Below are positions 1 through 41,299 of a stretch of 41,299 bases of DNA, piece after piece. The notes under the pieces are model-generated. The model was not told the DNA's origin. It was given only the letters and a program-made list of their open reading frames with translations, and ran no database searches. How positions within the stretch are numbered: position 1 is the first letter of the stretch; each line of letters begins with the position of its first letter. The position numbers were made by a program, and so were the translations under genes. The stretch is from positions 1-41,299 of the forward strand of contig JAFZYD010000050.1 of assembly GCA_017616475.1 (NCBI GenBank). Reading direction: 5' to 3'. The stretch is from Bacteroidales bacterium. Lineage in GTDB: Bacteria > Bacteroidota > Bacteroidia > Bacteroidales > UBA932.

Positions 1-2
1 AA

Positions 3-1403
3 ATAGCCTACACCCTGGCCGACGGTCTAGAGTATCTCCGCACCGGTATCAAGGCCGGCATCGAGGTGGATGCGTTCGCGCCGCGTCTGTCGTTCTTCTG
101 GGCAATCGGTATGAACAACTTTATGGAGATTGCCAAGATGCGTGCGGCACGTATGCTCTGGGCCAAGATTGTAAAGCAGTTCAACCCCAAGAACCCCAAG
201 AGTCTCGCGCTGCGTACCCACAGCCAGACCTCCGGCTGGAGCCTCACCGCACAGGACCCGTTCAACAACGTTGCACGTACCTGCATCGAGGCGATGGGCG
301 CCGCCCTGGGCCACACCCAGAGTCTGCACACCAACGCCCTTGACGAGGCCATTGCGCTGCCCACCGACTTCAGCGCCCGTATTGCACGTAACACCCAGAT
401 TTACATACAGGAAGAGACTTCCGTTTGCAAGAGCGTAGACCCTTGGGCTGGTTCCTACTATGTAGAGTCCCTCACCAATGAGATGGCTCACAGCGCCTGG
501 AAGCACATCCAGGAAGTTGAGGAGCTGGGCGGTATGGCCAAGGCCATCGAAACCGGCATCCCCAAACTCCGCATCGAGGAGGCCGCTGCCCGCAAGCAGG
601 CCCGCATCGACTCCGGCATCGAGAAGATTATCGGCATCAACGAGTTCGTGCTGGACCACGAAGACCCCATCGAGATTCTGGACGTGGACAACACCAAGGT
701 TCGCGAGAGCCAGGTGGCACGCCTCAAGGAGCTCCGCGCAAAGCGCGACAACGCCGCCGTGGAGGCCGCCCTGGCAGCCATCACCAAGAGCGTTGAGACC
801 GGCGAGGGCAACCTGCTGGAGCTCGCTGTGGAGGCAGCCAAGCTGCGCGCCACCCTTGGTGAAATAAGCGACGCTTGCGAAAAAGTTGTTGGACGTTATA
901 AAGCCGTTATCCGTATGAATACAGGTGTTTATTCTTCTGAAATCAAGAAGGACGCAGAATTCGAGAAAGCCAAGGAGATGGTGGCATCTTTCGCAAAGAA
1001 AGAGGGCCGTCAGCCCCGTATTATGGTTGCCAAGCTTGGCCAGGACGGTCACGACCGCGGCGCCAAGGTGGTAGCCACCGGCTATGCCGACTGCGGCTTC
1101 GACGTGGATATGGGTCCTCTGTTCCAGACTCCGGAAGAGGCTGTGAAAGAGGCTGTCGAGAACGACGTTCACGTAATTGGCGTTTCCTCCCTGGCGGCAG
1201 GTCACAAGACCCTGGTTCCCCAGGTTGTAGAGGAGCTCAAGAAGTATGGCCGCGAGGACATCATCGTAATCGTGGGCGGCGTTATCCCGCCTCAGGACTA
1301 CGATTTCCTGTACAAGGCAGGCGCCGCAGCCATCTTTGGCCCCGGCACCCGCATCGCCAAGTGCGTCATAGAGATCATGAAGCTTTTGGGCGAACAGGAA
1401 TAG
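3..1403 (+). CDS. mutB: Methylmalonyl-CoA mutase large subunit, 3' part (5' end outside window)
   Basis: Adenosylcobalamin-dependent interconversion of succinyl-CoA and (R)-methylmalonyl-CoA in the cytoplasmic propionate/succinate pathway. The frame is open from the window edge, so the start is missing; 466 residues are visible. The first part carries the TIM-barrel signature [16 protein letters not shown] and the [19 protein letters not shown] stretch of the mutase catalytic domain. The last 130 or so residues are the B12-binding Rossmann domain, with the DGHDRGAKV cobalt-ligand motif (the His is the lower axial ligand in the family) and [14 protein letters not shown]. It ends at the normal family position. 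The small subunit gene is expected just upstream but is not in the window. A strong hairpin follows the stop. Identification is firm; the only limit is the missing 5' end. Confidence 0.96.
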
Positions 1404-1425
1404 GATTCACCATTCTTCAAGAAGT

Positions 1426-1472
1426 GGGCAAGGTCGGTTCAAATGCCGGACACCTTGCCCGCTTTCTTTTTA
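1426..1472 (+). terminator. Rho-independent-like terminator after mutB
   Basis: A 9-bp perfect stem, GGGCAAGGT (1426-1434) with ACCTTGCCC (1452-1460), holds a short internal CGG/CCG pairing and is followed by CTTTCTTTTTAT. It lies 23 bases after the mutB stop and probably ends that transcript. Confidence 0.75.
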
Positions 1473-1509
1473 TACATACCTGTTTATCAACCCCTTATCT
1501 ATTATAGAT

Positions 1510-1544
1510 GGGCAAGGTCCCCCACTTTTCATCCGACCTTGCCC
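1510..1544. repeat. Second copy of the GGGCAAGGTC palindrome
   Basis: GGGCAAGGTC (1510-1519) is inverted as GACCTTGCCC (1535-1544). The arms match those of the mutB terminator 84 bases upstream, but the loop differs and no T-run follows. It could be a duplicated terminator half or a small dispersed palindrome. I see no gene in 1404-1725; the rest of that stretch is low-complexity spacer plus the promoter described next. Confidence 0.55.
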
Positions 1545-1677
1545 GCCAGGCGCCGCACCGGGCAGAGCCTTCGCTTGTAAAGGATTTATTGCTTTGTCTC
1601 GTTCGGCTCCCCTCCATAATGCCGGGCTCCGCACAAACCCTTTCAAGCTACGGACTATTCTGCCCTCAAAACTGTGA

Positions 1678-1709
1678 TTTGATTGTTTAGAGGAATTGTT
1701 CTAACTTTG
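1678..1709 (+). promoter_or_regulatory. Bacteroidota-type promoter for the RHS locus
   Basis: TTTG at 1678-1681 and TAACTTTG at 1702-1709 are separated by 20 bases, matching the phylum's -33 TTTG / -7 TAnnTTTG pattern. The next ATG is at 1726, at a usual leader distance. Confidence 0.65.
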
Positions 1710-1725
1710 ATATAAACCGTCTTCT

Positions 1726-2211
1726 ATGAAACGCAAATTCCTTTTGATTGTTTGCTCGTTGTTTCTGTGTGAAATGCTCACTGCGCAAAGCTATCACTAC
1801 CAGTACGCGCATGACACGCTTGGAAACAGGATATCAAGGGTGTATCAAGGTTCTCGTTCGACAGGAGGAGATGCCTCGACTCCGCTCGGCATGACAGGGG
1901 TGGATTCGCTCGGTATGACGAAGAATGACGGAACCTTTGTCATCTCGACCGAGCGAAGCGAGTGGAGAGATCTCAATAAAGATATCTCAAGCCATAGGAC
2001 AAGCACTGTTCTACCTGAAACACCCGCAGAACAGAAAGGAAGTGCTTTTCCGGCAATCACAAGCGGGAGAGGCGGCCATACAGATACTTACAGAGGTGGT
2101 ATATCCGCTTGGGAACCCGAAATCAGCCCCACAAGCGGAGCGGGCGTCTTCAGAACGCCCTCCAGCGCCACTTCATCCGCTTGTGATTGCCGAAATGCGT
2201 ATATAGGATGA
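1726..2211 (+). CDS. Secreted YD/RHS-type N-terminal fragment with inserted repeat
   Basis: A 161-residue frame begins with a clear signal peptide (MKRKFLLIVCSLFLCEMLTAQ) and one YD-repeat-like unit, YAHDTLGNRISRVYQ. Directly after that unit the reading frame runs through a palindromic repeat element (1868-1974), and the later residues have no recognisable repeats. The frame then overlaps the start of the RHS-core gene by 4 bases. I read it as the decayed or cassette-style 5' part of an RHS locus: the signal and YD unit match the beginning of Bacteroidota RHS proteins, and the core part follows as a separate frame. It has its own promoter. Whether the product is made and useful is uncertain; the region after residue 45 may be non-functional. 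Confidence 0.5.
   Translation: MKRKFLLIVCSLFLCEMLTAQSYHYQYAHDTLGNRISRVYQGSRSTGGDASTPLGMTGVDSLGMTKNDGTFVISTERSEWRDLNKDISSHRTSTVLPETPAEQKGSAFPAITSGRGGHTDTYRGGISAWEPEISPTSGAGVFRTPSSATSSACDCRNAYIG
1868..1974. repeat. Palindromic dispersed-repeat element inside the RHS fragment
   Basis: The left arm (1868-1896, ending CTCGGCATGACA) is imperfectly inverted in the right arm (1938-1974, beginning TGTCATCTCGACCGAG and ending GAGAGATCTC). A third related unit, CTCGGTATGACG, lies between them. The composition and fold resemble the short 'CGACCGAAGCGAAGTGGAGAG'-style intergenic repeats known in Bacteroidota. That match is from memory; the inverted symmetry is seen directly. Confidence 0.65.
2051..2192. 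repeat. 16-bp perfect inverted repeat pair
   Basis: CGGCAATCACAAGCGG (2051-2066) recurs exactly inverted as CCGCTTGTGATTGCCG (2177-2192), with 110 bases between. The right arm ends 15 bases before the start codon of the RHS-core gene. Confidence 0.8.
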
Positions 2212-3308
2212 GGGTACGGCGCACAATATTGCTCCTGTTCTTCCTCTTGTCAGGTTTTTACGGCAATGCGTGGGCTGCCTCAAGTCCAACGTACCCAAAA
2301 CAGCCGTACATCATAGGCCGTGACCATCTGGGCAGCATCAACGTGCTGTCCACGGGAGGCTCGCTGCAGAGCGGCGGCAACTTCGACGCCTGGGGCAATG
2401 GCAGCGCATCGTTCTACATCAACCGCGGCTTCTGCGGCCACGAGCACCTGCCAGACTTCGGCCTCATAAATATGAACGCCCGCCTCTACGACCCCGTCCT
2501 AGGCCGCTTCCTCTCTCCCGACCCCTACATCCAGGCCCCCGACTTCCCCAGCAACTTCAACAGATACGCCTACTGTCTTAATAATCCGTTGAAGTATAAC
2601 GACCGGACGGGTGAATTGTTTGGTATTGATGATGCCGTATTGATTGCTGCTGTACTGACATCAGTTGGAAGTATGGCAATTGATTATGCTATCCAAGTAC
2701 TTAGTAATATCAAAGATGCAAATAGCCACCCAGAGTGGACATCAAAAGATATTTGGGTAAATAATATAGATTGGTTTGATATCGGGTTATCCGGGGTGAT
2801 TGGAGCGCTTTCTGGTGGTTATGCCACAGCCGTGAAAAGCGGAGTTACTTTGAGTAAATTCGGTGCAGCTTTCTTAAACAACATATATCTAGTAGAGCTC
2901 GGCGAGTTGATAGCCACCTCTGCTATTGACGTTACAGGCTCTGGAACACAAAAAGTGCCAATTGAACAGTTTGTGCTTCGCGTTACAATAGGCCTATTAA
3001 CAATGGAAGCTTCGCAATATATTAGTACTAAATTTAGTGAACAAGTATCTCCAGAGAATCGCATTTTCTTTGATAACACTGAATACAGTGAATCTGCCCA
3101 ACAGAAAATGGCGAGGGGAAATAATCATTCTTTTCCCGAAAGTGCATATTTTGATTTATCCGGAAACATTTCTGTACAAAGAGGGCGAGACGGTGGGTTA
3201 TATCAGCACCTTGTAATACCAGGTTACTATAATGGAAGTTCCGGTCAATTTGAATTTATTAAAACCCTTGATGGAACAATCACACATAGATTCTTTAGAC
3301 CACTATAA
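2208..3308 (+). CDS. Short secreted RHS-core protein with variable C-terminal (toxin-like) domain
   Basis: 366 residues from ATG 2208; the in-frame ATG at 2187 would put 7 residues before a good signal peptide (MRVRRTILLLFFLLSGFYGNAWA), so 2208 is preferred. Residues about 40-136 are the RHS repeat-associated core: GRDHLGSIN, then GHEHLPDFGLINMNARLYDP, GRFLSPDPY and NRYAYCLNNPLKYNDRTGE. After residue 136 the sequence changes to an AT-rich, unrelated domain of about 230 residues, with two hydrophobic stretches and an end reading QFEFIKTLDGTITHRFFRP. This core-then-variable-tail layout is the polymorphic-toxin pattern. There are no upstream YD repeats to form the usual cocoon, so it may be a displaced tip cassette. 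The stop is 1 base before the next gene, the expected immunity position. The toxic activity is not recognised. Confidence 0.8.
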   Translation: MRVRRTILLLFFLLSGFYGNAWAASSPTYPKQPYIIGRDHLGSINVLSTGGSLQSGGNFDAWGNGSASFYINRGFCGHEHLPDFGLINMNARLYDPVLGRFLSPDPYIQAPDFPSNFNRYAYCLNNPLKYNDRTGELFGIDDAVLIAAVLTSVGSMAIDYAIQVLSNIKDANSHPEWTSKDIWVNNIDWFDIGLSGVIGALSGGYATAVKSGVTLSKFGAAFLNNIYLVELGELIATSAIDVTGSGTQKVPIEQFVLRVTIGLLTMEASQYISTKFSEQVSPENRIFFDNTEYSESAQQKMARGNNHSFPESAYFDLSGNISVQRGRDGGLYQHLVIPGYYNGSSGQFEFIKTLDGTITHRFFRPL

Positions 3309-3309
3309 C

Positions 3310-3672
3310 ATGAACCCTTTGCTAATAATGTATCTTCAAGAGTTTGGTCATGATATCTCCAAACAGCTTGGTTCCGAGGTCTCGGAAGTAAATGATTACC
3401 CCTCTCATTATTGGGCTTTGGAAAAGCGGTACGCGCTTACTTTTCTTGATTTATGCGCAGATACCCTGACACCTATCGCTGGGGGCGACATACATTCCAT
3501 TAACGATGGTCAAATTTGCGTTTATTCGGAAGTTGGGTGGTTTTATGACAGAGTCAATAATGAGTGTTTTAAGGACTTTTTAGACCATTCTATAAAAAAA
3601 GCCAAGAAGTATCTCAATCACTTTTCTAACAAAGAGCCAGTCCTGTTTTCATTCACCTTATTTACTCCATAG
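3310..3672 (+). CDS. Candidate immunity protein for the RHS tail
   Basis: A 120-residue cytoplasmic-looking protein without signal peptide or membrane segment, starting at ATG 3310, one base after the RHS stop. The frame is open further upstream to 3232, but that would overlap the RHS gene by 77 bases. It is AT-rich like the RHS tail and unlike the flanking core genes, which suggests the two arrived together. No family is recognised. The role rests on position, size, lack of export signal and shared composition. It converges on the minus-strand M23 gene with only 4 bases between the stop codons. Confidence 0.6.
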   Translation: MNPLLIMYLQEFGHDISKQLGSEVSEVNDYPSHYWALEKRYALTFLDLCADTLTPIAGGDIHSINDGQICVYSEVGWFYDRVNNECFKDFLDHSIKKAKKYLNHFSNKEPVLFSFTLFTP

Positions 3673-3676
3673 TAAT

Positions 3677-4930
3677 CTATTCGCCCAGGGGATCGAGGAC
3701 AGCCTGCTTGTAGTAAGAGACTACCTGCAGGCTGTCTCTTATTTCAAAGGCGCGGGCCTTGGCGGCCTCGAAGGCGGGCATATTCTTTTTGGCGATGGGG
3801 TCGGCAGGAGGAGTGACCATCTTGAGGGGATTGATGGGTTTGTTGTTCTCCCAGATGCGGAAGTCCAGGTGCGGGCCGGTGCTGCGGCCGGTGGAGCCCA
3901 CGTAGCCGATTACCTGGCCCTGCGAAACTTTGACGCCGGGACGGATGCCCTTGCCGTAGCGCGACAGATGCAGGTATGCAGTGCGATAGTTCTTGGTGTG
4001 CTGGATGTGGACGGTGTTGCCGCCCGCACCGGCATAGCCCACTTTGGTGACGACACCATCGCCGATGCTCACCACCGGAGTCCCCTTGGGCGCGGCGTAA
4101 TCGACACCGGTGTGCGGCTGCACGCGGCGGGTGACGGGGTGGCGGCGGGCGTAGGAGAAGCCGGAACTTATGCGGGAGAATTTCAAAGGCGCCTTCAGGA
4201 ACGCTTTGCGCGACCCTTCTCCCTTCTCGTTCCAATATTTGTTGCCTCCGGCAGCGCCTTCGTCAAAGTAGTATGCCTGATATTCCTTGCCGGCGTGTAT
4301 GAACGACGCGTAGAGCACCCGGCCCACCTCCATCACCTGCCCGTCGCACTCTTCTGTCTCATAAACCACCTTATATGAATCGCCCTTCTGCAGGCCGAAG
4401 AAATCTATGGTCCAAGCGTAGATGTCGGAGAGTTTTATGGCCAGCAGCGGGGTGCAGCCCGCCTTCTGGGTGTCGTACCAGAGCGAATTGTTTATGGTCA
4501 CTTCGTCGTAGTGAAGGGTGGTGACCATATCCTTTTCGTCTATATATACCTCCGGCTCTTCTTTAAGAGAAAACACCACTACGCTGCGGCGGTCGCGGTC
4601 GTAAATGAAATATGCCAGGTTATCTTCTCCGGTGGTGTCGTCTTCAAAATATGCGTGGTATTGGTTGCCTACGCGTATATTCTTCACGTCGAACACCTTG
4701 CGGCCGGCGGCAATGAGGTCGTTCACCTTGGCCTGCGGCACTCCCAACTTCTCCATTATCACGGAGAAATGGTCGCCTTCCCCCACCACTCCGTCTTCCA
4801 CCGAATACATATCCACGGGGATGCCGTGCTCGTAGATGTGTCCGTCCTCCGTCTCCTGGGCCGCCAGATTAATACCAGAGACCGTAGAGACCGCCAAAAC
4901 GGCGGCCAGAACTATATGCTTGAGATCCAT
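3677..4930 (-). CDS. M23 family murein endopeptidase with signal peptide
   Basis: 417 residues from ATG at 4930. The frame extends upstream, but those residues lack signal-peptide character, whereas MDLKHIVLAAVLAVSTVSGINLAAQ is a good one. Residues about 50-190 resemble the OapA/LysM-like N-terminal modules of periplasmic M23 enzymes. Residues about 270-375 are the peptidase: HTGVDYAAPKGTPV (H...D zinc ligands), YLHLSRYGKGI (HLH) and GPHLDFRIW. All the zinc and catalytic His/Asp positions expected for an active LytM-type enzyme are present. It probably cuts peptidoglycan cross-links during growth or division. It is divergent from mraZ, sharing a 121-bp intergenic region with a repeat array, so it may be co-regulated with the division cluster. 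Confidence 0.9.
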   Translation of the reverse strand: MDLKHIVLAAVLAVSTVSGINLAAQETEDGHIYEHGIPVDMYSVEDGVVGEGDHFSVIMEKLGVPQAKVNDLIAAGRKVFDVKNIRVGNQYHAYFEDDTTGEDNLAYFIYDRDRRSVVVFSLKEEPEVYIDEKDMVTTLHYDEVTINNSLWYDTQKAGCTPLLAIKLSDIYAWTIDFFGLQKGDSYKVVYETEECDGQVMEVGRVLYASFIHAGKEYQAYYFDEGAAGGNKYWNEKGEGSRKAFLKAPLKFSRISSGFSYARRHPVTRRVQPHTGVDYAAPKGTPVVSIGDGVVTKVGYAGAGGNTVHIQHTKNYRTAYLHLSRYGKGIRPGVKVSQGQVIGYVGSTGRSTGPHLDFRIWENNKPINPLKMVTPPADPIAKKNMPAFEAAKARAFEIRDSLQVVSYYKQAVLDPLGE

Positions 4931-4950
4931 AAAAAACCGGTTTTGTGTGA

Positions 4951-4958
4951 CAAATTTA
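4951..4958 (-). promoter_or_regulatory. -7 element for the M23 peptidase gene
   Basis: On the minus strand this reads TAAATTTG, matching TAnnTTTG, 20 bases upstream of the M23 ATG. No clear -33 TTG was seen at the right distance; the mraZ-side repeat array occupies that place. Confidence 0.45.
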
Positions 4959-4966
4959 GGGAATTG

Positions 4967-5013
4967 TGTAAAATTTTGGAAATTTTTGTAAAAAAGTGTA
5001 AAAAATTGCAAAA
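4967..5013. promoter_or_regulatory. Five 10-bp-spaced TGnAAA repeats, candidate MraZ operator
   Basis: TGTAAAA, TGGAAAT, TGTAAAA, TGTAAAA and TGCAAAA start at 4967, 4977, 4987, 4997 and 5007, exactly 10 bp apart. MraZ is a ring-shaped regulator known in other bacteria to bind short TG-containing repeats spaced by one helical turn in front of its own gene. The array ends 8 bases before the mraZ -7 element and covers its -33 region, so bound protein would block transcription. Confidence 0.75.
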
Positions 5014-5020
5014 GTTGTTT

Positions 5021-5028
5021 TACCTTTG
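5021..5028 (+). promoter_or_regulatory. -7 element for mraZ / dcw operon
   Basis: TACCTTTG matches TAnnTTTG and lies 23 bases before the mraZ ATG. The -33 position falls inside the repeat array and has no good TTG, which fits a regulated promoter. Confidence 0.6.
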
Positions 5029-5051
5029 CATACACACATCACTCTATTTAT

Positions 5052-5498
5052 ATGATCAATTTTATCGGCGAATACAAAGCGAAGGTGGACGACAAGGGGC
5101 GACTTGTCTTCCCTGCGGCCTTCAAGGCCATTTGCGGGGAGAGCCTTGCCAAAGGGTTCGTCGTTAAAAAAACTTTGTTCGCGAACTGCCTCGAGATGTA
5201 CACGTACGAATCGTGGGAAAAAGAGTCCGAGGCAGTGCGATCAAGGTTGAACTTCTTCAACAGGGACGACGAGCGTTTCTGGCGTGCCTATACCAGCAGC
5301 CGCACCCTGGTCGTTCCGGACGAGAAACTCGGCAGAATCTCCATCCCCAAAGAACTTCTGGAATCGGTAGGTATCGAAAAGGAAGCCGTCTTCTGCGGGA
5401 GGGATTTCAAAATAGAGATTTGGGCGAAGGATAGCCTCGACGCCACCAATTTATCCGACGATGATTATGTAGCACTTGCAGAAAAGACGCTTGGATAG
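5052..5498 (+). CDS. mraZ: Transcriptional regulator MraZ
   Basis: 148 residues, first gene of the division and cell-wall cluster. MraZ is a DNA-binding protein built from two AbrB/SpoVT-like swapped-hairpin halves. Both are visible: FIGEYKAKVDDKGRLVFPAAFK near the N-terminus and VVPDEKLGRISIPKELLESVGI around residues 90-112, each with the conserved D/G-R-I/L-x-x-P core. In other bacteria it binds repeats upstream of its own gene and represses the dcw operon; the periodic repeats at 4967-5013 fit that role. Its stop is 16 bases before the rsmH start. Length and order are normal for the family. Confidence 0.95.
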   Translation: MINFIGEYKAKVDDKGRLVFPAAFKAICGESLAKGFVVKKTLFANCLEMYTYESWEKESEAVRSRLNFFNRDDERFWRAYTSSRTLVVPDEKLGRISIPKELLESVGIEKEAVFCGRDFKIEIWAKDSLDATNLSDDDYVALAEKTLG

Positions 5499-5514
5499 GA
5501 AGGAGGTATCGGTT

Positions 5515-6396
5515 ATGTCTGAATATCATACACCTGTTCTTTTGAAAGAGAGTGTATCCGCCCTTTCCATTAAGCCAAACGGCGTTTATGTAGATGCAAC
5601 ATTCGGCGGCGGCGGCCATAGCAGAGCAATTCTGGAGCAGCTGTCGGCGGGCGGGCGTCTCATCGCCTTTGACCAGGACAGCGACGCGCTGGCCAATGCG
5701 CCCTCCGACGCCCGCTTGATCCCGGTGCACTCCAACTTCCGGTTCGTGCACAACTGGGTGCGCTACCACGGGTTCGAGGCGGTGGACGGGATTCTGGCAG
5801 ACCTGGGGGTGTCGTCGCACCAGTTCGACACGGCGGAGCGCGGCTTTTCGTTCCGGTTCGACGCCGAGCTGGATATGAGAATGAACAACGAGGCGCAGCA
5901 AAGCGCCAAAGATATAGTGAACACCTACAGCGAAGAGGCTCTGGAGAGAATCTTTCGCGAATACGGGGAGTTGAACAGCAGCAGGCAGATGGCCCGCCTG
6001 ATATGCGAACGGCGCGCGGCCGGGGCAATAGCCACCACCGGGCAGCTGAACGCGGCGCTGGAGAAGGCCCTGCCCTCCTTCGCGCAGCACAAATATCTGG
6101 CAAAGGTCTACCAGGCGCTGCGCATAGAGGTAAACGGCGAAATGCAGGCGCTGGAGCGCTTTATGCCTATGGCGGTGCGGTCGCTGGCCCCGGACGGAAT
6201 TCTGGCGGTGATAACCTATCACTCGCTGGAAGACCGCATTGTTAAGAACGCCCTCCGGGATGCCGTCTCCGAGGGGTTGATGAAAAAAGTGACGGCGAAA
6301 CCCGTGCTGCCCGCAGAAGAAGAGATTGCCGGCAACACACGCGCCCGCAGCGCCAAGCTCCGGGTGGCAAAAAGAACGGAAATGAACTACAAGTAG
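5515..6396 (+). CDS. rsmH: 16S rRNA (cytosine-1402-N4)-methyltransferase
   Basis: SAM-dependent methylation of C1402 in 16S rRNA. Start chosen at ATG 5515 (293 residues) because AGGAGGT at 5501-5507 sits 7 bases in front and the protein then begins MSEYHTPVLLKESV, the family's normal N-terminus; the frame is open to 5476, but that would overlap mraZ. The SAM-binding motif VDATFGGGGHSRAIL is near residue 30, DLGVSSHQFDTAERGFSF near 100-117 and TYHSLEDRIVK near 240. Second gene of the dcw cluster, as in most bacteria. This Shine-Dalgarno is unusually good for the window, where most genes have none visible. Confidence 0.97.
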   Translation: MSEYHTPVLLKESVSALSIKPNGVYVDATFGGGGHSRAILEQLSAGGRLIAFDQDSDALANAPSDARLIPVHSNFRFVHNWVRYHGFEAVDGILADLGVSSHQFDTAERGFSFRFDAELDMRMNNEAQQSAKDIVNTYSEEALERIFREYGELNSSRQMARLICERRAAGAIATTGQLNAALEKALPSFAQHKYLAKVYQALRIEVNGEMQALERFMPMAVRSLAPDGILAVITYHSLEDRIVKNALRDAVSEGLMKKVTAKPVLPAEEEIAGNTRARSAKLRVAKRTEMNYK

Positions 6397-6411
6397 CGTT
6401 ATATAGTATAT

Positions 6412-6747
6412 ATGGGTGCCAAGAAAAAACTGCTCTCTTGGTTCACCGGTTTGTTCGGTGGAGAGTATATAACAAAAAAAGGTGTTGACAGGTAAATCCC
6501 GTTCATCTTTTTCTGTTTTATACTGGTGAGTCTCTACTTGATGTGGGGGCTGTGGGTAGAGGACAGGATGGTGCTCATAAAAAACAACAACAAGGTGCTG
6601 GAAGACTTGAAGATAGAGTATCAGGAAAAGGACCTGCGCCTCACCGGCCTGGACCAGCGCACCCGCATAGAAAAGATGCTCATATCGGGGGGGAACACCT
6701 CCCTCCACGCACCGGAGAACCCGCCCAAACGGATAATTATTGAGTAG
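6412..6747 (+). pseudogene. ftsL: FtsL-like division protein interrupted by in-frame TAA
   Basis: Position between rsmH and the division transpeptidase, small size and topology identify FtsL, the single-pass partner of FtsB/FtsQ in the divisome. From ATG 6412 the frame reads MGAKKKLLSWFTGLFGGEYI to residue 27, then TAA at 6493-6495, and continues in the same frame with IPFIFFCFILVSLYLMWGLW (the membrane segment) and an extracytoplasmic coiled-coil-like part, ending at TAG 6745-6747. Without the stop it would be a normal protein of about 111 residues. A single C-to-T change (CAA to TAA) would explain it. The nearest in-frame restart is GTG 6526, which would lose half the membrane helix. It may be a sequencing error, a real lesion, readthrough or reinitiation. 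Confidence 0.8.
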
Positions 6748-6748
6748 T

Positions 6749-8761
6749 ATGAAGCAGAATGCACTAAAAGTCGCACTGGTATATGTGGTGTTCTTTCTCA
6801 TAGCGATTACCGCTGTGGTAAGGATGGTGCATCTGCAGTTCTTTGACAAGGACATAAAGTTGGACGAGTACAATATGCTGCTCACCCGCCAGGACCCCAT
6901 AGAGCCGGTGCGCGGCAGCATTCTGGCGGCCGACGGGCGCCACCTGGCCTTCTCCACCCCGGAATATTTCATAAGGATGGACTGCACAGTGGCCCGCGAC
7001 ACCACCTTCGAGAACAACGTCCGCGGCCTGGCGGAGGCGCTCGCGAGCGGTTTCCGCGAGAAGAGTGCAGACGAATATGAGCGGATGTTGCGGGGCGACC
7101 GCGCCGCCGGCAAACGCTACACCAAGCTGCTCAAGCAGCACGTCGGCTACGACGAGATGAAGACCATAAGCGAGTATCCCATCCTGAGGCTTGGCAGCCG
7201 TCGCGGCGGCCTCATTGTGGAGAAGATAGACCACCGCGAATACCCTTATGACAAACTGGCCTACCGCGCCCTGGGCTACCTGCGCAGCAGCGAAGAACGC
7301 CCCAAGATTGGCGTGGAGGGAGCTTTGGATTCAATATTGCGCGGCAAGCCGGGCCTGCGCCCTATGCGCCGCGTTGAGCACGGCAACTGGATTCCGGACG
7401 CCCTGTATCCGGAAATTCCGGCGGTGAACGGCCAGGACGTGCAGATTTCCATAGACGTAGATATGCAGGACATCGCCCAGAAGGCGCTGCTGCACAAGAT
7501 TGAGAACGAGGCGGACCTGGAGGCAGGCACCGTGATTGTGATGGAGGTCGCCACGGGCGAAATACGCGCAATGGTGAATATGGAAAAGGACGAGCGGGGC
7601 CGCTTCACGGAGCAGTACAACTACGCTATTGGCCGCCTTGGCGAGCCGGGCAGCGTGTTCAAGCTGGCAACCCTGGTTACCGCGCTGGAAGACAAGAAGA
7701 TAACCCTGGACACCCGCCAGCCGGGCGACGTGTTCTGGCACTATTGGAGGGTCAAGAAGCCCTTCGAGGACACCTACCTGCGCAACTACAGTTCCATTAC
7801 CATCCGCAAGGGTCTGGAGATATCATCCAACAACGTGTTCCGCCGCATAGCCGGCGAGAAATACGACAAGAATCCGCAGGATTTCGTGGACAAGCTCAAC
7901 AACGAGCGCCGCATAAGCTACAACTACGACTTTGACCTGCCGGGTATGGGCAAGGCCCGCATCCGCGACCCCAAGGACCGCACCTGGAGCCCCGCCGACC
8001 TGCCTCAGATTGGTATGGGATATGCCGTACAGCTCACTCCGCTGCACATTTTGAGCTTCTACAACGCCATTGCCAACGATGGCATAATGGTTAAGCCGCA
8101 CCTGTTCGTGAACCTGCAGCGCGGCGGCAACATAGAGTATACCTACCCCATCGAAACAATAGGCCGCGTCTGCTCCAAGGAGACCGCCGCCCAGGCCAAG
8201 GAGGCGCTGCGCGGGGTGGTTATAGGCGAAAACGGCACGGCGCGCCGCGCTTTTGCCAATTGTAAGGTGCACGTGGCGGGCAAGACCGGCACCGCACGAA
8301 TCTCCCTGCCGCAAGGCGGTTATATGGACGCATCGGGGCGCAAGAAGCACCAGGGCTCTTTCGTGGGCTTCTTCCCGTACGAGAATCCTAAGTATTCCAT
8401 AATCGTGGTCGTTTATTCCAAGCTGGCCGCCAAGAACTTCTACGGCGGTACCTGGGGCGGCCCGGTGGCTTGTGAGATTATAGACAACATATACGCATCT
8501 TCTCCCGACTGGAACACCCCCATAGTGTCGACCGGCGCTATGCCGGCCATAGCTGAGGTCACCGACAGCCGCGAAAGCGACGGCAGTGTGCCCAACGTAG
8601 TGGGAATGGGCCTCAAGGACGCAGTTTATCTGCTTGAATCCCAGGGCTATAAGGTAGAATCCAAGGGCCACGGCAAAATTGTGGAGCAGAGCCCGTGCGC
8701 CGGAGCCAAGGTAGATGCGGACACCAATTGTGTAATTCTTTCTTTGGCAGAGAAGCTATGA
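6749..8761 (+). CDS. ftsI: Division-specific penicillin-binding transpeptidase with PASTA domain
   Basis: Septal peptidoglycan transpeptidase (PBP3/FtsI class), working with FtsW. Start chosen at ATG 6749, one base after the ftsL stop; a TTG 9 bases upstream is in frame but overlaps ftsL. 670 residues. An N-terminal membrane anchor spans about 7-27, followed by the PBP dimerisation domain (QDPIEPVRGSILAADGR). The transpeptidase domain has the nucleophile motif S302-V-F-K305, an SxN motif at S359-S360-N361 and K512-T-G514. A PASTA domain (VPNVVGMGLKDAVYLLESQG) closes the protein, as is usual in Bacteroidota. The stop overlaps the murE start as ATGA. Confidence 0.95.
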   Translation: MKQNALKVALVYVVFFLIAITAVVRMVHLQFFDKDIKLDEYNMLLTRQDPIEPVRGSILAADGRHLAFSTPEYFIRMDCTVARDTTFENNVRGLAEALASGFREKSADEYERMLRGDRAAGKRYTKLLKQHVGYDEMKTISEYPILRLGSRRGGLIVEKIDHREYPYDKLAYRALGYLRSSEERPKIGVEGALDSILRGKPGLRPMRRVEHGNWIPDALYPEIPAVNGQDVQISIDVDMQDIAQKALLHKIENEADLEAGTVIVMEVATGEIRAMVNMEKDERGRFTEQYNYAIGRLGEPGSVFKLATLVTALEDKKITLDTRQPGDVFWHYWRVKKPFEDTYLRNYSSITIRKGLEISSNNVFRRIAGEKYDKNPQDFVDKLNNERRISYNYDFDLPGMGKARIRDPKDRTWSPADLPQIGMGYAVQLTPLHILSFYNAIANDGIMVKPHLFVNLQRGGNIEYTYPIETIGRVCSKETAAQAKEALRGVVIGENGTARRAFANCKVHVAGKTGTARISLPQGGYMDASGRKKHQGSFVGFFPYENPKYSIIVVVYSKLAAKNFYGGTWGGPVACEIIDNIYASSPDWNTPIVSTGAMPAIAEVTDSRESDGSVPNVVGMGLKDAVYLLESQGYKVESKGHGKIVEQSPCAGAKVDADTNCVILSLAEKL

Positions 8762-10215
8762 AACTGGACAAACTGACGGCAGGAATAACCATACTGGAAG
8801 GCAGCGCCAAGGCGCAGGCCGATGTCACCGCCATAGAGACCGACTCCCGCAAATGCACCCCCGGCAGCCTTTTCGTGGCTGTGGAGGGCAATGCCGCCGA
8901 CGGCCACAAGTTTATTGGCAAGGCGGTGGAAAACGGGGCCAAAGTGGTTGTCTACCAGAACGACGGGGCTTTCGAGAAGACCGACGGCGTGGTTTACCTC
9001 AAGGTGGAATCGAGCCGCAGGGCGCTCTCCCGCCTGGCCGCCAATTTCTACGACCACCCCTCCGCCAAGCTGAATCTGGTGGGGGTGACCGGCACCAACG
9101 GCAAAACCACCACCGCCACCCTCCTCTACCGGCTTTTCACCTCCCTTGGCTATGAGTGCGGCTTGATATCGACAATCGCCAACTATATAGGCGCGAAGCG
9201 CTATCACACAGACCACACCACCCCCGACCCGCTGGAGCTCGGGGAGCTGCTTAGCGAAATGGTGGCCGCCGGCTGCGAATATTGCTTTATGGAGGTCAGC
9301 AGCCACGCCATAAGCCAGGACCGCACCGCCGACCTGACTTTCAAGGGGGGCATCTTCTCCAACCTGACGCACGACCATCTGGACTATCATAAGACCTTTG
9401 ACAACTACCGCAACTGCAAGAAGGCCTTCTTTGACAATTTGCCCAAAGACGCTTTTGCGCTGGTGAACATAGACGACGCCAACGGCGAGGTTATGGTGCA
9501 GAACTGCAAGGCGCACATCTACCGCTACTCCTGCAAGAAGATGGCGGATTTCAAGTGCCGCCTGCTGGAGGAGACTATGGACGGGATGCAGCTGGTTATG
9601 GACGGAGTGCAGGTTTGGACCCGCTTCATAGGGGCGCACAACGCCTACAACCTGCTGGCGGTTTATTCTGCCGCAGTGCTGCTGGGCGCCGACAAGGAGG
9701 AGGCGCTCACCGCCGTCAGCGCTATGAAGGCTGTTGACGGCCGCCTGGAATATATCAAGGGCGGCGCCGACATAACCGCGGTGGTAGATTACGCCCACAC
9801 CCCGGACGCCCTCGAGAACGTGCTCAAGACGCTAAAGGAGGCCGCCAAAGGCGAATATTTGATTTGCGTGTTCGGATGCGGCGGCGACCGCGACAAAACC
9901 AAGCGCCCCGAAATGGGACAGATTGCCGCCAAGTATGCCGACCGCGTTGTGGTGACATCGGACAACCCCCGCACGGAGGAGCCCGAGGCCATTATTGCCG
10001 ATATAAAGGCGGGCCTCACCGCGGCGGACCGGGCCAAGTGCGTCTTTATTACGGACCGCGCCGAGGCCATCCGCAGCGCCATTGTGTTCGCGCCGGAGCA
10101 CGCCGTGATTCTGGTGGCGGGAAAGGGGCACGAAGATTACCAGATTATAGGCACCATGAAACATCATTTCGATGACAAAGAGGTCATCGCAGAAGTATTC
10201 AACTCGATTAAGTAA
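8758..10215 (+). CDS. murE: UDP-MurNAc-L-Ala-D-Glu:meso-diaminopimelate ligase
   Basis: Cytoplasmic Mur ligase that adds the third stem amino acid to the peptidoglycan precursor. Start at ATG 8758, overlapping the ftsI stop by 4 bases; 485 residues. The ATP-binding loop is G112-TNGKT-117 and the substrate specificity motif is D402-NPR-405. DNPR is the signature of meso-diaminopimelate ligases, so this organism should have DAP-type peptidoglycan. HYTD-like and MEVSSHAISQDR blocks are in the expected places. The 4-base overlap suggests translational coupling with ftsI. Confidence 0.97.
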   Translation: MKLDKLTAGITILEGSAKAQADVTAIETDSRKCTPGSLFVAVEGNAADGHKFIGKAVENGAKVVVYQNDGAFEKTDGVVYLKVESSRRALSRLAANFYDHPSAKLNLVGVTGTNGKTTTATLLYRLFTSLGYECGLISTIANYIGAKRYHTDHTTPDPLELGELLSEMVAAGCEYCFMEVSSHAISQDRTADLTFKGGIFSNLTHDHLDYHKTFDNYRNCKKAFFDNLPKDAFALVNIDDANGEVMVQNCKAHIYRYSCKKMADFKCRLLEETMDGMQLVMDGVQVWTRFIGAHNAYNLLAVYSAAVLLGADKEEALTAVSAMKAVDGRLEYIKGGADITAVVDYAHTPDALENVLKTLKEAAKGEYLICVFGCGGDRDKTKRPEMGQIAAKYADRVVVTSDNPRTEEPEAIIADIKAGLTAADRAKCVFITDRAEAIRSAIVFAPEHAVILVAGKGHEDYQIIGTMKHHFDDKEVIAEVFNSIK

Positions 10216-10224
10216 CCAAAAGAT

Positions 10225-11475
10225 ATGCTGTACCATCTTTTCAATTATCTGCATTCACAGGGCATTTCCTTTGCCGGAAGCGGCCTTATGCACTACATAT
10301 CGTTCCGTGTTGTGTGCTGCGCCCTGATTGCCATAGTAACCGCCCTCTGGTCTGGCAAGGCCATTATTGCCAAGCTCAAAAAGCGTCAGATAGGAGAAGA
10401 GATACGCGACCTCGGGCTGGAGGGACAACTTAGCAAGAAAGGCACCCCCACTATGGGAGGAATGATAATAGCCCTAGCGATACTGGTGCCCATATTGCTG
10501 TTCGGCGACCTTACCAACCTGAACAACATCCTGCTTATAATTGCCACCGTATGGATGGGCTTCATTGGCTATCTGGACGACCACGCCAAAATTGTGAAGC
10601 ACAACAAGGACGGCCTCTCCGGCAAGAAGAAAATTCTTGCGCAGGTGATTCTGGGCCTGGTTGTGGGCCTCACGCTGTGCTTCAGCAGCCAGCTGGGCTT
10701 CCGCGTGGGCGGCAGCGGACAGGCCGCAGAAGAAGAGCAGGTACATTCCGTGGTGGTGGAGAACAACGCCAAGACCACCATCCCGTTCGTGAAGAACAAC
10801 GAATTCGACTATTCCTGGCTGTCGCCGCTCAAGGGCAAGGCGGGCCAGTGGTGGACCTGGATTCTCTACATCCTGGTCATCATCTTTATTATAACCGCCT
10901 GCTCCAACGGCGCCAATCTGACGGACGGTATGGACGGGCTGTCGGCGGGCGTCGCGGCCATAGTGGGCACGACGCTGGGTATACTGGCCTATCTGTCGGG
11001 CCACGTCGGGTATGCCAACTACCTGAATATTATGTACATACCGGCCAGCGGCGAGATTGCCGTGTATATGGCGGCCCTGGTGGGCGCGCTGCTGGGCTTC
11101 TTGTGGTACAACTCGTTCCCCGCAAAAGTCTTTATGGGCGACACCGGCAGCCTTATGCTGGGCGGCGTAATTGGCGTGTGCGCGGTGCTTATCCGCAAGG
11201 AGCTGCTGCTCCCCATTTTATGCGGCGTATATTTGGCAGAAAGCCTGTCCGTAATTATCCAGCGGGCATATTTTAAATATACCAAAAAGAAAAAAGGCGA
11301 GGGCGTGAGGGTCTTCAGGATGGCCCCTCTGCACCACCATTTCCAGAAGGAGGACCCCAAGGCCCTTATCCAGCGGCCGCAGGAAATCCAGCCCGAGGCG
11401 CGCATAGTCTCCCGCTTCTGGATTGTATCCATCATCCTGGCTGTACTGACAATTGTAACACTTAAAATACGATAA
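10225..11475 (+). CDS. mraY: Phospho-MurNAc-pentapeptide transferase MraY
   Basis: Integral membrane enzyme that transfers phospho-MurNAc-pentapeptide to undecaprenyl phosphate, making lipid I. 416 residues, roughly 50 longer than the E. coli type. The added length is mostly a polar stretch at about 155-215, between membrane helices, as in other Bacteroidota MraY proteins. Catalytic blocks are visible: GTPTMGGMII, YLDDHAK, then N231-LTDGMDGLSAG, and FMGDTGSLMLGG, followed by MAPLHHHFQ. It starts 9 bases after murE and ends 5 bases before murD, so it is part of the same transcript. Confidence 0.96.
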   Translation: MLYHLFNYLHSQGISFAGSGLMHYISFRVVCCALIAIVTALWSGKAIIAKLKKRQIGEEIRDLGLEGQLSKKGTPTMGGMIIALAILVPILLFGDLTNLNNILLIIATVWMGFIGYLDDHAKIVKHNKDGLSGKKKILAQVILGLVVGLTLCFSSQLGFRVGGSGQAAEEEQVHSVVVENNAKTTIPFVKNNEFDYSWLSPLKGKAGQWWTWILYILVIIFIITACSNGANLTDGMDGLSAGVAAIVGTTLGILAYLSGHVGYANYLNIMYIPASGEIAVYMAALVGALLGFLWYNSFPAKVFMGDTGSLMLGGVIGVCAVLIRKELLLPILCGVYLAESLSVIIQRAYFKYTKKKKGEGVRVFRMAPLHHHFQKEDPKALIQRPQEIQPEARIVSRFWIVSIILAVLTIVTLKIR

Positions 11476-11480
11476 AAAGA

Positions 11481-12815
11481 ATGGCAAAAATAGCAGTTTT
11501 GGGCGGCGGCGAGAGTGGAGTTGGCGCAGCTGTATTGGCAAAGGTGAAAGGGTTCGACGTATTTCTGTCGGACATTTCCACTTTGTCGGCAGACAATAAA
11601 AAGACGCTCAAAAAATATAATATACAATACGAAGAGGGCGGCCACACCTGGGAAAAGGTGCTCGACGCAAGCGAGATAATAAAGAGCCCGGGCATCCCCG
11701 AAACAGCCCCTCTGGTGGCCAAGGCCATTGAGATGGACATCCCCATCATATCCGAGATTGAATTTGCGGGGCGCTACGACACTGCCAAAAAGATTTGCAT
11801 AACGGGCAGCAACGGCAAAACCACCACCACCTCCCTGATTTATTATATGCTCAAGAACGTCGGGCTTAACGTGGGTCTGGGCGGCAACATTGGCCGCAGC
11901 TACGCCTATCAGGTAGCAACCGAGCATTTTGACATATACGTACTGGAGCTCTCCAGCTTCCAGCTGGACAATATGTACGATTTCAAGGCGGACATAGCCA
12001 TCTTGCTTAACATAACCCCGGACCATCTGGACCGCTATGGCTACGACCTGCAGAACTATGTAAACGCCAAGTTCCGCATCACCCAGAATATGGCGGCGGA
12101 AGATTGCTTTATTTTCTGCAGCGACGACGACGTCACGGTAAAGAACCTCAACCAGATTGTGATAAAGGCGCAGATGCTCCCCATAACCCAGGAGCACACT
12201 GTAGAAAAAGGTGCCTATACACTGGGCGGCCGGATGCACGTAAACTACGGCAACGACCCCTACGAGATGGCGGTTTCCGACCTTTCGCTGCAGGGCAAGC
12301 ACAACGTGTACAACAGTATGGCGGCGGCCCTCACCGGTAAGTTGATGAACATTACCAACGACGGCATACGCAACGCCCTCACCTCCTTTGCCCCGGTGGA
12401 GCACCGTATGGAAAAGGTGCTGAGCGTGGGCGGAGTGCTGTATGTGAACGATTCCAAAGCGACCAACGTAAACTCCACCTGGTATGCCCTGGAGTGTATG
12501 ACCACCTCCGTGGTGCTCATCCTGGGCGGCAAGGACAAGGGCAACGACTATGAGCCGCTGTTCGACCTGGTGCGTGCAAAGGTGCGCGCCATTGTATGTA
12601 TGGGCGTGGACAACACCAAGATACACGCCGCTTTCGACGACAAGGTGGACGCCATTGTGGACACCCTCTCCGCAGAGGAGGCGGTGCGCGCCGCCAGCCG
12701 TCTGGCGGTGGAGGGCGACACCGTGCTGCTCTCCCCCTGCTGCGCAAGTTTCGATTTGTTCAAGAGCTACGAAGACCGCGGCCGCCAGTTCAAAGAGGCG
12801 GTGCGCAACCTGTAA
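11481..12815 (+). CDS. murD: UDP-N-acetylmuramoylalanine--D-glutamate ligase
   Basis: Cytoplasmic Mur ligase adding D-glutamate to UDP-MurNAc-L-Ala. 444 residues, normal length. The N-terminal UDP-binding region begins AKIAVLGGGESGVGAA. The ATP loop is G109-SNGKTTT, and NITPDHLDRYG and EHRMEKVLSVGGVLYVNDSKATN lie in the central and C-terminal domains. The end, LLSPCCASFDLFKSYEDRGRQF, is the standard MurD closing block. Five bases after mraY and 6 before ftsW. Confidence 0.97.
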   Translation: MAKIAVLGGGESGVGAAVLAKVKGFDVFLSDISTLSADNKKTLKKYNIQYEEGGHTWEKVLDASEIIKSPGIPETAPLVAKAIEMDIPIISEIEFAGRYDTAKKICITGSNGKTTTTSLIYYMLKNVGLNVGLGGNIGRSYAYQVATEHFDIYVLELSSFQLDNMYDFKADIAILLNITPDHLDRYGYDLQNYVNAKFRITQNMAAEDCFIFCSDDDVTVKNLNQIVIKAQMLPITQEHTVEKGAYTLGGRMHVNYGNDPYEMAVSDLSLQGKHNVYNSMAAALTGKLMNITNDGIRNALTSFAPVEHRMEKVLSVGGVLYVNDSKATNVNSTWYALECMTTSVVLILGGKDKGNDYEPLFDLVRAKVRAIVCMGVDNTKIHAAFDDKVDAIVDTLSAEEAVRAASRLAVEGDTVLLSPCCASFDLFKSYEDRGRQFKEAVRNL

Positions 12816-12821
12816 TAAGAT

Positions 12822-14135
12822 ATGGCAAAAGTAAGGCTCAGAGGCGACCGCGTTATATGGTTCATTGTTGCAATGTTTGCAATGATATCCATTCTTGCCG
12901 TCTTTTCGGTGGGTTCGTTCCTAACCAAGAACAACCCCGATATGATGAGCAAGACCTCCATATACGTGGAGCAGTTCGGCAGCGTTGCGCTTGGTTTCGC
13001 GGCGCTGTTCCTGTGCTATGCCTTCCCTTACAAATTGTACCGCAAGCTGGCCCCGTATATCTTCGGAATCACTTTCCTTATGTTGTTGCTGCTGTTCGTG
13101 CCCGGCCTGCAGGACAAGCGCAACGGCGCAGTGCGCGGCCTCAAGATTATGGGCCACACGCTGCAGGTTTTCGAGTTCGTAAAGGTCGGCCTCATAATAT
13201 TCCTCAGCTGGGGCATCGAAAAATACACCAAGGAGATTCGCACCTTCAAGGGGTTCTTCCTCAAGTTGCTGGTGTGGGTAATTGCAGTGTGCGCGTGCAT
13301 AATGATAAACAGCTTCTCGTCTGCCCTGCTGCTGGCGCTGGTGAGTATGCTGCTGTTCTATTTTATGGACGTCAAATTCAAGTTCCTGCTGCTCACTATG
13401 GGCGGGGCCATCGTGCTGATAGGGCTGCTGTTCGGCATCTATCACATTTCGCTGGCCATCAGCCCCAAAGCAGCCGAATTCCCGCTCTTTAACCGAATCG
13501 CCACCGTGGAGGGGCGTTTCGAAAACTTTGCGGGCAAGGGGCAGCAAGACTCCACAATAGATCTCACCAAACTCACCCGGGAGCAGAAAGAGGAACTGGA
13601 CCGCGACCAACGGCAGAGCGAGAGCGCAAAAATAGCCATCAAGGAGGGGGGCATATTCGGCAAGGGAATCGGCAACGGCACCGCCCGATACAGCCTCTCT
13701 ATGGCCTTCTCCGACTTTATATTCGCAGCTATTGTAGAGGAGGCGGGCTTTATTGGCGGCCTCGCCATAATTTTGCTGTATCTCATTTTCCTGTTCCGTT
13801 GCATCAGCCTGTCGTTCAAGTGCCCCGACGCCTTTTCGCAATCGCTGGTGCTGGGCCTGGCCTTTCTTATTTCTACGCAGGCCTTCCTTCATATTTTGGT
13901 GAACGTGCGCCTGATACCGATTACGGGCCACACCCTGCCCCTTATAAGCCACGGCGGCACCGCCTATCTGGTGCTGAGCGCGGCTTTCGGCATAATTCTG
14001 TCTGTAAGCCGCACCGTAAACAAATTGGAGGAGGAGCGCAAGGCGGCCGAGGCTGCTGCAGCTGGTGAAAATGACTATGAAAACGCCCCCGAGGCGGCCG
14101 GCGAAAACCAGGAAACAATTAAACTTAACGCATAG
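12822..14135 (+). CDS. ftsW: Septal peptidoglycan glycosyltransferase FtsW (SEDS family)
   Basis: Polytopic membrane glycan polymerase that works with FtsI at the septum. 437 residues with about ten hydrophobic segments. SEDS signatures include LKIMGHTLQVFEFVKVGLII near the middle of the first half and, in the C-terminal half, LIPITGHTLPLISHGGTAYL. A large polar loop (about 225-275) contains TREQKEELDRDQRQSES, which is family-typical in position. The last 35 residues are an Ala/Glu-rich cytoplasmic tail. It is 4 bases from murG. Confidence 0.95.
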   Translation: MAKVRLRGDRVIWFIVAMFAMISILAVFSVGSFLTKNNPDMMSKTSIYVEQFGSVALGFAALFLCYAFPYKLYRKLAPYIFGITFLMLLLLFVPGLQDKRNGAVRGLKIMGHTLQVFEFVKVGLIIFLSWGIEKYTKEIRTFKGFFLKLLVWVIAVCACIMINSFSSALLLALVSMLLFYFMDVKFKFLLLTMGGAIVLIGLLFGIYHISLAISPKAAEFPLFNRIATVEGRFENFAGKGQQDSTIDLTKLTREQKEELDRDQRQSESAKIAIKEGGIFGKGIGNGTARYSLSMAFSDFIFAAIVEEAGFIGGLAIILLYLIFLFRCISLSFKCPDAFSQSLVLGLAFLISTQAFLHILVNVRLIPITGHTLPLISHGGTAYLVLSAAFGIILSVSRTVNKLEEERKAAEAAAAGENDYENAPEAAGENQETIKLNA

Positions 14136-14139
14136 AGCA

Positions 14140-15240
14140 ATGAAAAGGATAATAATAAGCGGAGGCGGCACCGGGGGACACATCTTCCCCGCCATATCCA
14201 TTGCGGACGCCCTCAAACGCAGCGGCACCGAGTGCGAAATACTGTTTGTAGGGGCTATCGGCAAAATGGAGATGGAGCGCGTGCCCAAGGCGGGCTACAA
14301 GATTGTGGGGCTGCCGGTGGCCGGGCTGCAGCGCAGCCTGTCTCTCAAAAACCTCCTGCTCCCCTTCAAGGTGGCGGAGAGCGTCCGCAGGGCCAGGAAA
14401 ATTGTGCGCGAGTTCAAGCCCGACGTGGCCGTGGGAGTGGGCGGCTATGCCAGCGCCCCTATGCTTATGGCGGCCTCCCGGATGCACGTCCCCTGCCTCA
14501 TTCAGGAGCAGAACTCCTTTGCCGGCCTCACCAACAAGAAGCTGGGGAGCCGGGTAGAGAAGATTTGCGTGGCATACGACGGTATGGAGCGCTTTTTCCC
14601 GGCGGAGAAGATAATCTTTACCGGCAACCCCCTGCGCGAGGGAATCAACCCGCCCACAGAGGCGCAGCGCAAGGAGGGTTATGAATATTATGGCCTGGAC
14701 CCGCAAAAGCGCACCTTGTTTGTGGTGGGCGGCAGCCTGGGCGCCCGCACCCTCAACGAGAGCGTGCAGAAATGGATAATGGAGAAAGGCGCCGCCGCAG
14801 ACTATCAGGTTCTGTGGCAGAGCGGCAAATATTATAAAGACGAGATAGAGGCGTTCCTCAAGGAGCACCCGTGCGCTAACGTCAAGAATTTCACCTTCAT
14901 AGACCGGATGGACCTGGCCTACGCCGTGGCGGACGTTATTGTGTCCCGCGCCGGAGCAGGCACCATTTCGGAACTGTGCGTCACCGGAAAGGCAACCATT
15001 TTCGTCCCCTCCCCCAACGTGGCTGAGGACCACCAGCGCCACAACGCTATGGCCCTGGTGGAGAAAGATGCGGCTATGATGGTGCTGGACGCCGACGCCC
15101 GCGCCCAGCTGATGGAGACCGCAGAAAGGCTGCTCTCTGACCCGGAGAAGATTGCCGCAATGGAGCGCAACATATTGAAACTGGGTAAAAAAAGCGCTGC
15201 AGACGACATTGCAGCCGAGGTTTTAAAACTTTGCAAGTAG
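14140..15240 (+). CDS. murG: UDP-GlcNAc:lipid I N-acetylglucosaminyltransferase
   Basis: Peripheral membrane GT28 enzyme that converts lipid I to lipid II. Start at ATG 14140 (366 residues); the frame is open upstream, but that region lies inside ftsW and the family N-terminus KRIIISGGGTGGHIFPA begins right here. Other motifs are GVGGYASAPMLMAA, EQNSFAGLTNK, VVGGSLGARTLN and SRAGAGTISEL, which form the donor and acceptor sites. It ends 1 base before murC. Confidence 0.97.
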   Translation: MKRIIISGGGTGGHIFPAISIADALKRSGTECEILFVGAIGKMEMERVPKAGYKIVGLPVAGLQRSLSLKNLLLPFKVAESVRRARKIVREFKPDVAVGVGGYASAPMLMAASRMHVPCLIQEQNSFAGLTNKKLGSRVEKICVAYDGMERFFPAEKIIFTGNPLREGINPPTEAQRKEGYEYYGLDPQKRTLFVVGGSLGARTLNESVQKWIMEKGAAADYQVLWQSGKYYKDEIEAFLKEHPCANVKNFTFIDRMDLAYAVADVIVSRAGAGTISELCVTGKATIFVPSPNVAEDHQRHNAMALVEKDAAMMVLDADARAQLMETAERLLSDPEKIAAMERNILKLGKKSAADDIAAEVLKLCK

Positions 15241-15241
15241 T

Positions 15242-16591
15242 ATGTTCGACAACTATTATTTCATAGGGATAGGTGGTATCGGGATGAGCGCGCTGGCCCG
15301 GTACTTCAAATATATCGGCAAGAACGTGTCGGGTTACGACCGCACCCCTTCCCGCCTGACGGCGGAGCTGGAGAGCGAGGGGATTCAGGTGCACTACGAA
15401 GACCGCCCCGACCTGGTGCCGATCAACGTGGCCAAGACTTTTGTTATATACACTCCCGCCATTCCGGCAGAACTGCAGGAACTGCAATATGTGCGCGAGA
15501 AGGGCTACAATATGTGCAAGCGTTCCCGTGCGCTGGGCGAAATTGCCAGCGGCAAGGACTGCCTGGCGGTGTCCGGCACCCACGGCAAGACCACCACTTC
15601 CACTATGCTGGCCCACATATTTGCCAGCGGCACCGAAGACGGTTGCACCGCCTTCCTGGGAGGCATCTCCAAGAACTACCACAGCAACCTGCTTATGAGC
15701 AAGGGCAATGTGCTGGTGGCCGAGGCAGATGAATTCGACCGGTCGTTCCTCCAACTCCACCCGCAGATTGCGGTAGTGACCGCCGTCGATGCGGACCATC
15801 TGGACATCTATGGCACCCACGACGCCGTGAAGGAGGCCTTCCGGCAGTTCGCCGCTCAAGTGCGCGGCACGGTAGTGGCCAAACTTGGCGCCGACCTGCG
15901 CACCGAGGGTGTGTCGGCCAAAATACTCCATTATTCTTTTGACAAACCGTGCGATTTTTACGCTTCGGACATACATCCTCTGCAAGGGGGTTATTTCTCC
16001 TTCACCCTTAATTATCCCGGCGGCCGCATTGCCGGCTGCACCGTGGGTGTTCCTGGTTGGGTCAATGTAGAGAACGCCGTGGCCGCCAGTGCCGTGGCGC
16101 TGCTCTACGGGGTTGAGCCGGAGCGCGTAAAGAACGCCATTGCCACCTTCAGCGGCGTGGAGAGGCGGTTTGACATACATGTGAACACCCCAGAAGTGGC
16201 CTATATAGACGATTATGCCCACCATCCGCAGGAGATTGCCACTGCCATAAGCGCTATGCGCGAGATTTTTGCCGGGCGCCACCTGTGCGGCATTTTCCAG
16301 CCCCACCTCTACACCCGCACCCGCGACTTTGCAGACGAATTCGCGGCGGCACTCAGCAAGCTGGACAGTCTGATACTGCTGCCCATCTACCCCGCCCGCG
16401 AACTCCCAATCGAAGGTGTGAATTCCGAAATGATTCTCTCCAAGGTGACCATTGCCGACAAGACCCTGGTGCCCAAGGAGCAGCTTATGGAGACACTCAA
16501 ACAAAGAAAGATAGACTGCCTCGTGACTTTCGGGGCGGGCGACATAGACCGTTTTATACCCGTAATAGAAGAATATCTCAAGAATGTTTAG
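15242..16591 (+). CDS. murC: UDP-N-acetylmuramate--L-alanine ligase
   Basis: First Mur ligase of the stem peptide, adding L-alanine to UDP-MurNAc. 449 residues. It opens with the nucleotide-fold motif YYFIGIGGIGMSALA. The ATP loop is G112-THGKTTTS, followed by EADEFDRSFLQL and the YIDDYAHHPQEI block near residue 320. No murB, murF or ddl follows, as they would in E. coli; in this cluster the next gene is ftsQ, whose start lies inside the murC end (8-base overlap). Confidence 0.97.
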   Translation: MFDNYYFIGIGGIGMSALARYFKYIGKNVSGYDRTPSRLTAELESEGIQVHYEDRPDLVPINVAKTFVIYTPAIPAELQELQYVREKGYNMCKRSRALGEIASGKDCLAVSGTHGKTTTSTMLAHIFASGTEDGCTAFLGGISKNYHSNLLMSKGNVLVAEADEFDRSFLQLHPQIAVVTAVDADHLDIYGTHDAVKEAFRQFAAQVRGTVVAKLGADLRTEGVSAKILHYSFDKPCDFYASDIHPLQGGYFSFTLNYPGGRIAGCTVGVPGWVNVENAVAASAVALLYGVEPERVKNAIATFSGVERRFDIHVNTPEVAYIDDYAHHPQEIATAISAMREIFAGRHLCGIFQPHLYTRTRDFADEFAAALSKLDSLILLPIYPARELPIEGVNSEMILSKVTIADKTLVPKEQLMETLKQRKIDCLVTFGAGDIDRFIPVIEEYLKNV

Positions 16592-17357
16592 GAAGATTCT
16601 GGTAATATTGGGTTTCGTGGTGGTGTGCGCGCTTTTCAGCGGCTACTTCTACTGCGCCGACCGTTACGCGGCGCAGCAGGCAAAGCAGCTCAAGTGCGAC
16701 AAGATAAACGTCATCATAACCAACAGCCAGGCCCAGAACTTTGTGTCGGAGAGCGAGGTGGCCGGTATGGTGCGCCCCGCCGCCCTCGGCAAGAAGTTGG
16801 GCGACCTCAACATAAACGCTCTTGAGAATTACCTGTGCCAGACCAGCGCGATTTGCAAGGCGGAGGCCTACGTAAGCACTCCGTCCACGCTTAACCTGGA
16901 GGTGACCCAGCGCAACCCGGTGGCGCGGTTTATGACGCCGCAGGGCGGTTTTTACTGCGACAGCAGCGGCTATATACTCCCGTTGCTGGGCAAGGTGACG
17001 CTGGATCTGCCGGTGGTGAGCGGCAAGTTGATGTTCCGCACCCCTGCAGGCGGCAGCGGCTTTCCCAAGGAGGGCGGGCCGTGGCTCAAGGATATGCTCA
17101 CTCTCACCGAAACTATCCGCAGTAACCCCTATTGGAGCCGCGAGGTGGTACAGATTTGGGTGAACGAGGCCAGCGACATGGTGCTGTACACCCGCAGCTG
17201 CGACGAGAAATTCATTTTTGGCAGTCTCACAGATATAGACGCCAAACTGGAAAAGATGGCGGGCTACTACCGCACCATCCGCCCCTCCGCCGCAAAAAAT
17301 GGCAAGAAGTACTCTGTCGTCAACCTCAAATATAAAGATCAAATAATTTGCAAATAG
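16584..17357 (+). CDS. ftsQ: Cell division protein FtsQ
   Basis: Single-pass divisome scaffold protein. 257 residues: a short cytoplasmic start, one membrane helix (about 4-22) and an extracytoplasmic part. A POTRA-like stretch follows the helix (INVIITNSQAQNFVSESEV), then a beta-rich region with LNLEVTQRNPVARFMTPQGG, the typical FtsQ/DivIB core. Overall similarity to E. coli FtsQ is low by eye, so the call leans on topology and on its place between murC and ftsA. It overlaps murC by 8 bases and ends 2 bases before ftsA. Confidence 0.9.
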   Translation: MFRKILVILGFVVVCALFSGYFYCADRYAAQQAKQLKCDKINVIITNSQAQNFVSESEVAGMVRPAALGKKLGDLNINALENYLCQTSAICKAEAYVSTPSTLNLEVTQRNPVARFMTPQGGFYCDSSGYILPLLGKVTLDLPVVSGKLMFRTPAGGSGFPKEGGPWLKDMLTLTETIRSNPYWSREVVQIWVNEASDMVLYTRSCDEKFIFGSLTDIDAKLEKMAGYYRTIRPSAAKNGKKYSVVNLKYKDQIICK

Positions 17358-17359
17358 AT

Positions 17360-18856
17360 ATGAACGACTATTTAGTAGCAGTTGAACTGTGCACATCCAA
17401 GGTCGCAATGGCGGTGGCCGAAGCCGGGTCCAACGGCATAAAGGTGGTGCACCACAAGGTCGTGCCGGTTGCCAAGGGTATGTCCCGCGGCGACGTGCAG
17501 AACTCGCAGCGCATAATTGAGGCGCTGGCCCGCTGCAAGCACGAAATCGAGCAGGAATTCGGCGAAACAGTCACCGACGTTATTCTGTGCGCCGGCAGCC
17601 AGGGGCTCCGCACCGTCGAATATGAATTGCGCGCAAAGCGTTCCGGCAACAACCTTATTAGCCAGGACGAGTTGCTGCGGTGGCGCGAGGAGGCCTTCCA
17701 CGCCGACACAGTAGCTGGCGAAATGGTGCTGGACGCCATTCCCCAGACCTACGACATAGACGATTCCATTGGCAATCCGCCGGACCAGGTGGAGGGTATG
17801 TCGGGCAAATATGTAATTGCCAAATACCGCCTCATACTTGGCAAAATAAACGCCGACCGCAACAAGCGCGAGGTGGTGGAGAGCTGCGGGATGAACGTGG
17901 TGCGCACAGTGCTCTCGCCCGTGGGCAGCGCAATGGCCACCCTCAACGAGAACGAGCGTGAAAACGGCGTGGCGCTGCTGGATATAGGCGCCGGCACCAC
18001 GGACGTGGTGGTTGTCAAAGACAACATTGTGCGCAGCATCGGGGTTATTCCGTTTGCCGGCAACACAATAACCAGCGACATCCGCTACCACACCTGCCTC
18101 ACCACCAACATTGCCGAGGTAATCAAAATGAAATACGGCAACTGCATAGACGAGAGCAACACCGAGAACAAGAAGCTCGTGATTCAGGGCGTGGGCGGCG
18201 GCGAAACCAAGGACGTCTCCCTGGATTTCCTGCAGCAGATTGTAGAGGCACGCGTGAGCGAGATTCTGGAGGCCGCCTACTATCTGATTGAAAAATCGGG
18301 CTACATAAACAAGATTCCGACCGGGCTGGTAATCACCGGCGGTACCGCATATTTGGAGCACATCAAGGAACTGGCCCGCGCCATTACGGGTATGCGGGTG
18401 CGCCTGGCCAACGCCCAGGGCAACATAAGCGAAAGCTCCAAAACAAGTTGCTTTGACACCACCGCCTGCTCCATTGTGGGCGCCCTTATAGACAGTTTCG
18501 AGCACGAGAGCGAAATTGCCACCGGCGCGGCCCGCATCCGCACCACGTCGGCCCCCACCAAATCGGTGGATATCTTTGCCGGACAGCCCATCACCAAGCT
18601 GAGTCCGCGCGAGCGCAGGCGCAAAGAGAAAGAAGAAAAGATGCGCCTCAAACAGCAGCTGGCAGAAGAAAAGGCGGCCCGCAAGGAGGCGGAGCGCAAA
18701 GCCAAACTGGAGGCGGAACTGGCAGAAGAAGAGGAAGATGAGGAGGAAGAAGCAGATGAGGAAGAAGAGCCCGAACCGGTAAAGCGCGAACCGAGCAAGA
18801 TAGAGCAGAAACTGACGGGCTGGATTGGGGATTTATTCACTACTAGCAACGACTAA
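17360..18856 (+). CDS. ftsA: Cell division protein FtsA with long charged tail
   Basis: Actin-like ATPase that ties FtsZ filaments to the membrane. ATG 17360 chosen; TTG 17348 is in frame but overlaps ftsQ. 498 residues, longer than the E. coli protein (420). The actin-fold blocks VAVELCTSKVAMAV, LLDIGAGTTDVVVV and GLVITGGTAYLEHI are present. From about residue 415 there is a strongly charged Lys/Glu coiled-coil-like segment, then a run of acidic residues (AEEEEDEEEEADEEEE). It ends in KIEQKLTGWIGDLF, an amphipathic helix of the kind that anchors FtsA to membrane. The long linker is typical of Bacteroidota but especially acidic here. Confidence 0.95.
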   Translation: MNDYLVAVELCTSKVAMAVAEAGSNGIKVVHHKVVPVAKGMSRGDVQNSQRIIEALARCKHEIEQEFGETVTDVILCAGSQGLRTVEYELRAKRSGNNLISQDELLRWREEAFHADTVAGEMVLDAIPQTYDIDDSIGNPPDQVEGMSGKYVIAKYRLILGKINADRNKREVVESCGMNVVRTVLSPVGSAMATLNENERENGVALLDIGAGTTDVVVVKDNIVRSIGVIPFAGNTITSDIRYHTCLTTNIAEVIKMKYGNCIDESNTENKKLVIQGVGGGETKDVSLDFLQQIVEARVSEILEAAYYLIEKSGYINKIPTGLVITGGTAYLEHIKELARAITGMRVRLANAQGNISESSKTSCFDTTACSIVGALIDSFEHESEIATGAARIRTTSAPTKSVDIFAGQPITKLSPRERRRKEKEEKMRLKQQLAEEKAARKEAERKAKLEAELAEEEEDEEEEADEEEEPEPVKREPSKIEQKLTGWIGDLFTTSND

Positions 18857-18864
18857 TCGGCATT

Positions 18865-20127
18865 ATGAAAAAGCAATTCGAATCTATTATCCCGGACGAC
18901 TGGATCGAAAAGGGCAACATAATTAAAGTGATTGGCGTGGGCGGCGGCGGCACCAATGCCGTAAGCTATATGTACGAGCAGGGAATGGACCACATAGACT
19001 ATGTGGTGTGCAATACCGATTTCCAGCACCTGTCCGACAGCCCCGTGCCCCAGAAACTCCAGCTGGGCGGCGTAATAACCAAAGGCCTTGGCGCCGGCAC
19101 CGATTATCTGGTGGGCAAGAAGGCCGCCACCGAGAGCCTGGACGACATAAACAACATACTAACCGGCACCAACCAGATGGTGTTTATCACCTGCGGTATG
19201 GGAGGCGGCACCGGCACCGGCGCAGCGCCCGTAATTGCGGAGGCCTCCAAGTCGAAGGGGCTTCTGACGGTGGCGGTTGTCACCATCCCCTTCCGCGACG
19301 AGGGTCCGGACGCAATGTACCGCGCCACCGAGGGTATCCGCGAGCTGAGCCGCCACGTGGATTCGCTGCTTATTATAGACAACCAGCGGCTCTACGAGGT
19401 CTATCCCGACCTTAAGTTCTTCGACGCCCTCAACAAGGCGGACGAAGTGCTGGCCACGGCGGTGAAGAGCATCACCGACATTATCTTCTCCCGCGGCGTC
19501 ATAAACGTCGATTTTGCCGACGTGCGCCGCATTATGAAGGACAGCGGAATGGCGTTTATGGGCGTCGGCACCGGCGAAGGGAGCAACCGCGCCCGCGAGG
19601 CGGTGGAGAGCGCCCTCACCTCCCCTCTTATGAGCAATTGCGACATTACCAAGGCCAGCAAGGCGTTGGTGAACATCTGCGCCAGCGAAATGCGCGTGGA
19701 GGAGAAGCAGCAGATTATGGACTACGTAACCAGCGCCACCGGCGGCGCCAGCAATTTCAAGTGCGGCGTGGTGCGCGACGACTCGCTGGTAGACAAGATT
19801 ACCGTGACCATTGTGGCGACCGGATACGATATGACCGACCTGCCGCAGGTAGACCTGGACAGCGTTAACCGCGACAAAATTATTACCGTGGACGTTACGG
19901 ACGAAGATTTCAGCTACGTTCGCCACGGCCTGCCGCTCAACACCGGCGACCTGCTCTCCGTGACCAAGAAGGACCGCTACATTGGCAAACCGGCCCTTAT
20001 TGTGGACAACTCCGAGGACCTGCAGCAGAAGGAGAGCGAAACTGCTTTTGACCGCCGCGACAGGATGCTGCGCAAACAGCGCCAGGAGCAAATGATGCAA
20101 AACATAGAAAAACAATCAGAAAGATAG
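18865..20127 (+). CDS. ftsZ: Tubulin-like cell division GTPase FtsZ
   Basis: Polymerises into the Z-ring at mid-cell. 420 residues. GTP-binding motifs are GVGGGGTNAV (residues 24-33) and the tubulin signature G113-GGTGTG-119, followed by NKADEVLATAV. The core ends near residue 335, and a linker leads to a basic C-terminus. The usual FtsA-binding peptide (E-x-P-A-[YF]-x-R-R) is not obvious; ETAFDRRDRMLRKQRQ at about 390-405 is the best candidate, without the proline. It is the last gene of the dcw series here, 8 bases after ftsA and 2 before rpiB. Confidence 0.97.
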   Translation: MKKQFESIIPDDWIEKGNIIKVIGVGGGGTNAVSYMYEQGMDHIDYVVCNTDFQHLSDSPVPQKLQLGGVITKGLGAGTDYLVGKKAATESLDDINNILTGTNQMVFITCGMGGGTGTGAAPVIAEASKSKGLLTVAVVTIPFRDEGPDAMYRATEGIRELSRHVDSLLIIDNQRLYEVYPDLKFFDALNKADEVLATAVKSITDIIFSRGVINVDFADVRRIMKDSGMAFMGVGTGEGSNRAREAVESALTSPLMSNCDITKASKALVNICASEMRVEEKQQIMDYVTSATGGASNFKCGVVRDDSLVDKITVTIVATGYDMTDLPQVDLDSVNRDKIITVDVTDEDFSYVRHGLPLNTGDLLSVTKKDRYIGKPALIVDNSEDLQQKESETAFDRRDRMLRKQRQEQMMQNIEKQSER

Positions 20128-20129
20128 TT

Positions 20130-20570
20130 ATGGCAAAGATTGGAATGGCCTGCGACCACGCGGGTTACGAACTCAAAGAATACATAAAAGCCCTCCTGGA
20201 GGAGCGCGGCAACAAGGTTGAGGACTTCGGCACCTTCTCCGCAGAGAGTATGGACTATCCCGACACCGCCCACCCCCTCGCCTTTGCGGTAGAGGGCGGC
20301 AAGGTAGATTTCGGTGTGGCAATGTGCGGCAGCGGCAACGGCATCACAATGACCCTCAACAAACATCAGGGGGTGCGCGCCGCCCTTTGCTGGGACCCGG
20401 AAATTGCATCGCTGGCAAAGCGCCACAACAACGCCAACATTCTCTCTATGCCCGCCCGTTTCCTCACCAAGGAGCAGGCGGTGAGGATTCTTGACGCCTA
20501 TCTGGATGCCGAATTCGAAGGGGGCCGCCATCAGAAGCGCATCGACAAGATACCCGTGCCCAAACAGTGA
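20130..20570 (+). CDS. rpiB: Ribose-5-phosphate isomerase B
   Basis: Interconverts ribose-5-phosphate and ribulose-5-phosphate in the pentose phosphate pathway; RpiB/LacAB family. 146 residues, normal length. It opens MACDHAGYELKE (phosphate and ring-opening His region), has VAMCGSGNGITM with the catalytic Cys, and LSMPARFLT near the end. It starts 2 bases after ftsZ and its stop overlaps the truB GTG start (GTGA), so it is probably co-transcribed with the division genes. Confidence 0.95.
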   Translation: MAKIGMACDHAGYELKEYIKALLEERGNKVEDFGTFSAESMDYPDTAHPLAFAVEGGKVDFGVAMCGSGNGITMTLNKHQGVRAALCWDPEIASLAKRHNNANILSMPARFLTKEQAVRILDAYLDAEFEGGRHQKRIDKIPVPKQ

Positions 20571-21325
20571 TCAAGGCCGCGATAGTAGACCGCAACTTTG
20601 CCGGGCCGCTCTCCGCCACTCTGGAGGACTACCCGGACGGGTTGGTGTTCCCTATCGACAAACCCTACCGCTGGACCAGCGCGGACGCGGTGCACAAAAT
20701 GAAGATTGCGCTGCAGAAGCACTTCCACCAGAAAAAGATTAAGGTAGGCCACGCCGGAACGCTGGACCCGCTGGCCACCGGGCTGCTGATTATTTGCGCC
20801 GGCCGCGCCACCAAAATTGCGGACCAGTTGCAGGCCAGCACCAAGGAGTATATCTCCACCATAGAGTTCGGCGCCACCACCCCGAGTTACGACCTGGAGA
20901 AGCCAGTCGACGCTGAATATCCGTTCGAACACATCACAAAAGAGATAGTGGAAAAGGCTCTTGAGGGCTTTATTGGCCCTCAGGAACAAGTTCCGCCCAT
21001 ATTCTCCGCCAAAATGATTAACGGCGCCAGGGCCTACGAATATGCCCGCGCCGGGGAGGCGGTGGAAATGAAGGCCTCTCCCATCACCATAGAGGAGGCG
21101 GAGCTGCTGGAGCTGGCCACGGCCCCTTCCGGCCGCCCTGCCGCCACCGTGCGCTGGCGCTGCAGCAAGGGGACCTACATCCGCTCGCTGGCCCGCGACT
21201 TGGGGCTGGCGGTTGGCAGCGGGGCGCATCTGACCGCCCTTAGACGCACATTATCAGGCGATTTTGAAATAAAAAATGCAATTTCTTTGGAATTATTGCA
21301 TTCATCCAATATTTTTGCTGTTTAA
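20567..21325 (+). CDS. truB: tRNA pseudouridine-55 synthase
   Basis: Makes pseudouridine 55 in the tRNA T-loop. Start assigned to GTG 20567, overlapping the rpiB stop by 4 bases; no better start lies before the conserved DKPYRWTSADAV block at about residue 31. 252 residues. The catalytic motif GHAGTLDPLATGLL places the nucleophile at D67. Later blocks, PPIFSAKMINGARAYEYAR and KGTYIRSLARDLG, are standard. It lacks the C-terminal PUA extension of the E. coli type, as is common for this phylum. Confidence 0.94.
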   Translation: MIKAAIVDRNFAGPLSATLEDYPDGLVFPIDKPYRWTSADAVHKMKIALQKHFHQKKIKVGHAGTLDPLATGLLIICAGRATKIADQLQASTKEYISTIEFGATTPSYDLEKPVDAEYPFEHITKEIVEKALEGFIGPQEQVPPIFSAKMINGARAYEYARAGEAVEMKASPITIEEAELLELATAPSGRPAATVRWRCSKGTYIRSLARDLGLAVGSGAHLTALRRTLSGDFEIKNAISLELLHSSNIFAV

Positions 21326-21340
21326 TTACCGAAATATCGC

Positions 21341-22390
21341 ATGAAGCAAAAAGAATTCGAATTCCCGCTGACGCTGGATCAGATTGCAAAATACCCCTCC
21401 GAAGAACGCGACGAGTGCCGCTTGATGGTGCTGCACAAAGACACCGGAGAAATTGAACACAAGATTTTCAAGGATCTTATCGATTATTTGGATGAGGGCG
21501 ACCTGTGCGTGTTCAACGACACCAAGGTTTTCCCCGCCAAACTCTATGGCAACAAAGAGAAGACCGGTGCAGAAATCGAGGTGTTCCTGCTGCGCGAGCT
21601 CAACAAGGACCAGCACCTTTGGGATGTGCTGGTGGACCCCGCCCGCAAAATAAGAATTGGCAACAAGCTTTATTTCGGCGACGACAACAGCCTGGTTGCG
21701 GAGGTGATTGACAACACCACCAGCCGCGGCCGCACCCTGCGTTTCCTTTACGACGGCCCCTACGAGGAGTTCAAAAAGGCTCTCTACACCATAGGTTCGC
21801 TGCCGGTTCCCAAGTGGATCCGTCCGCGTGCGGAGGAGATTGACAAAGAGCGCTTCCAGACCATCTACGCCAAGAACGAGGGCGCCGTGGCATCGCCCGC
21901 AGCCGGTCTTCACTTCAGCCGCATCCTCTTCAAGAGGTTGGAAATCAAAGGAGTGGAGCAGGCATTCATCACTCTGCATATGGGCAACGCCCATTTCCAC
22001 ACGGTAGATGTGGAAGATCTTTCCAAGCACAAGATGGACAGCGAGCCGCTGTTTATTTCGGCAGAAACCGCCGCCAAGGTGAACGCCACCAAGCACAGCG
22101 GCCACCGCGTGGTTGCCGTTGGCATCACCGTTTTGCGCGGTTTGGAGACCTTTGTAACCACCACTGCGGAGATTGAAGAATATGAAGGTTGGACCAACAA
22201 ATTTATATTCCCGCCTTATAAGGTAACAATTCCCGATGCTCTCATCTCCAATTTCCACCTGCCCAAGTCGACTATGCTTATGAACGTCGCAGCCTTCGGA
22301 GGCTATCGAAACGTTATGCACGCATACGAAGTGGCGCTTGCCGAGGGCTACAAGTTCGGCACCTACGGCGACGCGATGCTCATCATCTAA
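21341..22390 (+). CDS. queA: S-adenosylmethionine:tRNA ribosyltransferase-isomerase
   Basis: Penultimate enzyme of queuosine synthesis; transfers the ribosyl part of SAM to preQ1 in tRNA. 349 residues. Conserved blocks seen: [25 protein letters not shown] at the start (split by no insertion), [24 protein letters not shown] and [17 protein letters not shown]. Start ATG 21341, 15 bases after truB, so likely the same transcript. Confidence 0.96.
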
Positions 22391-22406
22391 TTTTAAAAAC
22401 AGAAAT

Positions 22407-22438
22407 TTCGGAGGTTTCTATCTGTTTTACACCTCCCG
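22407..22438 (+). terminator. Hairpin after queA, possible terminator or attenuator
   Basis: TTCGGAGGT (22407-22415) pairs with ACCTCCCGAA (22431-22440) apart from one bulged C, with a 15-base loop. No T-run follows. It lies 17 bases after the queA stop and just before the structure at the dprA start, so it may limit readthrough into dprA. Confidence 0.4.
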
Positions 22439-22442
22439 AATC

Positions 22443-22495
22443 AATCCCGTCTGACTACCTTGCGCATAAAAACGCAAGGAAAATGAGACGGGATT
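22443..22495 (+). promoter_or_regulatory. Nested stem-loop enclosing the dprA start codon
   Basis: The outer 10-bp perfect stem is AATCCCGTCT (22443-22452) with AGACGGGATT (22486-22495). The inner 7-bp perfect stem is CCTTGCG (22458-22464) with CGCAAGG (22473-22479), closing an 8-base loop. The dprA ATG (22483-22485) is in the internal loop, and the outer right arm is made of the first dprA codons. This could control dprA translation. Confidence 0.6.
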
Positions 22496-23634
22496 ATTTT
22501 GTTTATGCAGCTGCCTTGAGCAACTGTTTCGAAGGGAACATCTCCGCCGCAAAGGAGATAATCGATTGTTTCGGGTCTGTTGAAGATATTTTCGAGTGCG
22601 ACCGGCGGGAGGCGGTGGAGGTGTGCCCGCCGCTGGCGCGCTGCGCCGCAAAGCTGTTCGGACAGCAGAATATGGAGCGGGCGCACCGCGACATAGAGTG
22701 GGCGCTGGACCACGGAGTGGACATAGTGACCTATACCGACTCCGGTTATCCGCGCCGGCTGCGGGAGTGTCCGGATGCTCCCATAATTCTCTATTCCAAG
22801 GGGTTCTGCGATTATAACCGGCCGCGGTTCATTGCCATTGTGGGCACCCGGGCCGCCACGCAGTACGGCCGCAAGTACTGCTCCACCATAATAGAAGGGC
22901 TGGCCACCTGCGGCATCAAGCCGGTAGTGGTGAGCGGGCTGGCGTTGGGCATCGACACCTACGCCCACACCTTTGCCCTTCGCAACGGGCTGGACACGGT
23001 GGCGGTTATGGGGACCGGTTTCGACAATATCTACCCCCGCAGCAACGAGCAGCTGGCGGACGAAATTATGGCCCACGGGGCGGTGCTGACGGAGTTTTCG
23101 CCCTTCACCGAAGGGTATCCGGTGAATTTCGTGCGGCGCAACCGTATAATCGCTGCCCTGGCAGACTGCACGCTGGTGGTGGAGTCAAAACTCAAGGGCG
23201 GCGGGCTAATCACCGCCCGGCTGGCGCAGGACTACGACCGCAGCGTGTTTGCTGTGCCCGGCCGCATAGACGACAACACTTTCAAGGGATGCAACGAGAT
23301 TATCGAAGAGAACATCGCGGCCATAGTGACGGGCGCCGGCAGCATAAAGCGGGCTATGGGCTGGGACGAACCGGCCGGGCAACTGCCGCTCGTTTTTGAT
23401 GCTGAACGCCGCAGCACCGCCTCCGACGCCCTCTGCGGCCTCCCCGGCTCCGAGGCCCGCGGCCGCCTCAAGACCGCCATCCTCACCTTCCTGGCCGACC
23501 ACCCCGAATCGGACATCTCCGCCATCTGCGCCGCCACCGGCTGCGACAGTCGATCCATCTCCCTCCCCCTCCTCGAACTCGAAATGTCCGGCAGCATTAT
23601 CCTTATGTCCGGGAACAGATATCGGGTGAAATGA
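22483..23634 (+). CDS. dprA: DNA-processing protein DprA
   Basis: Binds incoming single-stranded DNA and loads RecA in natural transformation; it is widespread in bacteria, including those not known to be competent. 383 residues from ATG 22483. An N-terminal SAM-like helical part is followed by the Rossmann-fold core from about residue 110: FIAIVGTRAATQYGRKY, VVSGLALGIDTYAH, VAVMGTGFDNIYPRSN and VNFVRRNRIIAALADCTLVVE, then GGGLITARLA. A winged-helix domain (about 320-383, with LPLLELEMSGSIILMSGNRY) ends the protein. All family blocks are intact. The start codon is held in an RNA stem-loop. Confidence 0.95.
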   Translation: MRRDYFVYAAALSNCFEGNISAAKEIIDCFGSVEDIFECDRREAVEVCPPLARCAAKLFGQQNMERAHRDIEWALDHGVDIVTYTDSGYPRRLRECPDAPIILYSKGFCDYNRPRFIAIVGTRAATQYGRKYCSTIIEGLATCGIKPVVVSGLALGIDTYAHTFALRNGLDTVAVMGTGFDNIYPRSNEQLADEIMAHGAVLTEFSPFTEGYPVNFVRRNRIIAALADCTLVVESKLKGGGLITARLAQDYDRSVFAVPGRIDDNTFKGCNEIIEENIAAIVTGAGSIKRAMGWDEPAGQLPLVFDAERRSTASDALCGLPGSEARGRLKTAILTFLADHPESDISAICAATGCDSRSISLPLLELEMSGSIILMSGNRYRVK

Positions 23635-23726
23635 TGGGCATAAAAAACAAAACCCGCGTGTTTGATTGCTCAGGGACACACGGGACTGCGAATACAAAGA
23701 TACATATAATTCCGTTAATTGCAACA

Positions 23727-23740
23727 GTTTCTATAGAAAC
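23727..23740. promoter_or_regulatory. 14-bp perfect palindrome before the Abi-like gene
   Basis: GTTTCTATAGAAAC is fully self-complementary and ends 7 bases before ATG 23748. It could be an operator for autoregulation, common for toxin-type genes; no regulator gene is adjacent. Confidence 0.4.
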
Positions 23741-23747
23741 CAAAACA

Positions 23748-24431
23748 ATGAATTATTCTGACATCGAAAAAGCCTTCTCCCCAGCTAGATTAAAGATCTA
23801 CCTGGACGCCTGTGGGGACAACCATTCAACAGCAATGGTTCTCTATCGTCATAACAACAAGCTCTGCCAAAAATTCTACGGAACACTCGCCATATTTGAG
23901 GTAGTATTGCGTAATGCAATCAACGAGCACTTCAAAAGCTATTTCGCTGATCCAGACTGGATAAGGCATCAGTTGGTCCCAGGCGGTATGTTAGAAAACA
24001 ATCCTCAACGACCAGCCGTAGAAAAAATAATTAACCAATTAGACAAAACCGGTCGTTACTCGAATGACCGTTTGGTTTCTTCTGTCTCATTCGGTTTTTG
24101 GACGCACCTATTCTCCAGACGGCCCTTTGCCCTTGGCGGGCAATCAATTCTGCAAATTTTTCCATCAAGGACAAAAGGCCTTGGGCAGCGAGCTATTTAC
24201 AATGAACTCCAGCAAATCAAAACCTTCCGCAATCGCATAGTGCACCACGAAGCCATTTGTTTTAATGATGGTAAAGAAAAAAGCACAGCGCCAGCCAGAC
24301 ATACTTACTCACTCATCATAAAGTATATCCAGTTCCTTAATTATCACGAGAATCAACTATTCTTTGGATTTAACGTATTGCCGGTCAATATTTTAAATAA
24401 AATAGATACGCTAAAGACAGATAGTTTATAA
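23748..24431 (+). CDS. Abi-like protein with HEPN-type RNRIVH motif
   Basis: 227 residues from ATG 23748. The frame is open 39 codons further upstream, but those codons overlap the dprA end and have no domain character. The pattern (RLKIYLDAC..., ALYRHN-like VLYRHNNKLCQKFYGTLAIFE, then LRNAINEHF, and FRNRIVHHEAICF) is that of Abi-family proteins of phage-abortive infection. R161-N-R-I-V-H166 fits the Rx4-6H signature of HEPN-fold ribonucleases. It is AT-rich compared with dprA before it, so probably acquired. No antitoxin or second Abi gene lies beside it. The family call is fairly good; the defence role and RNase activity are inference. Confidence 0.7.
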   Translation: MNYSDIEKAFSPARLKIYLDACGDNHSTAMVLYRHNNKLCQKFYGTLAIFEVVLRNAINEHFKSYFADPDWIRHQLVPGGMLENNPQRPAVEKIINQLDKTGRYSNDRLVSSVSFGFWTHLFSRRPFALGGQSILQIFPSRTKGLGQRAIYNELQQIKTFRNRIVHHEAICFNDGKEKSTAPARHTYSLIIKYIQFLNYHENQLFFGFNVLPVNILNKIDTLKTDSL

Positions 24432-24544
24432 AAGAAGAAAAGGTGATTTCCGTCAAGGGAGCCATACTGTTGCGAATCATATATTAAACAAAATGTGTTA
24501 AACACTTTATTTAATCGATTCTCGCTCTCTATATTATTATGTTC

Positions 24545-24574
24545 AATTGCCGCGAAATGATTAATTTCGCGGCA
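24545..24574. repeat. Palindromic flanking repeat, copy 1
   Basis: TGCCGCGAAAT (24548-24558) is perfectly inverted in ATTTCGCGGCA (24564-24574) around GATTA. The 21 bases 24552-24572 recur exactly, in direct orientation, at 27290-27310, and the preceding AATTGC is shared with a one-base indel. The two copies bracket the lipoprotein pair. No T-run follows, so a terminator is less likely. Confidence 0.8.
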
Positions 24575-24606
24575 TAGCCTCCGATTATCGCATACAATGA
24601 CCTGAC

Positions 24607-24637
24607 TTGCTTATTCAAATTATCTTCCTTATATTTG
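24607..24637 (+). promoter_or_regulatory. Bacteroidota-type promoter for the lipoprotein pair
   Basis: TTG at 24607-24609 and TATATTTG at 24630-24637 are 20 bases apart. The -7 element ends 26 bases before the lipoprotein ATG at 24664. This is one of the best promoter matches in the window. Confidence 0.65.
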
Positions 24638-24663
24638 TTTTATAACCATATCATTTCATCCTT

Positions 24664-26313
24664 ATGTGGAAACATCTTACTTTTATCGCACTTTTCTCTT
24701 GTCTTGTATGGTCTTGCAGCAAAAACACGACATTCAACAATGATAGCTGTAAGATGTCCACTCGGGATCGGGTATTGACCAAGGCCAATTTAGATGATGC
24801 CGTTTATGATGAGACGAGTGGCCTTTACCTCGTTCCCCACGAGGATATGTATGAATTATCACATGTACAAGAAGTGTACGAAAGGCTTACTCGGAATACC
24901 AACAAACTGGCGCCAACCCACAGAGCCATCAAATTCACGCCACATGAAGAAACAACAGCTCATACATTGCTCGCCGACACCACTATGTGGGTATCGCGTA
25001 TTCCGTTTGGATATCGCCCTGTTGGGCAAAAGAAATCATCCCATCCCGCCCCCATCTGCGACCTGGATTATTCGCGCACAACAGAATCATTAGGCACAAG
25101 TGACATTGTTGAAGGTCCGGGGAATCCGCCTGTATTTACTCCAATATATGCAAGATGGCCTGTTACAAAAGACCTCCCTTCGAACATACAGTATGAGATT
25201 CTCTATGAGATTTACACACCATCCTCTCCAACTGTAATAGATAGCAGTCTTGCTGCCGCGCTCTCTCCAAATTGTCTGACAAGAGGCGTGCGGCCAGACG
25301 CGGGGAGCAATCCGGCTTTTAGCTCTCCCTGGCAATTAAGGTTCAGATTTTATGATAATGTGCTTAGTGCATACAGAAATGCATCAAATATTCATGTGCG
25401 ATACTTCGACTATGATACATACTACACATACAATGCTTATGCTGATGTAAACGGGAAAGTGGTTGTTCCAGAAAACGTCCCAATGTCATCTTGGGTGATT
25501 ATTGATTTATTTACAAGGAATTTTAAAGTTACTGAAGACAATTCCTCCAACTATGTCTTTGAATTAGTAGACATCGTTGACAATTTAACAGAATTACCTT
25601 ATACGACTGAACTTGGATCGCCTGTAACAAACATCGATTACAACTATGATTTTTATCATCAGGTTTTTCTATCTGCGCGTTACTATTATAAGGGAAGTAA
25701 TGATTTACTCAACAATATAGACAAACTACATTTAGACACCCCCCTACGAATTGCCGCGTATGCTGATACTACCTCATTGACACATAATGGCATTAGCGGT
25801 GTCGGGTGGTTTTTCCCCTCGGCGAATCCGCCTTACATTGAGGTGTGCCAGTATAACATAAGTGCAAGTAAAATCTTCGGAACGGTACTACACGAATTGG
25901 GTCATGCATCACATTACGCTGAGATGGGCACACAGTTTGGGTTAACTACTTCAAGGATAAAGGAGTCCTTTGCTTCCTTTATGGGGTGGTATAATGTAAA
26001 AAAATATTACCATACCGTTTTAACAACTGATGCTATGGTTCACAATGCTTGTACACAAGGCCGCCAAGGGTGGCAAGGGCTTTCATCAGACTACTATACC
26101 CCAATATATATTGACCTTGTTGATGATTTTAATCAAAATACTATACTGGGATCATCTTATGTCATTGACGCGATTTCCAGTGTCCCTGTCACAGATGTAT
26201 TGAATTTTGCGATAGGCCCCAAAACATGGTCTCAGTCCAAATCGTTAATGCAGCAAGAAGTCGGTGTATTGTATTCTCTTTCAGATTTCAACAATCTTGT
26301 TAATTTATACTAA
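24664..26313 (+). CDS. Lipoprotein with HExxH zinc-metallopeptidase motif
   Basis: 549 residues. The signal sequence ends in the lipobox LVWSC (Cys18), so the protein should be lipid-anchored in the outer or inner membrane. The long N-terminal two-thirds has no domain I can name. Residues 410-414 are HELGH in TVLHELGHASHYAEMG, a gluzincin-type zinc site; E434 in IKESFASFMGW, 20 residues after it, is a candidate third ligand. This makes a surface metallopeptidase plausible, but the family is not recognised. AT-rich and with more CATG/GATC than core genes, it looks acquired. It is followed after 18 bases by another lipoprotein gene, and both lie between the palindromic repeats. Confidence 0.75.
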   Translation: MWKHLTFIALFSCLVWSCSKNTTFNNDSCKMSTRDRVLTKANLDDAVYDETSGLYLVPHEDMYELSHVQEVYERLTRNTNKLAPTHRAIKFTPHEETTAHTLLADTTMWVSRIPFGYRPVGQKKSSHPAPICDLDYSRTTESLGTSDIVEGPGNPPVFTPIYARWPVTKDLPSNIQYEILYEIYTPSSPTVIDSSLAAALSPNCLTRGVRPDAGSNPAFSSPWQLRFRFYDNVLSAYRNASNIHVRYFDYDTYYTYNAYADVNGKVVVPENVPMSSWVIIDLFTRNFKVTEDNSSNYVFELVDIVDNLTELPYTTELGSPVTNIDYNYDFYHQVFLSARYYYKGSNDLLNNIDKLHLDTPLRIAAYADTTSLTHNGISGVGWFFPSANPPYIEVCQYNISASKIFGTVLHELGHASHYAEMGTQFGLTTSRIKESFASFMGWYNVKKYYHTVLTTDAMVHNACTQGRQGWQGLSSDYYTPIYIDLVDDFNQNTILGSSYVIDAISSVPVTDVLNFAIGPKTWSQSKSLMQQEVGVLYSLSDFNNLVNLY

Positions 26314-26331
26314 CCATTATCTCGTCATTCT

Positions 26332-27249
26332 ATGAAAAAGATGTATATCTGGCTATTCCTTTTTACCATAATCGTTCTTGGCGGCTGTCAACAGCTTCCT
26401 AAGGGCGGAAAGCTTATCCGTTATTATGCGCCCACAAATTTCGTCTTAGGGGAGGAAATGGAAACTATGCTGACAACTGAATTCGCCTGTGTGGATATAA
26501 GGCCTTATGGTAATACAGCAGAATTATCATTCCGCTATAAAGGGCCAGAAGATGCGGCTGGTTATTCCATCAATGAATTTGTATTGAAGTTCTCGGATAT
26601 TCCGTTTGAAACAAATGAATCTGTCCTCTCATTTAATTGCGATATTATTACCGGCGATATCTCATATACTATTGACAACCATAGAAATTACCAGAAAAAA
26701 GGGGCTTTAACCAGATCGTTTAAAGTGTCCGGCACCATAGATGAAACCAGCCCCTCACACTCCTCTATAACTTTTACATCTGCCATTTTTGACGAACAAC
26801 TCACTCTTTCACTGCAGAATATTACAAATAAAGAATCAGCTGCAGTATTCGGGAAAGATGGTTATACTTTCGGACCGATAATATCAGATCGAATAAGTGC
26901 CAACCGTTTATTTGTCAATAATACAGGGCATACTGTAACTGTTGGACACGAAAGCGACTTCTTCAGCTATCAAGATTTGGTCACCATCAATTCTGGATCC
27001 TCCGGCATAATTACGTTGATTGATGCGGAAGAAGGTCCTAATGCGTCCTATACTTTCAAGTTTGATGACGCCAAGATATCCTATCATAATGCGACTGGTA
27101 AGCCGTATGAATATTCAGGCATCCCTGTTGATATAAAAGATCTGCCTTTCCTTTCCTTTGATGCCGGCATTATGATTTACGACAAGAACTACGACGTCAC
27201 ATACACGATTACCCCTGAGATATACGAGCAAGCATCGTATATTGAGTAG
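26332..27249 (+). CDS. Uncharacterised beta-rich lipoprotein, partner of the HExxH protein
   Basis: 305 residues with a signal peptide and a clear lipobox (LGGC, Cys19). The mature part is rich in Thr, Ser and aromatic residues in alternating patterns that suggest beta structure; no catalytic motif or named domain was recognised. It starts 18 bases after the metallopeptidase-like gene and shares its base composition, so the two are probably one transcript and possibly one complex. It ends 34 bases before the second palindromic repeat. Confidence 0.65.
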   Translation: MKKMYIWLFLFTIIVLGGCQQLPKGGKLIRYYAPTNFVLGEEMETMLTTEFACVDIRPYGNTAELSFRYKGPEDAAGYSINEFVLKFSDIPFETNESVLSFNCDIITGDISYTIDNHRNYQKKGALTRSFKVSGTIDETSPSHSSITFTSAIFDEQLTLSLQNITNKESAAVFGKDGYTFGPIISDRISANRLFVNNTGHTVTVGHESDFFSYQDLVTINSGSSGIITLIDAEEGPNASYTFKFDDAKISYHNATGKPYEYSGIPVDIKDLPFLSFDAGIMIYDKNYDVTYTITPEIYEQASYIE

Positions 27250-27283
27250 CCCTTTCTGAAGCACATACATTTCCGGCCACAAG

Positions 27284-27310
27284 AATTGCGCGAAATGATT
27301 AATTTCGCGG
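27284..27310. repeat. Palindromic flanking repeat, copy 2 (just before tatD)
   Basis: GCGAAATGATTAATTTCGCGG at this place (27290-27310) is the direct repeat of 24552-24572; AATTGC precedes both. The internal inverted arms are CGCGAAAT and ATTTCGCG. It ends 2 bases before the preferred tatD ATG. Confidence 0.8.
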
Positions 27311-27312
27311 AT

Positions 27313-28089
27313 ATGATTGACACCCACTCTCATATTTACGACGAGGCGTACAGGGAAGATTTCGAGGCTGTGGTCGAGCGCGCACGCGAGGCGGGCGTGG
27401 AGAAGATTGTGACTCCGGGCATCGATTCTTCCTGCCACGACGCTATGGTAGCGGTGGCGGAGGCGCTGCCGCAGTTCGCCTACCCTGCCATAGGGCTGCA
27501 TCCAACCGAAATCCGAGAGAACTGGCGCGATGAACTGCAGTTCGTCTTTGACCATTTTGACGACCGGCCGTGGGTGGCCATCGGCGAAATCGGGATGGAT
27601 CTGTACTGGAGCCGGGAGTATCTCGAAGAGCAGAAGGAGGTTTTTTGCGCGCAGCTGGACCTGGCTTTTGAGAAGAACCTGCCGGTGATTATCCACGCCC
27701 GGGACGCGCACGAAGAAATTTTCGAGTGCCTCAAAAAGGTTGCAAAGCCGCTGCGCGGGGTGTTCCACGCCTTTACCGGGAGCTGGGAAACTTACCAGAG
27801 AATAAAGGCCGCAGGCGACTATAAAATCGGTATAGGCGGCGTGGTTACTTTCAAAAACGCCCACATTGCAACGGCTCTGGAGCGCATTCCGCTGGAAGAT
27901 GTTTTGTTGGAGACAGACTCCCCATACCTGACTCCCGTGCCCCATCGCGGGCAGCGCAACGAGAGCGCCTACGTGCGGTTTGTGGCAGAGAAAATAGCCC
28001 AAATCAAGGGGGTTGATTTGGGCGTGGTGGATGCCGTCACCACAAAGAACGCCGAGATTTTATTTCAGTTTTCAAAAATTATTTCTTAA
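27313..28089 (+). CDS. tatD: TatD-family metal-dependent hydrolase / DNase
   Basis: TIM-barrel metal-dependent hydrolase; family members act as 3'-5' DNases and in DNA repair or quality control. Start preferred at ATG 27313, giving MIDTHSHIYD, the usual family N-terminus with the H5-x-H7 metal pair; ATG 27295, in frame, would start inside the palindromic repeat. 258 residues. Other metal/catalytic blocks are IGEIGMDLYW, VIIHARDAHEE, FHAFTGSWE and LETDSPYLTP. All ligand positions are intact. GC-rich core composition resumes here. It ends 57 bases before exbB. Confidence 0.94.
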   Translation: MIDTHSHIYDEAYREDFEAVVERAREAGVEKIVTPGIDSSCHDAMVAVAEALPQFAYPAIGLHPTEIRENWRDELQFVFDHFDDRPWVAIGEIGMDLYWSREYLEEQKEVFCAQLDLAFEKNLPVIIHARDAHEEIFECLKKVAKPLRGVFHAFTGSWETYQRIKAAGDYKIGIGGVVTFKNAHIATALERIPLEDVLLETDSPYLTPVPHRGQRNESAYVRFVAEKIAQIKGVDLGVVDAVTTKNAEILFQFSKIIS

Positions 28090-28146
28090 CTTGCACCACA
28101 ATATTGCAAACAACGCAAAATCTATATTATCATTAATTAAAAACCT

Positions 28147-28956
28147 ATGAAAAAAGTTTTCATGTTTTTGGCAGTAGCAGGTCTTCTGACTTTCACTGCT
28201 TTCCAATCCGCAAAAGCGCAAGATGAGCCTCAGGCTGCAGAGCAGACTCTGGGCACAGAGGACGAGGCAGTTGCTCCCGCTCCGGAAGCAGCACCCGTTA
28301 ACCCGTTCGAGGCTACCGGCAGCGACAAACCCCTTCACCAGCAGCTCAAAGCAAAATTCATCGAAGGTGGTGCCGGCTTTATGGCATTGGTTCTCATCTG
28401 CCTTATTTTGGGTCTTGCAATCGCAATTGAGCGTATCATCACCCTCAACCTGGCTCAGACCAACACCAACAAGCTTCTCGGTCAGGTAGAAGACGCCCTC
28501 AAGGCAGGCAACGTTGAGAAGGCTAAAGACGTTTGCCGCAACACCCGCGGTCCCGTTGCAAGCATTTTCTATCAGGGCCTCATCCGTATGGACCAGGGCG
28601 TTGAGAACGTAGAGAAAGCCGTTACCAGCTACGGTTCCGTTCAGATGGCTCAGCTCGAGAAAGGTCTCTCCTGGATTTCCCTGTTCATCGGTATTGCTCC
28701 TATGCTCGGGTTCCTCGGTACTGTGATCGGTCTGATTCAGGCATTCGACGCCATCGAGGTTGCAGGTGATATCTCCCCGAACTTGGTAGCAGGCGGTATG
28801 AAAGTCGCCCTCATCACCACCGTCGGCGGTCTGGTTGTTGCCATCATCCTTCAGTTGTTCTATAACTACCTCATTTCCAAGATCGACACCATCGTAGCTC
28901 AGATGGAGGACGCTTCCATCAGCTTCGTCGACCTGCTGGTTGCAAATCAGAAATAA
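28147..28956 (+). CDS. exbB: ExbB/TolQ/MotA-family proton channel protein
   Basis: Inner-membrane proton-channel subunit that with ExbD powers TonB-dependent outer-membrane transport. 269 residues. Unlike the E. coli protein, it begins with a cleavable-looking signal peptide (MKKVFMFLAVAGLLTFTAFQSAKAQ) and an Ala/Pro/Glu-rich segment of about 40 residues before the first MotA-type helix (GFMALVLICLILGLAIAIE). The conserved TolQ/ExbB part is at about 150-260, with LSWISLFIGIAPMLGFLGTV and GGMKVALITTVGGLVVAII. This extended form is common in Bacteroidota. It heads a four-gene set. Confidence 0.93.
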   Translation: MKKVFMFLAVAGLLTFTAFQSAKAQDEPQAAEQTLGTEDEAVAPAPEAAPVNPFEATGSDKPLHQQLKAKFIEGGAGFMALVLICLILGLAIAIERIITLNLAQTNTNKLLGQVEDALKAGNVEKAKDVCRNTRGPVASIFYQGLIRMDQGVENVEKAVTSYGSVQMAQLEKGLSWISLFIGIAPMLGFLGTVIGLIQAFDAIEVAGDISPNLVAGGMKVALITTVGGLVVAIILQLFYNYLISKIDTIVAQMEDASISFVDLLVANQK

Positions 28957-29002
28957 TCAGATTTGAAGGGTAGCATTATTAACAATTGAAAAAAACAAAA
29001 CA

Positions 29003-29419
29003 ATGAAACTGGCTAAATATTTAAAATGGATACTTCTGGGTATCTCTGCGATATTGCTGGTTGTATTCTTCCTCCTGCCGCACAACACCGCGAGCGACAC
29101 GATGGTTGATGTTTACATCATCTGGGCCTATGTGCTCGTAGCCATCGCTCTGGTTTTGGTGCTGTTGTTCCTGTTCCTGAGTGTGAGCAAGACCAAGAAG
29201 GGCCTGCTTACATTCCTGGCGCTTATTGTAGGAGCAGTAGCATTGGTAGCCGTTTGCTGGCTGCTTGCCCCCGGCGGAGAAGTTTTCACCAACGCCGCAT
29301 ATACCCCGCAGGTATCAAAATTCTCTGACGCAGCACTCTACGTCACATATGCAATGGTGGCCGTATCTATTCTTGCAATACTGTGGTCAGCCATAAGCAG
29401 CGCTATCAAGAATCGTTAA
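29003..29419 (+). CDS. Small four-helix membrane protein of the exbB-exbD operon
   Basis: 138 residues, mostly hydrophobic, with four likely membrane helices (about 9-27, 40-62, 67-90 and 110-133). No motif is recognised. It lies 46 bases after exbB and 12 before the first exbD, inside the energising operon; a protein of this kind at this place recurs in Bacteroidota, from memory. It may be an accessory of the ExbB-ExbD motor, but nothing in the sequence shows a function. Confidence 0.75.
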   Translation: MKLAKYLKWILLGISAILLVVFFLLPHNTASDTMVDVYIIWAYVLVAIALVLVLLFLFLSVSKTKKGLLTFLALIVGAVALVAVCWLLAPGGEVFTNAAYTPQVSKFSDAALYVTYAMVAVSILAILWSAISSAIKNR

Positions 29420-29431
29420 TAAGAAAGTACA

Positions 29432-30013
29432 ATGGCATCAAAAAAGACTCCCGAAATTAATGGAAGCTCAATGGCCGACATCGCTTTCATTGCGTTGATA
29501 TTCTTCCTGATGGTTACGACTATGGACCAGGAAAAGGGTCTCCCCCGCCGTCTCCCTCCTATGCCCGATGAAAACATGAAGCTGGAGAACGAGAAAGTGA
29601 ACCGTCGTAACATTGTGGTGGTAAAGATCAACGTCAACGACCGCGTGTTTGCCGGGGATGAACCTATAGATGTCAGTCAATTGAAAGATAAAATCGTTGA
29701 GTTCCTCACCAACCCTCTGGACAGGGAAGACCTTCCCGAAAAGGTTATCAAGGATATCGAGGGTTTCGGCCCGTATCCCGTTTCCAAGGGTGTGATTTCG
29801 CTGCAGAACGACCGTGGTACGACATATAGCCAATATATCGCCGTACAGAACGAATTAGTCAAGGCTATCAATATTATCCGCGACGACTTCTCTATGGCCC
29901 ACTACGGCAAGGCATACGCCCAGCTCGACGATGATAAGCAGAAAATCGTGCGTAAATGTATCCCGCAGCAGATTTCCGAAGCCGAACCAAAGGATACCAA
30001 ACTTCAGAAATAG
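29432..30013 (+). CDS. exbD: ExbD/TolR-family protein, first copy
   Basis: 193 residues. A short cytoplasmic start is followed by one membrane helix (MADIAFIALIFFLMVTTM) and a periplasmic domain. The helix begins at an Asp (D16), the conserved proton-carrying position of ExbD/TolR. The periplasmic part has INVNDRVFAGDEPIDVSQL in the usual place but is longer than E. coli ExbD (141) by an extension with ALE-like charged residues. It is followed 12 bases later by a second exbD; two different ExbD subunits are normal in this phylum. Confidence 0.9.
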   Translation: MASKKTPEINGSSMADIAFIALIFFLMVTTMDQEKGLPRRLPPMPDENMKLENEKVNRRNIVVVKINVNDRVFAGDEPIDVSQLKDKIVEFLTNPLDREDLPEKVIKDIEGFGPYPVSKGVISLQNDRGTTYSQYIAVQNELVKAINIIRDDFSMAHYGKAYAQLDDDKQKIVRKCIPQQISEAEPKDTKLQK

Positions 30014-30025
30014 GAGGTTAACAGT

Positions 30026-30490
30026 ATGGCAACATTCAAGAAAAGTGGCAAAAAAACAATGCCTGCCATCTCTACCGGTTCGCTGCCCGATATCGTGTTT
30101 ATGATTCTGCTGTTCTTTATGGTGACCACCACAATGCGCCAGACAGAGCATATGGTTATGGTTAATCTGCCCGCCGCAAGTGAGATCTCCAAACTGGAAC
30201 GCAAAGACCTTTCTTCGTACATCTATGTTGGTACTCCTCTCAAGAAGTACCAGGGCAAATATGGTACAGACAGCCGCATCCAGCTCAACGATTCTTTCCG
30301 CACCGTAGATGAAATCCGCGATTTCGTCGCTTCCGAGCGCGAGAATCTTTCGGAGCAGGACCGTCCGTTCATGACCGTTAACATCAAGGCTGACAAGGAC
30401 ACCCGTATGGGTATCATTACAGACATCAAACAGGAGCTTCGCCGTTGCAACGCGCTAAAGATTCTCTACGGCGCAAACGCAGTGGAATAG
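30026..30490 (+). CDS. exbD: ExbD/TolR-family protein, second copy
   Basis: 154 residues. AGGAGG at 30012-30017 gives a good ribosome site for ATG 30026. The membrane helix ISTGSLPDIVFMILLFFMVT again starts at the conserved Asp. The periplasmic end has FMTVNIKADKDTRMGIITDIKQELR, the ExbD/TolR fold block. It differs enough from the first copy to be a separate subunit rather than a recent duplicate. A strong terminator follows 18 bases after the stop, closing the exb operon. Confidence 0.91.
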   Translation: MATFKKSGKKTMPAISTGSLPDIVFMILLFFMVTTTMRQTEHMVMVNLPAASEISKLERKDLSSYIYVGTPLKKYQGKYGTDSRIQLNDSFRTVDEIRDFVASERENLSEQDRPFMTVNIKADKDTRMGIITDIKQELRRCNALKILYGANAVE

Positions 30491-30507
30491 GCTTCTTTCC
30501 ATAACTA

Positions 30508-30545
30508 AAAAGAAATGGGTGGCAGCAATGTTACCCATTTCTTTT
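30508..30545 (+). terminator. Terminator after the exb operon
   Basis: AAAAGAAATGGGT (30508-30520) and ACCCATTTCTTTT (30533-30545) form a perfect 13-bp stem with a 12-base loop; the U-rich side of the stem acts as the tail. This also argues against any start for the next gene inside this region. Confidence 0.85.
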
Positions 30546-30566
30546 GCACAAGCTTCGCATCATACA

Positions 30567-31775
30567 ATGAAACGCTTTATTTTACTTCTTATACTTGCTT
30601 CCCTTTTTGTAGCATCGTGCTCACAGCCCAAAGCTAAATACGTTTTCCTCTTTATTGGTGACGGTATGGGCTTCGGGGCCGTGTCCGTGACCGAGGCATA
30701 CTTGGCGCAGGCCGAGGCCGGCGAGGCACTGGGTATGGGGCAGCTGGCCTTCTCCGATTTCCCCGTGATGGGTGCGTCGGCCACTTTCAGCGCCAATGCG
30801 CAAGTGACCGACTCCGCAGCGGGCGGCAGCGCCCTCTCCACCGGGGAAAAGGTGGACAACGACAGCATCTGCATAGGTCCGGACGGCGACACTCTGGTGG
30901 GCATCGCCTATAAGATTCACGACGCCGGCTACAAGGTGGGCATCACCGCCACCGTCTGCATCGACCACGCCACCCCCGCATCGTTCTACGGGCGCAGCCT
31001 GCACCGCGGCTATTATTACGAGATTGGCAGCCGCCTGTCTGACTCCGGCTTCGAGTATTTTGCCGGCGGCGATTTCAACCGCCCGGACGAGAATGAACCC
31101 AGCTGCTATGCCAAGGCAGAAGCGGCCGGCTACGCCATTGCCTACGGCCGCGACGATTTCGAGGCCAAGAAGGATTCCGACAAGATTATCTTCTTCCAGA
31201 AGAGGGACACCACCCACGCTATGACTCAGCTCCCCACCCGCCTGGAGCGGATTGCCCGCAGCAACCCGGACGACATCACCCTCAAGGAGATGGTGGAGCG
31301 CGGCATAGAGCACCTGGATGGCGGCAAGGGCTTCTTTATGATGGCGGAAGGGTCTATGATAGATTTCGCAGCCCACAGCAACGACTTGCCGGGCCTCATT
31401 TATGAGACCATAGATATGAGCGACGCCATTGAAGTGGCCAGGGAGTTCTACCGCAAGCACCCCAAAAACACCCTTATTGTGGTGACTGCCGACCACGAGA
31501 CCGGCGGCCCCGCCTGCAACAAGCATTGCGACCTGGCCAAGGTCAAGGAGGTGTGCGCACCCGCAGGCGAGAGCACGGTGGAGAACTATATGGACGGCCA
31601 CGTGAGCCGCGAAGAACTCTCTAAGGCAGCCCATATAGGTTGGACCGCAGGGAGCCACACCGGTGACCGCGTACCGGTATATGCAATAGGCTGCGGCAGC
31701 GAGAAGTTTGCAGGCGAGATGGATAATACCGACATTCCTCGAAGAATTATGGAGGCAATGGGGTTGAATTTCTAA
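30567..31775 (+). CDS. Alkaline phosphatase, lipoprotein form
   Basis: Phosphomonoesterase of the PhoA type acting outside the cytoplasm. Start at ATG 30567 (402 residues); the upstream in-frame ATG at 30519 lies in the terminator. The signal peptide ends in LFVASC, a lipobox. Active-site blocks are FIGDGMG (metal Asp at D32), D82-S83-A-A-G-G with the nucleophile serine, and VTADHETGG (D309, H310), followed later by HTGDRVPVYAIG. All metal and nucleophile positions are present. No strong promoter was seen between it and the terminator. Confidence 0.92.
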   Translation: MKRFILLLILASLFVASCSQPKAKYVFLFIGDGMGFGAVSVTEAYLAQAEAGEALGMGQLAFSDFPVMGASATFSANAQVTDSAAGGSALSTGEKVDNDSICIGPDGDTLVGIAYKIHDAGYKVGITATVCIDHATPASFYGRSLHRGYYYEIGSRLSDSGFEYFAGGDFNRPDENEPSCYAKAEAAGYAIAYGRDDFEAKKDSDKIIFFQKRDTTHAMTQLPTRLERIARSNPDDITLKEMVERGIEHLDGGKGFFMMAEGSMIDFAAHSNDLPGLIYETIDMSDAIEVAREFYRKHPKNTLIVVTADHETGGPACNKHCDLAKVKEVCAPAGESTVENYMDGHVSREELSKAAHIGWTAGSHTGDRVPVYAIGCGSEKFAGEMDNTDIPRRIMEAMGLNF

Positions 31776-31791
31776 GAATTATTTACCTTTG
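31764..31791 (+). promoter_or_regulatory. Promoter before the small lipoprotein gene
   Basis: TTG at 31764-31766 and TACCTTTG at 31784-31791 are 17 bases apart, slightly short of the usual spacing. The -33 part lies inside the end of the phosphatase gene. The next ATG is at 31816. Confidence 0.5.
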
Positions 31792-31815
31792 GGGGTAATT
31801 AGAAATCCACACACT

Positions 31816-32211
31816 ATGAAACGCATTTTTTCCGTTTTGATAATAGCCGTCGCAGCCGTCATCATTTCTTCCTGCGACAAGACCCCGGCTCCCGGACAGG
31901 TGACCGGCTCGGTAACCTATCGCGACCGCTCTGTAGGGGGCATCGAGGTGATTTTTGAGGGCGACGGCGGCACCTATACCTACACTTCCCTCTCGGACGG
32001 GTACTTTGTTTTCCGCGACATCGCCCCCGGCGACTACGACGTCTCCTGCAAATTCAACGGCAGGTACATTGAGTCCGTTCTCATAAACTACGAAAAGAGC
32101 GAGCACCCGCATATGGTAACCATCATACCCGGCGAGAAACACGTGCGCAACATCCTTATCCCGGATAACGAAGACCTCGGCTGGGACGATGAAGAAGAAG
32201 ACGAAGAATAA
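31816..32211 (+). CDS. Small lipoprotein with carboxypeptidase-regulatory-like fold
   Basis: 131 residues from ATG 31816, with a lipobox IISSC (Cys20). Residues about 27-105 follow the pattern of a CarboxypepD_reg-like/transthyretin-type beta sandwich: GQVTGSVTYRDRSVGGIEV, then SDGYFVFRDIAPGDYDVSC. Such domains often sit in surface-exposed binding proteins, but here nothing else is attached. It ends in an acidic tail (DNEDLGWDDEEEDEE). The function is unknown; the fold is a moderately sure reading. Confidence 0.75.
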   Translation: MKRIFSVLIIAVAAVIISSCDKTPAPGQVTGSVTYRDRSVGGIEVIFEGDGGTYTYTSLSDGYFVFRDIAPGDYDVSCKFNGRYIESVLINYEKSEHPHMVTIIPGEKHVRNILIPDNEDLGWDDEEEDEE

Positions 32212-32231
32212 TCTCTCCTCCAACACATAAC

Positions 32232-32260
32232 AAAGGGCTGGCCTCTCGCCAGCCCTTTTT
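32232..32260. terminator. Bidirectional terminator between convergent genes
   Basis: AAAGGGCTGGC (32232-32242) and GCCAGCCCTTT (32248-32258) form a perfect 11-bp stem with a 5-base loop and a T-run at 32256-32260. On the minus strand the AAA side gives the tail. It serves both the lipoprotein gene and the minus-strand operon ending at 32263. Confidence 0.9.
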
Positions 32261-32262
32261 GT

Positions 32263-33270
32263 TTAGAACCTCAACCGGTCGAAGGTGAGCGTGCCGAGGC
32301 TGCGGAGGTAACGGGCAATTATGCTGCCGGGGTAGCGGCCCACGTCGTTGCCGTCTTCGCTGAAGGAGGAGACTTCTACGTCGCAAAGCATTTTGCGGAA
32401 GTCGCGTTTGGCGCGCCACACCGCCTTGAAATAGCTCCAGCGGCCGGTGAAAAGATAGACCATAGAGGCGCAGAAATCCAGGAAATTGCGAATGGCCATT
32501 ATCTTGCGGTGGTCGCTCACCGGGAGATTCTTTTGCAACATCAGAAGGCTGTTGCGGTAGTTGAGATATAATTTTTGGGGGCTTGCCTGGTCAAGGGCGG
32601 CGCCGCCTATATGGTACACCACCGCCTCTGGCACGGCCCACACCTGGTGGCCGGCCAGCTTGGCCCGCCAGCAAAGGTCAATCTCCTCCATATGGGCAAA
32701 GAAGGTCTCGTCCATTCCGCCCAGATAGTGGTAGAGGTCGCTGCGAATCATAAGGCAGGCGCCGCTGGCCCAGAAGCACTGTTCCGGTTCGTCATACTGC
32801 CCCGAGTCCTTCTCAATTTTTGAGAGGATGCGGCCGCGGCAGAACGGATAGCCGTAGCGGTCTATATAGCCCCCCGCGGCACCGGCATACTCAAAATAGT
32901 CGCGCTTGGCGTAAGAGCGGATCTTGGGCTGGCAGATGCCTACGTCCGGGTTGTCCTCCATAAAGGCGACCAGGGTATCCAGCCAGAGAGGAGTTACCTC
33001 CACATCGGAGTTGAGCAGCACGTAGTAGTCCGCCTCAATCTCCTGCAGGGCGCGGTTGTAGCCGCCGGCAAAGCCGTAGTTGCGGTCCAGTTCCACGGTT
33101 TCTACCTGCGGGTAGTTGGCCTCAAGCCAGGCCAATGAGTCGTCGGTGGAGGCGTTGTCCGCCACCACCACGAAACAGTTTTCTTTAGGGATATTATTTA
33201 GCAAAACCGGAACGAACCGCTCCAGCAGGGAGCGGCCGTTCCAGTTTAATATAACTATCGCGACGTCCAT
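32263..33270 (-). CDS. Family 2 glycosyltransferase (rhamnosyltransferase-like)
   Basis: 335 residues, cytoplasmic GT-A enzyme. The N-terminus VAIVILNWNGRSLLERFV, the nucleotide-binding VVVADNASTDDSLAWL, NYGFAGGYNRAL and the DxD-like LNSDVEV are all standard for GT2 enzymes of the WbbL/rhamnosyl type. MEEIDLCWRAKLAGHQVWAVPEAVVYHIGG in its second half is the acceptor-side block of that group (the helix and YHxGG end). It is the last gene of a six-gene minus-strand run that begins with rfbC, which makes dTDP-rhamnose precursors, so a rhamnosyl donor is plausible. The exact donor is inference. Confidence 0.9.
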   Translation of the reverse strand: MDVAIVILNWNGRSLLERFVPVLLNNIPKENCFVVVADNASTDDSLAWLEANYPQVETVELDRNYGFAGGYNRALQEIEADYYVLLNSDVEVTPLWLDTLVAFMEDNPDVGICQPKIRSYAKRDYFEYAGAAGGYIDRYGYPFCRGRILSKIEKDSGQYDEPEQCFWASGACLMIRSDLYHYLGGMDETFFAHMEEIDLCWRAKLAGHQVWAVPEAVVYHIGGAALDQASPQKLYLNYRNSLLMLQKNLPVSDHRKIMAIRNFLDFCASMVYLFTGRWSYFKAVWRAKRDFRKMLCDVEVSSFSEDGNDVGRYPGSIIARYLRSLGTLTFDRLRF

Positions 33271-33273
33271 ACA

Positions 33274-34803
33274 CTAACTGTCGGCAGTGGCTGCCTCCAG
33301 CTTCTTCATCATTATGAACATAAATATTGCGGATACCACGCAGACGCCCAGGAACACGGCCCACACAACCCAGAGCGGGAGATTGCCCCAGAGGTGACCG
33401 CCCACCTGCACCAGGAAGTTGCCAAGCGCAGTGGCCACGAACCACATACCCATCATCATACCTTTGTACTTGGGCGGGGCGACCTTGGATACGAAACTGA
33501 TACCCATCGGGCTCAGGAGAAGTTCGCCGAAGGTGAGCACAAGATAAACGGTGATGAGCCAGTAAGGCGAAACCAAAGTCTCCGGCATACCGGCGGCACG
33601 GGCTGCAGCCTGGGTCTCGGGGGTGTTGAGGCCGATGGAGGCAATCACCATAAGGGCGAATGCAACGGCTGCCACAAGCATACCGTAGGCAATTTTGCGC
33701 GGTGCAGAAGGCTCTTTGCCCTTCTTTGCCAGAGCGCCGAAGATTGCCAGCGACACGGGCGTGAGGGCAACCACGTAGAACGGGTTGAAGTGCTGGAAGA
33801 TGGGGGCGCTTATTTCTATTGCGCCGCTCAGGCGGGTGAACTGCCACAAGAGGAATGCGCAGGCAAGCGCCACCACTGCAAGCCCAATTAGTTTGCCACG
33901 GCGGCTGGCCTCTTTGTCAAAGATGGAGAACAGCGCATATACAATGGCTATTACGGCCACAAGATTCCAAACGTTGAACGGCATAGATGCGATGCCCTCC
34001 GCGCTGCGTTGGGTGAACTCATCGGCAAAGTATGTGAGGGTTAGGCCGTTCTGGTGGAAGCTCATCCAGAAGAAGATTACAACTGCAAACACCAGGAACA
34101 GGGCCACCATACGCTTTTTGGTCTGCTCCGGGGTGAGGGTGTCCACAACCTGGGCCTTCTCCCCTTTTGCGTGACCGCCCTCAACGTGACGGAACCAGCT
34201 GCGGAAAGCGTAGTAGATTATTATGGAAACGATTAGCGACACGCAGGCCACTGCAAATGAGAAGTGGTATGCGGAGTTGCCGTCGAAACCCAGGGTCATA
34301 GCCCATTCGCGAATCTTGATGGCGGCGGTAGGTGCAAACAGCGCGCCCACGTTGATGGCCATATAGAACAGCGAGAAGCCGGAGTCGCGCTTTGCGGCGT
34401 ATTGCGGGTCGTTGTAAAGGTCACCCACCATAACCTGCAGGTTGCCCTTGAACAGGCCGGTGCCGAAGCCGATGAGCAGCAGCGCAGCCAGCATTCCCAC
34501 GAGGGCCACGGTGCCGCTTCCCAGGGGCACCGAGAGCAGCAGGTAGCCGAGGAACATAACTATGATACCTGTGGTGACCATCTTCCCGAAGCCGAATTTG
34601 TCGGCAAGTATGCCGCCGACCAGCGGGAAGAAGTACACGAACATCAAAAATGAGCTGTAGATGAGGCCGGCGGTACTTGCCGACAGGCCGAAGTTGGCCC
34701 TGAGGAACAGGGCGAACACGGCAATCATTGTGTAGTAGCCGAAACGCTCGCCGGTGTTGGCCAGCGCGAGGGCAAACAAACCTTTCGGTTGATTCTTGAA
34801 CAT
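33274..34803 (-). CDS. POT/PTR family proton-coupled oligopeptide transporter
   Basis: 509 residues with 12 or more membrane helices. The family signature is at the start: LANTGERFGYYTMIAVFALF carries the ExxERFxYY proton-coupling motif. GGILADKFGFGKMV follows as the MFS loop motif, and FGTGLFKGNLQVMVGDLY and LTFGELLLSPMGISFVSKV match later PTR blocks. It should import di- and tripeptides. The next upstream gene is a dipeptidase (18 bases away), which suits a peptide-use pair. It ends 3 bases before the GT2 gene. Confidence 0.94.
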   Translation of the reverse strand: MFKNQPKGLFALALANTGERFGYYTMIAVFALFLRANFGLSASTAGLIYSSFLMFVYFFPLVGGILADKFGFGKMVTTGIIVMFLGYLLLSVPLGSGTVALVGMLAALLLIGFGTGLFKGNLQVMVGDLYNDPQYAAKRDSGFSLFYMAINVGALFAPTAAIKIREWAMTLGFDGNSAYHFSFAVACVSLIVSIIIYYAFRSWFRHVEGGHAKGEKAQVVDTLTPEQTKKRMVALFLVFAVVIFFWMSFHQNGLTLTYFADEFTQRSAEGIASMPFNVWNLVAVIAIVYALFSIFDKEASRRGKLIGLAVVALACAFLLWQFTRLSGAIEISAPIFQHFNPFYVVALTPVSLAIFGALAKKGKEPSAPRKIAYGMLVAAVAFALMVIASIGLNTPETQAAARAAGMPETLVSPYWLITVYLVLTFGELLLSPMGISFVSKVAPPKYKGMMMGMWFVATALGNFLVQVGGHLWGNLPLWVVWAVFLGVCVVSAIFMFIMMKKLEAATADS

Positions 34804-34822
34804 AGTATTTTAAGTTTTTCAG

Positions 34823-36286
34823 TTATTTCTTGGGGGCGTTTTCCAGCACCTTCACTACAAAATCCCAGAACTTGCCAACGGAAGCGACGTTAACGCGCTC
34901 GTCCGGGGAGTGGGGAGAGCATAGGGTCGGGCCTATGGAGACCATATCCAGGCCCTTGTAGGTGGCGCCTATAATGCCGCACTCGAGGCCGGCGTGGATT
35001 GCCATAACCTTGGGCTCAACGCCATACATACCCTTGTACACCTTCTTCATCTCTGCAAGTATAGGAGACTTCATATCGGGTGCCCAGCCGGAGTAGCCAC
35101 CGGAATATTCCACCTTGGCTCCGGCGAGCTCCATAACGGCGCGCATCGCCTCCGCAAGGTCGTTCTTGGCTGTATCGACGCTGCTGCGCAGCAGGCACTC
35201 TACGTTGACGGCGCGGCCATTGCTGCGCACTATGGCCAGGTTGGTGGAGGTCTCCACCAGGCCGGGGACGTCGGCGCTCATACGCACCACGTTGTTGGGG
35301 CAGGCAAGCACCGCCTTTACCATCCGCAGGGCCACAGTGCCGCGCATAACGCGCTCTGCGTCACAGGGTTTCACAAACATATCCACAGCGGGGTCTATGC
35401 TGCCGATTTCGTTCTTCACCGCCTCGAAGGTCTCTGCCACAAGTTTCTTGAGGGCTGAAGCCTTGGCGGCGGGCACCGCCACCACAGCCTCCGCCTCGCG
35501 CGGAATGGCGTTGCGCAGGTTGCCGCCGGCAATGCTTGCCAGACGGCCGTCCATATCGCGCAGGATGGGCAGCAGGGTGCGGGCCATAGTCTTGTTGGCG
35601 TTGCCGCGGCCTTCGTTAATCTCCATTCCGGAGTGGCCGCCGCGCATACCCTTGACAGTGATGCGGAAAAACTTATAGCCCTCCGGGGCGGCGCAGGTGC
35701 GGTACGGGAAGCTGAACTTGGCGTCCAGGCCGCCGGCGCAGCCGACGTATATTTCGCCCTCGGTCTCGGAATCGAGGTTCAAGAGTATTTCGCCTTTGAG
35801 CTTGCCCTTTTCAAGGCCGAAAGCGCCGGTCATACCGGTTTCTTCGTCTATTGTGAAAAGTGCCTCTATGGGGCCGTGCTTGAGGTCCTTGGCCTCCAGG
35901 ATGGCCATAGCAGTGGCCACGCCCATACCGTCGTCGGCGCCGAGGGTGGTGCCGCGGGCCTTCACCCACTTTTCGCCGTCAATCTCATATTCGTATGCCT
36001 CCACGGGGTCTTTCTCCCAATCGTGGGGAGTGTCCACATTGTTCTGCGGCACCATATCCAAATGGCTCTGGAGAATAATTCCCTTGCGGTTCTCCATCCC
36101 CTTGGTGGCGGGTTTGCGGATTATTACGTTACCCAGCTTGTCGCGGTAGGTATCAAGGCCGTTGTCGCGGCCGAATTTCTCTATGAATTCCACCGCCTTG
36201 AGCTCCTTCTTGGAGGGGCGGGGCACCTGTGTGAGCGCATAAAAGTTTTTCCAGACGCGCTCCGGTTTAAGGTTGGCAATTGACAT
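34823..36286 (-). CDS. pepD: Aminoacyl-histidine dipeptidase (M20 family)
   Basis: Cytoplasmic zinc dipeptidase of broad specificity (PepD/carnosinase type). 487 residues, normal length. Metal and catalytic blocks are ILQSHLDMVPQ (H75, D77), GTTLGADDGMGVA (D118-D119) and FTIDEETGMTGAFGL (E148-E149). HAGLECGIIG and SIGPTLCSPHSPDERV form the C-terminal metal site. It lies between a DUF4831 gene (18 bases upstream) and the peptide transporter, so the operon can import and split peptides. Confidence 0.95.
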   Translation of the reverse strand: MSIANLKPERVWKNFYALTQVPRPSKKELKAVEFIEKFGRDNGLDTYRDKLGNVIIRKPATKGMENRKGIILQSHLDMVPQNNVDTPHDWEKDPVEAYEYEIDGEKWVKARGTTLGADDGMGVATAMAILEAKDLKHGPIEALFTIDEETGMTGAFGLEKGKLKGEILLNLDSETEGEIYVGCAGGLDAKFSFPYRTCAAPEGYKFFRITVKGMRGGHSGMEINEGRGNANKTMARTLLPILRDMDGRLASIAGGNLRNAIPREAEAVVAVPAAKASALKKLVAETFEAVKNEIGSIDPAVDMFVKPCDAERVMRGTVALRMVKAVLACPNNVVRMSADVPGLVETSTNLAIVRSNGRAVNVECLLRSSVDTAKNDLAEAMRAVMELAGAKVEYSGGYSGWAPDMKSPILAEMKKVYKGMYGVEPKVMAIHAGLECGIIGATYKGLDMVSIGPTLCSPHSPDERVNVASVGKFWDFVVKVLENAPKK

Positions 36287-36304
36287 ATTGTTGAGTTTTG
36301 ATTA

Positions 36305-37342
36305 TTACAGGGGGAATGTGAGGGTTTCGCCGAACTGGTACATAGGGATGCGGGTCTGCATCAGCATAGTGGCGCCGTCGAACACGCGGGCAGTGGCGGT
36401 GCGGGGCACGCGGTAGTATATTCCGCCGCCCTTGCCGTTGTCCGGAGTGGCAACCAAATCGTCCAGCTCAAGATCCAGCACAATGGGGCGGCCGGAAAGG
36501 TCGCTGGCGGGCACCAGGCCTTCGCTCTCGGAGAGGCGGAATGCCACGTACTTATGGTCGCGCCGGTCCGCCTTGGGCACTACGTCAAAGTTCATTGTCT
36601 GAATCGACTCCTGGGTGGTGCCGTAAAAGAGGCTCATATATTCCTCTTCCATACGGAGCAACTCCTTGATGGCTGCGTCCATAGCCTCGCCGCTGTAGGT
36701 GGCGTCGGTGTCGCCCGTCACAATGGCCAGACGCATTGCGCGCAGTTTGAAGATGGTCGCTGCTGTTTCGGCAGCCTTCTTCTCCGCCGATTTTTCCACT
36801 ACCTGGCTCTGCGAAACGGCCACCTTTTCGTAGCCACGGGAGGTCTTTACAGTCTTATAGAGGGTTGTGGTGGCGGTGGAGAGGTTGTTGTCGACGTCCT
36901 TGCCCGCAAACTGGTCGTTGCCGGCCAGCGACGGGAAGCGCCAAACCTCCGCCTTGCCGGTGTAGCTGTCGTTGGCCACCACCAGCCCCTGGCTGCATAG
37001 CGCCATAAAACTGTCGGAAGATTTTCCTTTGAGGTTCACCGAATAGCGCACGGAGGGGTCTGCCTCCAGGTAGGGCACCAATTTGATGGATTTGAGGTAG
37101 TAGCTCACCTCGTTGGAGGTGCGGGCCTCGGCGCCCATATATTTCTTGGCATATTCCGCATATGGGCCCGCGATAAAATCTTCGCGCACGGCATCTACGC
37201 AGAATGTGATGGAGGTTACGGGGAGGGAATAAACCACGGCGCCGGCAGGGGCGCTCTTGCCATTGGAAAGCAGCTGCGCCTGCGCGGGGGAAAAGGCCGC
37301 CAGCATAAGCGCCGCAATCATAATCTTCAAAGTCGTTTTCAT
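36305..37342 (-). CDS. DUF4831 family periplasmic protein
   Basis: 345 residues from the ATG at 37342; the longer open frame upstream lies in the acyltransferase gene. The signal peptide is MKTTLKIMIAALMLAAFSPAQAQ. The mature start (GAVVYSLPVTSITFCVDAVRE, then GPYAEYAKKYMGAE) matches the DUF4831 pattern of Bacteroidota proteins, including the conserved Y-x-L-P-x-T opening and the ...YAEKYL-like motif. Function is unknown in the family. Its place between a lipid acyltransferase and a dipeptidase gives no clear hint beyond an envelope location. Confidence 0.8.
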   Translation of the reverse strand: MKTTLKIMIAALMLAAFSPAQAQLLSNGKSAPAGAVVYSLPVTSITFCVDAVREDFIAGPYAEYAKKYMGAEARTSNEVSYYLKSIKLVPYLEADPSVRYSVNLKGKSSDSFMALCSQGLVVANDSYTGKAEVWRFPSLAGNDQFAGKDVDNNLSTATTTLYKTVKTSRGYEKVAVSQSQVVEKSAEKKAAETAATIFKLRAMRLAIVTGDTDATYSGEAMDAAIKELLRMEEEYMSLFYGTTQESIQTMNFDVVPKADRRDHKYVAFRLSESEGLVPASDLSGRPIVLDLELDDLVATPDNGKGGGIYYRVPRTATARVFDGATMLMQTRIPMYQFGETLTFPL

Positions 37343-37355
37343 ATCTTGAATTATT

Positions 37356-38282
37356 TTATTTGCCGTTTTTGTTGCAATTGTAGGGCCACAGATTCTTCCA
37401 CCGCCGGTGGCTCCAGAGCCAGTTGTAGGGCCTGGCCGCGATGTCTTTCTGGAGCAGCGCCGCGTAGGCGTCCATAACCTCACCTTTGGCCGTTGCGGAA
37501 GCATCACTACAAATTTGCGAAACTTTTATGACATATTCACCTCTTTTTATACGGTCGAGGTAAACATACAGCACCGGCAGGTGCAATTTGCGGGCGATAG
37601 CCTCGCCGCCGTCCACCCAGTCGGTGTCCAGCCCCAGGAATTTGTTTGTGACGGCGGCGCCGCCGTAGGGGTATTGGTCGGACAGCAGAAAGTAAATGCG
37701 CTTGCTGCCGCGGTTGGTGAGCATAAAGCGCAGAATCTTGTGCGAAGGCACCAGCGACTCCTCCTTTGAGAGGCGGGCGCGGCGCATCAGCTTGAAAAGT
37801 TGCTCCGAGAGGGGGCTGTGCAGGGTCTGGTAGACCACCGTCATATCGTCGCTGCCAAAGGTGGAATTGTCCATATAGTAGGGCACGTCGCTGGCCAGTT
37901 CCCAGTTGCCGGTGTGGGCCAGCAGCACCATCACGGATGGGGCCGAAGCGTAGGTTTCGCACATCAGGCGCGCCCCTGCCGGCTCAACGTTGTAGAAGCC
38001 GCGGCGGCGGATGTAGCGCCCGCTGCGGGTCAGAGCCCACACCGATTCCACAGCAACATCCGATATCGATTTATAATATTGGCGGATTGTTTGTTCGCGC
38101 TCGGCGGCCGGCATTTGCGGGAAGGCGCCCTTAAGGTTGGTTTCTATTACCCCGCGGCGGTAGCGGAACACGTCGCGCAGCAGCCAGGCGATTATGTCAG
38201 AAAAAAAGTAGTGCACCCGCAGCGGCAGCAGCGAGAGGGCATACAACGGCGCCACAATCAACCACGCGAGTACCCGGTACAT
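37356..38282 (-). CDS. LpxL/HtrB-type lipid A acyltransferase
   Basis: 308 residues from the ATG at 38282, one base after the rfbC stop; the frame is open further but would overlap rfbC. An N-terminal hydrophobic segment (about 3-20) anchors it. The catalytic motif HX4E is H123-TGNWE128 in VLLAHTGNWELAS, and the block SDQYPYGGAAVTNKFLG near residue 215 is the second family motif, with GGEAIARKLHLPVLYVYLDR following. It should add a secondary acyl chain to lipid A or a similar lipid. It is the second gene of the minus-strand run. Confidence 0.92.
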   Translation of the reverse strand: MYRVLAWLIVAPLYALSLLPLRVHYFFSDIIAWLLRDVFRYRRGVIETNLKGAFPQMPAAEREQTIRQYYKSISDVAVESVWALTRSGRYIRRRGFYNVEPAGARLMCETYASAPSVMVLLAHTGNWELASDVPYYMDNSTFGSDDMTVVYQTLHSPLSEQLFKLMRRARLSKEESLVPSHKILRFMLTNRGSKRIYFLLSDQYPYGGAAVTNKFLGLDTDWVDGGEAIARKLHLPVLYVYLDRIKRGEYVIKVSQICSDASATAKGEVMDAYAALLQKDIAARPYNWLWSHRRWKNLWPYNCNKNGK

Positions 38283-38283
38283 A

Positions 38284-38820
38284 TCAGTCCTTGAAGAAAG
38301 GTGCTTTTTTGTCTTTGGCGGAGAGTATCTCCTCGCCCGGGCGCAGCATCCATTGCACGCCAATGTCGGGGTCGTTCCAGCGATAGGCGCCCTCCGACTC
38401 AGGCGCATAATAATTGTCGCACTTATATTGGAATATGGTGTCGTCTTCCAGCACCGCAAAGCCGTGGGCGAAGCCGCGCGGGATGTAGAGCATACGGTGG
38501 GAGGCGGCGTCCAGCACCACGGAGAGATACTGCCCGTAGGTGGGCGACCCTTCCCGGATATCCACAGCTACGTCCTGCACTGCGCCTTTTACAACGCGCA
38601 CCAGTTTTGCCTGGGCGGCGGCACCCTTTTGAAAATGGAGGCCGCGGAGCACGCCCCGCTTTGCAGAGAACGACTCGTTGTCCTGCACAAAATCCACATC
38701 GGCCACGTTGGCCTTGAAATCACTTTCCCGGAAACTTTCGAAGAAGTAGCCCCGCTCGTCGCCGAACACCTGCGGCTCAATAATCACCGGGCCTTCGATA
38801 TCTGTTTTGATATATTTCAT
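38284..38820 (-). CDS. rfbC: dTDP-4-dehydrorhamnose 3,5-epimerase
   Basis: Cupin-fold epimerase, third step to dTDP-L-rhamnose. 178 residues, normal length. Motifs: VFGDERGYFFESFRESDF, DNESFSAKRGVLRGLHFQ with the catalytic H62, then YIPRGFAHGFAVLEDDT and YKCDNYYAPESEGAYRWND. The rfbA, rfbB and rfbD genes are not in the window. It opens the six-gene minus-strand operon. Its likely -7 element is only 6 bases before the ATG, so the message may be nearly leaderless. Confidence 0.95.
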   Translation of the reverse strand: MKYIKTDIEGPVIIEPQVFGDERGYFFESFRESDFKANVADVDFVQDNESFSAKRGVLRGLHFQKGAAAQAKLVRVVKGAVQDVAVDIREGSPTYGQYLSVVLDAASHRMLYIPRGFAHGFAVLEDDTIFQYKCDNYYAPESEGAYRWNDPDIGVQWMLRPGEEILSAKDKKAPFFKD

Positions 38821-38826
38821 AGATTA

Positions 38827-38856
38827 CAAATTTAATAAATGATTACCTTTACGCAA
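38827..38856 (-). promoter_or_regulatory. Promoter of the rfbC operon
   Basis: On the minus strand TTG (38856-38854) and TAAATTTG (38834-38827) are 19 bases apart, matching the phylum pattern. The -7 element ends 6 bases before the rfbC ATG. Confidence 0.55.
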
Positions 38857-38877
38857 CAATCGTACATTTTTCCTTTT

Positions 38878-40860
38878 ATGAAACGGTTTTTGCCACTCTT
38901 TTTCTTTCTGGCGGCGCTGTTGCCGGTGATGGCCGGCTGCCGGGAAGGCGGCAGCAAGGTACTGCTGCGCAGCAACGAGGTTTTATTTGACACAGCGGTG
39001 GCTCCTGCGGCTTTTGTTGCGCCCGAAGCGGGGTTCACCATAGTCGCGTCTTTGACTTTGGCCGATTTTGACGGGAACGCAGAGCTGATGTCCGTGCCCG
39101 GGGTTTTAGCGGTAAGGCTGCGGCAGCACGACAGAACCGACATTGCAAAGCAGAACTATCCTGCCGGGCCTATGCCGGACGGCCGCGTGCCGGTGCTGGA
39201 GGCGGCCCTGACGCTATATCCGCCAGAAGGGGCGAGCGATATGACGGTTGGTGTGCCGCTGGGGCTGCTGCCCGAGCCGTGGGGCAAGCACGATTTGGTG
39301 CTGCAATTCACCGGCGTGGCGTGGGAAATGTATATAGACGGCCGGCTTGTGGACCGCGACTACGCCTTTGGCTATCCGTTGCCATTCGATGCCACCGCTT
39401 TGGACAGCGACGGCAGTGTCGTCGGTGGCGCCCGCATCTTTTCGCCGTGTCTTGCAGCCCGCGAACTGCCCGCTTCCACCAAAGAATATAAAGAGGCCCA
39501 GTACTTTAACCCGCGCGGCCACAATTCCTGGGTGGGCGACGTGGCAACCATTTGGTATAAAGGACGTTACCACGTCTTTTACCTGCTTGACCGGCGTGGC
39601 CACCAGGGCAAGTTCGGCCGCGGCGGGCACTATTTCGAGCACCTTTCCACCGCCGATTTCAAGCACTGGACGGAGCATGAGGCGGCCACCCCGATAGAGC
39701 ATCAGTGGGAGACCTTCGGCACCGGCGTCCCTTTCGTTTGGCACGATTCGCTTATGGTAAGCTACGGAATGCACACCTCGCGCCTTTACCCTTACGAGCA
39801 GACGGCTTCGCCCCGCGAGTGGGAGCATATAAAGCAGTTCGGCTTCAGCGAGGTCCTGCCTTTTGAGAGCCTGGAAGATGGCATCTACCCTTCCGGCACC
39901 ACTTTTAGCGTGAGCCGGGACGGTGTCAGCAATTTTGAAAAGTCGCGCATAATTCTGCATCCTTCGGAGAATCCTACGATTTATACCGATCCCGACGGCC
40001 AGCTGTGTATGCTGGCCAATTACGGTTCCCGGGGCACCTGGACCGCCAGCGACCTGCGCGGCCCGTGGAGCTGCATAAGCGAAGATTTTCCGCCGGGCGG
40101 CGACTGCACCTTTATATTTACCTGGGGTGGCTGGCAGTACATTGTGGGCGGCTTCACAAATATGTGGAAGAAACCCGTTCCGGCGCCGATAGAAGATTAC
40201 GAAGATGTTGTGGCACAGGGGCTTGACCTTTACGACGGGCTGTGCGTGCCCAGCATCACCCAAATAGGTGACGGCCGATATCTTATGGCGGGCTGGGTAA
40301 TGGTAAACGGCCACTGGGGCGGCCCGCTGGTGGTGCGCGAACTGCTGCAGCAGGCCGACGGCACCATCGGCTCGCGGTTTATGCCGGAGATGATGCCCGC
40401 CACCGGCCGCAGCCGGCTCCTTGCCCGCTCCGTTGGAGAGGAAGGGCTGTCCGCCGAAACCCTCTGCCGGTCGTTTGTGCTGACGTTCGACGTGGAGCCG
40501 GCTGCCGATGGCCACCTGTCGCTCAAGCTGGGCGAAGGGTTCCAATGGGACCTTGACGCCGCAGCTGGCCGGGCGCAATTCTCCTCCGACGGCTCTCACG
40601 CAAAGTCGCTGCGCGAAGGGGGCGCTCCCCACTGCACAAGCGAATACGCCATAGAGAACATCCGTGGGCTGGACGCTCCATTCACAGTGCGCATTGTGGT
40701 CAAGGGCGAACCCAAGTGGGGCGGCTCGCTGGTGGACGTCGAAATTGCCGGCCGACGCACTATGATAACCCACCGCGGCGGCCTCTCCGTAGACAATCTC
40801 TCCCTCACCCCCACCGGCCTCACCATCAAAAACCTCCGCCTCGCCCCCTGCAAAGAATAG
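38878..40860 (+). CDS. Lipoprotein with LamG-like domain and GH32-like beta-propeller
   Basis: 660 residues from ATG 38878; upstream in-frame codons from 38839 lack signal character. The signal peptide ends in VMAGC, a lipobox. Residues about 35-150 look like a LamG/concanavalin-type sandwich (ending in TGVAWEMYIDGRLVDRDYA). From about 205 to 540 is a five-bladed-propeller glycosidase region: HNSWVGDVATIWYKGRYHVFYL, with D221 as candidate nucleophile, HLSTADFKHWTEHE (the family's 'S-x-D-L-x-H-W' strand), and TIYTDPDGQLCML with D371. The classical WMNDPNG start is replaced by NSWVGD, so the substrate may not be fructan. The C-terminal part is a second sandwich. It is probably a surface glycan-degrading enzyme. 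Confidence 0.75.
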   Translation: MKRFLPLFFFLAALLPVMAGCREGGSKVLLRSNEVLFDTAVAPAAFVAPEAGFTIVASLTLADFDGNAELMSVPGVLAVRLRQHDRTDIAKQNYPAGPMPDGRVPVLEAALTLYPPEGASDMTVGVPLGLLPEPWGKHDLVLQFTGVAWEMYIDGRLVDRDYAFGYPLPFDATALDSDGSVVGGARIFSPCLAARELPASTKEYKEAQYFNPRGHNSWVGDVATIWYKGRYHVFYLLDRRGHQGKFGRGGHYFEHLSTADFKHWTEHEAATPIEHQWETFGTGVPFVWHDSLMVSYGMHTSRLYPYEQTASPREWEHIKQFGFSEVLPFESLEDGIYPSGTTFSVSRDGVSNFEKSRIILHPSENPTIYTDPDGQLCMLANYGSRGTWTASDLRGPWSCISEDFPPGGDCTFIFTWGGWQYIVGGFTNMWKKPVPAPIEDYEDVVAQGLDLYDGLCVPSITQIGDGRYLMAGWVMVNGHWGGPLVVRELLQQADGTIGSRFMPEMMPATGRSRLLARSVGEEGLSAETLCRSFVLTFDVEPAADGHLSLKLGEGFQWDLDAAAGRAQFSSDGSHAKSLREGGAPHCTSEYAIENIRGLDAPFTVRIVVKGEPKWGGSLVDVEIAGRRTMITHRGGLSVDNLSLTPTGLTIKNLRLAPCKE

Positions 40861-40865
40861 CTGCT

Positions 40866-41299
40866 ATGAATAAAATCCAATCTGTTGCGGTGTATCTGGG
40901 GTCGAGGAGCGGGAAGGAAGCGAAGTTTGTGGAGAATGCCTTCCAACTGGGGCGGCTGCTGACGCAAAGCGGCATCCGCATTGTGTACGGCGGGGCGTCG
41001 GTGGGCACAATGAAGGCGCTGGCAGACGGCGCCGCGGCGGCCGGCGGGGAGGTTATCGGCGTTTTCCCGGCCGGGTTCCTTGGCAAGAAGGACAATGCCG
41101 ACGCCGGCATAGACGTGGGCCCCGGGGGAGTGCGGCTCACGCAGGTAATCTACACAAAGGATCTGGACGAGCGCATCGCCACTATGGAGCGTCTCGCCGA
41201 TGCTATGATATTCCTGCCGGGCAGTTTCGGCACTATGGTGGAGGCCTTCAAGTGGATGGAGGGGTGGCAGCTGGGCTATCACTCAAAGCCGGCGTTCGT
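40866..41299 (+). CDS. LOG family protein, 5' part (cut by window end)
   Basis: 144 residues are visible from ATG 40866, 5 bases after the GH32-like gene; the 3' end lies outside. The Rossmann pattern is that of LOG (lonely guy) nucleotide 5'-monophosphate phosphoribohydrolases: VAVYLGSRSGKEAKF, then IVYGGASVGTMKALADGA, then a glycine motif. The usual PGGxGTxxE reads P118-G-S-F-G-T-M-V-E126, with Ser for the second Gly, and the usual GGGNVGLMG is GGASVGTMK. The catalytic Glu and surrounding Gly/Thr are kept, so activity is possible. Family identification is good; the exact substrate is not shown. Confidence 0.88.
   Translation, partial: MNKIQSVAVYLGSRSGKEAKFVENAFQLGRLLTQSGIRIVYGGASVGTMKALADGAAAAGGEVIGVFPAGFLGKKDNADAGIDVGPGGVRLTQVIYTKDLDERIATMERLADAMIFLPGSFGTMVEAFKWMEGWQLGYHSKPAF

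Follow-up and report, generated by a model that had tools for sequence, protein, structure and literature searches.

Does a member of the Bacteroidales really carry a stop codon inside ftsL, or has one base of its draft genome been misrepresented? The question is raised by the window, the whole 41,299-nucleotide stretch of DNA analysed here, in which a single frame of 112 codons runs from ATG 6412 to a closing TAG at 6745-6747 and contains, at codon 28, a TAA that is in frame with both. A sequence-only reading had described this as an FtsL broken immediately before its membrane helix with the same frame on either side, and both points are confirmed. The stop divides 27 residues from 83, and the helix is encoded directly behind it. 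On its own, the 83-residue part matches the Pfam family PF19579 (FtsL_2) with 37.7 bits against a curated cut-off of 24.6. The 27-residue part has no match in Pfam but can be aligned to the N-terminal part of FtsL from congeners. These two results together assign both halves to one gene. The locus is thus a single Bacteroidota-type ftsL in which the uninterrupted reading frame expected of such a gene is cut by the TAA (Table 1).

Table 1. Position and identification of the interrupted ftsL and its neighbours in the window.
Feature	Position	Strand	Basis
mraW (rsmH), intact upstream neighbour	5476..6396 (mechanical ORF start)	+	PF01795, E 2e-98
ftsL N-terminal cytoplasmic part, 27 codons	6412..6492	+	Alignment with congeneric FtsL; no Pfam match of its own
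In-frame TAA	6493..6495	+	Sense codon in 24/24 aligned congeneric copies
FtsL membrane helix and outer coiled part, 83 codons and stop	6496..6747	+	PF19579, E 1.9e-9
GTG proposed earlier as a restart, inside the membrane helix	6526..6528	+	Hydropathy; codons in relatives
ftsI-type penicillin-binding protein with PASTA domain, intact downstream neighbour	6740..8761 (mechanical ORF start)	+	PF00905, E 6e-44; PF03717; PF03793

The flanking genes had been called intact, and this is borne out for MraZ, MraW and the PASTA-type FtsI/penicillin-binding protein, each of which is an open frame matching its own Pfam family. No further lesion was found in the neighbouring genes scanned. Judged by Pfam matches within the window, the interrupted gene occupies the place between mraW and ftsI that membership of PF19579 requires, and the 11 closest relatives have alignable open segments on both sides of ftsL (by alignment, the Pfam scan being confined to the window). 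The draft assembly to which the window belongs, as contig 104, comprises 1.67 Mb in 109 contigs and is estimated to be 82.8% complete. Within that incomplete assembly ftsL gave a single match, and no second copy was found. Outside the window, contig 4 of the same genome (G000) carries an open DivIC-family gene (PF04977, 29.8 bits; locus L001, 3508-3738, minus strand), a possible partner of FtsL.

Intact copies of ftsL are the rule in the genus. The genus set comprised 26 genomes, the window's own included, 25 of them with an ftsL match and one (G001) without. The best match is open in all 24 other genomes, and the comparison of this codon with related genomes that had been suggested as a check returns a sense codon in every one of the 24 aligned copies. 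The residue there is glutamine in 11 (the closest relatives), lysine in seven, tyrosine in three, arginine in two and histidine in one, which agrees with the proposed origin of the stop by one C-to-T step from CAA. Left out of the alignment were L001, the short second match in G018 (L027) and G001. One tyrosine (L015) was taken from the translation, and this copy is absent from the list of start codons used below, which covers 23 relatives. Identity over the part behind the stop is 75-79% in the 11 closest congeners and 49-55% in the 13 others.

A wider scan of genome contigs with an FtsL fragment returned 11 loci, ten of them 75-80% identical and one 37%, and at least seven belong to genomes already in the genus set. 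By their titles all are records of Bacteroidales/Bacteroidia MAGs, seven from the stomach of goat, sheep, yak or water buffalo and one from horse faeces, with two bearing an RUG name (for rumen) and one giving no host. No same-species locus was apparent among the 11, in a scan from which the window's own genome and very near ones may be omitted; an exact pattern search of viral contigs, with the same possible omission, yielded no match. In a family-wide sample PF19579 was matched in 289 of 299 genomes, including 142 of the 144 of good quality, and in three of 14 control genomes, one of these above the cut-off. Recurrent internal stops in ftsL across the family were considered and rejected: at least 18 matches had been flagged, and among the matches listed, which do not include the window's own ftsL, all 18 flagged stops proved to be the gene's own terminal stop, within the last few residues.

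How unusual such an interruption is for this genome was gauged on 275,825 bases, made up of 20 stretches and the window. In a best-of-six-frames test, 42 of 1234 stops with long open flanks showed same-frame coding signal on both sides. Position 6493 is one of them, and its two-sided signal is more than chance. An ATG lies within 15 codons of 36 of the 42, and the 35 of these apart from 6493 itself look like gene ends when their residues are inspected by eye. Of the six without a near ATG, L039:675 precedes a tRNA gene, and none of the remaining five yields a pair of pieces that join in one Pfam family. For three of those pairs (L044:229, plus strand; L052:15819 and L048:1476, both minus strand) neither side has a significant Pfam match; weak same-frame coding signal is seen on both sides of each, and they are probably shadows or gene ends. 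These three weak cases aside, no other recognisable gene cut by an in-frame stop was found in the 275,825 bases. Since the test recognised ftsL alone, internal stops appear to be rare in this genome. The simulated sensitivity of the flag (1336 of 1500 stops caught, 0.89) is optimistic, the simulation having used ORFs of at least 200 codons preselected as best frame, and it does not extend to short genes such as ftsL. A plain ranking by codon score had been dropped, as antisense shadows and gene junctions dominated it and 6493, with an upstream score of 0.7, fell outside the top 45.

The genome uses the usual genetic code, and a changed code is unlikely. The statement that TAA serves as an ordinary stop in murD, mraY and truB holds: the MurD, MraY-type glycosyltransferase and TruB family ORFs, identified by Pfam family matches, all terminate in TAA, as ordinary genes of a recoded genome would not. 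TAA also accounts for 27 of the 42 flagged stops (6493 included), more than any other stop codon, and most are followed by a next gene. Among 33 tRNA matches in the 82.8% complete assembly, ARAGORN read 32, none with a stop-codon anticodon; the one left over, at a contig end, matched in part and scored below the threshold. The same reading placed a tRNA-Pro with anticodon agg, unusual in bacteria, on contig 15 between two tRNA-Ser genes (L067:1140-1215, minus strand).

The part of ftsL behind the stop still looks constrained. Its pN/pS averages 0.251 (range 0.19-0.34) over the 11 pairs that include the window and 0.176 (0.058-0.255) over 54 pairs of relatives, one of 55 having been dropped from the pN/pS comparisons for a pS of 0.15 or less. 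Window pairs are also raised in mraW (0.250 against 0.231) and in the available part of ftsI (0.230 against 0.175); some of the excess would thus appear to be lineage-wide. The high level of synonymous difference (pS 0.45-0.74 in window pairs) makes this a coarse test. The window lineage alters four of 56 otherwise invariant columns behind the stop, while each relative alters 0-2 of 52-54. All four private changes (A to V, E to D, H to Q and V to I) are conservative, and set against 11 of 513 columns in mraW and ftsI of the same lineage they give a Fisher p of 0.0505, a mild hint of relaxed constraint. The higher range of the window pairs and these private changes count against a mere error in the assembly. 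From the pattern as a whole, a real lesion would probably be young compared with the divergence of these species, or ftsL would still be translated.

We consider it probable that the TAA is a consensus error or a minority variant at one base of the draft assembly, and that this base is unrepresentative of the organism. The window would then hold an ordinary Bacteroidota ftsL with one consensus position wrong or drawn from a minority strain, and the living population would most likely make full-length FtsL. Observed directly are the stop itself, the intact flanks and frame around it, and a sense codon at this site in each relative aligned. An error or variant is favoured because all 24 congeners are open, ftsL has a single match in the assembly and both sides of the stop keep FtsL sequence. 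The assembly is a fragmented draft, a lone interrupted gene in the bases sampled is to be expected of base errors that are random and rare, and pN/pS behind the stop is close to the window-pair values of mraW and ftsI. The reported role of the protein points the same way: the available text of PMC11988411 describes FtsL as essential in Staphylococcus aureus, and that of PMC10390529 describes impaired division on C-terminal shortening of Escherichia coli FtsL. Any need for FtsL in the window's organism would follow by analogy with the reports from these two species.

A real mutation would leave an identical sequence picture. Of the options that had been listed for the stop, an assembly error and a real lesion, if young, fit best, restart is weakened and readthrough finds no specific support. 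We rank second, as unlikely, a nonsense mutation that arose very recently in the strain sampled. It would be tolerated if that strain were a dead end, if the organism could partly do without FtsL or if an unsampled change compensated. A single substitution with all else intact is what such an event would produce, the mild excess of private changes behind the stop agrees with it, and a compensating gene could be missing from an assembly of this completeness. Against it, the assembly offers no second ftsL copy, and a null ftsL should not last if the gene is essential; nearly all good-quality genomes of the family sample match PF19579. If the mutation were real, a stop immediately ahead of the membrane helix would be tolerable in a divisome gene, which bears on the need for the FtsL cytoplasmic tail in Bacteroidota.

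It is improbable that the stop is real and leaky, with readthrough or a suppressor tRNA yielding enough full-length FtsL. A cell may require little of a division protein, and the continued constraint behind the stop (pN/pS about 0.25) agrees with a leaky stop. Yet no stop-reading tRNA was found among the 32 read from the incomplete assembly (one partial match lying outside that reading), an internal TAA was recognised in no second gene of the sample, and the site is open in all 24 aligned relatives, so that the stop is not a conserved device.

About as improbable, in our judgement, is translation that resumes past the stop and gives a short FtsL without its cytoplasmic tail. The helix does begin immediately behind the TAA, and the available text of PMC11988411 reports that S. 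aureus FtsL can do without its N-terminal region, but also that the cytoplasmic domain is essential in E. coli. The first common in-frame start codons past the stop (GTG 6526, TTG 6538 and ATG 6541) all fall within the helix, however, and the best 19-residue hydropathy drops from 2.31 for the whole to 0.74 from the GTG and -0.08 from the ATG, the two that were scored. Keeping the helix would require a weak start codon such as ATC at 6496. Among the 23 relatives the place of GTG 6526 holds GTG in three and ATG in three, and that of ATG 6541 holds ATG or GTG in eight; neither place shows the pattern of a kept start. The earlier suggestion of a restart at GTG 6526 is weakened accordingly, with the helix only partly kept and a start codon in six of 23.

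We see no sign of a device exploiting the ftsL stop, and neither readthrough nor restart has specific support. That the stop is fixed in the species, with near-cognate re-initiation giving a tail-less FtsL or efficient readthrough giving a full-length one, is highly improbable; if true, an essential divisome gene would be split or regulated by a stop. Decoding of TAA as an amino acid throughout the genome, for which ftsL codon 28 is the sole support, is contradicted by the TAA-terminated ORFs, the flagged stops with a next gene behind them and the tRNAs, and its probability is close to nil.

With a consensus error or minority variant as the preferred explanation, the locus as it stands is mainly a warning that a lone stop in a draft assembly should not be taken for biology. 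Isolated nonsense calls that hinge on one base are a known kind of event in draft metagenome assemblies; our literature search found no paper on them. Compared with the PF19579 FtsL_2 of the mraZ-mraW-ftsL-ftsI-mur cluster, the window's ftsL is alike in profile, in place and in N-terminal sequence, and differs by one in-frame TAA at codon 28. Compared with nonsense calls in draft metagenomes, it is alike in consisting of one substitution, with open relatives and no lesion in the scanned neighbours; it differs in that the gene is thought to be essential, and hence it stands out.
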